DNA of 64,000 nt from an uncultured Ignisphaera sp. (GTDB taxonomy: Archaea > Thermoproteota > Thermoprotei_A > Sulfolobales > Ignisphaeraceae), in assembly GCA_938074605.1 (NCBI GenBank), contig CALJEI010000001.1:62001-126000 (forward strand). Reading direction: 5' to 3'. Under the pieces are notes generated by a model that saw only the letters and a list, made by a program, of their open reading frames with translations, was not told the DNA's origin and did no database searches. Positions within the stretch are counted from its first letter, which is position 1, and every line of letters begins with the position of its first letter. The position numbers and the translations under genes are program-made. Shown here in pieces: positions 1-64,000 of this stretch.

Positions 1-1013
1 AAACCAAACTCATCAGCTAAATCTAGATGTTCATTTGAGTAAGGGTAATGCGTAGTTCTAAAGGAATTAGCGCCTATTTTTCTCATTAAATAGAAGTCTC
101 TTACAAGAACCGCGCCATGCATATATTTACCTAGTACTGGAAAGTCTTCATGTCTACCAAATCCTTTAAGGAATATAGGTCTTCCATTCAAATATATCTT
201 TCCTTCTTTAACCTCGATTGTTCTAAACCCTATACGTTCATAGACTGAATCCCTCACAGTATCATCTACATAGATCTCTACGACAATATTGTATAGATTA
301 GGATCTTCGGGACTCCACGGCTTAACACCATCAAATCTCCTCTCATACTTAAATACCCCAGGCTTAACATCTTTCACCATCTCTTCAAACAATACATTTG
401 ACAATTCCTTATCCATCAACGCAAATCTTACATTAATGCTTCTATTACACACTGTATTGATGGAGGCTTTAAGACTTCCATCACTACTTGCATTTATAGT
501 AACATCATCAATATAGCATGTATCTGTAAACTCAAGATATACAGGTCTATGGATACCACCATAGTGAAAGAAGTCAAAAGCCGTTACATTAAGCTCTCTT
601 GCAGGGGGTAGATTAAATATGGATGGAGTATTATCTATCCTAGCGACAATTCTATTAAAACTACCACACTTAATGCTATTTACTTCAAATTTAAACTGTG
701 TAAATGAACCTTCATGCTCACCTACAAATTCATTATTAACCCATACCCTAGTTCTATATCCTGCACCCTCAAATACTATCCACGCCCTCTTATCCTTTAG
801 AGAGCCATCAACATAGAAATCTCTTTGGTACCAGGCTATATTTGTAAATTGGTCCCATTCCGGATTCTGTTCATTCCAAGATGACGGAACATATATAAGT
901 TCATTTGAACTAAATCCCTTAAACCATTCTTCTTTATCACCTATCAACTCTCTGTCTATCCTAAATTTCCAAAAACCATCAAGGGGTATCCTGGGTCTAA
1001 ACCACGATTTCAA
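1..1013 (-). CDS. Glycoside hydrolase family 2 protein, beta-glucuronidase/beta-galactosidase type (C-terminus outside window)
   Basis: The reading frame runs off the left edge, so only about 337 N-terminal residues are visible. They contain the GH2 sugar-binding jelly roll (about residues 5-165, with WYQRDFYV, a WVNNEFVGEHEG segment and FDFFHYGGIHRPVYL), then the immunoglobulin-like domain (KPWSPEDPNLY), then the start of the TIM barrel (GFGRHEDFPVLGKYM and the segment ending in RTTHYPYS). The catalytic glutamates lie beyond the edge. An in-frame TGA at 1020-1022 forces a start at TTG 1011-1013. The next gene is a uronate isomerase, which favours beta-glucuronidase over beta-galactosidase; this substrate choice is inference. 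No signal peptide is seen, so it is probably cytoplasmic. Confidence 0.85.
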   Translation of the reverse strand, partial: MKSWFRPRIPLDGFWKFRIDRELIGDKEEWFKGFSSNELIYVPSSWNEQNPEWDQFTNIAWYQRDFYVDGSLKDKRAWIVFEGAGYRTRVWVNNEFVGEHEGSFTQFKFEVNSIKCGSFNRIVARIDNTPSIFNLPPARELNVTAFDFFHYGGIHRPVYLEFTDTCYIDDVTINASSDGSLKASINTVCNRSINVRFALMDKELSNVLFEEMVKDVKPGVFKYERRFDGVKPWSPEDPNLYNIVVEIYVDDTVRDSVYERIGFRTIEVKEGKIYLNGRPIFLKGFGRHEDFPVLGKYMHGAVLVRDFYLMRKIGANSFRTTHYPYSNEHLDLADEFG

Positions 1014-1047
1014 CTCTGTTCACAGGCACTAATATAGAAAAAGATTA

Positions 1048-1058
1048 AATATATAAAC
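1048..1058 (-). promoter_or_regulatory. TATA-box promoter of the GH2 gene
   Basis: On the minus strand this reads TTTATATATTT, preceded by AAG. Its centre lies about 40 bases before the TTG start at 1013. Archaeal transcription starts about 25 bases from the box, so the leader would be only about 15 nt. The gene therefore has its own promoter, separate from the uronate isomerase gene upstream. Confidence 0.5.
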
Positions 1059-1089
1059 TTTCTTAATTATTAAGCCATGCATCATACAA

Positions 1090-2376
1090 TTACATTAAAC
1101 CATATAGAGACTTTGCATTTTCATTTAGTAATGCTTTTGCTATCTCAAGCGCCATTTCTCTATCTATGAATCCCTCTTCAATAAACTCCGCCAATATATA
1201 TGCCAGCTGACTTTTAGCTAATAATGCCTTCCCATAGACCCAGTCAGCTACATATGCATCACTAAAGAATCCCCCTATTTTATTATATGGAAGCATTTGA
1301 AGCCTTAAGCGAAGATATGACCTAATCAATTCTGGATACATAGAATACCACCAGTAACCACTTAGATAAACATTAGGGTAGTTCTTAGCTATAACTGTCA
1401 TTGGATGATTTAATAGTGCATCTGCTATAAATATGTCAAATTTTATGGTTGGGTATGCTGAGAAGAGTTTTGTTAAATTGATAATTTGTTCAGAATTAAA
1501 TAGTGTTATAGCGTAATCTGGTGGTGAAGCACCTGCTATAGGTCTTTTTACACCTAGCATAAGCTGAATAGCTATATTGTATTGTTCACAGAATTCAAGC
1601 ACAATTCTAAGAATATATGATGCAATGGCATTCCTGGCTAGAGGGTCTAGTATGCCATGTGACCTTAGAGTATTTAAGTATGTATTTACGGTGGTTTTAT
1701 CGCTTTTACTAACAGCTATGGAGATAAATTCGTCATCTGGCTGAACATTTATTGTGATAGCCACAATGCTTCCTACAAATCTCTTAAGGAGGACCATAAT
1801 TGCTTCTTCAAGTAGATTAGCATTTGTTATTTCTAACGATACTACCTCCTCCAGACGTTTAAGATTAAGCTGAGTTATATTAGGCAGTATTGGATCCACT
1901 CTTAGAGCTCCTGTAAATAACTCTCTATCATACTCTACATTTTTTTCAAGAGGATTTATTGTTAGAAAGGATTTCTCTACAGGAACCATATTTCTCAAAA
2001 TATATCTAGCCCACGTCTCATCACCCAACTTCTGCTTTACAACATTGATTAGCTCTTCTACATTATTTGGTTCTATACTCTTTAGTTCAAATCTATAGAG
2101 GTCTCTAAGTATAGACTTTAAACACCAAAAGGTAGAAGTATTTCTTATATACTTGATATAACTTGCTGCTACCTTTAGCCTATCAACACCTCTATATCTT
2201 TCGAGAAGCTCTTTAGGCATACCAGATGATACAAGCTCTGTTGCTATATAGTGGTAGAATACAATATCATCAATATTCTTAGCTGCAAGAGATAGTGGAT
2301 TTAGATGCTGATGTACATCGATAACCGGTATATCCTTTATTTCTTCAAATAACTCCCTATATAGAGTAGTCAACAA
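1090..2376 (-). CDS. Uronate (glucuronate) isomerase family protein, UxaC-like
   Basis: This 428-residue amidohydrolase-superfamily protein resembles UxaC, which converts D-glucuronate to D-fructuronate (and galacturonate to tagaturonate). The metal-binding HxH is at residues 22-24 (DVHQHLNP). The C-terminal metal aspartate is probably in FFSDAYVADW, followed by the helix-rich end typical of the family (ALLNENAKSLYGL). The length is slightly below the usual 450-470. The start is one of two adjacent TTG codons (2376 or 2373) preceded by GGTG. It lies between a GH2 hydrolase and a transaldolase-like protein on the same strand, which fits release of glucuronate followed by isomerisation. The family is fairly secure; the exact uronate is not. 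Confidence 0.72.
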   Translation of the reverse strand: MLTTLYRELFEEIKDIPVIDVHQHLNPLSLAAKNIDDIVFYHYIATELVSSGMPKELLERYRGVDRLKVAASYIKYIRNTSTFWCLKSILRDLYRFELKSIEPNNVEELINVVKQKLGDETWARYILRNMVPVEKSFLTINPLEKNVEYDRELFTGALRVDPILPNITQLNLKRLEEVVSLEITNANLLEEAIMVLLKRFVGSIVAITINVQPDDEFISIAVSKSDKTTVNTYLNTLRSHGILDPLARNAIASYILRIVLEFCEQYNIAIQLMLGVKRPIAGASPPDYAITLFNSEQIINLTKLFSAYPTIKFDIFIADALLNHPMTVIAKNYPNVYLSGYWWYSMYPELIRSYLRLRLQMLPYNKIGGFFSDAYVADWVYGKALLAKSQLAYILAEFIEEGFIDREMALEIAKALLNENAKSLYGLM

Positions 2377-2425
2377 GGAGTCACCATTAAAAGTAATATA
2401 GAGTAGAGATGTAGTATAAAACTAG

Positions 2426-4567
2426 TTATGGATGTGGTATCGTTTTTATAAGGCTTACAACCTTTGATCTAAATGCTACATACTCATTACTAAATTCATT
2501 CATCGTTTTTACACATGGACCGTATTTCGGCCAATCAACAGGACTCACACCTCTACCTCCATAGTCTCTATCTATGCCAACCTTTTTAAGAAGCTCATTT
2601 AGCTCTGGAGAGGATTCATAGGCCTTTACAAAATCCTCGTACTGCATCAATATCTCTAGGTATCGATTTTCTAGAGTTTGATATATAGACTCCCTAATCT
2701 CATTAAGCTCTATACCCTTCTCCATAACCTCCTTTACAACCTTTAGCTGATGGTCAGGAAATTCAGTATTTGTCATATTTCTAGAGGCAAATGTGTAAAG
2801 GGTATCAATCGGCTTTCTCTTAGATGCTGGTAGTAAGTCTATTCTATCTATTACTATTTCAGCCTGCTCTCGTGTAATACCTATCTCATTAATGAGATAG
2901 TTTATCCATTTTTCACGATTCCATGGAGAGAATAATATCTCATATACTCTCTGTGCTACAAAAGTTCCTGAAAGCTCTATAGCTTCTTCAAGCATCTTAA
3001 CATTTCTTAAAGTCTCCTCCCTAGAGCCATAGATGCCCAGCTCAGTTAAGGCATCTATATATGCATCTCTTACCATATTTCTACCAAGCACCCTATGACT
3101 ACATAGATGATCTACTGCTATTTCAAGACCCTTTCTCTTTATCTCATTCCATGCCTCCTCTTTTACCCCTAGACCCTTTGCTAGCTTATTTAGTACTAAC
3201 CATCTCTTATTTTCGTCTACCTTTTCTAATCCATTTAGAAGAAGTTTAGCTGCTATATCTTCTCTAAGGTGGTCCTCTAATCTACCACCCATGTTAGTAT
3301 CGTAGGTCTGTGTAGGTATAATCCCCTTTCTTATGGCCCTTGCCATACCTCTCATAGCAGCAACGCCTACTAGAACCTCTTGACTAACGGTATAGCTTAC
3401 TGTAATATTCTGACCTATACCCATTTCATTTATCTTTTCAGCAATTTCGATTGCCGCAGGATAGGCTGCTGCTACCTTTATAACAAGGTCAGGCCTCCCC
3501 TTCTCAGGAACATTATATCCCCACCAGAGATATTCATCATATATCGCTAAATCTCTCTCCAATCTAGTAACAAATATCTTTACAGCTTCAATACTTTTCT
3601 CAACATCGTGTGCAATTAGTGGGTTTAGCTGATAGCTCACTAAACCATCATGATATCTTGATAATATAAACGGCACTCTAAATACATAGAAGTTTTCTAG
3701 TAGAGCAAATCTTGTTGCCTCCATTGTTATATCGTCAGCATATTTCTCAGGATCCTTAAACCACTCTGGATGCTCCTTTACGAGCATTTCCTCTGCATAT
3801 TTCCTAAATTTATCCCACAACTCAGAATCATCATCATAAGCTCTAGCTGCTAAAACAGGATTTGTGGAAACTTGAACAAACCCTAGATGTCTTAAGAATC
3901 GTAGTCCAAGTGCATAATCGTTACCAAATTTACAGAGTTGTTGATCGTATGCTCTTCTATAGAAGTTATTCCTAATCTCACTTATCATTGCATCTATATA
4001 GCTTCTAGCACATCCTGGCCTAGATATCCTCTTCATAACCTCTTGTGCAATTTCTGCAACAAGACTTCTACCCTTATTAACCTTTATTAAATCCTTGAGC
4101 TGGAGCTCAATAACAGCCTCAATGATTAGTGGTTCACCTAGTTCTTTTCTTTCAATATCCTCCCACTCATCAAATGCATTCTTAATTGCTGTTACAGCTT
4201 GTTCAACCATATCTTGAGAAAAGCCTGCCCATCTACTTTCAGCACCAACTAAATTGAACACTATTTCAAACATAGTGTCATATAGTCTTGCCCTTTTAAT
4301 AATTTTCTCCTCGGCACTAAGACTACAATCTATTTTTTCACTTCTAATAATTAGACCTATCCTTCTAATAAGAGAACCAACAACATCCACCAGACAGCTA
4401 CCAACTTCTGGATGCATAAGATGATCTGCTGCAAGTTTTGTCCACCCCATTGAAGCTGTTTTAATTATATGATCAGCATGGTCTATACGTGGCTCCATTG
4501 GTAAAAAGAGATTTTCTACCCTTGCCCTTTTTAAAACATCTATTACACTTTCTTTTGTTAGCTTCAT
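2426..4567 (-). CDS. Large transaldolase-superfamily protein (possible ketose/ketouronate aldolase)
   Basis: This is a 713-residue protein with a transaldolase/fructose-6-phosphate-aldolase-like core. The family STNP motif is at residues 234-237 (LGFVQVSTNPVLA). The expected Schiff-base lysine is K364 (PDLVIKVAAAYPAA), followed by a segment like the family's NLTLLFS region (GIGQNITVSYTVSQEVL). Bacterial FSA has about 220 residues and TalB about 317, so here the core carries about 200 extra N-terminal and 250 C-terminal residues, largely helical. FSA-type enzymes use dihydroxyacetone as the free three-carbon unit, and a dihydroxyacetone kinase lies 7.5 kb away. The gene is 49 bases upstream of the uronate isomerase gene on the same strand, so co-transcription is likely. 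The superfamily is well supported; the substrate is inferred. Confidence 0.68.
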   Translation of the reverse strand: MKLTKESVIDVLKRARVENLFLPMEPRIDHADHIIKTASMGWTKLAADHLMHPEVGSCLVDVVGSLIRRIGLIIRSEKIDCSLSAEEKIIKRARLYDTMFEIVFNLVGAESRWAGFSQDMVEQAVTAIKNAFDEWEDIERKELGEPLIIEAVIELQLKDLIKVNKGRSLVAEIAQEVMKRISRPGCARSYIDAMISEIRNNFYRRAYDQQLCKFGNDYALGLRFLRHLGFVQVSTNPVLAARAYDDDSELWDKFRKYAEEMLVKEHPEWFKDPEKYADDITMEATRFALLENFYVFRVPFILSRYHDGLVSYQLNPLIAHDVEKSIEAVKIFVTRLERDLAIYDEYLWWGYNVPEKGRPDLVIKVAAAYPAAIEIAEKINEMGIGQNITVSYTVSQEVLVGVAAMRGMARAIRKGIIPTQTYDTNMGGRLEDHLREDIAAKLLLNGLEKVDENKRWLVLNKLAKGLGVKEEAWNEIKRKGLEIAVDHLCSHRVLGRNMVRDAYIDALTELGIYGSREETLRNVKMLEEAIELSGTFVAQRVYEILFSPWNREKWINYLINEIGITREQAEIVIDRIDLLPASKRKPIDTLYTFASRNMTNTEFPDHQLKVVKEVMEKGIELNEIRESIYQTLENRYLEILMQYEDFVKAYESSPELNELLKKVGIDRDYGGRGVSPVDWPKYGPCVKTMNEFSNEYVAFRSKVVSLIKTIPHP

Positions 4568-4722
4568 AAAAGCTATTCACCACATTTTAAACTGAAAGAG
4601 AAAAACATGGTTCCTCCTTTAAAAACTTATCCTCTATAGCTATTACAGGGTAAAGTAGTAAAAGGGCTTTACAGTAGATAAAGGGTAGCAACTAATTTAT
4701 AGGAGGATGTAGAGTTTATATT

Positions 4723-5520
4723 CTATTTTCTATTTAGACACTTCTTCATAAAATCTATGTATAATGGTATCACCACATCTGGGTCTTCAAGGTCTGGGTG
4801 CCACATTTTTTCCCACTCAACAGAGATATAGCCTCGGTAATTTTTTGATCTAAGATCACTTAAAACTCTACAAATAGGCACAATTCCCCTCCCGGGTCTG
4901 ACAAAAACTCTTTTACCCTCTACAATAATAAAGTCTTTTATATGCACATGAACTATTTTCTCTGCAATATGTGGAAATACTTCTTCGTGCTTTTCTCCCA
5001 CCATGATCATATTGGCTACATCATATAGTATCTTTATCTTTGGATCAAGCTTTTCAAAAAGCTTCAGCAATATTTCAAGTCTTGTCAGCTCATCGTGAGT
5101 CTCTAAGGCTATATCCACACTGTGTTGATGTGAGTAATCGGCTAGCCTATTTAGACCTTCAGATATTCTTCTAATTGAACTCTCTACATCATCTGGAAAC
5201 TTACCAGCGTAAACTCTTACCACCTTTGCTCCTAATTCCTCAGCCATTAGAATAAGTATCTTGAGTAGATCTTCATTCTTTTTCCTCTCCTCATCTAAAA
5301 CAGATGAAAATCTTGCATATCCAGCAATAGAGACTACATTTATACCGCTTTCCTCAATAATCCTCAGATATCTTCTATCTATGGGGTAATGTGGTTTGAG
5401 ATGGATACCGTCATCAGCAACCCTAAGCTCAATAGCATCTAGACCAAACCTCCTAGCTCTTCCAACAACCTCCTCAATCTTTAGATGGGGATATGCAAGA
5501 GTTGTAAATGTGAATTTCAT
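4723..5520 (-). CDS. Xylose-isomerase-like TIM-barrel sugar isomerase/epimerase (1 of 3)
   Basis: This 265-residue protein has the AP-endonuclease-2/xylose-isomerase fold used by ketose 3-epimerases, hydroxypyruvate isomerase and inosose dehydratase. Likely metal ligands are the glutamate in DIALETHDEL, the aspartate in KILYDVANM, the histidine in VHVHIKDF and the glutamate near the end (GYISVEWEKMW). The fold is clear but the substrate cannot be read. Its start overlaps the stop of the upstream dehydrogenase gene by four bases (ATGA), so the two are translationally coupled and probably act on the same metabolite. Hydroxypyruvate/tartronate-semialdehyde isomerase is one possibility given the cluster; ketose epimerase is another. 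Confidence 0.75.
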   Translation of the reverse strand: MKFTFTTLAYPHLKIEEVVGRARRFGLDAIELRVADDGIHLKPHYPIDRRYLRIIEESGINVVSIAGYARFSSVLDEERKKNEDLLKILILMAEELGAKVVRVYAGKFPDDVESSIRRISEGLNRLADYSHQHSVDIALETHDELTRLEILLKLFEKLDPKIKILYDVANMIMVGEKHEEVFPHIAEKIVHVHIKDFIIVEGKRVFVRPGRGIVPICRVLSDLRSKNYRGYISVEWEKMWHPDLEDPDVVIPLYIDFMKKCLNRK

Positions 5521-6587
5521 AGTATTCCATCGACCTCTAGTGGAAGTTTTACATAGATTTTTCTTTTACTTGAATAATATATAGCTCTAACTATCTCAAG
5601 ACTTTTTAGCCCATCTTCACCTGTTATTGGAAAGTCTTTATCGTTGAGTAATGCCATAAAGAAGTCTTCAAATAGCTTCCTATGGAGCCCCCCTGGCACC
5701 TTTATTGTTTCAGTTGAGTATCCAGGGCTTCTCTCTATAGAAAAACCATTGTCACTCTTTAGCAACACCAATTCACTATCCCATAGCTCAGCCTGTCCCT
5801 TTGTTCCAAATATTCTTATCTTTCTATACTGATGTGTAGGAGGTTTTGTAAAGAGATTTGCTGTAAGAACACCGTATCCTCCTCCTCTATATTTCATCAA
5901 CCCTATACCAATATCCTCAACATCTATAGATGGATGTGCAAGATTATCAATATATCCAACTACTTCGTCGACTTCACCTCCAAACCATAGCATTAAGTCT
6001 ATTGTATGTATTGCCTGATTTATTAATACCCCTCCACCCTCTGTAGCCCACATACCTCTCCAGCTTCTAGCTAACTCATCCCTAAGATAATACGTTACTT
6101 CATCTCTAAACCACATCATCTCACCTACAACAAGCAGCGGCTTACCAATAACATTGTTATCTAGATAACTCTTGAGCTCCCTTACACCATCTGCATATCT
6201 TCCCTGGTAAACTACACCAAGTTTAACCCCTTTACGTTTAGCCTTTGATATCATCTCTCTTGCAGCCATTACCGTTGTAGCAATAGGTTTCTCCACAATT
6301 ACATGCTTACCAAACTCCATGGCATACATAGCCTGCCAAGCATGTAGATAATGGGGGGTTGCTATTGTTACAACATCTACCTCAGGGTCTCTAACAACAT
6401 CTCCATAAGAATAGTAGCCCTTACAGCTATATCTAGATGCAAATTCATCTACAACGGCTTTTTCAAGACTAGTAACGCCAACAAGTTTAACATAGCCTAC
6501 AGTCTTCTCAAGATCTTTAATAGCCTCAACATGAACACGACCTATTGCTCCAAGACCTACTACAGCTACTCCTATCTTATGAGACAT
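5517..6587 (-). CDS. Gfo/Idh/MocA family NAD(P)-dependent sugar dehydrogenase
   Basis: A Rossmann domain (VAVVGLGAIGRVH) is followed by the family EKPIATT motif carrying the catalytic-region lysine, then the C-terminal oxidoreductase fold with GGGVLINQAIHTIDLM. The start is placed at ATG 6587 (MSHKIG, 356 residues) rather than GTG 6614. The TATA element at 6621-6628 implies transcription starting near 6600, downstream of that GTG, and AGGTG lies just before the ATG. Family members oxidise or reduce sugars, inositols and small hydroxy acids. The substrate is unknown; in this cluster it may act on a uronate-derived ketose or on tartronate semialdehyde. It overlaps the following TIM-barrel gene by four bases. 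Confidence 0.82.
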   Translation of the reverse strand: MSHKIGVAVVGLGAIGRVHVEAIKDLEKTVGYVKLVGVTSLEKAVVDEFASRYSCKGYYSYGDVVRDPEVDVVTIATPHYLHAWQAMYAMEFGKHVIVEKPIATTVMAAREMISKAKRKGVKLGVVYQGRYADGVRELKSYLDNNVIGKPLLVVGEMMWFRDEVTYYLRDELARSWRGMWATEGGGVLINQAIHTIDLMLWFGGEVDEVVGYIDNLAHPSIDVEDIGIGLMKYRGGGYGVLTANLFTKPPTHQYRKIRIFGTKGQAELWDSELVLLKSDNGFSIERSPGYSTETIKVPGGLHRKLFEDFFMALLNDKDFPITGEDGLKSLEIVRAIYYSSKRKIYVKLPLEVDGIL

Positions 6588-6620
6588 GAAAACACCTTTG
6601 CTATACCCACCCACCGCAGA

Positions 6621-6638
6621 TATATAAGTTTTTAAATT
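6621..6638. promoter_or_regulatory. Overlapping bidirectional TATA element
   Basis: The 88-base gap between the divergent dehydrogenase (minus) and TIM-barrel gene (plus) contains one AT block. It reads as a TATA box on both strands: CTTATATA on the minus strand (6628 to 6621) and TTTTTAAATT on the plus strand (about 6629-6638). Predicted starts are near 6600 on minus and 6660 on plus. The plus gene also has a GGTGG Shine-Dalgarno site before its ATG. The two promoters share DNA, so the genes could be co-regulated from this spot. Confidence 0.5.
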
Positions 6639-6675
6639 ACTGAAGATGGCACCTGTGTAGCATAGGTGGATCTCA

Positions 6676-7488
6676 ATGTTAAATATATCAATAATATCTG
6701 ATGAAATTTCACAGGATTTTGAACATGCTTTAAAGGTTATTAAAGAACTAGGAGCTAACTATGTTGAACTTAGAACATTATGGAATAGATATGTTGTAGA
6801 GCTATCCAATAGCCAAATACATGAGATAAAGAATCTTATAGACAGATATGAGGTTAGAGTTTCACACGTGTGCTCCCCTACATTTAAGATTTATATTGAT
6901 GATGAGAAGGGGTATAGAGAACATTTATCTATACTAAAAAAAGCTATAGAGATATCAAAATTCTTTGATCTAGGATATACAAGAATTTTTACATTTTGGT
7001 GGCAGGGGTCACTAGATCTATATATAGATAGGATAGTAGAGAAGTTTCAGCCTGCTATAGAATTAGCTGAAAAAGAGGGCATCTATTTAATAGTTGAAAA
7101 TGAAAATTCATGCTTTATAGGAACTGGTACTGAGCTACAACAATTTCTAAACAAGTTAAAAAGTAAATGGGTAAAGGTACTATGGGATCCCGGCAACACG
7201 TTTTTTGCTAGAGAAACTCCCTACCCATATGGCTATAATAAAATTAAGGATTATGTACTCTACATACATCTAAAAGATGCTGCAGTAGAAAATGGCAGAT
7301 TCGTATTTAAACCTATTGGAAAGGGTATGATAGACTATGAAGGACAGTTAAGAGATGTAGTAAATAAAGGTATTATATTGTCACTAGAAACACACTATGT
7401 TCCACCATCTGGAAGTAAGGAGGAGGGGACAAGGGAATCATATGCAGGATTGGTTAAAATAATAAAAAAGATTTTGGGTGAAATATAG
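6676..7488 (+). CDS. Xylose-isomerase-like TIM-barrel sugar isomerase/epimerase (2 of 3)
   Basis: This 270-residue protein has the same fold class as its neighbours. Likely metal ligands are in YLIVENENSCF (Glu), KVLWDPGNTFF (Asp), YIHLKDA (His) and ILSLETHYVPP (Glu). The N-terminus (SIISDEISQDFEHALK) matches the sugar-phosphate isomerase/epimerase group. It is transcribed divergently from the dehydrogenase, from an overlapping promoter, and has a good Shine-Dalgarno site (GGTGG, 7 bases before ATG). It is clearly diverged from the barrels at 4723 and 8537, so it is not a recent duplicate. The substrate is unknown. Confidence 0.75.
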   Translation: MLNISIISDEISQDFEHALKVIKELGANYVELRTLWNRYVVELSNSQIHEIKNLIDRYEVRVSHVCSPTFKIYIDDEKGYREHLSILKKAIEISKFFDLGYTRIFTFWWQGSLDLYIDRIVEKFQPAIELAEKEGIYLIVENENSCFIGTGTELQQFLNKLKSKWVKVLWDPGNTFFARETPYPYGYNKIKDYVLYIHLKDAAVENGRFVFKPIGKGMIDYEGQLRDVVNKGIILSLETHYVPPSGSKEEGTRESYAGLVKIIKKILGEI

Positions 7489-7518
7489 CTAGGAATCGTA
7501 TAGCGTTTTAAATTATTT

Positions 7519-8475
7519 TTATTGTATGGATTTAGCCATTATGTAGTAGTGTTTAACCCTACTTATACCTGGCACTTGTGTATAGAAGAATAAATGTGAT
7601 GTCCATGGTATTACTGCATATCTAAATCCTAGCTGTTTTAAATCATATAATGCCTTAAATAATAGTACTGTACCAATACCGTGTCTTCTCATATTTGGAT
7701 CTACACCTGTAGGACCAAACTCATTTCTCTTCATACGAAGATATACTGCAAACCCTACTGGTACACCACTTTGTTCTGCAATCCATATAGTTGGAGGTCT
7801 ATTCTTAAATGAGTATAGCGTCTCTAAACGCCAAAATGGATTATTAAATGTTCTACCAACCCACTCACTTATGTATATAGTCTCTTCCTCTCTTCCCCTT
7901 CTAAACAATATCCCCTCTGACGTAAGAGTATGTTCAATCCTTCTAATTCTATTCGGATAGTAGAACTCCGCTAAATTCACTTCATAGTTTACAGTATCTT
8001 CACGTTTTCTAAAACCATATGATTCAAACAACTCAATATAATTCTCATAAAGTATATTTATCCCCGGCATAAAATAGTGTGGTGCATAAGCATAGAGAAT
8101 AATATACTTCTTACCATATTTTTTCACCATTTCCTCAAAATTTGATAGCAGCTCCATAAAAACCGTTCTCCAATTCTCTACAGGTAATAGTGAATCTATA
8201 GCAAAATCTTTTATCCAAACATATTCTCTAAAATTATTTACTGCTTCTTTAGGCTCTTTAATAATTTCAATACCTATTAGAAATCCTTTAACTCTATGCT
8301 CTTCATCAATTGCAAACAATATTAATTCATCATTAAAGTTTTCATCATCCACCACAAACGATATGTATATATCACATTCCACACTATCATAAGGAAAAAC
8401 TGTGTTGTGTATTTTACATGCTTGTTCTATAAACTTAACATCCTTTAATTCTCTATATGTAACTATATTGATCAA
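7519..8475 (-). CDS. Double GNAT-fold N-acetyltransferase-like protein
   Basis: The C-terminal half is a recognisable GNAT domain with the acetyl-CoA-binding loop (DPNMRRHGIGTVLL, the family R/Q-x-x-G-x-G/A). The N-terminal half (VKGFLIGIEI, WIKDFAIDS) looks like a second, degenerate GNAT fold. The TTG at 8475 (318 residues) is chosen because GGGGAG lies just before it; the longer frame from 8505 would put that site inside the gene. The substrate is unknown. It sits among sugar-catabolic genes but nothing in the sequence ties it to them. Confidence 0.7.
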   Translation of the reverse strand: MINIVTYRELKDVKFIEQACKIHNTVFPYDSVECDIYISFVVDDENFNDELILFAIDEEHRVKGFLIGIEIIKEPKEAVNNFREYVWIKDFAIDSLLPVENWRTVFMELLSNFEEMVKKYGKKYIILYAYAPHYFMPGINILYENYIELFESYGFRKREDTVNYEVNLAEFYYPNRIRRIEHTLTSEGILFRRGREEETIYISEWVGRTFNNPFWRLETLYSFKNRPPTIWIAEQSGVPVGFAVYLRMKRNEFGPTGVDPNMRRHGIGTVLLFKALYDLKQLGFRYAVIPWTSHLFFYTQVPGISRVKHYYIMAKSIQ

Positions 8476-8536
8476 GAGGCTCCCCTTGAGAAAAAGAAAA
8501 TACAAATAATTTAAAAGTACTTATGGTAGGTCTTTG

Positions 8537-9466
8537 CTATAGTATTGAATCTAAATATAGTTGGAATGCTCTTAGTAAAACACCCTTTCCTGCATTTAGT
8601 ACCTCAAATGGATTTTGATCTTGCTCAGGCTTTATTTCAAAACTAATAGCGCCTTTGTACCCCATGTCATGTAGTACCCTAAGTAGTTTTGCAACCTCTA
8701 TTTCTGTATTAAGTGCTCCTGGTCTATAGAAGCCTGGATGTGTATCTAGTAGTTTTTCACCAACTCTTTTTCCACACCCTATATGGATATGGCCTATAAA
8801 GTCGGAATACGATCTTAATAGCTCAGGATCTTCATTTAGTAAAGGTGCGTGGCTTAAATCCCACATTATATAAACATTTTTAACACTCTCCCTTACTTTC
8901 TCTATAATTTTTACAGTAGTAGGAAGTGGTCCAGCAAGTCTTTTTCTATCCCATATAGTATCAAATGTTTCTAAAAATACCTTCATATCATATTTAGAAG
9001 CTTCACCACCTATCTCGATGAGACTTTTAGTAAGGGCTTCAATAGCTGCTTCCCTATTAGGACCCTCTATATTTGGCCCTGAACACATACCTACAGCTCT
9101 TACCCCTCTTAAACCTGCTCTACGAACTTCACTAACTATTATTTCAGTAGCTTTCTTTCTTTCTGTCTCATCTATAGCATTGACGTTTATTCCTCTATTT
9201 ATTATAAGTGGCTGTAGGGCTAATGCAAATTTTTTCCCATAGCTCTTATTCAATTCCACAACCTTACTCCACTCTACATCATCTACTATAGGTGTCATCT
9301 CAATTAAATCAAAGAATGGATCTGTAATTAATGGTCTTAACCTCTCATTAAAATCCTTAGTCAATTGCAGTAGATCTGGAAATATCATGAAGGCAACAAT
9401 GCCTATATCCCATTGAAATCTCGATATAATTTCATGCCCATCTTTAATTGTATAGCCATATAGCAT
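8537..9466 (-). CDS. Xylose-isomerase-like TIM-barrel sugar isomerase/epimerase (3 of 3)
   Basis: A 309-residue TIM-barrel protein, the longest of the three. Candidate metal ligands are in KVFLETFDTIW (Glu), YIMWDLSHAPL (Asp), IGHIHIGCG (His) and GAISFEIKPE (Glu). The family includes ketose 3-epimerases and hydroxypyruvate isomerases. It is divergent from the UxaE-like gene at 9548 across an 81-base gap with a shared AT element. Function beyond sugar isomerase/epimerase cannot be assigned. Confidence 0.72.
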   Translation of the reverse strand: MLYGYTIKDGHEIISRFQWDIGIVAFMIFPDLLQLTKDFNERLRPLITDPFFDLIEMTPIVDDVEWSKVVELNKSYGKKFALALQPLIINRGINVNAIDETERKKATEIIVSEVRRAGLRGVRAVGMCSGPNIEGPNREAAIEALTKSLIEIGGEASKYDMKVFLETFDTIWDRKRLAGPLPTTVKIIEKVRESVKNVYIMWDLSHAPLLNEDPELLRSYSDFIGHIHIGCGKRVGEKLLDTHPGFYRPGALNTEIEVAKLLRVLHDMGYKGAISFEIKPEQDQNPFEVLNAGKGVLLRAFQLYLDSIL

Positions 9467-9497
9467 AGCTATTACCCATTTGTACTCTACTCCTTTC

Positions 9498-9516
9498 GAA
9501 ATATTTAAAAATTTTT
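9498..9516. promoter_or_regulatory. Shared AT-rich promoter element between divergent genes
   Basis: The gap between 9466 and 9548 holds a run reading ATATTTAAAAATTTTTTG on the plus strand. It can serve as a TATA box in both directions at about 40 bases from each start codon. This repeats the arrangement at 6621-6638 and suggests the divergent pairs of this cluster are jointly controlled. Confidence 0.4.
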
Positions 9517-9547
9517 TGTTAGTGAATTGCTTCCCTAGGGTTTCAAT

Positions 9548-10996
9548 ATGTATCTAGGCAAGATGCCTAGACCTGCCTTTGGAATTAGAATACCAGAGAT
9601 TGTTGCACCTGCTATACTTAAGAGCTTTAAAGAATTAAACATTGCTGGAACACTAATGCTTTCATTTAATAGAGAAACTGCACCACAGAAATTCATATAC
9701 TCTTTAGATCCTAAGCACTTTTACCTAGGACATACAGGTACTTCAATTAGCGAATATATAACTAAGGCTAATGAATTCTCCAAAGAGTTTGCAGTATTAA
9801 TAGAAATTGAGGCAGATCATGTGTCTATTATGGGTAGTGTTGAAAGGGCTTTAAAAAGAATTGCAGGTGTAGCTATAGAGGAGAGTTTAGGTAGTAATGA
9901 GATAAATGAATCTCTAAGCTATATTGAAGAGGAATTTAGAGAGGTATCTAGAGTTGGAAGCGTAGATTTTGTAACAATAGATACTTGTGAACTTGTAGAT
10001 CCAAAAATTGAAAAACTTTCCGATAGAGAAATTCTATATAGGTATGAAAATGAAATTGAACCTGAATATAGAAAAATTCTTGAAAGTAGATTTCTAAGAA
10101 GCTTTAATTTTGTTTCAGACGACAGACTACTATACATTAAGTTTACCAAATTGGATGTAGCTAAACTTGCATTAAAATATAGCAAAAGTATAGAGTATAT
10201 TGAAAAGATTCTAAATATAGTTAGAAGATATAATGAGAAAGAATTTGGATTAGAGATAGCATTAGATGAACTCCCATTAAAAACCGGTATAAAAGATGCT
10301 TTATTTTACACAATGGAACTAATGCATAGAGGTCTTAATATAGATTTTCTAGCACCTAATATAGGGTTTAGAAAAAGGGAAGACTATACCGAAGACACCA
10401 CTACACTCTATGAGCATGTTAAGAACCTCCATACAGCACTCTCATCACTAGGTGTATACATATCTATACATTCTGGAAGTGGTGCTCATCCATATTCCGA
10501 TAAGGGAAAAGGGGTGTGGGAGACCATAAGAAGAGCTACAGATGGCTTTGTAAAATATAAAATGTCTGGTGTATTGATACAGCTTCTCCTTGAAATTCTC
10601 TACCAATCAGAATCTGAAACAAAACCAAGGAGAATCTACGATGAAATTTATGATGCTGTACTTGAACACATATACTTTGTAGTAAAGTCTAGAGGTAGCA
10701 TCTATTCTCATGAATTAGAAAAACTTTTGAATGCATATGAAGAGAGCGTTGCTAGGGATCCATCATATAGAAGAAATCCTAGAGCTGATATATTTAGACA
10801 CTACTTCTATCTATTTCAAGCCATAAGAGATGCTACAGGTTTTAGAAAACTAAGAGAGGAATTAATTGATCTACTCAATACCAATATTGATATTAGAAAA
10901 AGATATGAAGCTGAAGTACAAAGCTTTATAGAGAGATTCTCTAAAGCTCTAGGCTTTATAAATAACATCAATAGATATAAAGTAGCTGTATTATAA
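9548..10996 (+). CDS. UxaE-like ketohexuronate (tagaturonate/fructuronate) epimerase family protein
   Basis: This 482-residue protein resembles the tagaturonate epimerase family (UxaE) known from Thermotoga, which interconverts tagaturonate and fructuronate. Supporting segments are ALDELPLKTG, DFLAPNIGFRKREDY, YISIHSGSGAHPYS and FVKYKMSGV, which match the order and spacing of the family's metal and substrate loops as I recall them. The SIHSGS stretch is the most characteristic. A UxaC-like isomerase is 7 kb away in the same block, which fits. The end of the protein (about residues 360-482) is helical and less conserved. The assignment is by family resemblance and should be confirmed by profile search. 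Confidence 0.58.
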   Translation: MYLGKMPRPAFGIRIPEIVAPAILKSFKELNIAGTLMLSFNRETAPQKFIYSLDPKHFYLGHTGTSISEYITKANEFSKEFAVLIEIEADHVSIMGSVERALKRIAGVAIEESLGSNEINESLSYIEEEFREVSRVGSVDFVTIDTCELVDPKIEKLSDREILYRYENEIEPEYRKILESRFLRSFNFVSDDRLLYIKFTKLDVAKLALKYSKSIEYIEKILNIVRRYNEKEFGLEIALDELPLKTGIKDALFYTMELMHRGLNIDFLAPNIGFRKREDYTEDTTTLYEHVKNLHTALSSLGVYISIHSGSGAHPYSDKGKGVWETIRRATDGFVKYKMSGVLIQLLLEILYQSESETKPRRIYDEIYDAVLEHIYFVVKSRGSIYSHELEKLLNAYEESVARDPSYRRNPRADIFRHYFYLFQAIRDATGFRKLREELIDLLNTNIDIRKRYEAEVQSFIERFSKALGFINNINRYKVAVL

Positions 10997-11108
10997 CCAA
11001 TAAATCTATTTCCTAATCCCTAAAACAAAAGTATAAACTTAAATTATTATAGTCAAGGCAATCAAAAACATATACACCCTGCCTAATGACACTATAAACA
11101 ATAACAGA

Positions 11109-11250
11109 GGAATATAATTCAGAATAGAATTGATTTATATTCCGTGAAGTGAATCTAGTAGTACCCCATCTACTAAGCATCAATAATCCCTTGACAAATG
11201 GGGAGGGTGTAAGGAGAACCCCTACCAGAAGAAACTAGAACTACTCATCA
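11109..11250 (+). other. Intergenic stretch with nested inverted repeats, possible structured RNA or remnant IS end
   Basis: The gap 10997-11360 holds no convincing gene but several inverted repeats. GGAATATAA (11109-11117) pairs with TTATATTCC (11135-11143). TAGTAG (11156-11161) pairs with CTACTA (11170-11175). CCCCAT (11164-11169), which overlaps the loop of the second hairpin, can pair with ATGGGG (11198-11203), a pseudoknot-like arrangement. It is followed by GGGTGTAAGGAGAACCCCT. This is compact for chance in such AT-rich DNA. It might be a non-coding RNA, the right end of a lost IS605/TnpB element, or a fold at the end of the convergent transcripts. Confidence 0.3.
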
Positions 11251-11360
11251 ACTCTAAGAAATTTAATTATAGTTTTAGCTAGTAACATTTAAGCTAGCTA
11301 TTGTTCTAATTAAAGTATCTAGCTAAGTAAATTGCCATGGTGAGAATGCCAATACAACTA

Positions 11361-12008
11361 TCATCTATGTGAAATATGATCGTAAAACGCCTTAATTATT
11401 AGATATATAGCTGTAGCACCCGGATCTTGGTAACCTATGCTTCTTTCACCTAAATAGCTAGCCCTACCCCTCTTTGCAACCATGTTTATTGTTGACTTAA
11501 CACCTTTTTCAGCGGCTAATAGTGCTTCTCTAAATGCTGTTAAGAGGTCTTTACCCTCATTAGCTGCTTGCTTTAAGGCTTCTACTGCTGGGTATAGGGC
11601 ATCAACAAGTGTTTTTTCACCAGGCATTGTTCCTCCACCTACCTCTTGCACACCTCTAAAACCATCTGTAAACATCTTAACTATTTCTGGCAAGTCTATT
11701 TCAGACCTTCCTAATGATGACATAGCCATATTTATAAATAGCCCTCCAAATAATGGTCCCGAAGCCCCTCCAACACTCTCCAATAAAGCATTTGCAACAA
11801 TCATCAGTATTGTTCCAATATCTGTTTTACTAGGATCTACTGTGCTAAGCCTTTTTACAGCAGTTTCAAACCCTCTACCTATATTGGTGCCAAAATCTCC
11901 ATCCCCAATTACAGCATCTAGTTGTGAAAGTTTCTCTTTGTTTTCAGCAATATATTGATTAATTAATAAGATGATATCATAGATATCTTTAGAATTCAGC
12001 TTATCCAT
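11361..12008 (-). CDS. dhaL: Dihydroxyacetone kinase subunit DhaL
   Basis: This 215-residue nucleotide-binding subunit carries the acidic metal/nucleotide motif (DAVIGDGDFGTN, residues 31-42 from this start) and the glycine-rich GGASGPLFGG loop. ATG 12008 is chosen over TTG 12017 because GAGG sits about 9 bases before the ATG, whereas it would abut the TTG. It lies 21 bases after dhaK on the same strand, so the two form one transcript. In E. coli DhaL holds ADP re-phosphorylated by the PTS protein DhaM; in fused kinases the same domain uses ATP. No dhaM or other PTS gene is in the window, so ATP dependence is likely. Confidence 0.9.
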   Translation of the reverse strand: MDKLNSKDIYDIILLINQYIAENKEKLSQLDAVIGDGDFGTNIGRGFETAVKRLSTVDPSKTDIGTILMIVANALLESVGGASGPLFGGLFINMAMSSLGRSEIDLPEIVKMFTDGFRGVQEVGGGTMPGEKTLVDALYPAVEALKQAANEGKDLLTAFREALLAAEKGVKSTINMVAKRGRASYLGERSIGYQDPGATAIYLIIKAFYDHISHR

Positions 12009-12029
12009 GTAGGCCAACCTCTATCTAGT

Positions 12030-13022
12030 TTACGATACAACTATGCCAGGGGTTCTAATAGCAATGGTATAGGCTGGTGCTACCAAAAGCCTCTTTAACT
12101 CATCATCAAGCCTTAGAATAGCAACTCTCGCCCCCTGCATATCTAACGAGGTAAAGAATTCGCCTATCCAACTTGTAAAAACTTTAAGCCCTAAAGATTC
12201 TACATACATTCTAACATCCCTATAAAATACAAACTTCTCCATATATGGTGTGCCACCTGTACCCTGTACAACTAATGCTACTTCATCACCTTTTTGTAGC
12301 TTTAAATCATCAGCTATAGCATCTACCATTATTTTCGCTAACTCTCTTGATTGAATATACTTCATCCTTTTTACACCCGCCTCCCCATGCACACCTATAC
12401 CAAACTCTATCTCATCGTATGCTAATTCAAATGTTGGTTTTCCCGTGGTTGGTAGTATACATGGAGTTAATGCTACACCTATATCCCTACCATTATCTAG
12501 AACTTTTTGAGCCACCCTTTTAACTTCCTCTAAACTCCAGCCTTCTTCAGCAGCCGCTCCCGCAATTTTATTAATAAGAATAGTTATTGTTGTTCCTCTT
12601 CTTTTAGATATATCTGATATTGAAACATCGTCATTTACAATAATATAATCGAGTTTAACACCCTTTGCACTAGCCATTTTTATTGCAATACCAAAGTTCA
12701 TAACATCTCCAGTATAATTAGTTATTATAACAAAAACTCCCACATCATTTGCTACCTCATTTATAGCAGCAAGCACTTGTGGCGCTGGTGGTGCTGTAAA
12801 TACATGCCCAGCTGCAACTGCATCAAGCATTCCATAACCTACATAGCCAGCTTGAGCTGGCTCATGACCACTTCCGCCACCACATACTAGGGCAACCCTA
12901 TTACCAGGCTTTCTATATCTTCTATATACATTATTCCATTGAGAATCTAATCTTATTATGTCAGGAAAGGCTAGTGCCATACCCTCTAACATCTCTCTAA
13001 CAATATCATCAGGCCTATTCAT
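12030..13022 (-). CDS. dhaK: Dihydroxyacetone kinase subunit DhaK
   Basis: This 330-residue substrate-binding subunit has the family GGGSGHEP motif (residues 48-55), the AAGHVFTAPP loop and TNYTGD. The histidine expected to bind the ketose covalently as a hemiaminal is H212 (GIGVHGEAG). It phosphorylates dihydroxyacetone or a related short ketose (some relatives use erythrulose) with DhaL. It starts at ATG 13022, after an A-rich block suitable as a promoter. The neighbouring transaldolase-superfamily protein could supply free dihydroxyacetone. Confidence 0.9.
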   Translation of the reverse strand: MNRPDDIVREMLEGMALAFPDIIRLDSQWNNVYRRYRKPGNRVALVCGGGSGHEPAQAGYVGYGMLDAVAAGHVFTAPPAPQVLAAINEVANDVGVFVIITNYTGDVMNFGIAIKMASAKGVKLDYIIVNDDVSISDISKRRGTTITILINKIAGAAAEEGWSLEEVKRVAQKVLDNGRDIGVALTPCILPTTGKPTFELAYDEIEFGIGVHGEAGVKRMKYIQSRELAKIMVDAIADDLKLQKGDEVALVVQGTGGTPYMEKFVFYRDVRMYVESLGLKVFTSWIGEFFTSLDMQGARVAILRLDDELKRLLVAPAYTIAIRTPGIVVS

Positions 13023-13239
13023 TAATTTTTTAATAATAATACCACCCAGTATTTAATAATAAATCTTTTATTTTTTTAAACTTTCTGTTTTTTTAACCAG
13101 CTATTTCCATCTATATAATTTAAGCAGAATATAGAAATCATTCAATTTGTTCTGTAGGGACAGTACCTATATAATTATAATAGTAGTGTTGTATACCTTT
13201 GTATACTAAAATGTGGTTATGTATCTGTATTAAGCATTA

Positions 13240-14124
13240 CTATTCTGAAAGAGTTAATCTAATTCTATCTTCAAGTTCTTTTACGAGAGGTTCGACAAAT
13301 GAAAGTATTTGATTTGAATATCTCACCCTACCTCTTATAACTCTAATCATTCTAACATTTTCACTTTCATCAAATGGTAAAGCCCTTATATCGGCTAGCT
13401 TTGGATGCGCATAGAATATATTATTGAATGCATATGAATATCCCTTTCCCTCAAGCTCCCACTTCATTGCCATCGATCTATATGCTTCCTCAACAACTCT
13501 TTTAACTCTTCTTCTATATAGCTCAATATTTAGAGTCTCATTCCTTCTAAATCTTGTTAATACCGCACCTAGAAATGGAGGCTTCTCATTTGGTGGAGTA
13601 CCCCTAACATCTCTAATTAGGTAGTATAGTGCTGTAAGTGCAAAACTTGTTTTTGTTACAGGTGTTACAAGGACATCAGCTATCTTTATAAGAGGGCCTA
13701 TAAGCCCATACATTTGAGGCGGAAGGTCTAGCACTATAAATTCAAATTCCTTTAACTTTTTATCAATCTCTTTTCTAAGCTCTTGAACTCTTTCCGCTGG
13801 TACAATTAAGAATTTTGCTAATCCAATATACTCAGGCTTCGATGGAACTATAGCAAGATTATCAGTAACACTATATATCATTGGCTCTCCAGAACCTACA
13901 ATCCACTCTAGTGAGAAAACCTTTCCCTGATTCTTAGCATAGTAGGAAATCTTATCAAAATCAATAGAAGAAACAAAAACTTCAGTAATATTAGATTGGG
14001 GATCTGCATCTATAATTATAGTCTTTCTACCAAAGCGTTCAGCAAATGTAGTAGCTATAACACTAGCTAGTGTAGTCTTACCAACACCACCCTTATAGTT
14101 AGCAACAGCAATTATTATAGGCAC
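13240..14124 (-). CDS. ParA/Soj-family P-loop ATPase
   Basis: The deviant Walker A motif KGGVGKTT (residues 11-18) follows the first strand, with the switch region DADPQSN and the Walker B-like FIVLDLPPQ. This is the ParA/MinD architecture of proteins that segregate DNA or position complexes. Length is 294 residues. No ParB-like or centromere-like neighbour is visible, so its cargo is unknown. It is a lone gene with about 200 bases of AT-rich sequence on each side. Confidence 0.85.
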   Translation of the reverse strand: MPIIIAVANYKGGVGKTTLASVIATTFAERFGRKTIIIDADPQSNITEVFVSSIDFDKISYYAKNQGKVFSLEWIVGSGEPMIYSVTDNLAIVPSKPEYIGLAKFLIVPAERVQELRKEIDKKLKEFEFIVLDLPPQMYGLIGPLIKIADVLVTPVTKTSFALTALYYLIRDVRGTPPNEKPPFLGAVLTRFRRNETLNIELYRRRVKRVVEEAYRSMAMKWELEGKGYSYAFNNIFYAHPKLADIRALPFDESENVRMIRVIRGRVRYSNQILSFVEPLVKELEDRIRLTLSE

Positions 14125-14302
14125 AATTTACCACTTTCCATAATTGAGGATTCTTAACCCAAATATAAATCTTTATAGAAAGAATATTAAATGACAGCTG
14201 TAGCTACTATAACCCTTCTATATACTTAACAATTATTTAATTTGTTTTAAGTAAAAATTTTATGATGAGTTTTACATGCAGCTTTCTAAATAGCTATAAT
14301 AG

Positions 14303-14851
14303 TTATGGTTGAAGAGAAGCACCATATTTATTTAAGAATGCTATATCCTTTAACTCCTTTCTTATTTTTGCTACAGGTTGCTCATCAGGATAACCTACAG
14401 CAAGCATTGCAACAGGTATATAGTTACTTGGGAGATCTAATATTTTCTGAACATCCTCTATATTTCTAAGGGTTTGTAGCCATACAGTTCCTAACCCTAG
14501 AGCATGGGCGGCAAACATTATATACATGGTTGCACATGTGCAATCAACTTGATATGATTCTGGCGATACATCCCTATTACATGCCACTACTATCCCAATC
14601 GGTGCACTTTCTAATGGATATGCCCATCTATGAATTTTAGCAAGCTTATCCTTAACCCCCTTATCTGTAACTACTATAAAGATCCATGGCTGTCTATTAC
14701 CTGCACTTGGAGCATATCTAGCAACATCAAGGATCTTCTTAATAATGCCCATATCTATGGCTGTTGGCTTAAATTTTCTAATGCTTCTTCTAGTTAATAG
14801 AAAGTTTAGATATTCATCACTCTTTATCTGTGAACTCATATTTACCCACAT
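14303..14851 (-). CDS. Nitroreductase-family FMN-dependent oxidoreductase
   Basis: At 182 residues this is a typical single-domain member. It has the FMN-binding RRSIRKFKP motif near the N-terminus, SAGNRQPW, and the C-terminal GLGTVWLQT and VAMLAVGYPDEQP segments. Such enzymes use NAD(P)H to reduce nitro compounds, quinones or flavins; the natural substrate is unknown. The start is either ATG 14851 or ATG 14839. A TTTTTAAA box about 30 bases upstream makes a nearly leaderless message from 14851 plausible. Confidence 0.88.
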   Translation of the reverse strand: MWVNMSSQIKSDEYLNFLLTRRSIRKFKPTAIDMGIIKKILDVARYAPSAGNRQPWIFIVVTDKGVKDKLAKIHRWAYPLESAPIGIVVACNRDVSPESYQVDCTCATMYIMFAAHALGLGTVWLQTLRNIEDVQKILDLPSNYIPVAMLAVGYPDEQPVAKIRKELKDIAFLNKYGASLQP

Positions 14852-15392
14852 GCAAATTACACCCCTATATACAGGGTTTAAAAACTTTTAGAGAGCATTG
14901 AATTACTTTGAAGTATAATTTTAACATAACTTCTATTAACAATATGAGTTCTTCATCTATAGCAAATAATTTATTTAGTATGGCGGTAACCATCTAATCG
15001 ATAGATTATGTCTAACATATTTTGATCTCCTCCCCATCTTAAAAGATGAATACACATTTTAGTGGATTCAATTTAGAGCTGTATTACCTCCAAATTTCAA
15101 CATAATATCTTCCTCCAACCTCTACCCATATATAGCATAGAATAGGGGCTAGAAACCTTAAATACCAGCCATATGTTAAGACATATAAATCCTTACTTTA
15201 ACTATAAAAGCCATCTTCAATTGCAAATTAATTGTAGCTATTATTATTCATGCCCTTTAGCCTTTAACAAATATTACATTATCAACCTGTTTAAACCCAT
15301 GAGATATTGTGCTTTAGGTTATAGTCACAACATTTTTATTTTAGGCTACACATTTTATTAATTGTAATAACGTACCACATTGGCGTTATTAT
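14852..15392. other. 541-base intergenic region, no gene recognised
   Basis: AT-rich with stops in all frames. It contains a short perfect inverted repeat, CATCTT-AA-AAGATG, near 15037-15050. A 62-codon frame at 15173-15361 has no Shine-Dalgarno site and low-complexity composition, and is not considered a gene. The first 30 bases hold the promoter of the nitroreductase gene and the last 50 that of the following hypothetical gene. Confidence 0.5.
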
Positions 15393-15755
15393 ATGAAGAT
15401 GAAGAATTTATTTAGCGTAGATGAGGGTCTTAGGGCTGCTGTGGAAATTGATAGTGTAGAGAGGACTGTATTAAATAATGTATATGGCATCGACATCTGC
15501 ATCTCTAGATATAGAATTGTAAGATTATTAGAGCTTTTTAACAGCTTAAGGGCTTCAATGGCACTCTATAAGTCATCGATTAAGAAATTTGACAGTGGCT
15601 GTCTTATAGTTTTGAGTGAAGATGGTTCTGGCTGGAATATGGTTAAAGCATTTTGTAAGGATAAAGGGTTTGAGGATGATAATAGCTGTATTCATCATCT
15701 TATTGATATCTTAACCGAGTTTCTACATGCTATTGCTATATTTCAACAAATGTAA
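15393..15755 (+). CDS. Hypothetical protein, 120 residues
   Basis: I do not recognise this protein. It is small and soluble-looking, mixed alpha/beta, with four cysteines (in DICISRY, SGCLIVL, KAFCKDK and NSCIHHL) and no membrane segment. It starts at ATG 15393 (MKMKNLF). The stop at 15753-15755 lies 21 bases before the chosen start of the LysE-type exporter, so the two genes are almost certainly one operon and it may regulate or assist export. No conserved catalytic motif is visible. Confidence 0.6.
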   Translation: MKMKNLFSVDEGLRAAVEIDSVERTVLNNVYGIDICISRYRIVRLLELFNSLRASMALYKSSIKKFDSGCLIVLSEDGSGWNMVKAFCKDKGFEDDNSCIHHLIDILTEFLHAIAIFQQM

Positions 15756-15776
15756 TTGTCTAGAGGATGTAGAGCG

Positions 15777-16424
15777 TTGAGTATCTATACACTTGTCATC
15801 CAAACATTGATGATCTCACCATCGGGTGCCTTAAGCCCCGGTCCTCTAACTTTTGCCACAATGGCGCTGGGTACCAATGGTGGTTGGAAAAAGGGTATGC
15901 AGGTAGCTCTTGGTCACATGTCCTTTGAGCTACCATATATAGCACTAATAGCATTTGCCATGAATATTATTAGAAATGCCATACAGGGTTTTATAGGAGA
16001 CATAGTTACAGTAGCTGGTATAGGGGTGATCTTTTTCTTTGCACTATCACTCATTAGAGAGTCTATGAAAGGCTCTAACACCAACCCTAAGAATATAATT
16101 GTTGATAGAGTGGGTAGTGCATTTGTTGTAGGATTTCTATTTACCTCACTAAATGTATTCTTCTTACTGTGGTGGGTAAGTATAGGATTTAGCTTAATAC
16201 TACTGGCACTTGAGCTAGGCTTTACAGGGCTTTTAATAATGTTTTTCGCCCATATCTGGATGGATTTTCTATGGCTCTCACTAGTTGCTGAAGCTGGAAA
16301 GAAGGGTGCATCAATATTTGGAAGAAAGGGGTATAGAGCAATGCTAGTAGTATTTGGTGTTCTGCTATTGTTTTTCGGTATAAATACCGCATTAAAAAGA
16401 TTTTTCTCCATATCACTGCTATAA
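15777..16424 (+). CDS. LysE/RhtB-family amino-acid exporter-like membrane protein
   Basis: A roughly 215-residue integral membrane protein with about six hydrophobic segments. It has the family N-terminal signature LSPGPLTFATMALGTNGGWKKG and a later VGFLFTSLNVFFLLWW segment, typical of LysE-type translocators that expel amino acids or other small metabolites. The open frame extends to TTG 15756, directly after the upstream stop, but AGAGGATG at 15762-15769 places a better start at TTG 15777 (MSIYTL), which also gives the usual short N-terminus. The substrate is unknown. Confidence 0.75.
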   Translation: MSIYTLVIQTLMISPSGALSPGPLTFATMALGTNGGWKKGMQVALGHMSFELPYIALIAFAMNIIRNAIQGFIGDIVTVAGIGVIFFFALSLIRESMKGSNTNPKNIIVDRVGSAFVVGFLFTSLNVFFLLWWVSIGFSLILLALELGFTGLLIMFFAHIWMDFLWLSLVAEAGKKGASIFGRKGYRAMLVVFGVLLLFFGINTALKRFFSISLL

Positions 16425-16494
16425 AAATTTTTATATTTAACAACATCCAGTATTATTAGCATAAATACAGTCCGTAACAAGGTGGTAAGCGTTT

Positions 16495-17661
16495 GTGGAA
16501 TTCAATACAGTAGCCATTACACCATGGGAGGCAGAAGCGTTTGTAGACTATGACAGACTTATAAAGATTTTTGGAGCAAAGCCTCTTACAGATAGTGAGA
16601 TAGACCTACTAAAAAGCATCGTCAAAGAGTCTCATACAATGATTCGCAGAAGGGTATTCTACTCCCATAGGGACTTTGATAAATTTTTAGAAGCATATAA
16701 GTCTGGCAAAAAATGCACTCTATATACAGGCAGAGGGCCTTCAGGAAATACACACCTTGGCCATATACTTCCATGGATCTTTGCCAAGTGGCTTCAAGAT
16801 AAGCTTGGACTAGATCTATTCTTTCAGATGACCGACGACGAGAAATTTTGGCATAGCGAAGGAGGAGAATTTGAATACTTTAACAGTCTCGCCTATGAAA
16901 ATATACTTGATTTAGCTGCACTTGGCCTAGACTACAGAAAAACTCACATAATAATTAACTCAGAGGACATAAGATATCTTTACCCTATAGCCATAAAGAT
17001 AGCAAAAAAGATTACATTCTCCATTCAGAGAGCGACCTTTGGCTTTACAGAATCTACAAATATTGGCATGATATTTTATCCTACACTACAAATGGCTGTA
17101 GCATTCTTGCCCTCTGAACTATTTGGAGAACCTGTTGAAGTACTCATACCCGCTGGCATTGATCAGGATCCGTATTGGAGAATTACAAGAGATATTGCTA
17201 CCTCACTAGGATATCCTAAACCATCTCAAATTCACAATAAACTTCTTCCTGGACTTGGTATAGGTGGTAAGATGTCTTCCTCAAAACCTGAGACAGCTAT
17301 TTACACCACAGATTCACCTGAACTAGCCTATAGCAAGGTTATGAGAGCTTATACCGGTGGGCAAGCTACAGCTGAACTCCAGCGGAAGCTTGGGGGAAAC
17401 CCAGATATTTGTCCAGTATACAAAATGTTTGAAATGTTGTTTGAGGAAGATGATGAGAAGTTAATTGAGAGATACTATGCCTGTAGAGGGGGGAATCTAT
17501 TATGTGGTGAGTGCAAGAATGCATTAGGTGAAAGGGTTGCGAAATTTTTAAAAGAGCATCAAAATAGAAGAACTAAGGCTGTAAACTACATCGAGAGATA
17601 TCTTATTAGAGATAAGTTTACACCACCAATTATAAAAAGAATTGAGATTACACCGAAATAA
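16495..17661 (+). CDS. trpS: Tryptophanyl-tRNA synthetase, archaeal/eukaryotic type
   Basis: This class I aminoacyl-tRNA synthetase of 388 residues charges tRNA-Trp. The HIGH-equivalent is HLGH in GPSGNTHLGH (residues 81-90); the KMSKS loop is KMSSS near residues 258-262. The N-terminus (ITPWEAEAFVDYDRLIKIFG) matches archaeal and eukaryotic TrpRS. It starts at GTG 16495, preceded by AAGGTGGT at about 9 bases. It is the only copy in the window. Confidence 0.95.
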   Translation: MEFNTVAITPWEAEAFVDYDRLIKIFGAKPLTDSEIDLLKSIVKESHTMIRRRVFYSHRDFDKFLEAYKSGKKCTLYTGRGPSGNTHLGHILPWIFAKWLQDKLGLDLFFQMTDDEKFWHSEGGEFEYFNSLAYENILDLAALGLDYRKTHIIINSEDIRYLYPIAIKIAKKITFSIQRATFGFTESTNIGMIFYPTLQMAVAFLPSELFGEPVEVLIPAGIDQDPYWRITRDIATSLGYPKPSQIHNKLLPGLGIGGKMSSSKPETAIYTTDSPELAYSKVMRAYTGGQATAELQRKLGGNPDICPVYKMFEMLFEEDDEKLIERYYACRGGNLLCGECKNALGERVAKFLKEHQNRRTKAVNYIERYLIRDKFTPPIIKRIEITPK

Positions 17662-17698
17662 TATATTAATAGGTGTTGCTATTTTTCATTTTATATAT

Positions 17699-18469
17699 TT
17701 ATTCTACTATTTTATTTAATATCTTTATGGCTACTACTGTTGTACATGCTACAAATATTGTTACTACAATTATATCGTTGAAAACCTCGCATGAATTATA
17801 TATGAGTAATTTTCTAAGTATATCCACAATATAGGTTAGGGGATTTACAATAGCAAAATATTTTATAGCTCCTGGCATTATATCAATTGGATATAGTGCG
17901 TTGCTTGCAAAGAATAGAGGCATAGTTATAGCCCCAATTATCCCCATAAATCTTTCACGTGTTTTCATAGTTATTGCTAGAATCATAGATAGAGATGTAA
18001 AGCCCATACATCCATATACAAGAAGAGCATAGCCTAAAAGTAGATTTATTGGATTGCTGACAATTTTGGCTCCTACGGCTATAGCAGATATAAGAACTAT
18101 GATATATTGTGTAGAAGCTCTTATACCACCTGCAAGAATTCTTCCAATAACTATAGAGCTTCTAGGTATTGGTGATGTAATTAATTTCTTTAGTATCCCT
18201 AAATCCCTTTCAAATACAAGTGATATTCCATATGCTAATGCAATGAATGTTGATGATTGTAGTATTACGCCAGGAGTAATAAATGTTATATAGTCCCCAA
18301 TACTTAAAAACACTCTAACTCTAGCCATTACAACACCAAATACTGTTATCCAAAGAATTGGCTGGATAGCTCTAGCAATAATTTCAAGTGGATCATGTCT
18401 AAGTCTTCTAAGCTCCATCTCAATCATTGCCAAGATAGAAAGAATGGCATTTTTATATTGTTTATACAT
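17699..18469 (-). CDS. ABC-2-type exporter permease
   Basis: A 256-residue membrane protein with about six transmembrane segments and the ABC-2 layout: a cytoplasmic N-terminus (LRRLRHDPLEIIARAIQP), the FERDLGILKKLITSPI loop and a C-terminal FASNALYPIDIMPGAIKYF region. It follows the ATPase gene by three bases on the same strand, so they form one transporter. Relatives export drugs, lipids or polysaccharide; the substrate here is unknown. Confidence 0.88.
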   Translation of the reverse strand: MYKQYKNAILSILAMIEMELRRLRHDPLEIIARAIQPILWITVFGVVMARVRVFLSIGDYITFITPGVILQSSTFIALAYGISLVFERDLGILKKLITSPIPRSSIVIGRILAGGIRASTQYIIVLISAIAVGAKIVSNPINLLLGYALLVYGCMGFTSLSMILAITMKTRERFMGIIGAITMPLFFASNALYPIDIMPGAIKYFAIVNPLTYIVDILRKLLIYNSCEVFNDIIVVTIFVACTTVVAIKILNKIVE

Positions 18470-18472
18470 CTA

Positions 18473-19480
18473 CTAACTACCCCTTCTAATCATTTTCCTC
18501 ATAGTAATGGCTTCTCTATATCTACCATATTCTTCTTCAGATAGTCTTCTTCCTGTAAGCTTTATGAAGACATCGTCAAGTGTTGCTTCATGAATTTTTA
18601 TCTCATAGATTTTAAGATTATTTTGAAATAGTTTCTCTAAAATTTTTGGTAAAGTGTATGACACGTTTGATGTTGAAAATTCTATTGTATCACCATCAGT
18701 TTTAAGAATGGTGATTCCTTCTATTTCGCTAAATATATTGAGGATGCTAATGTTATCATCTATAGATGAGAGTTTTAGTGTTATTCTATCACCTTCAACA
18801 TTTTGCTTAAGTTCTTCAGGTTTACCTCTAGCTATTATTATGCCGCGATTCATAAGCGCTATATAATTTGCATATCTATCGGCTTCATCCATATAATGAG
18901 TAGCAAAAAATATTGTCATATTGTATTCCTTACAATACTCAGTAATCTTCCCCCACACAAGCCTTCTAGCTGCTGGGTCTAAACCTATTGTTGGTTCATC
19001 AAGAACTAGTAGCCTTGGTCTATGCATTAATGCTATTGCTATTTCTAGTCTTCTAATCATTCCCCCAGAGTATATTCTAACCATTCTATTAGATGCTTCT
19101 CTAAGATCCATAAACTCTAGAAGCTCCTCAATAATCTTTTTTCTACTATTAGATGGTATTCCATAGATCTTGGAGTATATCAACATATTTTCATACCCTG
19201 TCAAGTCACTCCATAGCGACATTTCCTGAGGGACATACCCTATTAATGATCTAACGTTAGAGCCTTGAGTAGATGTATCGTGTCCAAAAACCTTTACATA
19301 ACCATCTGTTTGCCGAAGTTGTGTAGTTATAATTCTAATTAGCGTAGTCTTTCCAGCACCATTAGGTCCTAGAAGTGCATAAATGATGCCCTCATCAACA
19401 TCTAGATCAACCCCATTCAACGCTTTAATTCCTCCAGGATAGATTTTAACTAATCCACGAACTTCAATGGCTAAAACCAT
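18473..19480 (-). CDS. ABC transporter ATP-binding protein, DrrA-type
   Basis: A 335-residue ATPase with Walker A (GPNGAGKTT), signature (YSGGM), Walker B with catalytic glutamate (LLVLDEPTIGLD) and an H-loop (FFATHYMDEAD). It has the DrrA-type C-terminal extension of about 100 residues, with ATLDDVFIKLTGR near the end. It pairs with the permease immediately downstream; as there are single copies of each, both probably act as homodimers. The substrate is unknown. Confidence 0.92.
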   Translation of the reverse strand: MVLAIEVRGLVKIYPGGIKALNGVDLDVDEGIIYALLGPNGAGKTTLIRIITTQLRQTDGYVKVFGHDTSTQGSNVRSLIGYVPQEMSLWSDLTGYENMLIYSKIYGIPSNSRKKIIEELLEFMDLREASNRMVRIYSGGMIRRLEIAIALMHRPRLLVLDEPTIGLDPAARRLVWGKITEYCKEYNMTIFFATHYMDEADRYANYIALMNRGIIIARGKPEELKQNVEGDRITLKLSSIDDNISILNIFSEIEGITILKTDGDTIEFSTSNVSYTLPKILEKLFQNNLKIYEIKIHEATLDDVFIKLTGRRLSEEEYGRYREAITMRKMIRRGS

Positions 19481-19558
19481 TGCATTTCATCTTAAGCCAA
19501 AACACTATTAGCTGTTATTTAGAAAGGGTAACTACTTAAAAATTTTATTAACTTATGT

Positions 19559-21169
19559 CTACAAAGGCGTTAAAGCTCTATAGTAAGCATAAACTCTTGC
19601 TTTTTCATAGCAAGATCTTAGAAGACCTCTCAATCTTTTCTTTCTAAATCTATCATCAACCCATTTAATTGCATTGTCTCTTACATTAATCTGTGGATTT
19701 CTAGCTATAATATTCATAGCCCATGGACTTCTAAGACTATTTAAACAACTTCTGTCATTTGTATCTATGAATTCTGTTAGATATGATAAATCATGTATAG
19801 CCTCACCCATACCTTGTAAATCATCTAACTGAATGATTATACCACTACCATTAGTAGGATTGTACCTTAGATCTAGAATCGTCTCTGGAAGTCCTCCAAC
19901 AGCAGTAACAATTACGGGGGTTCCTAGTGCTTGAGCTTCTATGGATACCATTCCAAATGGTTCATATCTTGAAGGAACTACAAATACATTTGATGCGTAT
20001 ATCATAATCTTTAGCATCTCTTGACTTAATTTATCTAGTATAACTAATACTCTACCCCACTTATTACTGGCAATTCTAGAAAGAAATTTTTCGTATTCTA
20101 CATCCCCTATAGGGATGCCTGCTACTATAGCACATACCTCTCTCCCCACATAATCTAATGCATTAATAAGTATATCAAAACCTTTACTCCATGTAACTCT
20201 TCCACTAGTAGATACAAGAAACCTACAATTGTATAATTCACCAGCCCTTCTTATCTGCATCTTCCTATTCAATACATCTATTAGCATCTTTCTAACTTCA
20301 CTACGACTCTTAGTACCAAATATCCTCTCTGCATCCTTTTCAACATCCTCAACCCTCCAATCAGTTACATTATGTATAACAAATGTTTTCTCCTCCATCC
20401 ATCTCCCAAATCTATTGAGGATCTCCCCCATATAGCTCCAACTATTTGATGCTAATACATCAGACTCTATTGCAGCAAAATGATCAATATTGCCATATAT
20501 ACTATCCCAAAGTACTCTCGTACCTATAGCTTCATGTCTATTGAATCTCCATATTCTATGTAGTACATCTGGTACTCCACACCAGTCGCTAGAGGCATAA
20601 TGCCATGGAAATGACTTCCACGACAGTAAATGAATAGAGTATATAAATGGAATTGAATATCCCTTCATTTCAAATAATAGCTTTAAAGCTACACCAGCTA
20701 GTGCTGTTGTCCAATCATTTGAGTGAATCAATTGTGGAATATCACCAAATCTGTCTATCCAATGTATAAGTGCTCTAGTATACAAACAAACTTTTTCCTC
20801 AACATATGCATAAACATGCCAATTATCGAGAAACTTACTAGTATCTGCATTCAATCCCATAAACAAAATAATTCTAACACCATCAATATTCACCTCACTA
20901 GCTCCTACACAATACCAATACTTATTACCATCAATACCAACCCTATATCCACATGCATTAAATCCTTCAATAGGTTTCACAACCCCTACTTCTCTAGAAA
21001 GATGTCTACCATGAGATGGCATGAAAACTGTAACACGATATCCATCCTCTACAAGAGTTTTTGCATACATTGCAACAGCTCTTCCAAGACCACCTAAAGA
21101 GGCTATACCATCGTATTCAAATGTTAGTATCCATACATCGTTAATCTTAATAGGTGCTACAATCAACAA
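19559..21169 (-). CDS. Glycogen/starch synthase-like glycosyltransferase (GT5)
   Basis: A 536-residue GT-B enzyme. The N-terminal domain has the sugar-nucleotide loop variant GIASLGGLGRAVAMYAKTL. The C-terminal domain has the retaining-transferase E-x7-E motif in RYEPFGMVSIEAQALGTPV, followed by GGLPET. It is expected to extend alpha-1,4-glucan from ADP- or UDP-glucose. The start is one of two adjacent TTG codons (21169 or 21166) preceded by GGTG. Two GH57 glucan-active enzymes and a sugar nucleotidyltransferase elsewhere in the window fit an alpha-glucan storage pathway. Nucleotide preference cannot be read. Confidence 0.85.
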   Translation of the reverse strand: MLIVAPIKINDVWILTFEYDGIASLGGLGRAVAMYAKTLVEDGYRVTVFMPSHGRHLSREVGVVKPIEGFNACGYRVGIDGNKYWYCVGASEVNIDGVRIILFMGLNADTSKFLDNWHVYAYVEEKVCLYTRALIHWIDRFGDIPQLIHSNDWTTALAGVALKLLFEMKGYSIPFIYSIHLLSWKSFPWHYASSDWCGVPDVLHRIWRFNRHEAIGTRVLWDSIYGNIDHFAAIESDVLASNSWSYMGEILNRFGRWMEEKTFVIHNVTDWRVEDVEKDAERIFGTKSRSEVRKMLIDVLNRKMQIRRAGELYNCRFLVSTSGRVTWSKGFDILINALDYVGREVCAIVAGIPIGDVEYEKFLSRIASNKWGRVLVILDKLSQEMLKIMIYASNVFVVPSRYEPFGMVSIEAQALGTPVIVTAVGGLPETILDLRYNPTNGSGIIIQLDDLQGMGEAIHDLSYLTEFIDTNDRSCLNSLRSPWAMNIIARNPQINVRDNAIKWVDDRFRKKRLRGLLRSCYEKARVYAYYRALTPL

Positions 21170-21298
21170 ATAGCACCTAGATTTTCAATTACAAAGTCAG
21201 ATATAAACCTATAAGATATTGCTAAAATTGTTAAAAATACTTTTGATGGAGAGTCTATATTTATAAATATTTTAAAAGTAAAATCAAGCTTGATAGCT

Positions 21299-22513
21299 AT
21301 GTATATAAAGGGCTCTGCTGAGCTTCCCCTCCATGAAGGTCATGTACCACCGGAGCTTCTATACCATATGAAAAGGCTTGGGAAAGCAATAGCGCTATAT
21401 ATAATTGATGTTTTTGGGCCTAATGAGCTCGTTGAAAGATTGTCTAATCCTCTATGGTTTCAAGCATTTAGTAATGTAATTGGTATGGATTGGGATAGCA
21501 GTGGTTCTACAACTGTTGTTCTCTATGTTCTTAAAGATTTTGCTAATGTATATACTTTTAACGATTTAGGTATAACGATACTTGGGGGTAAGGGTTTAGA
21601 CTCCAGATATATAGCGGATGAGCTAGCTATATTAGATAGAAGTGGTAATGGTAGTATTGATATAAACACTGTTAGATACGTTAGCATACTGTCTGCAAAA
21701 GTAGACAGCATTGCGTTGCAGGATGGATACCCCCTATATATTCACAGCCTTATACTATCACAAAATGGTTTATGGACTGTTGTACAACAGGGGATGAATA
21801 TAGCTATGAGAATGGCTCGTCGTTACCATATACATAATATGATTACAGTAGAAAAGGATCCCCATAGCGGTATTGCATGTAACTCAATTGGTAAAGCAAT
21901 AAATCTTATTGACCACTCCTCTAAAGGTATTAGAAAAAGCATTGTAGATCTAATTAATTCAACACCACCAAGTATATTAATAAGAAACATAGCTGACATA
22001 AATCGTATACTAAAAAATAATCTATCCCTCGAACGATGGATTGTTAGGAGCGGTATTCCATATGGCTTAGATATTGCTGTTGCCAAAAATATTAATCCTA
22101 TGGAAAACCCACTTCTCTATAGACCTATCACTAACATAAATAGAATAGAGCAGTCTCTTCGAATATTAGCAAGCATTAAACCACAGAATTTTGAAGAACT
22201 TTTAGTATTAAAGGGTGTAGGAGCTGAAACATTAAGAGCTTTAACACTTATTGCTAATATAATATATGGGGAAAAACCTTCTTCTAGAGACCCTGTTACA
22301 CATCCACTTGACCCATTTATATACTCCTATGCACATGGAGGTAAAGATGGCATACCTTATCCTATAAAACTTGATGTTATGAAGGAAACCATAAAATTTC
22401 TTGAAGAAGCATTAGAAGAAGCAAAAATTGATGTAAAGACTAAGAGAAGAGCTCTTGAAAGACTACACAAACTCTTTAGCGAGAAGCTAGCTAATCTTGA
22501 ATCTCTTCACTAA
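21299..22513 (+). CDS. DUF763 family protein
   Basis: This 404-residue protein matches the archaeal/bacterial DUF763 family by its N-terminus (GSAELPLHEGHVPPELL), the FQAFSNVIGMDWDSSG segment and the GGKGLDSRY motif. Near residues 300-330 it has a helix-hairpin-helix-like stretch (LLVLKGVGAETLRALTLIA), which suggests DNA or RNA binding. The family has no firmly established function. ATG 21299 is preferred over TTG 21290. A TTTATAAATA box near 21260 suggests a leaderless or near-leaderless message. Confidence 0.8.
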   Translation: MYIKGSAELPLHEGHVPPELLYHMKRLGKAIALYIIDVFGPNELVERLSNPLWFQAFSNVIGMDWDSSGSTTVVLYVLKDFANVYTFNDLGITILGGKGLDSRYIADELAILDRSGNGSIDINTVRYVSILSAKVDSIALQDGYPLYIHSLILSQNGLWTVVQQGMNIAMRMARRYHIHNMITVEKDPHSGIACNSIGKAINLIDHSSKGIRKSIVDLINSTPPSILIRNIADINRILKNNLSLERWIVRSGIPYGLDIAVAKNINPMENPLLYRPITNINRIEQSLRILASIKPQNFEELLVLKGVGAETLRALTLIANIIYGEKPSSRDPVTHPLDPFIYSYAHGGKDGIPYPIKLDVMKETIKFLEEALEEAKIDVKTKRRALERLHKLFSEKLANLESLH

Positions 22514-22608
22514 ATAGTGTCCTAATAGCTAATGTATGCTTTATTGATACTACAGTCTTATAGCACCTATATGTATAAACTATATAACTAACTCTATGAG
22601 GTAATGCT

Positions 22609-23286
22609 ATGCTTAATAGTCTAATTAATAAAGATAGAGTTGCCTTGATTTCACCATTTAAAAATTTTAATATTGTATTAGGTCTAAATATTGCTAATCT
22701 ACTATCACTATCAACACATAGAGAAGTTGCTATAGTAACACCATACAATATTTCTTCAAATCTAGTCAAGGAAATAATTAAAAATGATGAAAATGTTATT
22801 TTCTCTAACAATTTTAGGTGTTTAGACAAATTCTATGCATATATTATGATTTTCGATAGCATTGAGGCTCATACTTTACTACATTGCTTTTCAGATGTTG
22901 AAAAAGTTTTTGTATTGGTAGAAAAAATTCTACAAATCCATAAGCTAAAGAATAACACATGGCATATCCTCAGAGTTAAAAGAGTTGACTTAAATATGTA
23001 TAGTCTTCTAGATACACATAGAGGCACACCCATCATAGTGATCGTTAAAGGCTATTCTGTATACCAGTCAAAGATTCCAGATGATGTAATGCTTATATAT
23101 AGAGAAACTGTGAATCATTTAAAGGAATTTGGCTCTATAAAAGCTTCAACTCTACTTAAATATATGGTTAAAAGTTTGGGTTATGATAGAAATTTCATAT
23201 TAAATGCCATCAGAAAGTCTATTGCCATAGGCATTATCAAGTATCAATCCGGCTATTTAATACCAGCTACATCAATTAACAGTTAA
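22609..23286 (+). CDS. Hypothetical protein with possible C-terminal winged helix
   Basis: I do not recognise this 225-residue protein. The first 140 residues look like an alpha/beta domain with repeated hydrophobic strands (DRVALISPF, REVAIVTPYN, TPIIVIVKGY) but no P-loop or metal motif. The last 70 (NHLKEFGSIKASTLLKYMVK to GIIKYQSGYLIPAT) resemble a winged helix. The start is ATG 22609, with GAGGTAATGCT before it. It lies 57 bases ahead of the glmS-like gene, which has its own TATA box. A chromatin or regulatory role is only a guess. Confidence 0.6.
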   Translation: MLNSLINKDRVALISPFKNFNIVLGLNIANLLSLSTHREVAIVTPYNISSNLVKEIIKNDENVIFSNNFRCLDKFYAYIMIFDSIEAHTLLHCFSDVEKVFVLVEKILQIHKLKNNTWHILRVKRVDLNMYSLLDTHRGTPIIVIVKGYSVYQSKIPDDVMLIYRETVNHLKEFGSIKASTLLKYMVKSLGYDRNFILNAIRKSIAIGIIKYQSGYLIPATSINS

Positions 23287-23299
23287 AACTTCTAGAGAA

Positions 23300-23309
23300 T
23301 TTATATATA
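23300..23309 (+). promoter_or_regulatory. TATA-box promoter of the glmS-like gene
   Basis: TTTATATATA lies about 39 bases before ATG 23344, and AAGGTG at 23333-23338 is a Shine-Dalgarno site. Transcription is predicted to start near 23330. The gene therefore has its own promoter despite the close upstream gene. Confidence 0.55.
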
Positions 23310-23343
23310 TTGCACTATAGCTAAGTGTATCTAAGGTGTAAAC

Positions 23344-25173
23344 ATGGGTGGAATTTTCGGTGCTATTTCTCGCAATGGACGTAATGTTATTGATATAGTG
23401 ATTCGTGGTGTTAAAGCTCTTGAGTATAGAGGTTTTGATGGTAGTGGACTAGCCATACCTGCTAATAGTGGAACTGTTAAAATATTTAAAGATGCTATAA
23501 AAATTGATGCTCTAACAGAAAAATATAGACTAGATGAACTAACCAGCTGGATTGCCCTAGGCCACACCAGATATGCTACACATGGAAAACCTCATATAGA
23601 GAATACCCAGCCTCATAGCGACTGTAATAACTATATTGCAGTTGTTGGAGATGGTGCTATTGCAAATTATGAGAAATTAAAGGATGAAGTAATATTTAAA
23701 GAACATAGGATTATCTCACGCTGCGATTTTGAAGTTGTTGCTCATTTACTTGAGGATGAGCTTAAAGATATATTCAATTTTCTAGATGCATTAATAAATG
23801 TAATAAAAAGAATTTCAGGATTTTATAGCCTTGCTATACTGGATTCTAGATGTAATTGCATTGCTGCATATACTTCATCAATGCCTTTCTTTTTAGGGGT
23901 TTCAGATAACTTATTTGTAGTTTCATCAGGTAAGGGCGCCCTATATGGTGTTACAGATAGATATGCTATGCTAGAGAAAAATGAAGTAGCAATAATTGCT
24001 AAGGATGGTATTAAAGTTTATAGTGTCTTGGATTCTAGGGAGGTGCAAAAAGATTTTAGGGAACTTGATGTAGATCCTAATTATGTTGATAAAGATGGTT
24101 ATCCTCATCATATGCTTAGAGAAATATACGAGATCCCCTACTCCCTTCTTAGAACACTATCATCTATACAAGAGAAATATTTAGCATTTGCAGCAAGACT
24201 TATTTCTGATGCTAAAAACCTCTTTATTATAGGTAATGGGACTAGCCTCCATGCAGGTTTAATAGCCTCCTACTACCTCTCTGAACTCGCTGGAGTAAAT
24301 TCAATTGTTGTAAGTGCTGCCGAATTTCCGCTATACTATGTAGATAATATCTCTCCAGGTACTGTTGTTATAGCTATTTCGCAGTCAGGTGAAACAAAAG
24401 ATGTTATACAATCTATTTTTGAAGCTAAAATTAGAGGTGCAACAATCATGGGTATAACAAATCGTATAGGGTCTAGACTTGCCAATCTATCTAATCTCTA
24501 CTTACCTGTAGCAGCAGGTCCTGAGATTGCTATCCCTGCTACAAAGACCTTTACATCAACACTAGCACTCCTCTATCTATTATCACTACGAGTTTCAAAT
24601 CATATTGGAAGAATACTTGAATCTGAGTATAGGGAGCGTATAGAGGGATTAAGATCTTTTAGCGAAATGCTGCTAAACAATATGCAGAAAATTGATGTAG
24701 AAGCATTAAAAGCTGCTGAATTTATAGTGGATTGTAAAAGTGGCTATATTACATCAAGAGGCATAACATATCCAATTGCTCTAGAGGGTGCTTTAAAGTT
24801 TAAGGAAACAGCTTACATTCATGCTGAAGGTGTAGAGACTGGTGAGTTTAGACATGGTCCACAATCCTTATTAGAAAAGGGGATATTCACAATATTCCTT
24901 ATGCCAGTTGAAAAACCAGCCATACCGTCTACCTATGAACTTATTCAGCTTGCTATTAACAGAGGTGCAAAAACTGTTGTCATAGGATTTGCTACAGAAC
25001 AATATTTAGATAGCCTACAGCAGACTACTGTAATCCGCGTCCCCTATTCTGAAAGACTTCTATCCCCTATAGCTATAACTATACCGCTTCAGTTTATGGC
25101 ATATAGACTAGGTGTGTTATTAGAGAGACCTATAGATACCCCAAGATACTTAACAAAGACCGTAGCCCATTAA
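23344..25173 (+). CDS. glmS: GlmS-type glucosamine-6-phosphate synthase homologue with degenerate glutaminase domain
   Basis: A full-length 609-residue GlmS architecture: an N-terminal class-II glutamine amidotransferase domain (1-about 230) and two SIS domains. The isomerase half is well conserved: SQSGETKDV, SYNQ-equivalent loops, the ALEGALKFKE segment, EFRHGPQSL (ring-opening/isomerase glutamate region) and the C-terminal DTPRYLTKTV with the active-site lysine. In the amidotransferase half the protein begins MGGIFG where the family has MCGI, so the catalytic Cys1 nucleophile is absent. The oxyanion-hole asparagine in the usual NG pair is aspartate (VVGDGAIAN, 100-108). HTRYATHG (74-81) and the aspartate of RCDFEVVAH remain. 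It may use free ammonia, depend on another ammonia source, or act as a sugar-phosphate isomerase or deaminase. Confidence 0.88.
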   Translation: MGGIFGAISRNGRNVIDIVIRGVKALEYRGFDGSGLAIPANSGTVKIFKDAIKIDALTEKYRLDELTSWIALGHTRYATHGKPHIENTQPHSDCNNYIAVVGDGAIANYEKLKDEVIFKEHRIISRCDFEVVAHLLEDELKDIFNFLDALINVIKRISGFYSLAILDSRCNCIAAYTSSMPFFLGVSDNLFVVSSGKGALYGVTDRYAMLEKNEVAIIAKDGIKVYSVLDSREVQKDFRELDVDPNYVDKDGYPHHMLREIYEIPYSLLRTLSSIQEKYLAFAARLISDAKNLFIIGNGTSLHAGLIASYYLSELAGVNSIVVSAAEFPLYYVDNISPGTVVIAISQSGETKDVIQSIFEAKIRGATIMGITNRIGSRLANLSNLYLPVAAGPEIAIPATKTFTSTLALLYLLSLRVSNHIGRILESEYRERIEGLRSFSEMLLNNMQKIDVEALKAAEFIVDCKSGYITSRGITYPIALEGALKFKETAYIHAEGVETGEFRHGPQSLLEKGIFTIFLMPVEKPAIPSTYELIQLAINRGAKTVVIGFATEQYLDSLQQTTVIRVPYSERLLSPIAITIPLQFMAYRLGVLLERPIDTPRYLTKTVAH

Positions 25174-25232
25174 AAGTATATGGGTTTTCCCTCTTAAATT
25201 TCTCCCACCAAAATTCTCTCTAGGGCTATATA

Positions 25233-25718
25233 ATGATACTATCCCCTGAAACACTTTTAGAGTTATTTAATCTTGGGATTGACGATATAGATTGTGCTGG
25301 TCTAAAACTCCATTTAGATGCAATCTTTACCTTTAGGGGTAGGGGTAAGCTATATAGAGACTTAAAGTATCTACCTGAGGTAGAGGAAGTTAAACCCAAT
25401 GATAAAAATATCTATATGCTTAGCCCTGGGGCCTATAAAATAAGATATAAAGAGCTGGTAAATGTACCAAATAATGCAATAGCACTAGCAATACCAAGGT
25501 CAACTCTATTGAGAATGGGTGCAACAATATATACCGCAGTATGGGACCCTGGATATAGTGGTAGGGGTGAAGGTCTAATGGTTGTTTTTAATCAAAATGG
25601 TATTGAAATTGAGGCATCTGCCCAAATAGCACAACTCATATTTATATACATGGATAAAAAGACTAGCTTTACCTATAGGGGAAGTTACCAGTATGAAAAC
25701 ATATATACCACAAGGTAA
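25233..25718 (+). CDS. dUTPase/dCTP-deaminase family protein
   Basis: A 161-residue trimeric-type nucleotide hydrolase. It has the conserved substrate-binding segments IPRSTLLRMG (motif with RS), YTAVWDPGYSGRGEGLMVVF (barrel core with the uracil-binding hairpin) and AQIAQLIF. This matches archaeal Dut/Dcd proteins that keep dUTP out of DNA. A deaminase would have a catalytic glutamate in the A-Q-x-x-E region that I do not see, so dUTPase is favoured. It is 59 bases after glmS and may be co-transcribed. Confidence 0.78.
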   Translation: MILSPETLLELFNLGIDDIDCAGLKLHLDAIFTFRGRGKLYRDLKYLPEVEEVKPNDKNIYMLSPGAYKIRYKELVNVPNNAIALAIPRSTLLRMGATIYTAVWDPGYSGRGEGLMVVFNQNGIEIEASAQIAQLIFIYMDKKTSFTYRGSYQYENIYTTR

Positions 25719-26002
25719 GGTGCTGTTAGCTAAAGACGTTTAGTTTAATTAAAGTATGTAGTAATTCGCAATGCTGATGTAGGTATTCGTATGCCATTTA
25801 AAATTCAATATTTTATTGCTAAGCTCTAACTATATTCTCTATTCTATATTGATATTAGAGTGAAATTAGACTATATGTCTTAGAGATACAACAAAACATC
25901 ATTGTGAAGTAGTGGTAGAGAATACATTGTTTGCTAATTTCATAGCTTTTTAAGCAACTATATCATACCCTATACTTCTGATACCACTGCATCTCTAGCG
26001 CT

Positions 26003-26587
26003 ATGGTACTGAAAATGTCATTAGAGAGAATGCTGAAAATGTTTAAAAGATTTTACACTTGTGGAAATTTCTGCTACATTTTTATTCCAAGTGGAATTAG
26101 TTCACATAGCAACTATAGTGTTTATGGCTTAGCCTCACTATATAAGCATATCAATAGCAACTTTATTATCTTTGAACACAATGAAGTAAATATATTGTAT
26201 AAAATACTGTATAACTATTTCAATGAATTAAGAGGGTGTGTTGATAGAGCATTTTGTAATGTAAAGTTGAAATTTCTAAGCGGAATTTCTACTATGCTTG
26301 TTCTTATATACAGGGAAAATAAATTTGTAATAGTAACAACTGAAGGAATTTTTGAATACAATACCCTAGAAGAATTGATATGTGAAGCTGTCAAATATGC
26401 TATTAGAGGTGCTAGTTTAGAGAGTATGGCAAGTTGTATAAAGGAGGTAAGGCTATATATTCCTATAAACAGTAATATTGTAAGAATCAAATATAGTTGT
26501 AGCTTTACGAACTCTATTTTAGGCATTATACTATTGAATTCATTAATTCTAACACTATATGTAAGAAAAATTGCGGTAAATCTCTAA
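26003..26587 (+). CDS. Hypothetical protein with C-terminal membrane anchor
   Basis: I do not recognise this 194-residue protein. It has no signal peptide. A single hydrophobic segment at the end (SILGIILLNSLILTLYV) suggests a tail-anchored membrane protein with the bulk in the cytoplasm. There are seven cysteines, two in FYTCGNFCYIF. The start could be ATG 26003, 26018 or 26030. It converges with the TldD-like gene, with stop codons one base apart, so transcripts overlap. No catalytic motif is visible. Confidence 0.55.
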   Translation: MVLKMSLERMLKMFKRFYTCGNFCYIFIPSGISSHSNYSVYGLASLYKHINSNFIIFEHNEVNILYKILYNYFNELRGCVDRAFCNVKLKFLSGISTMLVLIYRENKFVIVTTEGIFEYNTLEELICEAVKYAIRGASLESMASCIKEVRLYIPINSNIVRIKYSCSFTNSILGIILLNSLILTLYVRKIAVNL

Positions 26588-27859
26588 CTATGTAATAAAT
26601 GCTTCCAGTCTTATGTATGGTGCTTTTTCAGCTACAATCCACTCCTTTTCTCTTGACACCCTAGTTCTAACTGTTCGTGATACGGCATTTATTGTCCTTA
26701 GATTCACTAGCGGTATTTTTACTTCACGAATTTTTATAGCCTCAGACAACTCACCATTTTCAATAATAAAGCTGTCCTCAGGTATCATTCTTATATAGCC
26801 TTTTTCTAATGTTGCTATAGCCACTCCATCAACATAAAATCCACTTTTTGTTTCACTTATTACCTCTGCCTCCTTCCAATCCCCTGGTTTAAGAACTAGT
26901 GTTGTATGAAATGGTGTTGGTCTTTGGAATAAGCCGTATGCTGAGCCAGGTTCAGACCCATGTATTGCTGCTGTATTTCTAGTATGATGTAAATCTCTTA
27001 CAATACCATCTTCAATTAAAGTTCTTTTCTTAGTAGAAACACACTCATCATCAAAGAACTTTATTGTTGGTGAATCATAGTCATGAGGGCTATCATATAG
27101 ATTAAAATCCCTTGATGCAATTGTATTGCCTATTAATCTTTGGTTATACTGATAGTAATCAGCACTAAGTAGATGGGATATTTCATGAATTAGTGCTGCT
27201 GCTGCTTGAGAACCAAGTATAATATTGGCCTTTCCATATTGGTAGGGTTTAAGCAAATGTGCTCTTGAGTATTTAGTAAGTTTGTCAATAGTTTCTCTAA
27301 ATATTAGATCTATAGTCTTTACAACATGTTCTCTTGTCCATGGAATTATAGCTGTATAGTTTGATGCAACAATTTGTGAAGTAATATCATGCAGTTTTAA
27401 GAGACCTAACTCAATCTCTACCACCCTCTTAATTTCGCGCGCTACTTCATTATTTTCTCTTACAATTTCCCTTTCCATAGACTTAATATCCACTATTATC
27501 TCACACCTAACATTATGCATCGCTTTAATTTCATCACATAGATCTCTAATTAGCTCAACTATCTCATCATCTTGAGGCAACTCCTTCCCTATTTCAATAT
27601 TCCCCTTAAACAACATTGCATCAGCAAACCCTCCACAATTTCTATCAAGTAAATATCTTGCGGCTTTCGTCTTAACTACATCAAAGTCAATTAAATTGGT
27701 ATTATTTTGAAGAGATGTGATAAACCAGCATCCATCTTTATTAAATCGATAGCCATATACAGTAGCAATTAGTTTGTTACTTTCTAGTGAACCATCTCTA
27801 TATGCTATTTGTAGGACTTCTTCAGAGTATCGTACTTGATCAAAATAGATCTCAGTCAT
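26588..27859 (-). CDS. TldD/PmbA-family metallopeptidase-like protein
   Basis: A 423-residue TldD-like protein. It has the family's later conserved block (FFDDECVSTKKRTLIEDGIV, then GSEPGSAYG) and C-terminal fold (LVLKPGDWKEAEVI). The usual zinc motif of TldD is HExxxH; here residues 225-229 read HEISH, one residue shorter, giving the classic zincin HExxH. TldD-TldE pairs trim modified peptides in bacteria; in archaea the role is unclear. No second subunit gene is adjacent. It is 43 bases downstream of moaA on the same strand and may share its transcript. Confidence 0.8.
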   Translation of the reverse strand: MTEIYFDQVRYSEEVLQIAYRDGSLESNKLIATVYGYRFNKDGCWFITSLQNNTNLIDFDVVKTKAARYLLDRNCGGFADAMLFKGNIEIGKELPQDDEIVELIRDLCDEIKAMHNVRCEIIVDIKSMEREIVRENNEVAREIKRVVEIELGLLKLHDITSQIVASNYTAIIPWTREHVVKTIDLIFRETIDKLTKYSRAHLLKPYQYGKANIILGSQAAAALIHEISHLLSADYYQYNQRLIGNTIASRDFNLYDSPHDYDSPTIKFFDDECVSTKKRTLIEDGIVRDLHHTRNTAAIHGSEPGSAYGLFQRPTPFHTTLVLKPGDWKEAEVISETKSGFYVDGVAIATLEKGYIRMIPEDSFIIENGELSEAIKIREVKIPLVNLRTINAVSRTVRTRVSREKEWIVAEKAPYIRLEAFIT

Positions 27860-27902
27860 AGATTAAAGCCTACATTTAAATATAGACTTCCTACTCATAT
27901 TC

Positions 27903-28883
27903 TTATATACACTTAGAATTAGAAACATCTACAGATGAAGTATCTCCTTTACTATACTCATGAAAGTCATGGTATACAATATTGTATGGAATTCTCATCT
28001 GGTTTACATTAATAAATGCATTCCTTAATCCATCAAAATCTACGGTAGGTCTTAAGAATGGTTTTAAATCAACTCCATATTCAACCATTATACATGGTTT
28101 TAGAATTCCATTGGGAGATAATCTCACTCTATTACAATATGAACAGAAGTATCTATTTCCAAGCCATTTAACAACCTCAACCTTAGTACCATTGCCAAGG
28201 ATGTATATAGGTCTATGATTAAGTTCTCTATAAATTTTAGAAACACTTATCTTCTCTAAATAATCAATAATTTTATTAGCTGGTGCATATAATTTTCTAA
28301 ACAACTTTACATCTATTACAATAGGCTCCAATTCAATAAATCTTATTTTTGCTTCATATCGCTGTGCAAAATCTATGAATTCTCGATATTCATCATCATT
28401 AATACCCTTAAGAAGGACAATATTTAATGTTATTGGTAGTTTATAACTATATACTGCTTCTATCCCCCTTAGTATACTCTCTAGACCATCTACACCTGTT
28501 ATCATCCTATACTTCTCTCTATTGAGGGTTGGCAAACTGATGTTAAGTCTCATGAGGCCTGCTTCAGAGAGAGGTCCTGCTAATTTTTCTAGAAGAAAAC
28601 CATTTGTAGTCATTGAAATATCTCTAGGTTTAAGTTCTCTAAGAGTAGCTATTATTTTAACTATATCTCTTCTAAGAAGGGGTTCTCCACCAGTTATTTT
28701 AAACTCATCGATTTCTAGAGATTTTGCAACAGATGCTATAACCCCTATCTCTTTAGCTGTGAGTGTATCACCATCTCTATAACTCCACCCCTCATGATGG
28801 CAGTAAATACAGTTAAAGTTACAATCATATGTTACGCTAATTCTCAAATTTTTTAATACCCTATTAAATCTATCATATAGCAT
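27903..28883 (-). CDS. moaA: GTP 3',8-cyclase MoaA (molybdopterin biosynthesis)
   Basis: A radical SAM enzyme of 326 residues from the chosen start. It has the N-terminal 4Fe-4S motif CNFNCIYC (C21, C25, C28), the SAM-binding GGEPLLR motif, and the C-terminal second cluster motif FCSYCNRVRLSPNGILKPC characteristic of MoaA. It makes the first intermediate of the molybdenum/tungsten pyranopterin cofactor, used by tungsten enzymes in hyperthermophiles. ATG 28883 (MLYDRF) is chosen because GGGGGAG lies just upstream and archaeal MoaA proteins begin this way; the frame is open to 28916. Confidence 0.93.
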   Translation of the reverse strand: MLYDRFNRVLKNLRISVTYDCNFNCIYCHHEGWSYRDGDTLTAKEIGVIASVAKSLEIDEFKITGGEPLLRRDIVKIIATLRELKPRDISMTTNGFLLEKLAGPLSEAGLMRLNISLPTLNREKYRMITGVDGLESILRGIEAVYSYKLPITLNIVLLKGINDDEYREFIDFAQRYEAKIRFIELEPIVIDVKLFRKLYAPANKIIDYLEKISVSKIYRELNHRPIYILGNGTKVEVVKWLGNRYFCSYCNRVRLSPNGILKPCIMVEYGVDLKPFLRPTVDFDGLRNAFINVNQMRIPYNIVYHDFHEYSKGDTSSVDVSNSKCI

Positions 28884-29003
28884 TATCTCTCCCCCATACT
28901 GTAAGCTAACACTCATTCTAATTGAACTACAAAATTATTATATATGTTAGCTCCACTTAAATATCTATTATAAAAGACTAATAGATCAAGGGCTGCTATA
29001 AAG

Positions 29004-30317
29004 ATGGAGAACTGTTTTATACTCGTCTATGGCAAAGATAATAGGTATAGTGCAAATATATTACTTGCTGCTGTTGAGCCAAAAGTAAAGGGCTTCTCCT
29101 TTTATCTCTTTCAATGGGACTTAGATAAACTACCCATCTACGATATAGCTAGAATTGGTGAAAAATGTAAGAGAATTGTTATAGGCTTTACATTCATGAC
29201 CCCCCAGATACTCATTGTTAAAAATATGGTTGAATTGATACGAAGTCGTCTAAACAATGCTATCCTTATAGCTGGCGGCCCTCATGCTACTGGAGATCCA
29301 CTTGGTACCTTAACTAAACTTGGATTTGATATAGTTGTGTTTGGTGAAGGTGAAGAAACTTTAGCCGAACTTCTTAATGCTATTGCATGCAATGATGAGT
29401 TTAGAATATGTGGTACTGCCTTTATTGAAGGCGATAAACTTATCATAAAAAGGAGAGCTAGATATATTGATTTAAATCTTTATGCCCCCTTTCCATACTG
29501 GAAAAATAGATTTAACCCTATAGAGATTATGAGGGGCTGTTCTTCTGCATGTCATTTCTGTCAAGTTACTTACGCCTTTGGCAAACCTCGATATAGAGAT
29601 ATTGATAATATAGTTTACTATTCTAAATTAATGGTTATTCGAGGCTTGAAGGATGTTAGGTTTATAGCACCAAATTCGTTAGGCTATGGAAGTTTAGATG
29701 GTATAAAGCCTCATGCTGACATACTTTCATTTCTATTACAAAAGCTTCACCAAAATATAAAGGAATATGGTGGAAGAATTTTCTTTGGAACTTTTCCAAG
29801 TGAGGCAAGGCCTGATTCCGTGGTAGACGATATAGTTAGAGAGATGAGAAGGTATGTTAGTAATAATAGGGTTATTATAGGTGTTCAAAGTGGTTCAAAT
29901 AAAATTCTTAGGATTATTCATAGAAATCATAGCGTTGAAGATGCTATAACAGCTACAGAGATACTAAATAGATATGGATTTACAGTAGATGTAGATCTAA
30001 TCTTTGGATTTCCCTTTGAAGATGCCAATGATCTTATGGATACCTTTAGATTTATTCAAGAAATTAAGAAATTTAATACAAGACTTCATCTACATACATT
30101 TATCCCACTACCTGGCACACCATATTCTGATCTAGATACTAAATTTCTTGACGAAGAAACAAAAAAGAAGATAGCAAAACTTATAGGCCTAGGTAAAGCC
30201 TATGGTGAATGGTGTAAGCAGGAGGATATAGCAAAACTTATAATAAAGCTTAGAAACAATGGATTTATCTATAGCCTAAGAGATATTATAAAGATGTCAA
30301 AAATACATATATGTTAA
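29004..30317 (+). CDS. B12-binding-domain radical SAM protein (MJ1487-like)
   Basis: A 437-residue protein. Its N-terminal Rossmann-like domain of the cobalamin-binding type (IVIGFTFMTPQ, ILIAGGPHATGDP, VVFGEGEETL) is followed by a radical SAM core with CSSACHFC (C-x3-C-x2-C) after IEIMRG. This matches the archaeal family typified by MJ1487, whose reaction is unknown. Radical SAM-B12 enzymes usually methylate or rearrange unreactive carbons. It is divergent from moaA with a 120-base gap. Confidence 0.85.
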   Translation: MENCFILVYGKDNRYSANILLAAVEPKVKGFSFYLFQWDLDKLPIYDIARIGEKCKRIVIGFTFMTPQILIVKNMVELIRSRLNNAILIAGGPHATGDPLGTLTKLGFDIVVFGEGEETLAELLNAIACNDEFRICGTAFIEGDKLIIKRRARYIDLNLYAPFPYWKNRFNPIEIMRGCSSACHFCQVTYAFGKPRYRDIDNIVYYSKLMVIRGLKDVRFIAPNSLGYGSLDGIKPHADILSFLLQKLHQNIKEYGGRIFFGTFPSEARPDSVVDDIVREMRRYVSNNRVIIGVQSGSNKILRIIHRNHSVEDAITATEILNRYGFTVDVDLIFGFPFEDANDLMDTFRFIQEIKKFNTRLHLHTFIPLPGTPYSDLDTKFLDEETKKKIAKLIGLGKAYGEWCKQEDIAKLIIKLRNNGFIYSLRDIIKMSKIHIC

Positions 30318-30771
30318 CATATTATTCAATTTATTCAATATAAATGCTTAACGTCCTTCAAACCTTAAAGCTATAATCGTATTAGAAGTATTAAAACATA
30401 ATAGTTGCTCTATCTTGGATTTAACACCAGTTTATATTAATCGATACTAATTCAATGAATTAGTCCTTTCTACTACACAATAGCTTATCAACCCAATATA
30501 GACGGTCACGTCTAGAGGATATCTGGTGGTAAAGAGATTACCATAAACTCACTCCAATATTACTTAAAATATAATGAAAGCTGAACCCCAGAATCCGATG
30601 TAGATAAGTTTCATTTTAGCTAGGCTCTTGTAAGTAAATAAAATAAGAATCCGGAATGCCATCACTAAAGACAATCAACTACTGGAAATGAATATTCAGG
30701 AAGATGTGGAAGTCTAGTAACTATTAAAAAGATATACGTAATTAATTGAATATAGCAATTATCTGTTTAAT
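30318..30771. other. 454-base intergenic region with one clean inverted repeat
   Basis: No gene recognised. At 30446-30464 there is a perfect 8-base inverted repeat with a 3-base loop (ACTAATTC-AAT-GAATTAGT). It follows the radical SAM gene by about 130 bases and lies between convergent genes, so it may be a transcript-end hairpin or a protein-binding palindrome. The remainder shows no coding bias or known RNA motif. Confidence 0.45.
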
Positions 30772-31002
30772 CTACTCAACAACGATAGAGCCTGTAGGAC
30801 ATGACGATGCAGCATTTTTTACTGCTTCTACAAGATCATCAGGTATCTCTCCAATACTTTCTTTCTCGCCATCACTCTTTACATAGGGTTCTCTTATCCT
30901 TGTTTTACCAGTAGCTGGATCTAGCTCAAATACATCAGGTGCTAGAGCCCAGCATACTCCACAAGCTATACAGGTATCTTTATCTACACGTACTCTAGCC
31001 AT
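30772..31002 (-). CDS. Single-cluster 4Fe-4S ferredoxin
   Basis: A 76-residue electron carrier with CIACGVC (C11, C14, C17) and a fourth cysteine in SSCPTGSI. This gives one Cx2Cx2C...CP cluster, probably 4Fe-4S, as in Thermotoga/Pyrococcus-type monocluster ferredoxins. An acidic middle section and a short insertion (PATGKTRIREPYVKSDG) are typical. It is a stand-alone gene and could serve any ferredoxin-dependent oxidoreductase or radical SAM enzyme, including those upstream. Confidence 0.93.
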   Translation of the reverse strand: MARVRVDKDTCIACGVCWALAPDVFELDPATGKTRIREPYVKSDGEKESIGEIPDDLVEAVKNAASSCPTGSIVVE

Positions 31003-31234
31003 TTTTTATACACCAGCATTATTGATAGTAAAGGCAGGGGTATTTTAACTTTTACCTAGCTAAACAAGTGTATTGTTAAGATGGATACCGTTATTAACAA
31101 TTCGCACATCATGCTATAAATTACCATATGACATAATATATTGCTAACCTCATGCACATTTAATAAAAAGTTGAAAATAGACTAAACTATACATATTAAA
31201 GAAAGTGTGTCAGTGGGCGCACAAGGTTATGCTT

Positions 31235-32485
31235 TTAAGTAGATTCATCCCCCCATATCCTTACATATGTATCACTGATGTTTATTTTAGCCCTTGAGGA
31301 CGTTCTAAGCCATGGAATTTCTACTGGTATTAGTGTGGCAAGTACTATCATACCTTGAAATATCCAGTTTATTGGTGCTAGAAATAATATAGGGTCTAAG
31401 TGCTTCATATTCAATACCACATATAGCGGTGCTAAGATGATTGATATAAACTCTATTTTTGCAATAAGTAGTGTAAAGTATGGTACATCTATAAAGATAG
31501 ATGAAAATATAACCATTGTTGAAATAAATGGTGCCATTAATGCTACAGGTTGAAGATACGTTATAGCAAGCGCTATTAACGCTCTTCCTTCAACTTGATG
31601 TTTATGCTTAGTAATGACATCCTTAAAACATTGTAGTGTCCCTCTATACCATCTCATTCTCTGTTTCACATAGCTAGTTATTGTAGATGGTGCACCTTCG
31701 AATATAATGCTATCTAGGAGAGCTACATTCCTATTTGTAGAGATAGCTAGTATTGTAAGATAGGCGTCTTCGGCTAACACCTCTGGTAGACCTCCAATTT
31801 CCTCTAAAAACCTTCTAGAGAATGCCAGTCCTTCACCACTAACAAGAGGTACCTTCATGAATTTTATGAGTCCAGGTAAGCCAACATTATACCATAGAAG
31901 TGTATCGATATAAGAGAGTCTCCCAATAATGTTACTACTTACCCTATAAACTTTAGTTCCAACTATACTATATCCATGATTTGATATCAAATATGCAACT
32001 TTGTGCAAATATGTATCGTCCACCACCCTATCTCCGGCATCAAGTATGACAACTATGTCTGTCATCTCCTTGAAAAGTTCTATCGCTCTATTAATTGCGT
32101 AAGCCTTGCCCCTTCTTCCAGATTGGTTTATAATCACTTTAGAAGCTATACCAGCATTTAATAGAATGCCTGAAAGATCTAAAACATATCTATACGTCTG
32201 TTCGTCATTGTTCTCTAAAACTATCAATACATAGATTTTTTCATGTGGATACCTTTGTTTAACTATGCTAATAAATGTTTCCTCAATAGAAGCTTTATCC
32301 TCTCTATAAAAAGGCAAAATTACAAGTATTGTTGGTGGATCAAATGGCTTCTTACTATTTGATGAATTAATATTTATCCATACAACTCTCTTAAGATCTT
32401 GAAGAATACTATATAGAGAAGGTATACCATAAATAAATGAAAACATTATTATCGATGTAGAAATACCCCAAATAAAATGGAGCAT
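31235..32485 (-). CDS. Membrane-bound family 2 glycosyltransferase
   Basis: About 416 residues. It has one N-terminal membrane helix, a cytoplasmic GT2 domain (VILPFYRED, the metal-binding DxD-type VILDAGDR, the base-containing LAEDAYLT and the QRMRWYRG motif), then about three C-terminal membrane helices. This is the cellulose-synthase/hyaluronan-synthase-like layout, so it may polymerise or extrude a surface glycan. ATG 32485 is chosen because GAGGTG lies 7 bases before it; the frame is open to TTG 32500. The sugar is unknown. Confidence 0.85.
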   Translation of the reverse strand: MLHFIWGISTSIIMFSFIYGIPSLYSILQDLKRVVWININSSNSKKPFDPPTILVILPFYREDKASIEETFISIVKQRYPHEKIYVLIVLENNDEQTYRYVLDLSGILLNAGIASKVIINQSGRRGKAYAINRAIELFKEMTDIVVILDAGDRVVDDTYLHKVAYLISNHGYSIVGTKVYRVSSNIIGRLSYIDTLLWYNVGLPGLIKFMKVPLVSGEGLAFSRRFLEEIGGLPEVLAEDAYLTILAISTNRNVALLDSIIFEGAPSTITSYVKQRMRWYRGTLQCFKDVITKHKHQVEGRALIALAITYLQPVALMAPFISTMVIFSSIFIDVPYFTLLIAKIEFISIILAPLYVVLNMKHLDPILFLAPINWIFQGMIVLATLIPVEIPWLRTSSRAKINISDTYVRIWGDEST

Positions 32486-32730
32486 AAAATTACACCTCAA
32501 GCAGATATCCTCTAAAACTAGGCATAAAAGTCTTAATAGCCTTCCAACCGATAGGTTGAAATATCCTGTTTGAAATTAATTGATACATATCCTTACTTTT
32601 AAAGTATGCGATAACCAATAATCACCAAGTTCCATCAAATCTTTAAGAGTAAGTACAGCTTATAACTTGATAAGACAAGCTAGATCTTTTTAGTTTTAGA
32701 GCTCTAGAAAATAAAAGTAAGTGAGGTATA

Positions 32731-35187
32731 ATGCTGATTCAAAAATTTAAACCAAGAATTGAGGATACTAGATGGAAGCGCGAACATGAAGAATCATTAA
32801 TAAAGTTATGGGATGATGAGGGGCTATTTAAATTTAGTTATGATCATAGAAATCCTACACTTATAATCGATACTCCACCCCCATATATTTCAGGTAAACC
32901 CCATGTTGGTCAAGCAGCCCACTATGTCCAAATAGATATGGTTGCCCGTGCATATAGAATGCTAGGCTACAATGTCTTAGTACCATTTTATGCTGATAGA
33001 AATGGCTTACCAGTTGAAGTTTTTGTAGAAAAGGTATATGGAATAAATCCGCATGAAATTGCAAAGACAGTTAATGGAAGAGAGAACTTTCTTACACTAT
33101 GTAGAAACCATCTTAATGAAGTAGAAAAAGAATTTATTAATATATGGAGAAAACTTGGTTGTGTTTTTGAATATTGGCATGAGGGTACAGATAGTGAGGA
33201 GTATAGAAGGATTACGCAAAGCACCTTTATAGAGATGTGGAAGAGGGGCTATATATATGAGGCTGAAAGACCTGTAATATGGTGTCCCCGCTGTAGAACA
33301 TCGTTAGCTGAGGCTGAAGTTGAGTATAAAAGTGAGTATGCTGAGCTCTACTACATAAACTTTCAGACATTCGATGGCGAGAACCTTATAATAGCAACTA
33401 CAAGACCTGAGCTTCTTGGTGCATGTATAGCTATAGCGTATAATCCTGATGATGCAAGGTATAAGCATCTAAGGAATAAAAAGGTCATTGTACCACTCTA
33501 TAACTATGTTGTTGATGTTGTAGAACATAAATCCGTTGATCCCTCATTTGGAACAGGACTAATGATGATTTGTAGCTATGGAGATCAAGTTGATGTTAGA
33601 ATTATTAGAGAACTTAGTCTAAAACCTAGATTGATAATGAGAGAAGATGGTACTGTAGATGACGGTATGAATATTTTAGTTAATCTTAGAGTTAGTGAAG
33701 CAAGACATCGCATCATAGATCTACTAAAGAATAGTGGGATTCTTATAAAGACTGAAAAAATTGAAAGAAATGTGCCTATATGTTGGCGCTGTGGCACACC
33801 AATAGAATTCATACATACTCGAGAGTTCTTTTTAAAACAGCTTGAATATAAAGATGCGCTTAAGGAAATTATTAAGAACTCTAAATTTATACCTGAGGAA
33901 CATAGAAAGAAGTTATTGGATTGGATAAACTCAATAACTATGGATTGGCCCATATCCAAAACAAGATACTATGCAACTGAAATACCTATATGGAGATGTA
34001 GACTATGTGGTTCTATTTTAGTACCTGAAGCAAAGAGATACTATAGACCATGGAAAGAGCCACCTCCATGGGATTCTTGTCCTATTTGCGGTGCTTCAAG
34101 AGAACATATAGTTGGAGAAGGTAAGGTATTTGATACATGGTTTGATTCATCAATTTCTGTTCTCTATGCTGCAGGCATATCTAAGTATCCACATATATTT
34201 GAGCTATACATTAACAATAAAGCTAAAGCATTAAGACCTCAAGGATATGAAATTATTAGAACATGGCTCTATTATTCATTATTAAGAGTATATCAATTGC
34301 TTGGAAGATGTGCATTTGACTACATTAGAATAAATGGCATGGGGCTGGATGAAAAGGGTGAAGCCATGCATAAAAGTAAGGGAAATGTTGTCTATCCAGA
34401 ACCATATATAGAGAAATATGGGGCTGATGCCTTTAGATTTTGGTCTGCTGCCGCTGCTAAGCTTGGTAGCGATTATAGATTCTCTGAACAGCTTTTAAGG
34501 ACTGGGTCCCTATTTATTACAAAGCTTCTAAATATAGCGCGTTTCATATCAGCAGTTCCATATGTTGAAAATGTTGATTATCTATATCCACTTGATCTTG
34601 CAATCTTGAATAGACTGAATGATGTTATAGAGGATATGAGAAACAGCTATGAAGAAATGGACTTCTATAAACCTATCCATACAATCTATCACTTTGTATG
34701 GGATGAAGTAGCTGATAATTATATTGAGATGGTTAAGCCACGGATATATAACCTAGAAGGTGTATTTAGTGAAAGTGAACAGAAAAGTGCATGGTTTACA
34801 CTACATATGTTATTGAAAACCATACTCCTCCTCTTAGCACCAATACTTCCATTTATTACTGACTACATATGGAGGAAATTATATGGAGAAAAATCAATAC
34901 ATTTTGAAATACTACCAAAATCTATAAATGTAGCTAAAACCGATCTAAAGTATAAGCTACCATATCTATATAGATTAAACAGCCTGTTATGGAAATATAA
35001 AAAGAGTATTAATATTAGGCTTACACAGGAATTAGAGGCTATACTCTATATGCCTGAAGAACTTGCAGCATTCATTAAAGATATTAAGTATCTACATAAA
35101 GTCAGAGAAATAAGACTAGGCAGACCTGATACTCAAAACTATATTGATTTAGGTGATGGCATCTTCCTAGTGCTTCTCCAACAATAG
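32731..35187 (+). CDS. valS: Valyl-tRNA synthetase
   Basis: An 818-residue class I synthetase that charges tRNA-Val. The HIGH-equivalent is HVGQ in SGKPHVGQ (residues 58-61) and the KMSKS-equivalent is HKSKGN (about 547-552). The editing domain (IIATTRPELLG) and zinc-knuckle cysteine pairs (WCPRC, CWRCG, CRLC, CPICG) are present. The last 150 residues form the anticodon-binding helical bundle. Starts at ATG 32731. The gene directly downstream, 10 bases after the stop, is probably co-transcribed. Confidence 0.95.
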   Translation: MLIQKFKPRIEDTRWKREHEESLIKLWDDEGLFKFSYDHRNPTLIIDTPPPYISGKPHVGQAAHYVQIDMVARAYRMLGYNVLVPFYADRNGLPVEVFVEKVYGINPHEIAKTVNGRENFLTLCRNHLNEVEKEFINIWRKLGCVFEYWHEGTDSEEYRRITQSTFIEMWKRGYIYEAERPVIWCPRCRTSLAEAEVEYKSEYAELYYINFQTFDGENLIIATTRPELLGACIAIAYNPDDARYKHLRNKKVIVPLYNYVVDVVEHKSVDPSFGTGLMMICSYGDQVDVRIIRELSLKPRLIMREDGTVDDGMNILVNLRVSEARHRIIDLLKNSGILIKTEKIERNVPICWRCGTPIEFIHTREFFLKQLEYKDALKEIIKNSKFIPEEHRKKLLDWINSITMDWPISKTRYYATEIPIWRCRLCGSILVPEAKRYYRPWKEPPPWDSCPICGASREHIVGEGKVFDTWFDSSISVLYAAGISKYPHIFELYINNKAKALRPQGYEIIRTWLYYSLLRVYQLLGRCAFDYIRINGMGLDEKGEAMHKSKGNVVYPEPYIEKYGADAFRFWSAAAAKLGSDYRFSEQLLRTGSLFITKLLNIARFISAVPYVENVDYLYPLDLAILNRLNDVIEDMRNSYEEMDFYKPIHTIYHFVWDEVADNYIEMVKPRIYNLEGVFSESEQKSAWFTLHMLLKTILLLLAPILPFITDYIWRKLYGEKSIHFEILPKSINVAKTDLKYKLPYLYRLNSLLWKYKKSINIRLTQELEAILYMPEELAAFIKDIKYLHKVREIRLGRPDTQNYIDLGDGIFLVLLQQ

Positions 35188-35197
35188 ATGGTCTATA

Positions 35198-35719
35198 ATG
35201 GGCCTACACATTTTAGCTAGCATTACTACACGTAATCCTTACGAATTTACAAAAATAGTAAAGAAATTAACATCTTGTGGAGTTAAGAATCTAAGGGCTA
35301 TCAGTACTGATAACTACATTAGTTTTGAAGTAAATGATATAGATATGTTATTTAGATGTCTAGAGGAGTTTAAAGAAATTTTTTTAACGATAGACTTGAA
35401 AGCATACCTTAAAATATCTAGTGACAAGTTAAATGAATTCATTAGTTTATTAAATGCAAAAAAGATGCCTTTATCTTATCCTTATAGGATTATAGCAATA
35501 ATAAGCAATGGAAATTACCATCTAGCTGTTCACAGAACATCGGATAAAAATATCTACCTGGCTAGATGTTTAAAGGTAAAGAATTTAGATATAATTCTAT
35601 CACCATCATCATTTCTATTTACTGGTACTCTAAATACAATTAAAAATGATATTGATAAATGTGTTAAATTAATAAATAAAATATTACTACAATTAAATAC
35701 CATTAAAACAAATCATTGA
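35198..35719 (+). CDS. Hypothetical protein co-transcribed with valS
   Basis: A 173-residue protein I do not recognise. The sequence alternates strands and helices in a repeating way (about 1-85 and 90-170), suggesting two related alpha/beta domains, as in THUMP- or ferredoxin-like folds. No catalytic motif or membrane segment is seen. The start ATG 35198 lies 10 bases after the valS stop, so the two share a transcript. A role in tRNA or translation is suggested only by that position. Confidence 0.6.
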   Translation: MGLHILASITTRNPYEFTKIVKKLTSCGVKNLRAISTDNYISFEVNDIDMLFRCLEEFKEIFLTIDLKAYLKISSDKLNEFISLLNAKKMPLSYPYRIIAIISNGNYHLAVHRTSDKNIYLARCLKVKNLDIILSPSSFLFTGTLNTIKNDIDKCVKLINKILLQLNTIKTNH

Positions 35720-36483
35720 AACTTTTTGGCTCCCTTCCCTATCCTAGAGAACAGAGTTTACTGCTTTAGGAATGCAGCTCACTAAGATTTAGCCCCATAC
35801 TGATCTCCGTATACTACCGTATATCCCTGCATACCTACTCCTAGTAGTTGATTATATTTGATAATAGCGTTTAGAGGCTTCTAACATACCCACAGAGGCT
35901 TAATACCTTTATAGAGTTGTAAAGTAGCTAGTTGAGTCAAGTAGCATAAGACCTCTAACTACATCAACACAATAATAACCAAGCTGTTTAGAGCATTACC
36001 CTCATCATCCAGAATATCTAGATAGGCTAAAACCCATCACCAAAACCTAGAATATCCACAATGCCTATAAATATCTCTACTAAAAACATCAAGAAGTAAA
36101 ATAGCTCTATTGCGTATAATGGAGTTCAAGACCTTAGATTCAGCTTTAGATATTAACGTAATGCCAAGGACTATAAAAATCCACTATAAGCAATGCAAGT
36201 TTCAGTTATAAATAAAATGAAATAGTGTTAAGAATTGGATAAATACAAACAGAAACAGCCTCATGTAACTGTCATCCTTTTATCTAATGATCTGCTGTAT
36301 GAAAGGTTTAAATGTATAGATAGATGTTATTCAGATAGTATTGTAGTTATGGCTTACTTACTAATGAGTTTATGATGTATTTTTATACGATACTATTTTG
36401 TAAAATATCTGAATCTATTTATACCCAAGCCTTATTAACCTTAGAAACTTCATCATAAATAATACGATTCACTGCATATAGCA
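35720..36483. other. 764-base intergenic region, no gene recognised
   Basis: This is the longest gap in the window. All six frames are broken by stops. It contains minor repeats (CCGTATA twice near 35815-35830) but no CRISPR, tRNA or clear snoRNA motif. It could be decayed coding sequence or hold an RNA that cannot be recognised from sequence alone. The last 60 bases hold the likely promoter of the HD-domain gene. Confidence 0.5.
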
Positions 36484-37290
36484 ATGGTTGAAACTATGGT
36501 CACTGTTTCCCCAGACTTATTGTATAAACATGTAAATGCTTTTTCCATTATTAGAAAAGCTTATCAAATACTTGAAAACGACCTTGAGATCATTGAATTA
36601 TTGAAGATGAGTAATATTATGGCTGTTTCTAGACTTAAATATAATGATCATGGTATTATACATGCTAGGGTTGTAGCAGGTGCAGCATTAGAGCTCATCG
36701 ATATTCTCTCTAATGCTGGAGTTGAAATGACGTATATAAGAGATGGAATAGCGGGTGGTATTGATGAGGTAAAGATAGCAGTACTTATTTCTTCCTATCT
36801 ACATGATATTGGAAACTCTATTCATAGAGTAAACCATGAGTTGCTAGGCGTATTAATTTCAAGAAATATTGTAGATAGAATATTACTTAGATTAGGTTTT
36901 GATAGACGTAAAGCAATAGATATGCGTCAAGAGATATTACATAACATATATGCCTCTGATTATAACGTACAGTGTTTATCAATAGAATGTGGTATTGTAA
37001 AGATTAGCGACGGTCTTGATATGGCTGAAGGAAGAGCACGAATACCATATAGATTGGGTAAACTTGATATGCATTCCATTTCGGCTTTAAGCATAAGAAA
37101 GGTTGACATTGAATTGAGTCAGGATTATAAAAGGCCTATAAACATTATAATATATATGAATGAGGCTGCAGGATTATTTCAACTAGAAGCTGTTCTTATA
37201 CCAAAGATTAAAAGTAGTGGTCTTGAAAGTCTACTCAATATCTATATAAATGTTGATTCAAAATCAATAAAGTATTATCCAAAAGAATAG
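36484..37290 (+). CDS. HD-domain metal-dependent phosphohydrolase
   Basis: A 268-residue HD-superfamily protein. Metal ligands are H60 (HGIIHARVV), H107-D108 (YLHDIGNSIH) and a later aspartate, probably in KISDGLDMAEGR. The presence of a complete ligand set indicates an active phosphohydrolase. Members hydrolyse nucleotides, cyclic dinucleotides or phosphomonoesters; the substrate here is unknown. The C-terminal 80 residues form an additional beta-rich domain. Confidence 0.82.
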   Translation: MVETMVTVSPDLLYKHVNAFSIIRKAYQILENDLEIIELLKMSNIMAVSRLKYNDHGIIHARVVAGAALELIDILSNAGVEMTYIRDGIAGGIDEVKIAVLISSYLHDIGNSIHRVNHELLGVLISRNIVDRILLRLGFDRRKAIDMRQEILHNIYASDYNVQCLSIECGIVKISDGLDMAEGRARIPYRLGKLDMHSISALSIRKVDIELSQDYKRPINIIIYMNEAAGLFQLEAVLIPKIKSSGLESLLNIYINVDSKSIKYYPKE

Positions 37291-37312
37291 ATGATATAGA
37301 TGGACATCTAGA

Positions 37313-38020
37313 TTAAATACTTAATATATATAGTGTTTTAAATCCTACCATCTCTAGTGTGTCTCTTGTTGCTACACTAATGCTATTTATGAGAAGCTCA
37401 AATTTTTCGTATTCCTCTACTGTAAGAGCTCTTTCACGTAAAATACAGAGTGTGCCTCCTACTGCAACAACACATGATCCAAGCCCTCTTTTTGATATAA
37501 CATCTAGTGTAGCTATTAAATCCCTACGAGAAAAAACAGGTTGCCACGTTCTAGGGTGTGTATGAGCAACAAACAGTATATCCTCCAGACTGGGGATAGT
37601 TATAGATCTTTCAAACCCCTCTAACAGTACTATAATTCCATTGAGTAAAATCATCATTAGATATTCTCTATCATGAGATAGATATTTACTTAGGTTCTCA
37701 ATTATATTTTTTACAATTTTTAATTCTAAAAATCTATATATCTCAGATATGGTATAGCCATCACCCTTGCCACAATTAAAAACTATCTCAACACCTTCAT
37801 AAATATCTCTATATCTACAGCTTTCAGCAATATCACAACCATAGACCATAATTCTGCTAATGCTATCCTCTAATAACCCATGTATTTTAATATCTGTATC
37901 CTGCGTCTTTTCCTCGATAAGACATGATTCAATTAAATCTTCAATATGAAATAATATCCTTACCCTCCCTACTACATTCTTTATATATCGATCTTCTATA
38001 ATTTCATGACGGTAATTCAT
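37313..38020 (-). CDS. Possible JAB/MPN-like metal-dependent isopeptidase-fold protein
   Basis: A 235-residue protein with no firm family assignment. Residues 153-167 read HTHPRTWQPVFSRRD, which resembles the JAMM zinc motif H-x-H-P-x(6-7)-S-x-x-D but has one extra residue in the gap. A strand (EDILFVA) precedes the motif and a strand (GSCVVAVGG) follows it, as in JAB domains. The usual upstream glutamate could be one of those in VLLEGFE or earlier. JAMM enzymes cleave ubiquitin-like conjugates; archaeal versions act on SAMP-type modifiers. The N-terminal 110 residues are of unknown fold. The gene converges with the HD gene. Confidence 0.45.
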   Translation of the reverse strand: MNYRHEIIEDRYIKNVVGRVRILFHIEDLIESCLIEEKTQDTDIKIHGLLEDSISRIMVYGCDIAESCRYRDIYEGVEIVFNCGKGDGYTISEIYRFLELKIVKNIIENLSKYLSHDREYLMMILLNGIIVLLEGFERSITIPSLEDILFVAHTHPRTWQPVFSRRDLIATLDVISKRGLGSCVVAVGGTLCILRERALTVEEYEKFELLINSISVATRDTLEMVGFKTLYILSI

Positions 38021-38126
38021 AGATGTACTACCATTTAACTGTATCTCTTCATGCGATATTCTCCTTTTACTATTAAAATATTTTGAATACCTAAAATTCC
38101 AGAAATTAAAATTAGTTAATGTGGTT

Positions 38127-39707
38127 CTAAAGAGGTATTAAGCCGTGTTTTTTGGGTGGTGGTCTGATTCTTATTTCTCTTTTTGTTATTAGAAATTCCA
38201 ATGCTTTTATAAGAATTGGTCTTGTTTCACTTGGCTCTACTATAGCATCTATGTAGCTTCTCGATGCTGCATAGTAGGGGGTGGTAAGCTTCTCTCTATA
38301 TTCAGCTGCAAGTTTTTGTAACATTTTCTCCCTTTCATCATCATCTTTAATTGCTTGTAGTTCCCTACGCCAAATTATCTCAGCTGCAGCTTCTGGTCCC
38401 ATTACAGCTATTTCTGCTGTTGGCCAGGCAATTACGAAATCGGCTCCTAGATGTCTTGAGCCCATAGCTATATACGCCCCTCCATAAGCCTTTCTAACTA
38501 TTACTGTAAGCTTAGGTACTACTGCCTCAGCATATGCATAAAGTATTTTTGCCCCATGTCTAATAATTCCTTTGTATTCTTGGAAGGTTCCTGGAACAAA
38601 GCCGGGAACATCAACAAAGGTTACTATTGGTATATTAAAGGCGTTGCAAAACCTTACAAATCTGGCAATTTTATCAGAAGCATCTATATCTAGTGCACCC
38701 ATGTAGTATAGGGGTTGATTGGCAACAACACCAATAGTGTATCCATACAATCTAGCAAAACCAACTATAGCATTTTTAGCAAAGTCCTTCTGAACCTCAA
38801 AAAACGTTCCATAATCTATAATATTTTCAATTACCATATGCATGTCATAGGGTTTTGAAGCATCCTCTGGAATAAGGTTATTGAGTAGTGGAGCTCTTCG
38901 CTCTGGATCGTCATCTGTTTGAATCCTTGGAGGAAGTTCTAAGCTATTTGACGGTAAATAGGATAGAAGCTTCTTAACAATATCTATAGCCTCTCTCTCA
39001 TCTGCTGCTACAAAATGTGCTACACCACTCTTAGTTGCATGTATTTCTGGCCCCCCTAGCTCCATTTCAGTAACTTCTTCTCCAATAGCCGCTTTTACAA
39101 CTTTCGGCCCTGTAATAAACATATAAGAGATTTTGTCAACCATTACTATAAAATCCATTAGTGCAGGAGAATATACAGCGCCGCCTGCACATGGCCCCAT
39201 TATTACAGCTATCTGGGGTATGGAGCCTGACGCCATAACATTTAAATAGAATATATCGCCGTAACCCTTTAACGAATCAACACCCTCTTGAATTCTTGCA
39301 CCACCTGAATCATTAAGGAAAATCACTGGTACACCTACTGACATCGCATAGTTTAACGCCTTTACAATTTTAGCTGCATGCATTTCACCTACAGAACCAC
39401 CCATAAATGTAAAGTCTTGTGCTATAGCTACAACTGTCCTACCATTAATTTTGCCAAAAGCTGTTACAACGCCATCACCATACACCTTCTTTTTATCTAT
39501 ACCAAATTCTGTAGCTCTATGTGTGACAAACATATCAATTTCTGTATAGATCCCACCATCGAATAACATTTCTAATCTTTCTCTAGCTGTAAGCTTACCT
39601 GCTGCATGCTGTCGATTTATTGCCTCTTGTCCACCTCCAAGTCTAGCTATACCGATCCTCTCCCTCAATATTTCAATTTCCTTTCTCTTTATTTCTTCTT
39701 CAGACAT
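38127..39707 (-). CDS. Acyl-CoA carboxylase/decarboxylase carboxyltransferase subunit (PccB/MmdA type)
   Basis: About 526 residues with both crotonase-fold halves of the carboxyltransferase. Oxyanion-forming segments are MGPCAGGAVYSPALMDFIVM and VRKAYGGAYIAMGSR, and the N-terminal helix is AAGKLTARERLEMLFDGG. It moves a carboxyl group between biotin and propionyl-/acetyl-CoA, or works in reverse in a methylmalonyl-CoA decarboxylase. ATG 39707 is chosen (AGGATGGT upstream); ATG 39716 is also possible. A biotin carrier gene is divergent upstream, but no biotin carboxylase or membrane decarboxylase subunit is in the window. Confidence 0.92.
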   Translation of the reverse strand: MSEEEIKRKEIEILRERIGIARLGGGQEAINRQHAAGKLTARERLEMLFDGGIYTEIDMFVTHRATEFGIDKKKVYGDGVVTAFGKINGRTVVAIAQDFTFMGGSVGEMHAAKIVKALNYAMSVGVPVIFLNDSGGARIQEGVDSLKGYGDIFYLNVMASGSIPQIAVIMGPCAGGAVYSPALMDFIVMVDKISYMFITGPKVVKAAIGEEVTEMELGGPEIHATKSGVAHFVAADEREAIDIVKKLLSYLPSNSLELPPRIQTDDDPERRAPLLNNLIPEDASKPYDMHMVIENIIDYGTFFEVQKDFAKNAIVGFARLYGYTIGVVANQPLYYMGALDIDASDKIARFVRFCNAFNIPIVTFVDVPGFVPGTFQEYKGIIRHGAKILYAYAEAVVPKLTVIVRKAYGGAYIAMGSRHLGADFVIAWPTAEIAVMGPEAAAEIIWRRELQAIKDDDEREKMLQKLAAEYREKLTTPYYAASRSYIDAIVEPSETRPILIKALEFLITKREIRIRPPPKKHGLIPL

Positions 39708-39955
39708 ATATACCATCCTACAAAATCACTATGCTGATTTACGTGGATAATATATAGATCTATGCTCATCTTAGCTAGAACTTCCAGCTAAATAAGGGTT
39801 GCGTCATTTCAACAAAATTTGTGTCACTAAAAATTATTGTCTTCTTAGTACAACAAAACTCTTATCTAACCCCTAATTAAAACTAAATATAAGAATCTAG
39901 CAAAACCAAAATATATTAAGAATGGTGATGCTTTATAGTATCTAAACATAAATTA

Positions 39956-40387
39956 GTGATTGAAGTAAACAATAAAAAATATTGTGTTGAAATATTTGAA
40001 GAACAGAGGAATAGCCTTAAGATAAAGGTAGGATCCAAGGAATATATAGTACATATAATTGAAAATGGTAAAGACGGTTCCAGAGAAATACTGGGTAATG
40101 ATAATCGTATTAGCCTCAATAAACAGATAGGTGTAGTTCAAAGTCCTATAGTAGTAGAACAACATTTTCTTGAAGAAAATGTTATTCAATCTGAAATACC
40201 TGGACGCATCGTGAAGATACTCGTAAATGAAGGTGATACTATAAATGAAGGTGATACTGTTGCTGTAATTGAGTCAATGAAGATGGAGGTAGAGGTTAGA
40301 AGCCCTAAAAGTGGTATTGTGAAGAGAATTTTAGTAAAAAATGGTTCATATATTAACATTGGTCAACCTATTATACTACTTGAATAA
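39956..40387 (+). CDS. Biotin carboxyl carrier protein (biotinyl-lipoyl domain)
   Basis: A 143-residue protein whose last 75 residues form a biotinyl domain with the ESMKME motif; the biotinylated lysine would be K109. It swings the carboxyl group for the carboxyltransferase encoded divergently. The N-terminal 60 residues are a variable region, followed by a short linker. The start GTG 39956 is the first in-frame start. Partner subunits other than the carboxyltransferase are not nearby. Confidence 0.9.
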   Translation: MIEVNNKKYCVEIFEEQRNSLKIKVGSKEYIVHIIENGKDGSREILGNDNRISLNKQIGVVQSPIVVEQHFLEENVIQSEIPGRIVKILVNEGDTINEGDTVAVIESMKMEVEVRSPKSGIVKRILVKNGSYINIGQPIILLE

Positions 40388-40518
40388 ATTTCCATTTAGC
40401 TGATTAGTTTCTTCTTTTCCTTCCTTTTCAAGCTTCTTCAACACTTTCTTTACAAGAATTGCACATCACAACGCTATTTAAAAATCCTTTATCCAATCAG
40501 CTATAGATACACATAGTA

Positions 40519-41235
40519 TTACATTATATATAGGTAGTAGAGAATATGTGTATTGCTTTCCTCTAAAACTTTCAAACATTCCTTAGATACATATATAGTT
40601 GAATAACCCAGTATCTCAATGCCATTTGACTTCATTAGTGTTATTATAGATTTCAGTTTTTCAATATCCTTTGTAGATACGTCAACTATATGCATCTTCC
40701 TATCTCTATGAATACATTCCCTTGGAATCAATATGTACCTATATTCTTTTTCATTGTTGGAGTAATACCATATAATCTTTGCTATATCTTCACGAATATT
40801 TCTATTTGTTAATGGAAAACATATTTCTGTTTCTAGCTCTAATGCTAAGGAGGTTGCTATAGGGATTCCCTCCTCCGATGGGGTAAATACATAGTCTATA
40901 TCTATATCTAGCTTTCTTAGCCTTTCCTCTACTGCTAATGTAAATAATTCTATAAATCCTATGTTTTTAGTTAAATTGTAATAGTTATCACTATTATTTT
41001 TTGCTAACTCAAGCAATGTATTTTCTATTATTCTCAACTTTGATATCTTTTCTACAATCTCATTTGCTATTTCATCACTTGGAACTCCAATAAAATTTAC
41101 ATACTTCCAAAGACTTTGAAAGGAAATATTTAGCATCTCCTCTAATTCTCTTAAGCTGTAAAAGAAGTTTAACGCCTTAAGCATCTTTAGAATTCTTATT
41201 TTTTCACTCTTCTTAATCACCTTGTTATTGACCAT
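40519..41235 (-). CDS. HTH plus phosphoribosyltransferase-like regulator (GfcR/PyrE-like family)
   Basis: A 238-residue protein with an N-terminal winged-helix-like region (YSLRELEEMLNISFQSLWKY, residues 26-45) and a PRTase-fold domain (YVFTPSEEGIPIATSLALEL, then HIVDVSTKD where the PRPP loop would be). The PRPP-binding loop has lost its usual acidic pair and threonines, so it is probably a sensor rather than an enzyme. Archaeal relatives such as GfcR regulate sugar metabolism. Targets here are unknown; GH57 and galactose genes lie downstream. Confidence 0.7.
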   Translation of the reverse strand: MVNNKVIKKSEKIRILKMLKALNFFYSLRELEEMLNISFQSLWKYVNFIGVPSDEIANEIVEKISKLRIIENTLLELAKNNSDNYYNLTKNIGFIELFTLAVEERLRKLDIDIDYVFTPSEEGIPIATSLALELETEICFPLTNRNIREDIAKIIWYYSNNEKEYRYILIPRECIHRDRKMHIVDVSTKDIEKLKSIITLMKSNGIEILGYSTIYVSKECLKVLEESNTHILYYLYIM

Positions 41236-41301
41236 TTAATGCCTACACCATTAATCTTACTGCATGGTATAGGCAGCAGAGAAAATAAATTTTATTGCTT
41301 A

Positions 41302-42369
41302 TTAAAATTGCTTAAAGTCTGATTGCTCTAGATGTTCAAAGAACCATCCAAAGTCTGGCGTATTTCTTCTCTTTATATTCTCCTCATAAATTGCATGTAC
41401 AATTAGAGGTAGAGCTATTGTAGCATCAACATATACGACTCTCTTTTTTGCTTTGGGGGCAACCTTACCCCAGCTTACAGCCTCCTCCAGTGTTGCCCCC
41501 GATAATCCCCCCCACTGTGGTGAATCCATTGTTATCTGAACCACATACTCCAACGATTTATAATAGTCCTTTAGACCCTCCTTCTCAGCTAGCAGCGTTT
41601 GTGCCACAGTAACAAGGTTAATATAATCCTTTGGAACTCCACCACCAATATATATTGCAGCCATCTTTACTGCTCTTCTACCTATTTCAATAAGCTGATC
41701 AAAATCTCTAACCATATCTAGCGCCACCCTATGGTTAGAGTCCCTTGACGCAAGTATTGCTGCAATGCCATATCCACTATCCACTAAAGCTGGTGAAAAT
41801 ACAGGTATTTTAACCCGATATGCTGCTGAAATAATACTATCTATATTTCTATTAGTTAGATATTTACCAAATAGGTATAGGAACTCAGCTGTAGAATAGA
41901 CTGAACCATTAGGAAGCATGCATATGAATTCTTTAATTAGGTCCTCCATTTTTCTATATGCAATCTCACTAGCAAATACATCATAAAATCTATCAATCTT
42001 GTATTTCAGCAGTTCACTATCATCAACATAGGGGCTACCCTTGTAATAGCTAAATCCCATTGCCTCATATATATCCTCTGAAATATTTGCCCCAGTAGAT
42101 ACAAGAACATCTATATATCTATTATCAATAAGCCACTTTACGATTTTCCACATACCAGCAGTACTCATAGAGCCAGCTAAACCCATAAATATAACTACAT
42201 CAGGATCCTCTATCATATCAACGATAATACTATAGACCTCTCCAAGAGCGCGCCCCTGATACGCTGTATTGGCCATTGCCTTTAGAAGTTCATTTATACT
42301 CCTCTTCTTAACTTCTATTGTAGTTAGCTTCTCTATAAAGTAGGGATTGCTAAGGTTTTCCATCTCCAT
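41302..42369 (-). CDS. dys: Deoxyhypusine synthase
   Basis: A 355-residue NAD-dependent enzyme that transfers the aminobutyl group of spermidine to aIF5A. The catalytic lysine is in EEAVSWGKV (about residue 302 from this start), with the preceding GGLSGAT and following VYVDATIALPLI conserved. NAD-site glycines (FMGLAGSMSTAGM) and STGANISEDIYEAMG are also present. ATG 42369 is chosen; GTG 42378 would add three residues. A TTATATAAG box lies about 35 bases upstream. Confidence 0.93.
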   Translation of the reverse strand: MEMENLSNPYFIEKLTTIEVKKRSINELLKAMANTAYQGRALGEVYSIIVDMIEDPDVVIFMGLAGSMSTAGMWKIVKWLIDNRYIDVLVSTGANISEDIYEAMGFSYYKGSPYVDDSELLKYKIDRFYDVFASEIAYRKMEDLIKEFICMLPNGSVYSTAEFLYLFGKYLTNRNIDSIISAAYRVKIPVFSPALVDSGYGIAAILASRDSNHRVALDMVRDFDQLIEIGRRAVKMAAIYIGGGVPKDYINLVTVAQTLLAEKEGLKDYYKSLEYVVQITMDSPQWGGLSGATLEEAVSWGKVAPKAKKRVVYVDATIALPLIVHAIYEENIKRRNTPDFGWFFEHLEQSDFKQF

Positions 42370-42455
42370 TTTACCCACTACCTATGTTTCATTATGAATA
42401 TTATTAAAAACTTATATAATCATCCAATTCGCTTTTATATCATTAGGTGTTATAG

Positions 42456-44018
42456 ATGACAGACATTGTATTTATGTTTGAGATGCACCAACCCTATAGA
42501 CTAAGAGACAACATTCTGTTTCATTTAATTAAAAATGCCTTTAAGTTCTCCTCAAATAGTAAGCTATTGTACACAGCTTTATTTGATGAAGAATTGAATA
42601 GGAGTATATTTGAAAGAGTGGCTACAAACTGCTATATCCCAGCAACAAAAATTCTAATTGATGTAAACAAAGAACTTAGGAAGTACGGCAAGTCCTTTAA
42701 GTTTTCATTAAGCATAAGTGGTGTTTTTATAGAACAAGCTTTAAAATGGAATAAAACTGTTATAGACGTTATTTCTGATGCTATTTCTGAGGGTATTGTA
42801 GAGCTTATCAACCAAACGTATTATCATAGTCTCGCATCTCTATTCCTTGAATATGATGAATTTATTGAACAAATTACAATGCATAGAAATTTAATTCGCG
42901 ATGTATTCGGTGTTGAGCCTATTACTGTTGAGAATACTGAATTTATATACAATAATAATATTGCATATCTTTTTAGCAAACTTGGATATAAGGTTATTTT
43001 AACTGAAGGTGTTGACCGCATTTTAGATTGGAGAAGCCCTAACTATGTATATAGGGCATGGGGTTTAGATGTAAGAGTACTGTTAAGGAATTATAGGCTT
43101 AGTGACGATATAGGCTTTCGATTCTCAGATATAAAATGGGATCAATATCCCCTTACTGCCGAAAAATATGCCCAATGGTTATCACAAACACATGGTGATG
43201 TAATTCTCATAGCTATAGATTATGAGACTTTTGGAGAGCACCACAGCATTAAAACAGGAATACACGAATTTTTGAGATGGCTTCCAATAGAACTTTCAAA
43301 GTATCCCAACATAACTACAGAATTTCCATCTATAGCTGCATTTAAATATCCAGCAAGGGACGTCTATGATGTTCCACCTTGGAACACCATAAGCTGGGCT
43401 GATGAAAGAGACCTATCTGCATGGCTAGGCAATGAAGTTCAGAGGACTGTATTTGGATTTTATACATTTCTAGAACCGTATGTTAAGGCTGTAGGTGGTG
43501 AATATTTAAGTGTTTGGAGGATGCTTGGCTGTAGTGACCATCTATATTATCTTTCTATGAAGGGGGGTGCAGCTGGTGAAGTCCATACCTACTTCTCCCC
43601 ATATAAAAACATATTTACAGCGTTAAGGGTTTATATTGAGGCGTTAATTACACTTGCTTCAACAATATCAAATAAAATAATTGAAAACCCCTATAAGTAT
43701 GTATATAGCATTGTTTTGCCCTCCCTCTATGCATTCAATTTTTATCTAGCACCCGGAAAACCTCTCAACTTAAAAGCACGTAGCCTTCTAGAGCTCATAG
43801 CATTACTAGAAAGGGTTCCAATAGAATCAATTGTATATCATCTTCGTAGAGGCGATTTAAGTAACTGGATAAGAACATTCTTTATGGTAGATGAAATTGC
43901 ACAACAACTAGAGGAACTGGCGCTAAACATTAAGAATATTAATCATTATGAAAAGCTGAGAGAAATGTTAATATCAATTTTACAGAGATTTAGGGATAGT
44001 AGTGTATCTAAAACTTAA
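42456..44018 (+). CDS. GH57 alpha-amylase-type glycoside hydrolase
   Basis: A 520-residue GH57 protein of the MJ1611-like group. Motif 1 is FEMHQPYR (residues 8-15), the catalytic nucleophile region is VENTEF (Glu), and the acid/base aspartate is in DYETFGEHH. It cleaves or rearranges alpha-1,4-glucans in the cytoplasm; no signal peptide is seen. The C-terminal helical region is typical. It is followed 78 bases later by a second, unrelated-subfamily GH57 gene with its own Shine-Dalgarno site, so the pair may be one operon for glycogen or maltodextrin use. Confidence 0.9.
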   Translation: MTDIVFMFEMHQPYRLRDNILFHLIKNAFKFSSNSKLLYTALFDEELNRSIFERVATNCYIPATKILIDVNKELRKYGKSFKFSLSISGVFIEQALKWNKTVIDVISDAISEGIVELINQTYYHSLASLFLEYDEFIEQITMHRNLIRDVFGVEPITVENTEFIYNNNIAYLFSKLGYKVILTEGVDRILDWRSPNYVYRAWGLDVRVLLRNYRLSDDIGFRFSDIKWDQYPLTAEKYAQWLSQTHGDVILIAIDYETFGEHHSIKTGIHEFLRWLPIELSKYPNITTEFPSIAAFKYPARDVYDVPPWNTISWADERDLSAWLGNEVQRTVFGFYTFLEPYVKAVGGEYLSVWRMLGCSDHLYYLSMKGGAAGEVHTYFSPYKNIFTALRVYIEALITLASTISNKIIENPYKYVYSIVLPSLYAFNFYLAPGKPLNLKARSLLELIALLERVPIESIVYHLRRGDLSNWIRTFFMVDEIAQQLEELALNIKNINHYEKLREMLISILQRFRDSSVSKT

Positions 44019-44096
44019 AGAAAGCTATTTACCTAGTACCACATCTATAACTGTTTTTATTTTATAAAACTATATAGTTTGAACAGGAGTGTTAAA

Positions 44097-45650
44097 ATGA
44101 GTCTAGCTATAGTACCAAGTTCAATGGCATATACATATGGCGACGACATCTCCATTGACGTCTACATACACAAAATTCATAGCTGTAATAACATTGAAGT
44201 AGACCTTAGAGTTAAAATAATTGATAGAAAAAATACCGATATCGATATATATAGAGAGAAGAGGTCTGCTAAAATCATTGATAACTCTATCGCTCACGCT
44301 ACATTCCAGTTTTCATTGCCTCACTACACACATGGCGATACAGAAATGCTTATAACTTCTAAGGCTAACATCTGTAACAATATAGTTGAAGAGTCTCTCC
44401 CAGTAGAATTATTTGAAAGAATATCAAGACTTGTAGAAACAGTTATTGTATGGCACCATCATCAGCCACCCAACTATCTTCCAAATGGAAAATACTTTGC
44501 AGACTATCCATTTAGATGGGTTTGGTATAGTCTTTTTGAACCATACACTACAGGCGGTCCCTACTATGTACATGCCAAAGTATATACCATGTTTCCAGAT
44601 GTAAAGACTGTCGTCCATCTGTCCCCAAGTTTACTATATCAATGGAAGTGCGCTATAGAAAACGGGTATACAACTGAAGATGGTAAAACTGTGCCTAATA
44701 GTGATACAAAAATAGGTATGATAAAAGAAACTATAAAAATGTTTAAGGATCTTACATCAATGCAGAGTATAGAAATACTTACATCCGTTTATGCCCATAC
44801 AATTCTAGGTTATCTACTAAATAGGTTTGGTATGGAGGATATAATTCGAGAAGAGCTTAATCTAGGTACAAGACTAACTTATGAAATTTTTGGAATCAAT
44901 GCAAAAGGTGTTTGGACCCCTGAGATGGCATGGCATGATAAGCTTATAGAGATATATAGCGATAATGGTATAGAGTATACAATATTATGTGGTAAAAGCC
45001 ACTTTTCTAAAGCTATTGGAGATAAAAATACAATATATGAACCATATGAAGCTATATATGATAGTAATAGAATAAAGGTTTTATTTAGAGATCAAGAGAT
45101 AAGCGATATAATAGGCTTTAATAATAACTTCCCCTCTGAACCTCATGCAATTAAAGGTGCTCAAACTGTTATATCAAAACTGCTTAAGAGAAGAGGTATA
45201 GTCACAATAGCGCTTGATGGCGAAAATTGGATGATTTTTTCAAAGTATCCTAAAAATACATATCCCTTCTTTTATACAATGTATAGATATCTGGACATAC
45301 TTCAAAAGAAGGGATTCATAAAAACATCAACTATAGATGAAGTCATTAAGAACTACTCTCAATTTAGGAAACTTCTATATATACCAACCACATCATGGCT
45401 GAATGGCTTCTATAAATGGGATGGAGAAATTCCTGAGCAGAAGGTTCTATGGTATGAGGTTTCTAAGACTTACGACATTATACGACTTTATAAAATGGTT
45501 TCGAGAAATGACATTAATTTAAAGAATGCCATATGGTCGTTCTATCATGTACTTGATAGCGATTATTGGTGGACTGAATTTTGGAACCCTAGGGCAATAA
45601 AGTTGTGGTTGACAGAGGTCTACTCAGCTTTATCTAAAGTAGCACTTTAA
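44097..45650 (+). CDS. GH57 amylopullulanase-like glycoside hydrolase
   Basis: About 517 residues. A short N-terminal beta domain (about 1-115) precedes the GH57 catalytic barrel: VWHHHQPPNYLPNG (motif 1), GVWTPEMAW with the nucleophile Glu, and TIALDGENW with the acid/base Asp. This resembles the catalytic part of archaeal amylopullulanases but lacks their C-terminal surface and binding modules and any signal peptide, so it is probably cytoplasmic. ATG 44097 is chosen because AGGAG lies 7 bases before it; the open frame reaches TTG 44079. Confidence 0.9.
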   Translation: MSLAIVPSSMAYTYGDDISIDVYIHKIHSCNNIEVDLRVKIIDRKNTDIDIYREKRSAKIIDNSIAHATFQFSLPHYTHGDTEMLITSKANICNNIVEESLPVELFERISRLVETVIVWHHHQPPNYLPNGKYFADYPFRWVWYSLFEPYTTGGPYYVHAKVYTMFPDVKTVVHLSPSLLYQWKCAIENGYTTEDGKTVPNSDTKIGMIKETIKMFKDLTSMQSIEILTSVYAHTILGYLLNRFGMEDIIREELNLGTRLTYEIFGINAKGVWTPEMAWHDKLIEIYSDNGIEYTILCGKSHFSKAIGDKNTIYEPYEAIYDSNRIKVLFRDQEISDIIGFNNNFPSEPHAIKGAQTVISKLLKRRGIVTIALDGENWMIFSKYPKNTYPFFYTMYRYLDILQKKGFIKTSTIDEVIKNYSQFRKLLYIPTTSWLNGFYKWDGEIPEQKVLWYEVSKTYDIIRLYKMVSRNDINLKNAIWSFYHVLDSDYWWTEFWNPRAIKLWLTEVYSALSKVAL

Positions 45651-45714
45651 TTCCATACCCTGAAATTATGACTACACTACATTTTATTTAGTTCGACAAT
45701 CAACTAAAAATCAA

Positions 45715-46959
45715 TTAACTAAAAATCATATTCTCTATATGAGCATTTGGAGTAACCTCTTTATGAGTCCACACTTTTGTATTCAAAAGAACAACATTAT
45801 CCCCAATTATTGTATCATCACCTATAACACTATTAATTATTTTAACATTTTTATTTACTCTAACGTGCCTACCTACTATGCTATTTATTATAGATGTCTT
45901 AGCGCCTATCCTACATCGATCCATAACAACACTTCGATTGATTGTTACTTCATCCTCAATAATGGTATAGTTATCTATTACGCAGTCTGATAGCGAAACA
46001 TTCTTTCCTATCTTTACATGTCTACCTATAAGAATTTCACCGTCAGTCTTTATCTCACCTCTAATAATTTTTGATAATATTTCCTGGTGTAGCATGGTAG
46101 ATTCTTTACTTTTTCCTTGTACCCTAACATTATATATCAATGGTTTTGCTTCTAATTCTTCTAACGTCATACGTCGAAGAAGATAGAATATCGCCTCCAA
46201 ATATCTCTCTGGTGTTCCTATATCAAACCAATACCCCTTTAACTCATAGGCATAGACATTTCCAAACATCTGTATAGCTAGCGGGATTATATGCTGTCCA
46301 AAATCCATCATATTTCTCTGTCTCATATAATTAACTATATCACTATTTAGAAAATCTCTAAAGTGGGCTGAAAGTATATATATACCTGTATTGATAAAAT
46401 GGCTTGGAGCTTCCTTCATTGTTTTAGGCTTTTCGACAAATCTTCTAATTTTATTTTCATGATCTATATCTGCTACACCAAAGTGTATTAGCTCTTCTTC
46501 TTTTTCAAGATATTTTACCGCTATAGTCATAAGGCTATTATTTTTAGTGTGAAACATCCACATATCTTGGAGATCTAAATCAAATATCAAATCGCCCTGC
46601 ACAACTAGAACGGGTTCCTTAATATCATAGTATTCCATAATAATTCTAGCACAATCTGCACTACCTACACTCTCTTCATTTGGTTGATATCTTATTCTAA
46701 CATTTGGTAAATCATACTTTAATCTAATTTTTAGTCCCTCACCAAAATAATCATAGACTTCCTTATAGTTTAGATATCCACTCACCCCCATATAGAATTC
46801 CGTTATTCCCTGTTTAGCTAATTTAACAATTGTAAATTCTATAAGTGGCCTGTTAAGAAATCTGACCAAAGCTTTAGAAGTTTCAACTGTAAGTGGACGT
46901 AACCTAGTACCCAGACCCCCCAATGGAATTATAGTTTTACACAACACAACATCCACCAT
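45715..46959 (-). CDS. Sugar-1-phosphate nucleotidyltransferase with left-handed beta-helix
   Basis: A 414-residue protein. The N-terminal Rossmann-like pyrophosphorylase domain has the signature PLGGLGTRLRPLT with SKAL, then VVQGD, VEKP and GYWFDIGTPERYLEA. The C-terminal 110 residues are hexapeptide repeats (IGRHVKIGKNVSLSDCVI). It activates glucose-1-phosphate or mannose-1-phosphate to an NDP-sugar. Glycogen-synthase and galactose genes nearby make glucose-1-phosphate plausible. The specific nucleotide is not readable. Confidence 0.88.
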   Translation of the reverse strand: MVDVVLCKTIIPLGGLGTRLRPLTVETSKALVRFLNRPLIEFTIVKLAKQGITEFYMGVSGYLNYKEVYDYFGEGLKIRLKYDLPNVRIRYQPNEESVGSADCARIIMEYYDIKEPVLVVQGDLIFDLDLQDMWMFHTKNNSLMTIAVKYLEKEEELIHFGVADIDHENKIRRFVEKPKTMKEAPSHFINTGIYILSAHFRDFLNSDIVNYMRQRNMMDFGQHIIPLAIQMFGNVYAYELKGYWFDIGTPERYLEAIFYLLRRMTLEELEAKPLIYNVRVQGKSKESTMLHQEILSKIIRGEIKTDGEILIGRHVKIGKNVSLSDCVIDNYTIIEDEVTINRSVVMDRCRIGAKTSIINSIVGRHVRVNKNVKIINSVIGDDTIIGDNVVLLNTKVWTHKEVTPNAHIENMIFS

Positions 46960-47107
46960 ATAATTAAGTGTATTTCTAGCTAATAAACATTTTATTCCAT
47001 TTACTTATACTATTTATCTACACCACTGTGAAGATACTAAATGATCTAGCAGTTTAGAGAAATGAATACATCTAAAATAGAATTATAATAATGTTAACAA
47101 AATAAAT

Positions 47108-48100
47108 CTATTCTTTACACTTTATTTCTACTGTATTGCGTAGCATATGTGCTGCTTCCTCAGGTGTACTATCATATGTAAAGTTACCTCCACCCGTCTC
47201 CATCCCTGCTGCATACTTTAGTTTCCCCACCATTCTGTACATGCCATATATTTCTATATGCATATGATAAAATGTATAAATTCCTTTTAGTGGTGCTTGA
47301 TGTAATACCATCATGTACGGCATTGGTTTTTCAAATATGTTTTTAATTCCACATAGTACCTTCTTTACTATTCTAGCCATATCTTTAGTAAGCTCTGTAT
47401 TTAGCTGTGATAATAGTTGGATGTGTGTCAGGGGATATATATGTACTTCAAATGGCCAATGTGCATAGAATGGTATGAAGGCAATCCAGTAATCTGTATT
47501 AGCAACAACTCTTTCCCCATACTCTTTCTCTATATTTACTATATCACAGAATAGACATTGTTTCTTTTTGCTATAGTACCTATTTGAATTTATTAGTTCT
47601 CTTAAAACCTTAACAGGTATAAATGGCAGTACATATATTTGTGAATGAGGGTGTGTTAATGAAACCCCTATTTCCTTACCCTTATTTCTAAAGAAGAGAA
47701 AATATATAGCCTTAGGATCCCTCATTTCATCTTCCTGCTTCCTCTTAACACCCTTAAACACCTTATAGATTTCAGTAACATCTAGGTCACTTATATCATC
47801 AATATCATGTTTTGGCGTTTCTACTACTACGTAGCACCTACCATAAGACGGTGCTGTAGAATAGAATTTGTATTTTCCAGGAGGAATTGGTTCTTCATTT
47901 AGCATAGGGAATTTATTCCTTAGTATTAATATATCCCATCCAAATCCTGTTTCAGGTGTTCCAGGACAGAAGGGGCAGAAGTCTTGAGGCTGCCATGGTC
48001 TTAGATCTCTAATGTTGGAGACCATTACCCACTCTCCCAATGTTGGATCCCATCTAAGTTCCTGTACCCTCTTATAATTCATACTTCTCACCATTTTCAT
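47108..48100 (-). CDS. galT: Galactose-1-phosphate uridylyltransferase
   Basis: A 330-residue HIT-superfamily transferase. The catalytic histidine lies in THPHSQIYVLPF, which forms the covalent uridylyl intermediate. FCPFCPG and FCDI supply metal-binding cysteines, and the second HIT-like half has MHIEIYG. It exchanges galactose-1-phosphate with UDP-glucose in the Leloir pathway. It follows galK by five bases on the same strand, forming a galK-galT operon. The start is ATG 48100, with alternatives at 48094 and 48085. Confidence 0.93.
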   Translation of the reverse strand: MKMVRSMNYKRVQELRWDPTLGEWVMVSNIRDLRPWQPQDFCPFCPGTPETGFGWDILILRNKFPMLNEEPIPPGKYKFYSTAPSYGRCYVVVETPKHDIDDISDLDVTEIYKVFKGVKRKQEDEMRDPKAIYFLFFRNKGKEIGVSLTHPHSQIYVLPFIPVKVLRELINSNRYYSKKKQCLFCDIVNIEKEYGERVVANTDYWIAFIPFYAHWPFEVHIYPLTHIQLLSQLNTELTKDMARIVKKVLCGIKNIFEKPMPYMMVLHQAPLKGIYTFYHMHIEIYGMYRMVGKLKYAAGMETGGGNFTYDSTPEEAAHMLRNTVEIKCKE

Positions 48101-48105
48101 TCTAT

Positions 48106-49356
48106 TTAGTGTACTGTTGCCCCTCTATCAATGCTGACTATATATCCATTAGCTGCATAGCTACCTACTACCCTACTAAGTGTTCTTTTTCCTATTTCAA
48201 AATCCTTCACTAAGCCTATAACTGCTCCTCCCAGTCCAGCACCAGATAGCTTTGCACCATATGCTCCAGCACTTACTATTTCATCTACTATTTTATCTAG
48301 TTCTGGTAAACTCACATCATATAATTCACTTAACAATTTATGTTGATACAACATTATGGCACCTAAAAGTCTTAAATCCCAATCACTACTATTTAAAATA
48401 CTCTGCACCACCTCCCTACCAATTTCTATTGCGGCACTTATTTCGTCCTCCATAATTTTTATACCATTCATTATTTTTATGGCTAGCATTGTTGATCTAT
48501 GCATTTTCAACGTAAATAGAATCCTATTTAAAGGAATTCTATCTAGGTCTGTAAGATAGAGCTTTAACTCATCCTCGGACAGTTCATCCCATTTTGGTTC
48601 CCAGAATTTATAGCCAAGCTTACCTCTAATATGGTTGGGTAACTCCTTTGATAAAAGTTTCCTAAGACCGTCTTCTATCTCTTTTTGTCTATTAGGATGT
48701 ATATCAGCAGTTGAGTGCCTAATTCCTGAATCAACAACTATGAATAGCCCCTTATCAAAATTTAGTTCACTAACATTATATGGAGGTCTTGTATTAATTA
48801 GGATTACACCGCCATACGATGAGGCATACTGATCTAGCCTTCCGCATGGTATTCCCATAATCTGATTTTCAGCTTCAAAAGCAAGTTCTGCAATATCCTT
48901 TTTAGATAGTTTAAGACCAAATTCAGCATCAAGTGCTGTTATAAAGGCAACTGTTAATGCAGCACTACTGCCTAAGCCAGATGCAATAGGTATATCGCTA
49001 TAGATGTAGGCTTTACAACCTGTTATGTCATATCCATGCTTCTTTAAAGCAATTATAGAGGCTCTTAGATAATTGCCAAACCACTTTCCTCTAACAAGAT
49101 TAGTTTCAACTATACTAAATTCATCCCTGAGACCTATATTTTCCGAAAAAACTTCACAGAATTCATTATAAATCTTTTTAATAGCTACATATGTTCTTAG
49201 ATTTACTCCAACAGCTACAACAGGTAATCCTTTATAGTCCTGATGTGTATTTAGAAAGTCTAAGCGTCCTGGAGCAGAAACTACAGTATTTGGCTCTAGA
49301 CTATATTTCTCCCTAAATCCTTTAACCACCTTTTCAATGATATCCATATTTAACAC
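48106..49356 (-). CDS. galK: Galactokinase (GHMP kinase family)
   Basis: A 416-residue GHMP kinase. It has the galactokinase signature SAPGRLDFLNTHQDYKGLPV (a variant of GRVNLIGEHTDY), the ATP-binding PIASGLGSSAAL loop and the C-terminal GAKLSGAGLGGAVIGL. It phosphorylates galactose at C1, feeding galT. The start may be GTG 49356 or ATG 49347; AGGAGGAG lies 3-5 bases before the first and 13 before the second. Because the LIGEH segment is changed to LNTH, specificity for a related sugar cannot be excluded. Confidence 0.88.
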   Translation of the reverse strand: MLNMDIIEKVVKGFREKYSLEPNTVVSAPGRLDFLNTHQDYKGLPVVAVGVNLRTYVAIKKIYNEFCEVFSENIGLRDEFSIVETNLVRGKWFGNYLRASIIALKKHGYDITGCKAYIYSDIPIASGLGSSAALTVAFITALDAEFGLKLSKKDIAELAFEAENQIMGIPCGRLDQYASSYGGVILINTRPPYNVSELNFDKGLFIVVDSGIRHSTADIHPNRQKEIEDGLRKLLSKELPNHIRGKLGYKFWEPKWDELSEDELKLYLTDLDRIPLNRILFTLKMHRSTMLAIKIMNGIKIMEDEISAAIEIGREVVQSILNSSDWDLRLLGAIMLYQHKLLSELYDVSLPELDKIVDEIVSAGAYGAKLSGAGLGGAVIGLVKDFEIGKRTLSRVVGSYAANGYIVSIDRGATVH

Positions 49357-49417
49357 CAGCTCCTCCTATATTTATCACATTACACTATTGTATTACTAAA
49401 TAGTGTAGTTTAAAAAT

Positions 49418-50317
49418 CTAAAAACTTGAATTCATAGTCATTAATGCTTTCTCCTTTATGTAGTTGATTAGAGAAAGTACTATAAATATGGCTTCTTCTG
49501 TACGTATACTTTCAACTCCTTGACGTGGCACAAAGTTTACTATATAGTGACAATACCTACCTATATTGATGCCCTCATTTAAAGCTATCTCATCGATATC
49601 TAATTTAGGTCCACCAAATAGTAGCAATATCTTCTCTGTACTTATCAAGGCGTGGCCTAATTCACTTTCTATCCTATACAGCATCAAACCTTTTTTAGAC
49701 GCCCCTATAACTGTATAGTTGTTATGTATTGAGTATTCTGCCAGATTTTGGAGCGAATTAAACTTCTTAACAATAAATCCCCAGTATACTTCAACCTCAT
49801 CCCTCTTAATAGGTTTTAGGATATAATACCCCTGTGTTTCTCTGACAATTTTCACTGTAATTCTAGTTTTTATGGGTTGCATAGAACCATAGATAATGCC
49901 CTTCTTATCTAAGCCTACATCAACTATGCTCTTTACATCATCGCTATACTCCACTATTCCCTCACGAATATCTAGGCCATAAACTCTAGGATTTATGTGA
50001 TGTGGCGTCTTGAGAGGGGGTATAATTCCAGCATATTTTAATACAGAGTCTTTGCCAAATATTCTTCTCTTTAAGTATGGTGGAATTTCTTGATAATTTA
50101 GAATTTTTGCAATAGTTTCTGCATTTTCATCATTATCATCAACATAAATCATAATTTCCTCAACACGGAAAATAGCAGCTGCACGTCCAATATATCCAAC
50201 CTTACGTGTTTTTTCTCTCAGATCTGCTGCTTCTGATATAAGTGATGAGGGGATGGCTATCGATATAAATGGTTTATTACGTAGAGGGTATAGCTCATTC
50301 TCCTGATCCACATTCAT
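49418..50317 (-). CDS. SPOUT-fold RNA methyltransferase (DUF171/C9orf114-like)
   Basis: A 299-residue protein matching the archaeal DUF171 group. The N-terminal half (SIAIPSSLISEAADLREKTRKVG) continues into the split SPOUT domain. An OB-fold-like insertion (about 125-180) separates it from the trefoil-knot elements, which are LLLFGGPKLDIDEI and the C-terminal FVPRQGVESIRTEEAIFI, the SAM-binding loop. It probably methylates rRNA. The substrate is inferred from family only. Confidence 0.82.
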   Translation of the reverse strand: MNVDQENELYPLRNKPFISIAIPSSLISEAADLREKTRKVGYIGRAAAIFRVEEIMIYVDDNDENAETIAKILNYQEIPPYLKRRIFGKDSVLKYAGIIPPLKTPHHINPRVYGLDIREGIVEYSDDVKSIVDVGLDKKGIIYGSMQPIKTRITVKIVRETQGYYILKPIKRDEVEVYWGFIVKKFNSLQNLAEYSIHNNYTVIGASKKGLMLYRIESELGHALISTEKILLLFGGPKLDIDEIALNEGINIGRYCHYIVNFVPRQGVESIRTEEAIFIVLSLINYIKEKALMTMNSSF

Positions 50318-50381
50318 AACCTAGAACTCAAAAATATTATAATAAAAATTATGTTGAACTAGGTTTTCTATTTTTATATGG

Positions 50382-51059
50382 CTATTTTGAAGATAAAGCT
50401 TCTATTATTAACTGGCAAAACTCTGGAAGATCATCAGGAACTCTACTAGTAATTATATTACCGTCTCTTATAGCTGGCTCATCAACAAACACGGCTCCAG
50501 CATTTATTAGGTCATCCTTTACCGCTCTATAGCTAGTTACCTTTCTACCCTTTACAAGTCCAGCAGAAATTAGTACTTGTGGTCCATGACATATAGCTGC
50601 AACTACTTTACCAGCTTCATATACATCCCTTACAAATTTTAGAACATTCTCATTTATTCTTAGAGAATCAGGTGAAAATCCTCCCGGTATTATTAAAGCA
50701 TCTATATCTTCAACTTTAACTTCATCTAAATTCTTTATCACATATCTCACACCTTCTCCAAACACCATCAATGGTATAGGGGTGCCAAATCTACCCGTAA
50801 CAGGTTTTTCAAAAATTGCTGGGCGTGGATGTAGACCTGTTTTGATAGGTATAATTATTACCTCAGCTCCCTCTTCACTAAGTCTTAGAAATGGGTAGAG
50901 CAGCTCTATATCTTCAAATTCATTTGCTACTATTATGGCAACCCTTTTATCCTTTAATTTAGTTCCAGGACCAGTTCTTTTAACAAGTCCCACAGATAAC
51001 ACCAATAAATTGTTGTTTAGAGAGGGTTTATATGCTAATAGCTTCCTTGCCTTTCCCAC
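50382..51059 (-). CDS. PfpI/DJ-1 family glutamine-amidotransferase-like protein
   Basis: The DJ-1/PfpI domain starts near residue 37 (KRVAIIVANEFEDIELLYPFL). It contains the active cysteine in the nucleophile elbow AAICHGPQVLISAG and the family glutamate in EFEDIE. Total length is 225 residues, with a 36-residue N-terminal extension uncommon in the family, so the true start may be further downstream although no better-supported start codon was found. Relatives act as proteases, chaperones or deglycases. Confidence 0.85.
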   Translation of the reverse strand: MGKARKLLAYKPSLNNNLLVLSVGLVKRTGPGTKLKDKRVAIIVANEFEDIELLYPFLRLSEEGAEVIIIPIKTGLHPRPAIFEKPVTGRFGTPIPLMVFGEGVRYVIKNLDEVKVEDIDALIIPGGFSPDSLRINENVLKFVRDVYEAGKVVAAICHGPQVLISAGLVKGRKVTSYRAVKDDLINAGAVFVDEPAIRDGNIITSRVPDDLPEFCQLIIEALSSK

Positions 51060-51262
51060 AATGCTTTAAATCAATGAATGAATGTCTAGCCATATACTAC
51101 CATTATTACTCTATCTTAATCAATAAATGCTATCAACTATATACCTCCATTAAAACATAACCATTAGATAGCTAAAAGCTACAAAATTCAAAATCTTTAG
51201 CCTCTAATTTAAGAAGCTCACAACTATAGAAATTATAATAGAACTATTTTTACACCCAAAGG

Positions 51263-51321
51263 CTTCAGATGGTTAATCTATCATCATCCTTAGAAGTCTT
51301 GAGATCACCTCCCTCATCATT
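51263..51321 (-). ncRNA. Candidate C/D-box sRNA (2'-O-methylation guide)
   Basis: On the minus strand a C box ATGATGA (51320-51314), a C' box ATGATGA (51287-51281) and a D box CTGA (51268-51265) occur in order over about 58 nt. The 12-base guide TAGATTAACCAT lies between C' and D. The D' box is weak (CTAA, about 51293-51290). Two perfect C motifs and a correctly spaced D box in a non-coding gap fit archaeal box C/D RNAs. The rRNA or tRNA target complementary to the guide was not identified. Confidence 0.5.
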
Positions 51322-51429
51322 AAACATGCATCACAACTACCATATAGCTATCTACACTCTTAAATTTTAATCCTTTTAATTTAGTTAATTAACTAAAGTT
51401 AGAGCTATAGATATTTCTACTGTTTATAG

Positions 51430-51585
51430 CAAGACAGATCTAATGTACTACTCCAATACAGGATTAAACTTATATATAAAGGAAAGAAGCACATAAAGTG
51501 TAAATCATGTAGATATGGTCAGCATTCTGTAGATAGAGATAAAATAACCTTTGAATTATTAAGAATTAGTAGAAGTTATGATTAA
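51430..51585 (+). pseudogene. Decayed TnpB (IS605 family) C-terminal zinc-finger fragment
   Basis: A 51-codon open stretch without a start codon reads KGKKHIKCKSCRYGQHSVDRD followed by KITFELLRIS. C-x2-C followed by a DRD motif is the hallmark of the TnpB zinc-ribbon/RuvC-III end, though the spacing between the second Cys pair and DRD is about three residues longer than usual, and nothing else of the transposase is recognisable. It appears to be a relic of a lost element. The gap 51060-51689 otherwise holds the C/D RNA candidate and a hairpin at 51591-51606. Confidence 0.42.
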
Positions 51586-51590
51586 AGTTC

Positions 51591-51606
51591 CTCCTTTAGT
51601 AAGGAG
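51591..51606 (+). repeat. Perfect 6-bp inverted repeat (hairpin)
   Basis: CTCCTT-TAGT-AAGGAG, directly after the TnpB-like relic. IS605-family elements carry subterminal hairpins recognised by TnpA, so this may be such a relic. A simple transcript-end hairpin is the alternative. Confidence 0.45.
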
Positions 51607-51689
51607 ATACACTAAATTTTTCTAGAACATAGCTAAAAATAGAAAAGTAGAAACATTTTTAGAAATAGGCTATAAAAATGTATAGAAGG

Positions 51690-51779
51690 TCCCGCCGGGG
51701 GGATTTGAACCCCCGACCACCCGGTATCTATAGCCCTGCCCCACTACAGCCGGGCGCTCTGCCGCTGAGCTACGGCGGG
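51690..51779 (-). tRNA. tRNA-Tyr (GUA) with an 18-nt intron
   Basis: The acceptor stem CCCGCCG/CGGCGGG gives the C1-G72 pair typical of archaeal tRNA-Tyr. The D arm is GCTC/GAGC, the T arm GGGGG-TTCAAAT-CCCCC, and the discriminator is A. The anticodon stem CCCGG/CCGGG closes 25 nt; removing 18 nt (51743 to 51726) at the canonical 37/38 position leaves loop CTGTAGA with anticodon GUA. Intron borders may shift by a base. CCA is not fully encoded. Confidence 0.93.
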
Positions 51780-51898
51780 GACCATATTGTAGGAAGAGAC
51801 TATCTAGTTTTATAAACTTTTCTTGAATATGAGATATAGTAGTAGTTATATAGTAAAAATAAATTATTTATTGAATTATTTTAATATGCCATTCTACA

Positions 51899-52399
51899 TT
51901 AAGCTATGAGTGCCTGTGCTGATGCCGATGCCATGCTACCATCGACATACATTGCTGAAACTGTTATAACAGCTTTGGATCCAATGCTTATATCACTTCC
52001 TTTTAATCTGATTGTCAGTATGGTTTCATGCCCTGGAGACAGTCTTAACCCATCTATTTCTAATGCTGAATTTCTAGCTATAGCATTCCCAATGTTTGGT
52101 GCTATTAACTCCATATATAGATTTGTTGGTGATAATATAGTTATGTTTACTCCTTTTATTTCCTTTGTACCGAGATTTCTTATGGATATTGTTAATATAG
52201 CTTCACTACTATTTACTGAGAAGACATTTTGAACCACTAAGGCTATCTTCTGCTGTTGTTGCATTGAACTTAAATAGTTTGGCATAAATGTATAGAGTGT
52301 CATTCCAATAGCTATAGTTATTGCTATACCTAGCACTAATGCCAATAATTCACTCATTCCCTTATTAGCAACTCTTTTCCAAGATGTGTTTTTCACCAT
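51899..52399 (-). CDS. Archaeal type IV pilin-like protein
   Basis: A 166-residue protein with a class III-type signal. A basic N-terminus (KNTSWKRVANKG) is followed by a hydrophobic stretch from residue 18 (LLALVLGIAITIAIGM), with likely cleavage after G14 by a PibD-type peptidase. The remainder is a beta-rich domain with several NxS/T sites that could be glycosylated. It lies 43 bases after the TadC/FlaJ-like gene on the same strand, so it is probably the filament subunit for that platform. Glutamate falls at +3 after the predicted cut rather than the usual +5. Confidence 0.8.
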   Translation of the reverse strand: MVKNTSWKRVANKGMSELLALVLGIAITIAIGMTLYTFMPNYLSSMQQQQKIALVVQNVFSVNSSEAILTISIRNLGTKEIKGVNITILSPTNLYMELIAPNIGNAIARNSALEIDGLRLSPGHETILTIRLKGSDISIGSKAVITVSAMYVDGSMASASAQALIA

Positions 52400-52442
52400 A
52401 TTCCCCTAACTATCTCAGTGTTTTTAAAATGTATGTCATAGC

Positions 52443-54209
52443 TTAGCGAACTAGACTTGCGGCTATTACTCCTACTACTATTGCTATGCAGTCTCTTGGT
52501 TCAAATATTGGTAAACCTCTCTTAATAATCGATGAAATAAACTTAAAGCATATTAGCGACACAAAGATGAGTGTTGAAATTGGGGGGATGTATACACCTC
52601 CTAAAAAGTATGTATTTAGTGCTGTCATTAGAGGTGAAACTGTTCTCCATATCCACACCATTATAAATACATTTGCTATTGATAGAATCTCAAAGAATAA
52701 CGATAATTTTTTGACACTATTCTCCATAGTCTTAATCCTATATATGTATTCATATAGTGTCTGGAGTACCTCATCATTTCCTCCCCCACATTCATGGATA
52801 ATCCCTAGGACAAATACAACATATCGGAATAAAAATGATGGTGATGCTATTTCCGCCCCTACTTCTGCTAGTGAATATCCATGCCCCACTCTATTCAATA
52901 CTATTTCTAGATTCCTTAATGTTACATCATCCAGCGTACCACTTTGAACTATATGCTCCAATGCTTTTACAACACTATATCCACTTCTTTTAAGTTCTAT
53001 AACGTTTTTTAGAATTTCTAGTGAGTCTCTATCAAGAGTCTCCATATCTCTCACCATTTGATACGTTCTATAACCAATAATTACTCCTACGATCCATGAA
53101 ACAGCAAGAGAATAGCCTCCTATAATATTATATAAAATAATTGTAAGAACCATATATATTAGTATTGGCTGTACAACATATCTTACAGGTATTGTATTTA
53201 GTGTGTTAGGCCTTATTGAATAAGCAATTGAAATAAGTAAAGGGGTTGTAAGAACAGCAATAGCTATTGTAAACTGTATGTTCAGAACCATTGATGTGGA
53301 GACCATAACCAATGGGAAGATAACATAGAGTGCTAATGCTATCTGACTTATTGTTATAGCCATTCGTTCAGCATATAGTTTCATGTTAAATTCGCTTCTC
53401 AAAATCTCTTCATCAATTCGTGTTTTAAGCCATGTCAATATATTACCTCCTTCCCTAATTTTAGACGCATAGCCTAGGAAAATTCTTCCAAGCCTCTCAT
53501 TTGGTGTAACCCTTGCTCTATACAATAGAGCGTCTATATGCGATAAAAAGTAGAGTTTAGAATCTCTATCTACTATGGTAATCTCCTTTACTATAGCCTT
53601 TAAAATGGATATCCTCTTTAATCTTTCAATCAGAAACCCTATGTTAGTACCAATACTTTCTATGATAGATAGTATTATTAAGAACCACTTTAGCTCAACA
53701 TCTATTAACCTTTTATGGGTGTATATCTCCATAATTGGTCTTAAAATAATTATTGTAAAGAAGAGAAGTGGTAGTAGCGAAAATAATAATATATAGCGAT
53801 AACCCATAATAATTCCAAGTAAAATAAATGTAAATGATAGTACCGTTAATAGTGGTACTAACCATACATTTCTTCTTATCCAAGTAACATTAACATTGCT
53901 TAAACTCTTTAAACTAAGCCTCCTATATATCTCTATCAATTCTCTAGCAGCATTAAAGCTCCATAATACAAGAAGAGGTACTATAACAATACTTAAGATA
54001 TACGATGTATATACAATAAGTTTTATTGGATCTGAAATTAATTCATATAAAGAGACAATTCTAAACCTATCTATATTCAGCACTATGGCTAGAGTCTCAC
54101 CAACCAACACTATTAAGGTAATTATAAGCCCTATGATATACTCTCTATAAATCCTTACATTCATTCCATATACATCAGAGTATTTTTTACACCCCATACA
54201 GCTAAACAT
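52443..54209 (-). CDS. Archaeal pilus/archaellum platform membrane protein (FlaJ/TadC type)
   Basis: A 588-residue polytopic membrane protein with around nine hydrophobic segments and two cytoplasmic type-II-secretion-F-like regions (about 215-290, and 395-480 including LVKALEHIVQSGTL-type helices). This is the double-F layout of archaeal FlaJ/UpsF proteins, which anchor the pilus. The start may be ATG 54209 or ATG 54164. It forms an operon with the pilin. The matching secretion ATPase (FlaI/UpsE) is not in the window. Confidence 0.82.
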   Translation of the reverse strand: MFSCMGCKKYSDVYGMNVRIYREYIIGLIITLIVLVGETLAIVLNIDRFRIVSLYELISDPIKLIVYTSYILSIVIVPLLVLWSFNAARELIEIYRRLSLKSLSNVNVTWIRRNVWLVPLLTVLSFTFILLGIIMGYRYILLFSLLPLLFFTIIILRPIMEIYTHKRLIDVELKWFLIILSIIESIGTNIGFLIERLKRISILKAIVKEITIVDRDSKLYFLSHIDALLYRARVTPNERLGRIFLGYASKIREGGNILTWLKTRIDEEILRSEFNMKLYAERMAITISQIALALYVIFPLVMVSTSMVLNIQFTIAIAVLTTPLLISIAYSIRPNTLNTIPVRYVVQPILIYMVLTIILYNIIGGYSLAVSWIVGVIIGYRTYQMVRDMETLDRDSLEILKNVIELKRSGYSVVKALEHIVQSGTLDDVTLRNLEIVLNRVGHGYSLAEVGAEIASPSFLFRYVVFVLGIIHECGGGNDEVLQTLYEYIYRIKTMENSVKKLSLFFEILSIANVFIMVWIWRTVSPLMTALNTYFLGGVYIPPISTLIFVSLICFKFISSIIKRGLPIFEPRDCIAIVVGVIAASLVR

Positions 54210-54356
54210 ATCTTTTTACCCAAATGTAGCCTACAAATATATAATGTGCATCATTTATCTAGAATGAAAGTCGCAATCCAAAGTGAATAAATTCCATATT
54301 CTATAGGGCTTTCTACACAATAGAGATTGAAGGAAACTGTAAATATTATACCTTCT

Positions 54357-55220
54357 CTATTTTTTCTTAATTACCACATCTACAGTTACGTGATATTTAT
54401 GTGGCGCAATACCTCTAATAACATGCCCACCAATTACCTCGGTGAAAACCTCAAATCTTTCAATGAGTTTTTTTACTGTTTCAGTAGCTTTAACTAAAGC
54501 TTCTTTTTTATTTGTTGCTTCTATAAATAAATGAGGGTGTACTATACCTCCTTCTCTAATAACTGGTATTGCTACCTCAACTGCTTTTTCAAACAATTCT
54601 GGAAATGGCATTAGTATTCTATCAAACTTGCTTTGAAGTGATGACGTTATTAGTAATGCATCCCCATGTATAATTTCATTTAGATGGGTTACCTTATTAA
54701 TCTCTATATTTTCCCTTGCATATTTAACTGCATATTCATTAATATCTATAGAGAGTACATAAGATGGCTTTCCATATTTTGAGGCTATTATACTATATGG
54801 TCCAAAGCCTGCAAACATGTTAAGAATCCTTTCATTCTCTCTAACCTGCCTAGCCACCCTCATATGATCATAGCCTAGAACAGGTGAGATATAGACCTTA
54901 GTTACGTCAAGCCTAAATACACATCCATGCTCTCTATAGACAGTTTCACTTCTTTTTTCACCAGCTAAATGTATATAATTTCTAGTTCGTTCAATTCCAT
55001 GAACAGGTGTTACAGCAAGCCATACACTCTTAACATAGTGCAAAGACTTTAGAAGCTCTTCACCAATAATTTTAAAAATTTCTTCAGATAAATTAAAGGG
55101 TTTTCTAATAATAGCAATGTCGCCTATAATTTCAATACGTCTCCAAATTAGTTCAGCATATTCAGATCCTAAAGCTTTCTCGGCAATTCTCCTAAGCAGA
55201 GGCTTTTTAGTCAAATCCAC
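54357..55220 (-). CDS. Trm5/Taw-family tRNA methyltransferase-like protein
   Basis: A 287-residue Met-10+-like protein. The Rossmann SAM site is ILNMFAGFGPYSI with SIDINEYAVKYARENI, and the overall order (EREHGCVFRLDVTKVYISP before it, GGIVHPH and ENVVDVVI-type end after) matches Trm5, which methylates G37. Catalytic residues seen in Trm5, the SPR-type arginine and the N of MNLP, are here SPVLGYDHMR and MPFPE, so it may be a Taw-type wyosine enzyme or a diverged methylase. The Rossmann motif is intact, so SAM binding is likely. Confidence 0.75.
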   Translation of the reverse strand: MDLTKKPLLRRIAEKALGSEYAELIWRRIEIIGDIAIIRKPFNLSEEIFKIIGEELLKSLHYVKSVWLAVTPVHGIERTRNYIHLAGEKRSETVYREHGCVFRLDVTKVYISPVLGYDHMRVARQVRENERILNMFAGFGPYSIIASKYGKPSYVLSIDINEYAVKYARENIEINKVTHLNEIIHGDALLITSSLQSKFDRILMPFPELFEKAVEVAIPVIREGGIVHPHLFIEATNKKEALVKATETVKKLIERFEVFTEVIGGHVIRGIAPHKYHVTVDVVIKKK

Positions 55221-55499
55221 CCCCTCTATACACCATTACGAATGCTAACTACATTAGGCGATTACTTCCTAACAACCCTACTATCATTATTTACACTAAA
55301 TATGTTCATTATCTTCTCCTTTATTTATCACTTCCATCAGCAGTATTTATACTTCATATACAGTAAACAGAATAAGTGGTATTAGATAGGGTAGAGATGC
55401 ATAGATATTGAATTAAAGGATGGTCTAGAAACTACATACACTATAGTTATTTAGTTGGGGGAGGGTCTGTAAAAAAGCTTTAAAGAATTAGCTAAAGTA

Positions 55500-56483
55500 T
55501 TATAGTACTATTTTAGGTCTAAAAGGTATTAGATCTGCCATTGTTAGTAGCCCTGGCTTCTGTTCTTTTATTTTTTCTACTAGATTTAGAATTACAGCTG
55601 CTGTTGCCATGTCACCTGGGGTTCCTGTGCTTCTCCATGATATTGTATAGTCTTTACCCTCAATTGTAATCTCTTCATATTCTTCTGCTCCTACATATGC
55701 ATAGAACTCTATCCTTATAATCTCTCTATCTCCTATATATGCTGCTCCATAACCCTTAATACCTCTATTCATATTCTTTGGAATTGTAATTCCAGCGGAT
55801 TTTACATCATATTCAGCTACTACAATACTCTGTTCCTCAATTACTTTAGTTGGCTGTATACCAGCTGCATCAGCTATTATGAGGACAGATTCAGCGTATC
55901 CCACATGCCCTGTTATTTCACCTCTTCTAAGCCTTTCCTCAACTACTTTGGGATCTTCTCCGACGCCAATTTTTTTCCTGAATGACTCTCTTCTCTTAGC
56001 GGCATCAATACTTCTTATGGCTCTAATTTTTCTTACTCTATTAAATGGTGCAGTGAGTACCACTGCTAAGGTATCTAGTAAAAAGCCTGGATTTATGCCT
56101 GTTCCAAGAACCGTGACCCCTCTAGCCTTTGCTATATCATCTAGTTTTCTAGCCAATACAGGATAGCGATAGTAGGGATAGGCAAGTGTTTCACATGTTG
56201 ATATAGTGTCTATACCCATATCAATAGTTAATGCAATTTGATTGAATACTCTTTCTAGATAGGAACCTGTGGCATGAATAACAACATCTGCATCAGCTAA
56301 TACAGTAGGATTGTTAGTTACTTCAACTCCAAGCCGTTCACCAAGATCTATAGCTAGACCTATATCCCTCCCAATAAGATTTGGATCAATATCAACTGCA
56401 GCAACAACTTCAAATCCCCTTTCAATAGCTGCCTTAGCTATAATTCTACCTATAGCACCAAACCCATAGATTCCAATCCTCAT
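55500..56483 (-). CDS. DapB/2,4-diaminopentanoate dehydrogenase-like NAD(P)-dependent dehydrogenase
   Basis: A 327-residue enzyme. The N-terminal Rossmann fold (RIGIYGFGAIGRIIAKAAIERG) is followed by a DapB-like catalytic domain (GTGINPGFLLDTLAVVLT, then RRESFRKKIG) and a C-terminal DAPDH-type region (STGTPGDMATAAVILN). It resembles the dehydrogenase acting on 2,4-diaminopentanoate in ornithine fermentation and the DapB fold. The actual amino-acid substrate is unknown. It stands alone. Confidence 0.75.
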   Translation of the reverse strand: MRIGIYGFGAIGRIIAKAAIERGFEVVAAVDIDPNLIGRDIGLAIDLGERLGVEVTNNPTVLADADVVIHATGSYLERVFNQIALTIDMGIDTISTCETLAYPYYRYPVLARKLDDIAKARGVTVLGTGINPGFLLDTLAVVLTAPFNRVRKIRAIRSIDAAKRRESFRKKIGVGEDPKVVEERLRRGEITGHVGYAESVLIIADAAGIQPTKVIEEQSIVVAEYDVKSAGITIPKNMNRGIKGYGAAYIGDREIIRIEFYAYVGAEEYEEITIEGKDYTISWRSTGTPGDMATAAVILNLVEKIKEQKPGLLTMADLIPFRPKIVL

Positions 56484-56745
56484 GTTAATACACCATAGAC
56501 AGAAACAAAGTAGGAATTCTAAAATCTTTCTATCTAAATACTGCTATATATGCTTTTGTTTTTGAAGTTATTAAAAAACTCAAATAGATTCTCAATCTAA
56601 CTAGAAGATTTAAATTGAATAGTCATGGTAGCAGTGGATATGCTAATAATTGTCTATACGAATTAACTATAGTAGTCAATTAGACATTAAGTTTAATAAA
56701 CTTAAAATAGATGTTAGATATAGCCACAACTGAGGGATTACGTAT

Positions 56746-57570
56746 TTGGGTAATAGCTCACGTAATGATATTGTACATAGTTATTTTATTGAAAAAGGAG
56801 AATACTTCAGAATAATAATGGACTCTCATGAAATGGTTAATAGAGGTAAAAAACTTGCTAGAGGTATTGCAAAACAGCTAATGATGCTTGGTATTGACAA
56901 GGGTCGCATTCTTGATATTGGATGTGGTACTGGAAGAGTAGCACTTTCATTAGCTGAACTTGGCTACAGTGTTGTTGGAGTAGATATTTCGCCAAACTAT
57001 ATCGAAATAGCTAAATCAAAGGCACATTCCCATGGTCTAGAGAGTAGAACTGTGTTTATTGTATGTGATGCAAGGGAATTAGATCAATGTGTATCTAAGT
57101 ATTCTCCATTTAATGCAGTATTATTTATATGGTCTTCAGTTATAGGATACTATGATGAAGACACCGATATAAAGATTTTAACACATGCCAGAAATATTGT
57201 CGATGAAAATGGTGTCCTAATAATTGCTGATTCAATTAATAGAGACTATATGTTAGTGCTGCATAACATTGTCGGTGAGGTAACATGGTTCTACGACTAT
57301 CATTTCTATGTTGTAGTTGAAAAAAGCATATTCAATCCAGTAACAAGCGAAATTATGATTAAACACAGCTTCTATAGAAAAGATGGCAAAAATCTGATGT
57401 TCCTAGACGAAGCCTACTTTAAGATGAGAGTGTACTCATTAAACGAGCTAGTATATATAGCTAAAAAGGCTGGCTGGTGCCTTCTCAGAGTACTACGAGA
57501 TACAGCTGGCGAAATTGGATACTCTTTTATAAAGCCTCTCAATATAATCTTTAATGTATGTAAAAAATAG
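56746..57570 (+). CDS. Class I SAM-dependent methyltransferase
   Basis: A 274-residue enzyme with motif I ILDIGCGTGRVALSLAELG (about residues 56-74), VVGVDISPNYIEIAKSKA (motif II) and an IWSSVIGYYDEDTD loop. The C-terminal 100 residues form a beta-rich domain. The start TTG 56746 is weak; TATA-like sequence lies upstream. The substrate (small molecule, protein or RNA) cannot be read from the sequence. Confidence 0.82.
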   Translation: MGNSSRNDIVHSYFIEKGEYFRIIMDSHEMVNRGKKLARGIAKQLMMLGIDKGRILDIGCGTGRVALSLAELGYSVVGVDISPNYIEIAKSKAHSHGLESRTVFIVCDARELDQCVSKYSPFNAVLFIWSSVIGYYDEDTDIKILTHARNIVDENGVLIIADSINRDYMLVLHNIVGEVTWFYDYHFYVVVEKSIFNPVTSEIMIKHSFYRKDGKNLMFLDEAYFKMRVYSLNELVYIAKKAGWCLLRVLRDTAGEIGYSFIKPLNIIFNVCKK

Positions 57571-58164
57571 AGCAAAACGCCATATGATAGCCTAGTTCCT
57601 CTAATAGCAATTTGGCATCTAGCTATCCTCCCTAATTTTGATAGGCTTTCCAAAAATGATTTCACCCCATTAAAGCTTTATTGTATTCACGTTGTTTTCT
57701 TCTCAATACTAATGAGAAGAGGTCTATAGACTTTATAAAAGGTATTTAAGAAGCTTGGCATCAGCTAAACGCCATGGACAAAGATGGGATAGCCACTCTA
57801 GACCACCTAGAGCCTTTTGTAAATTAAGTCCTATTACAACTGGGGTTTTAGTGGCCATTCAATAAAAATATAAATAGTCCTGTAAGATGTTGGTAGGATG
57901 TAGATCACTAAATATAGCCAAAGACAACTAAATATAAGAGATGGGTGTCTAGAAATAAACAGTATTACGATCTAATATAGTTTATCTAAATAAATGATGT
58001 TAATATTTATTAATAAGCTATATAAGGAAATATACCTCAATGTATTATGTAGTATAGGAATAGCATTGGGGTATAGATGTAGAGATGATGTATGAGTCCC
58101 GCGGTATGGATTGAAATGACAGTACCACGACCTCTGATCGTTTAGAAAGGGTGTAGTGTAGGCC
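57571..58164. other. 594-base intergenic region
   Basis: No gene is recognised. It contains a possible C/D-box sRNA near its end (listed separately) and two AT-rich stretches that could be promoters. Short frames are interrupted by stops. Confidence 0.45.
58083..58138 (+). ncRNA. Weak candidate C/D-box sRNA
   Basis: A C-like ATGATGT (58085-58091), a C'-like TGAAATGA (58112-58119) and a D box CTGA (58134-58137) lie in order over about 55 nt, with a 14-base stretch (CAGTACCACGACCT) before the D box. The GC content of the guides exceeds the surroundings. C, C' and D' boxes are imperfect, so this is clearly weaker than the candidate at 51263. Confidence 0.28.
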
Positions 58165-59220
58165 ATGCATAGTAGACAACAATGTCTATCTGATTTAATA
58201 AAGATTACTCCTATAGCATATGATGTTCTTAGGAGGGAGACGCTTAATATATTTAGCCAGAGGGTTACCATACCGAGATCCATAATAAGAGGTAATCCAG
58301 ATAAAAGCAGGGTATTTATATACCTATTAAAATGTGAAAGAGTTTACCAGTATATAGCTACAAGTTTAGGACACATTGCTAGGTTACCGAAAATTGAAGA
58401 GCTACATAGCTTCTATGCTGAACTTATAAATATTGCATCTGAAAACATGTATAGTAAATTGATTAGGAATGCTTCAATAAGCATTAAAATTTTAACTAAT
58501 CTATGGTCCAAATACAGAAAGGCTATACTAAATAGCGAACCAGTTGAAGCAAAAAGACTTGCACAGGAATTCATAGGCAGATCACTTTCTATTGTAAAAA
58601 GAAAATTGAGAATGATAAATATTTTAAATAATGTTGTGAAGACTGCAAAAATAACACCATGCATAGACTTTGCAAACCCCATTATAATAGTTTCTGGCAT
58701 GCCACAAGTGGGTAAATCTACACTTGTTGGAAAAATCTCCTCAGCTAAACCCCTTGTATCCCCATACCCATTTACAACTAAGAATGTAATATTGGGTCAT
58801 ATAGATCTTAAACACATTAAAATTCAGGTAATTGATACACCTGGGCTGTTAGATAGAGATATCAATGAAATGAATGAAATAGAGAGAAAAGCTGTTGCAG
58901 CACTAAAACATCTTAACTCTGTAACTCTATACCTCTTCGACCCCTCGCCGGGGGCCTACTACACATTTAAAAGACAATTAAACTCACTTAAAACAGTTGA
59001 ACAGTTAATAGGTAGAGAGAAGATAATCATAGTCTTCAATAAAATTGATAGTGTATCAAAAGAACATCTATTAGAATACGAAAATATATTAAAATTACAA
59101 GGATATAATGAAATCATTATGATTAGTGCTCTACATGGGATAAATGTTGAAGAGTTGATTAAAAAAACCATTAAAAAATACGATGAATTATATAATACCG
59201 ATTATAGTAAGCTCTTATAA
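58165..59220 (+). CDS. NOG1-family GTPase
   Basis: A 351-residue GTPase with a helical N-terminal domain (about 1-165) as in NOG1. The G domain follows: G1 GMPQVGKST, G3 DTPG, G4 NKID and G5 SALHG. Archaeal NOG1 proteins act in ribosome assembly. It starts at ATG 58165 and is convergent with the Elf1-like gene. No associated operon partner is visible. Confidence 0.88.
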   Translation: MHSRQQCLSDLIKITPIAYDVLRRETLNIFSQRVTIPRSIIRGNPDKSRVFIYLLKCERVYQYIATSLGHIARLPKIEELHSFYAELINIASENMYSKLIRNASISIKILTNLWSKYRKAILNSEPVEAKRLAQEFIGRSLSIVKRKLRMINILNNVVKTAKITPCIDFANPIIIVSGMPQVGKSTLVGKISSAKPLVSPYPFTTKNVILGHIDLKHIKIQVIDTPGLLDRDINEMNEIERKAVAALKHLNSVTLYLFDPSPGAYYTFKRQLNSLKTVEQLIGREKIIIVFNKIDSVSKEHLLEYENILKLQGYNEIIMISALHGINVEELIKKTIKKYDELYNTDYSKLL

Positions 59221-59365
59221 TATATGGGTTTAGCTAAAACCAAGAAAAATTCATTTTCTTTATACCCACTCCTAATATTTAATAAAGTTTCAAAACCGAC
59301 ATGTTATTGACATTGATACGATGTCTAAACATATAGATAGATCTATGTTGTACACTTGAAAGGGT

Positions 59366-59758
59366 TTATTCACTATCCCCTTCTTCAACGACCTCTACAT
59401 CTATTCTCTCTTCTTCTCCTGATTCTTTCTCTACAGTCTTTGTTGTACCCTCATGTACAGACCTATCTTGAATGGATACTCCATGAATCTGGTCAAGTAT
59501 TCTTGAGTAAATCCAGAAGACATCAGCAATAGGTGGTAGATTATCCATAGAGTATTCAAATCCACATGAAGCACAGCTTATGAATGCCATTTTCCGACCA
59601 CTTGACTTATCCTCATCCACATCTATTGAGAGACTATGGGGGTTGCCACATACAGGGCATTGTCTTAAGCTTTCATATGCCTTAACCTTTTTTGCCTCCT
59701 GCATCATCTTTTTAACTATTGCAGTTGTTCTTCTCCATTTACTTCTTCTTCTAGCCAT
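59366..59758 (-). CDS. Elf1-like zinc-ribbon transcription elongation factor
   Basis: A 130-residue protein. A basic N-terminus (MARRRSKWRR) is followed by a zinc ribbon with CPVCG and CASCG, then the Elf1-type helix (ADVFWIYSRILDQIH) and a strongly acidic tail (EKESGEEERIDVEVVEEGDSE). Archaeal Elf1 homologues bind RNA polymerase near Spt4/5. The acidic tail of about 30 residues is longer than usual. It lies about 170 bases from the tRNA-Pro gene, in the opposite direction. Confidence 0.82.
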   Translation of the reverse strand: MARRRSKWRRTTAIVKKMMQEAKKVKAYESLRQCPVCGNPHSLSIDVDEDKSSGRKMAFISCASCGFEYSMDNLPPIADVFWIYSRILDQIHGVSIQDRSVHEGTTKTVEKESGEEERIDVEVVEEGDSE

Positions 59759-59931
59759 TTATATCAATCCTCCAACTCTAAACCCTCTACTTTTCTAAAA
59801 CTACTTAAAAATACTTAATATCTTAATGCCTGCATTAAACCACTAACATGCTATGGGGAGAGATAACTGTTTTCTAATCTTCATAATAAAGTTTTTATAT
59901 CCTGATTCCCGATTACGATACATGTTGGAAA

Positions 59932-60040
59932 GGGCCCGTAGTCTAGCTTGGCTAGGATGCGGGGTACACCTTAAGGGTGCCCGACTCGGGACCTCCAGCG
60001 GAGATCCCCGTGATCCCGGGTTCGAATCCCGGCGGGCCCA
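59932..60040 (+). tRNA. tRNA-Pro (CGG) with two probable introns
   Basis: The acceptor GGGCCCG/CGGGCCC (G1-C72, discriminator A), D arm GTCT/GGAT, T arm CCGGG-TTCGAAT-CCCGG and variable region TGATC are all clear. The anticodon stem CGGGG (59960-59964)/CCCCG (60006-60010) closes 41 nt. A single intron cannot restore U33, but the internal loop CTCGGGA (59985-59991) is a textbook Pro loop with U33 and G37. This implies introns at about 59965-59984 (20 nt) and 59992-60005 (14 nt), each containing a short hairpin (CACC/GGTG; CTCC/GGAG). Exact borders may shift by one base. Confidence 0.78.
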
Positions 60041-60064
60041 CTATATCTATTCTAGGTAGCTATG

Positions 60065-61072
60065 TCACAACTTCTTTAAAATGATGTTTCTAATTATACT
60101 CTTTATGTTATTAATGTCGATATCCTCTCTTAACAAGCTATATGAAAGTGTTTGATGACCCATTATATCTACAGCTAGACCACTTCTATATAGCTCTAGA
60201 GCTATTGTATATGCTGTTAAATCCCTCGACTTTATTAAAATGTAGTTTCTACCTCCCTTGTTGGTAAGTAGAAGTATAACTGGATTTCTAAATATTCTAT
60301 ATAGTGCAGAGGCTATGGCCGATGGTCTACATACGATCTTCTCCCTTCTAGCATCTATAAACCTAATATTAAATATTTTTTCAGCTCTTAACGCCAATTC
60401 TTTGGCAAATATATTCACGTCTCTACCATTTAATTGGGGCTCCATAAACTTATTTATATCTACTACAAATGGTATTGAGGTATGTGGTAGTGGTGAACTA
60501 AGCCACCTTACAAGCTTTTCCCACCGCTCTCTATCTTTGGTATATGCAAGTGTTCTCGATAAAGCTATAACTAGTTGGATAAACTTTTTATTTATAACAC
60601 CATGCCTCCTACCCTCAATAGTACTAGCTGCTTCAATAAAAGCTCTAATTCTTGTAGTTAAAGCTATTTTTAATGAATTCATCAATTGAAATACTAGATA
60701 TGCAGTAGGAATTTTACCAACAATGAATTCATCTACAAGCTTCTCTACAGCGTGGCTGTGGATAATGGATGATATGTGGTGATCTATATATATACTGTAT
60801 ATACTCAGCTCCCTAATCCTTTTTAGAAAAAACTCAGCATCTTTACTATAGGCTATGTCAAGCAGCACTATATGAGAAATATTTAATTTATTAACCTCAG
60901 CAAGAATATGTGAAAGCGTCTTTGAAGTTGACGGTATTAAACATACTTCATGTCTACAATCCAAAGGATACCTTCCAACAACCTCCTGCGAGTATACTAT
61001 TTGCGCAGCTGAAACAACACCATCAATATCCCAGTCAGCAACAACAGCAACTCTACAACCCAATTCTAACAC
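60065..61072 (-). CDS. DHH-family phosphoesterase (RecJ-like)
   Basis: About 335 residues with DHH-superfamily motifs: AVVADWDIDGVVSA, VLLDIAYSKDA and YIDHHISS, with a C-terminal DHHA1-like region (SALYRIF, MGHQTLSYSL). These enzymes hydrolyse DNA ends, oligonucleotides or pyrophosphate; the substrate is unknown. The frame is open to 61240, but the extra 56 codons are antisense to tRNA-Asp (for example PRPGFEPGSRARQARI). GTG 61072 is chosen, with a TTTAAATATG box about 20 bases upstream; TTG 61063 is an alternative. Confidence 0.8.
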   Translation of the reverse strand: MLELGCRVAVVADWDIDGVVSAAQIVYSQEVVGRYPLDCRHEVCLIPSTSKTLSHILAEVNKLNISHIVLLDIAYSKDAEFFLKRIRELSIYSIYIDHHISSIIHSHAVEKLVDEFIVGKIPTAYLVFQLMNSLKIALTTRIRAFIEAASTIEGRRHGVINKKFIQLVIALSRTLAYTKDRERWEKLVRWLSSPLPHTSIPFVVDINKFMEPQLNGRDVNIFAKELALRAEKIFNIRFIDARREKIVCRPSAIASALYRIFRNPVILLLTNKGGRNYILIKSRDLTAYTIALELYRSGLAVDIMGHQTLSYSLLREDIDINNIKSIIRNIILKKL

Positions 61073-61162
61073 CAGTAAAACTACATATTTAAACACTATA
61101 ATAATCTTGTAAATTATCCAATTTAAGCTTTTAAGCCCCTGTAATAATACCTCTAGACTAGA

Positions 61163-61239
61163 GCCGCGGTAGTATAGCCCGGCTATTATGCGGGCCTGTC
61201 GAGCCCGTGACCCGGGTTCAAATCCCGGCCGCGGCGCCA
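61163..61239 (+). tRNA. tRNA-Asp (GUC)
   Basis: The acceptor GCCGCGG/CCGCGGC with discriminator G is followed by an encoded CCA. The D arm begins GTAT, the anticodon stem is CGGGC/GCCCG with loop CTGTCGA (anticodon GUC, 61198-61200), and the T arm is CCGGG-TTCAAAT-CCCGG. There is no intron, unlike the other two tRNA genes in the window. Confidence 0.96.
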
Positions 61240-61611
61240 CTAAAATAAAATAGTTTTATAGCTAATGTCCATTGTCTAGAATATAAAATAGCTTTAATAG
61301 AGCTAAAATATAGATGAAATAAGTAATATAAATTAAAGGTCTCGACCTTCAGGATCTACTTTAGATATACACCCTCTTATGTCTGGTACTAGGTTCTATG
61401 CATGTCCTACTTTTTATTCTAGATTTTCATTCCCGGTGCTTCAAGATGTCTAATGCTTTTAAGGATATTTCATGGAATTCTATATCAAGCTAAGATGTAT
61501 ATTGTGAAATTGGGTAGAGAACTAGAGTATGGTAACTGTTGCTCTCTATGGTGGTTATGTACATGGAGATTTTAGTCTATCGATTGTCTTGGTAATCTTG
61601 GATGTAAGATT
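61240..61611. other. 372-base region between tRNA-Asp and the infB stop
   Basis: No gene or recognised RNA. It lies downstream of both convergent genes and is AT-rich with scattered C-rich patches. A 100-codon frame overlapping its right end (61529-61831) runs antisense into infB and is not considered coding. Confidence 0.45.
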
Positions 61612-63423
61612 TTATATTTGGTTTAAGAAAATAGCATATTCAATATTTGTGGCTGATTTTATCTTAATTATCTCTTTTAGAACGTCTATAGTATCAGGTG
61701 AAAGTATTTTCTTAAACTTTGTTACCAATATTCTGATGTGTTCTAGTGGAATGTGTGTGTACAGAACATCGTTTTCCTTTATATGGCGTCCCACCATTAT
61801 GTTTCCTCTAATCGATATAGCGACTTCCTGACCAGCTTTAGCTTCCTTTATAGATTTCCCCATATGCTGAATTTGCTGGATTTCTCCAATGTATTTACCA
61901 TCTGTTCTCATCAGTGGTACTCCAGATCTTATTATACCGCCTACAACTTCTACACCCACTATTGCAGGATCACTACGTCTAAATACATAGCCTGGCATAA
62001 TTCTTATTTTTCCAGGTGGTACAATATTTTCAAACTCCTTTTGAAGTTCTGTAGACTTTTCCTTCTCTAGCCATTCAATGTATTCCTCAATAAGCCTATA
62101 TACTATATTATTCTTAAATATGGGTATGCCTTCCTTTTGGGCAAGCTCTTCAGCCTCTTGAATACTTTTTACATTAAACAGTAGTATGACACCTAGATAT
62201 CTATCACTCTTTGCAACAATGCTAGCCTCTATAACATCTCTTTTCGTAAGAGGACCTACATCTGCTATTCTTACGGGAATATATTTTCTATTCAATGCAT
62301 TAACAATGGCTTCAAGAGTTCCAAGGGTATCAGCCTTAACTATTACACCATTTACCTCTTTTCTAAACCTTATAGTCTCTATTTCTTCAAGCAGCTTAGT
62401 TTTGTATTCCTCTACAAGCTGTTCAGATGGTACAACATATAGTGGAGAGCCAGCTAACGCATCTTCAATATTGGGAGCTATTATTCTTACACCAGCAGCT
62501 GCTATAACCTCCTCAATGGGTTTAAGCTCTGTTTTAGCTACTCTTATATCGGTTAATGTCTTGGGTACTAGTATAGCTCTAATTTTTGTAAGTATAGGCC
62601 CATTCATACCAGCAACAATTATTTGGTCATGCTCTTTTAGAATACCATCGTATACTATAACATCTAGTGCTGTACCATATCCAGGTTGTTCCTTAACCTC
62701 TAGAACAACTCCCTTAGCTGGACCTTCAACATACATTATCTTTTCACTCATGTACTTCTGGGTAACACCTGCTATTACCGCTAGTAGCTCCGGTATACCT
62801 TCACCTGTCTTAGCTGATAGAGGAATTATGGGGACTGTTCGAGTAAAGTCTCGTATGCGATCAAATAGATCAGAATTAATTCCATAGTTTGAAAGCTGTG
62901 CTACTAGTTTATATACCTCTGTCTCAACTTTTTTAATTACTTGTTGACTCTGGTTTTTTAAACTAAATGTTATTGGTTTATCATGATAGGGCTTCCATCC
63001 AGCTATCTTATCTATCTTATTAGCAGCTATAACAAAGGGTACATTGCGAGACTTTAATATCTCTATACATTCTATTGTTTGAGGCATTACACCCTCATTT
63101 ATATCAATAACTAAAATAGCTATATCAGCTACACTTCCACCCCTTCTCCTAAGATTTGAAAATAGTTCATGACCAGGTGTATCTATAAATAATAGCCCTG
63201 GAATCTCAAGCCTAAATGGTATTACCTTCCTCAAAGGTTCTGCAATTCTTTCAATAATAGAAGCCGGTACGAGACTGGCACCTACATGCTGGGTCATCTC
63301 CCCCGCCTCCTTCTTTACAATAGCTGTGCCTCTTATCTTATCTAACAACGTTGTTTTGCCATGGTCAACATGACCTAGAACCACAACTATTGGTTGGCGA
63401 AGCCTTTTCTGTTGTTGCGACAT
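61612..63423 (-). CDS. infB: Translation initiation factor aIF5B
   Basis: A 603-residue archaeal-type IF5B GTPase. Motifs are G1 GHVDHGKTT (about residues 17-25), G3 DTPGH, and G4 NKID with the archaeal/eukaryotic AGEMTQHVGAS switch 1. Later are domain II, domain III (KADTLGTLEAIVNAL) and domain IV. It promotes ribosomal subunit joining. Starts at ATG 63423 (MSQQQKRLRQ). It is divergent from eS6, which begins 125 bases away. Confidence 0.95.
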   Translation of the reverse strand: MSQQQKRLRQPIVVVLGHVDHGKTTLLDKIRGTAIVKKEAGEMTQHVGASLVPASIIERIAEPLRKVIPFRLEIPGLLFIDTPGHELFSNLRRRGGSVADIAILVIDINEGVMPQTIECIEILKSRNVPFVIAANKIDKIAGWKPYHDKPITFSLKNQSQQVIKKVETEVYKLVAQLSNYGINSDLFDRIRDFTRTVPIIPLSAKTGEGIPELLAVIAGVTQKYMSEKIMYVEGPAKGVVLEVKEQPGYGTALDVIVYDGILKEHDQIIVAGMNGPILTKIRAILVPKTLTDIRVAKTELKPIEEVIAAAGVRIIAPNIEDALAGSPLYVVPSEQLVEEYKTKLLEEIETIRFRKEVNGVIVKADTLGTLEAIVNALNRKYIPVRIADVGPLTKRDVIEASIVAKSDRYLGVILLFNVKSIQEAEELAQKEGIPIFKNNIVYRLIEEYIEWLEKEKSTELQKEFENIVPPGKIRIMPGYVFRRSDPAIVGVEVVGGIIRSGVPLMRTDGKYIGEIQQIQHMGKSIKEAKAGQEVAISIRGNIMVGRHIKENDVLYTHIPLEHIRILVTKFKKILSPDTIDVLKEIIKIKSATNIEYAIFLNQI

Positions 63424-63548
63424 TTTTACTCACCATAATTATGTTCTTACCCAGTTCTAAAACACTGTAATCATAATGTGTAGTCTCAAAATAGCTTTTT
63501 AGGTTTACACGTTAGAAATAACACAAGTCTAGGGGTGTACCAACAAAT

Positions 63549-64000
63549 ATGTCGGAATTTAAGCTAGTGATCTCTGATCCCAGGGCTAAAAATCCAAGAG
63601 TAGTACCAGTAAAGGTAATAGGCTCTGAATCCCTGGAGTACACTGATGTTCATAAGGAACAGAGAGAGTTGCCAAAGATAAAACTGAATCCTACTCTCAT
63701 AAAGCTACTAAATCCTGAATTAGGTATTGTAATAGTGAGAATATGGAAGAATAGAGCCGGTAGAGAGAAGGTCAATTTAGCAGCTAGGGTAGCTGAAGAT
63801 GCATCAATTGACATACAAACGGTGGTAGTGCCCATGGCATTTATGAGGGAAAAGTTAGGGGTTTCTGAAGCTCTGGGAGAAGTTTTTAGAGCGCCTGCAT
63901 TCCAAATAAGAATATCAGGATCTGTGATACAGAGTCTAGTTGGTTTAAAAATAGGTGATAAAATTGATGGTAGAATTATAGGACTGCCAAACATCAGACT
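63549..64000 (+). CDS. rps6e: 30S ribosomal protein eS6 (C-terminus outside window)
   Basis: The first 150 residues of eS6. It begins EFKLVISDPRAKNPRV and, after a crenarchaeal insertion of about 85 residues (PKIKLNPTLIKLLNPE to FRAPAFQIRISG), rejoins the core at SLVGLKIGDKIDGRIIGLPN. Such an insertion is a known crenarchaeal form of eS6. It starts at ATG 63549 with GGGGTG upstream and continues past the window edge. Confidence 0.9.
   Translation, partial: MSEFKLVISDPRAKNPRVVPVKVIGSESLEYTDVHKEQRELPKIKLNPTLIKLLNPELGIVIVRIWKNRAGREKVNLAARVAEDASIDIQTVVVPMAFMREKLGVSEALGEVFRAPAFQIRISGSVIQSLVGLKIGDKIDGRIIGLPNIR

Follow-up and report, generated by a model that had tools for sequence, protein, structure and literature searches.

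The gene at positions 23344 to 25173 of the window (the whole 64,000-nucleotide stretch of archaeal DNA analyzed here) raises the question of what a GlmS paralogue does when its glutaminase half lacks the catalytic cysteine. The ATG-started open reading frame lies on the plus strand, as do all features of the protein given below, and with its stop codon included in these coordinates it encodes 609 amino acids (MGGIFGAISRNG). The assignment was made from the reading frame together with family models. The protein scored 479.7 bits against the glmS model TIGR01135 (cut-off, 418.05 bits), with the GATase and SIS domains both matched. The model passes it and holds no requirement for the cysteine, and family models would still label such proteins as GlmS. 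The N terminus reads MGGIFG, and the preliminary description of this DNA was correct in stating that the nucleophile Cys1 is missing: codon 2 (GGT, 23347 to 23349), which aligns with it, encodes glycine. The protein and its relatives are referred to here as Cys-less GlmS.

That the missing cysteine is an artefact, arising from misread bases in codon 2 or from a wrongly placed start codon, is refuted. Genes for Cys-less GlmS were found 79 times among the 214 genomes of the order, one per genome, with another 14 in other classes of the phylum. Glycine occupies the second position in 79/79 and 14/14 of these independent relatives and is joined by a replacement of the oxyanion asparagine, which rules out the sequencing error that had been named as the condition for rejecting the observation. 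Furthermore, only three codons (GVN) precede the ATG in the open frame; therefore, an alternative start supplying a cysteine is ruled out as well.

The glutaminase-like domain (class II GATase, Ntn fold) covers approximately residues 1 to 234 (23344 to 24045) and, as previously proposed, is full length yet apparently dead as judged from its residues. With E. coli GlmS as the reference, Cys1 is replaced by Gly, Asn98 by Asp, and Trp74 by Tyr. The oxyanion replacement, likewise noted before, was located at Asp103 (23650 to 23652) within VVGDGAIAN, and Tyr77, which takes the place of Trp74, directly follows Arg76 (23569 to 23574 for the pair). The crenarchaeal alignment that the preliminary description had called for bears out the Cys-to-Gly change, as position 2 within the order is Gly in 79/79 Cys-less GlmS versus Cys in 41/41 canonical GlmS. 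The other two positions separate the groups in the same comparison, with Asp (78/79) or Glu (1/79) versus Asn (41/41) at position 103 and Tyr or Phe (79/79) versus Trp (41/41) at position 77. The glutamine-binding residues Arg76 (E. coli Arg73) and Asp128 (E. coli Asp123; 23725 to 23727) are kept and are invariant in both Cys-less (n = 79) and canonical (n = 41) GlmS. In E. coli GlmS, Trp74 and the C-tail couple the glutaminase and isomerase halves; these coupling residues are altered or relaxed in the Cys-less clade.

Purifying selection acts on the dead glutaminase domain (dN/dS of about 0.09). Based on few pairs and the NG86 method, its median dN/dS was 0.094 (range, 0.056 to 0.174; 23 close pairs), compared to 0.076 for the glutaminase part of canonical GlmS (16 pairs), and these values rule out a pseudogene. 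An AlphaFold2 model of the window protein (mean pLDDT, 92.9; pTM, 0.92) predicts that the domain is complete and folded. The best structural matches to the model were GlmS and GFAT, and its isomerase half aligned to solved isomerase domains with target TM scores of 0.85 to 0.91. The whole model superimposed on full-length GlmS in Foldseek with a TM score of about 0.55 (rmsd, 10 to 17 Å), which perhaps reflects a different domain orientation; as the model is single chain, no weight was given to this superposition.

The isomerase half, comprising two SIS domains, spans approximately residues 244 to 609 (24073 to 25170) and is intact, as had been described. In the alignment, K485, E488, and H504 lie in the catalytic stretch at 24796 to 24855, and K605 (25156 to 25158) corresponds to the Schiff base-forming Lys603 of E. 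coli; the SQSGET motif is also present. All four residues are invariant across the Cys-less clade wherever the position is covered. In addition, invariant changes specific to the clade are found close to the active site, with Ala398 replaced by Pro, Ala496 by Gly, and Tyr-Pro at positions 497 and 498 by x-Gln/Glu. Within the order, Pro398 (24535 to 24537) was present in 79/79 Cys-less GlmS versus Ala in 41/41 canonical GlmS. As synthases and deaminases share their catalytic residues, the direction of the reaction is not readable from the sequence. Position 503, which is Lys in synthases and mostly Arg or Leu in Cys-less GlmS and in isomerase-only proteins, is at most suggestive with respect to direction.

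In trees of the isomerase half, obtained by a quick search on that half only, all Cys-less GlmS formed one clade (SH-aLRT, 100 and 99) separate from canonical GlmS and from the isomerase-only proteins. The 14 members from other classes all carry the same Gly, Asp, and Pro, and the window protein shares a subclade with proteins of a family from another class (f38), a homologue from a NagA operon of that family being about 54% identical to it. Most simply, Cys1 and the oxyanion asparagine would have been lost once, anciently.

Genome context links the clade to amino-sugar catabolism. The gene most frequently associated with Cys-less GlmS encodes a NagA-like amidohydrolase (15 of 38 neighborhoods), and two example neighbors scored as NagA against TIGR00221. 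NagA, the GlcNAc-6-P deacetylase, was encoded within 1.5 kb of 23/79 Cys-less GlmS genes versus 0/40 canonical glmS genes. The two genes also co-occur. As raw counts that ignore kinship, 56 genomes encode both, 23 only Cys-less GlmS, 13 only NagA, and 122 neither (odds ratio, 23), and the corresponding numbers by genus, again raw and with kinship ignored, are 23, 3, 4, and 48 (odds ratio, 92). The 23 of 79 genomes with Cys-less GlmS but not NagA include three entire genera (g13, g35, and g54), and many genomes in the comparison are incomplete MAGs. In family f38, NagA immediately precedes Cys-less GlmS on the same strand in 6/6 genomes, the two being 0 to 10 nucleotides apart, and genes for PTS EI, HPr, EIIA, and EIIB, confirmed with Pfam on examples, are found near the pair. 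These PTS genes flank the NagA-Cys-less GlmS pair at loci L233 to L240, in archaeal genomes of that other class.

Other neighbors of Cys-less GlmS include AnmK, a beta-lactamase-family hydrolase, BadF-type kinases, SIS_2 proteins, and PIG-L. At three loci on archaeal contigs (L184, 4939 to 8096; L154, 11219 to 14326; L182, 2583 to 4930), genes of the anhydro-MurNAc kinase family (AnmK, PF03702) and the beta-lactamase family occur near Cys-less GlmS and NagA, and two of these loci also contain a SIS_2 gene. It is possible that such loci serve in the scavenging of peptidoglycan-derived sugars.

The distribution of alternative deaminases was also considered. Classical NagB (PF01182) was absent from 32/32 genomes tested, with detection in 9/14 controls, and the Glucosamine_iso domain of the same Pfam entry was not among the Pfam matches of the window protein. 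In genus g69, two genomes (G187 and G191) lack Cys-less GlmS and encode an isomerase-only double-SIS protein, while Cys-less GlmS is present in G188, G189, G190, G192, and G193. The isomerase-only gene of G191 is located between NagA and ABC-transporter genes, whereas the corresponding stretch of G188 lacks it and Cys-less GlmS is encoded elsewhere. Likewise, in family f2, G001, G002, G005, and G006 carry the isomerase-only protein and G003 and G004 carry Cys-less GlmS. In both groups the exchange looks like the displacement of one deaminase by another. Both proteins are missing from five NagA-positive genomes, and the displacement rule is therefore incomplete.

Taken together, we consider Cys-less GlmS to be a GlmS paralogue turned amino-sugar-phosphate deaminase, with a probability of roughly 0.7, the most likely reaction being GlcN-6-P + H2O → Fru-6-P + NH3. 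The isomerase half would thus act after NagA in N-acetylglucosamine breakdown, presumably in this direction and on this substrate. The suggestion of a different sugar-phosphate reaction, one of three put forward in the preliminary description, is supported by the recurring amino-sugar catabolism genes, which favor the deaminase direction. The loss of glutaminase activity would avoid spending glutamine on remaking the substrate of the deaminase, and the retained fold may serve in assembly or regulation. More speculatively, the rebuilt glutaminase fold (Gly1, Asp98, and Tyr74 in E. coli numbering, with Arg73 and Asp123 kept) could be an allosteric ligand-binding domain controlling an amino-sugar deaminase, for example one that responds to glutamine or some other amino acid as a signal of nitrogen status. 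This idea is tentative and may well prove wrong; if true, a biosynthetic glutamine amidotransferase would have become a nitrogen-regulated catabolic enzyme.

The window's own genome (1.63 Mb in 17 contigs, 97.8% complete) is less straightforward. A search for a second glmS, as had been proposed, found no canonical GlmS in this assembly, and the sole full-length match was the Cys-less gene itself. The link to NagA that characterizes the clade is present here at the genome level only, as two NagA genes are both encoded elsewhere (C9, 5186 to 6331; C1, 5 to 1105), and in most of the genus, too, Cys-less GlmS is not adjacent to NagA. At the window's locus, an open reading frame with no assigned function lies on one side of it and a dUTPase-like gene on the other, and this arrangement is conserved in the genus. 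The upstream frame (22609 to 23286, 225 amino acids) directly precedes the gene in several genomes of the genus and had no match in Pfam or NCBIfam. Canonical GlmS was also not found in a second genome (G111, 99% complete), and both genomes retain Arch_glmU and a PF00953 glycosyltransferase. For the window's genome, either GlcN-6-P is salvaged via NagA, or Cys-less GlmS also aminates Fru-6-P, or canonical GlmS falls in an assembly gap.

The genomes of the order include further cases of undetected glmS. In genus g19 (G041 to G045) and in G104, full-length GlmS of either kind was not found, some of these genomes being 99% complete, and G041, G044, and G104 retain the PF00953 glycosyltransferase. 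Two additional loci of the window's own genome are of note. At L082 (C2, 279000 to 282500), a PurF-like protein with an N-terminal Cys-to-Ser change (2305 to 3501; MSGLLTVY) directly follows canonical PurF (MCGIAG), and it adds to Cys-less GlmS another class II amidotransferase paralogue of this genome that lacks the nucleophile cysteine. At L079 (C7, 42000 to 48500), a BadF-type kinase, a GatZ/KbaZ-like aldolase, and an isomerase-only double-SIS protein are clustered. This cluster is plausibly a galactosamine branch of catabolism, and the isomerase-only protein is a candidate for another deaminase in this genome.

Among the alternatives to a deaminase, an ammonia-dependent GlcN-6-P synthase, in which the isomerase half aminates Fru-6-P and feeds UDP-GlcNAc synthesis, most notably where canonical GlmS is lacking, would fit the complete set of isomerase residues as well as the two genomes described above, which have Arch_glmU and the PF00953 glycosyltransferase and no detected canonical GlmS. 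We nevertheless regard it as unlikely. Approximately 72 of the 79 genomes of the order with Cys-less GlmS also encode canonical GlmS (counted by eye), so that ammonia-dependent synthesis, as suggested in the preliminary description, is unsupported as a general role. Canonical GlmS was missing from about 20 of 135 genomes without Cys-less GlmS and about 7 of 79 with it (also counted by eye); as the absence is at least as frequent without Cys-less GlmS, the protein is not read as a GlmS replacement. Moreover, the neighboring genes are catabolic, and salvage through NagA could also supply GlcN-6-P. For the window's own genome, with no canonical GlmS found, synthase function is the weaker reading, yet ammonia-dependent or reversible synthesis keeps some plausibility there.

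Slightly less probable still is another reaction of the SIS half, such as deamination or isomerization of another hexosamine-6-P, or a deglycase or epimerase reaction. The clade-specific changes at 398, 496, and 497 to 498 are consistent with an altered substrate or reaction, as are some loci that carry genes for an oxidoreductase, a TIM-barrel isomerase-like protein, AnmK, and SIS_2, but the most often linked gene encodes NagA, whose product is GlcN-6-P. That the protein is a regulatory pseudoenzyme binding canonical GlmS or another partner glutaminase would account for the retention of Arg76 and Asp128 in a dead domain conserved almost like a live one. This is improbable, as a pseudoenzyme does not need the invariant catalytic residues of the isomerase half and Cys-less GlmS occurs where canonical GlmS was not found. 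Furthermore, no glutaminase gene recurred beside Cys-less GlmS in the neighborhoods of its relatives, which also leaves the partner glutaminase of the preliminary description unsupported as a general role. Overall, the dead glutaminase, the intact isomerase, and the different reaction of that description have held up, while ammonia-dependent replacement of GlmS and the partner glutaminase have not done so as general roles.

If the deaminase assignment is true, a phylum-wide clade to which curated models would give the name of glutamine-dependent GlmS carries out the deaminase step of archaeal GlcNAc catabolism, and pathway reconstructions that credit such genomes, including that of the window, with GlcN-6-P synthesis would have the direction wrong. 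The clade would also be a clear example of a catalytic domain whose nucleophile disappeared a single time, far in the past, while the domain itself stayed under selection, and the new role of this domain is therefore testable on one heat-stable protein. Open papers on archaeal GlmS paralogues, on NagA and deaminases of Sulfolobales, and on glutaminase domains lacking the cysteine contained nothing on this family, and neither glucosamine nor chitin is mentioned in the genome paper on Sulfolobus sp. A20. We also considered whether Cys-less GlmS is the same protein as the S. tokodaii GlcN-6-P 4-epimerase ST2245 and found nothing in the open literature on such an identity.

In comparison with known systems, Cys-less GlmS shares the full-length two-part architecture and all isomerase residues with GlmS/GFAT (glutamine--fructose-6-phosphate transaminase, isomerizing; TIGR01135). 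It differs in the clade-wide replacement of Cys1, the oxyanion Asn98, and the gate Trp74 and in its relaxed C-tail coupling. With classical NagB (PF01182), it would have in common the proposed reaction, the next step after NagA, although the two belong to different protein families. The closest functional parallels would be NagB-II (NF046059), GlmD (NF041128), and AgaS, a double-SIS protein for which a role as GalN-6-P deaminase has been proposed from E. coli knockouts (PMC3668189). Cys-less GlmS has the same double-SIS catalytic half as these proteins and is proposed to catalyze their reaction at the equivalent pathway step. The window protein scored well below the respective cut-offs of the NagB-II (114.5 versus 430 bits) and GlmD (60.7 versus 580 bits) models. 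Judging from its genome context, Cys-less GlmS would be a new variant among the GlmS-derived deaminases: while NagB-II, GlmD, and AgaS have no glutaminase domain, it keeps a complete, dead one and is placed nearer to GlmS in the trees.
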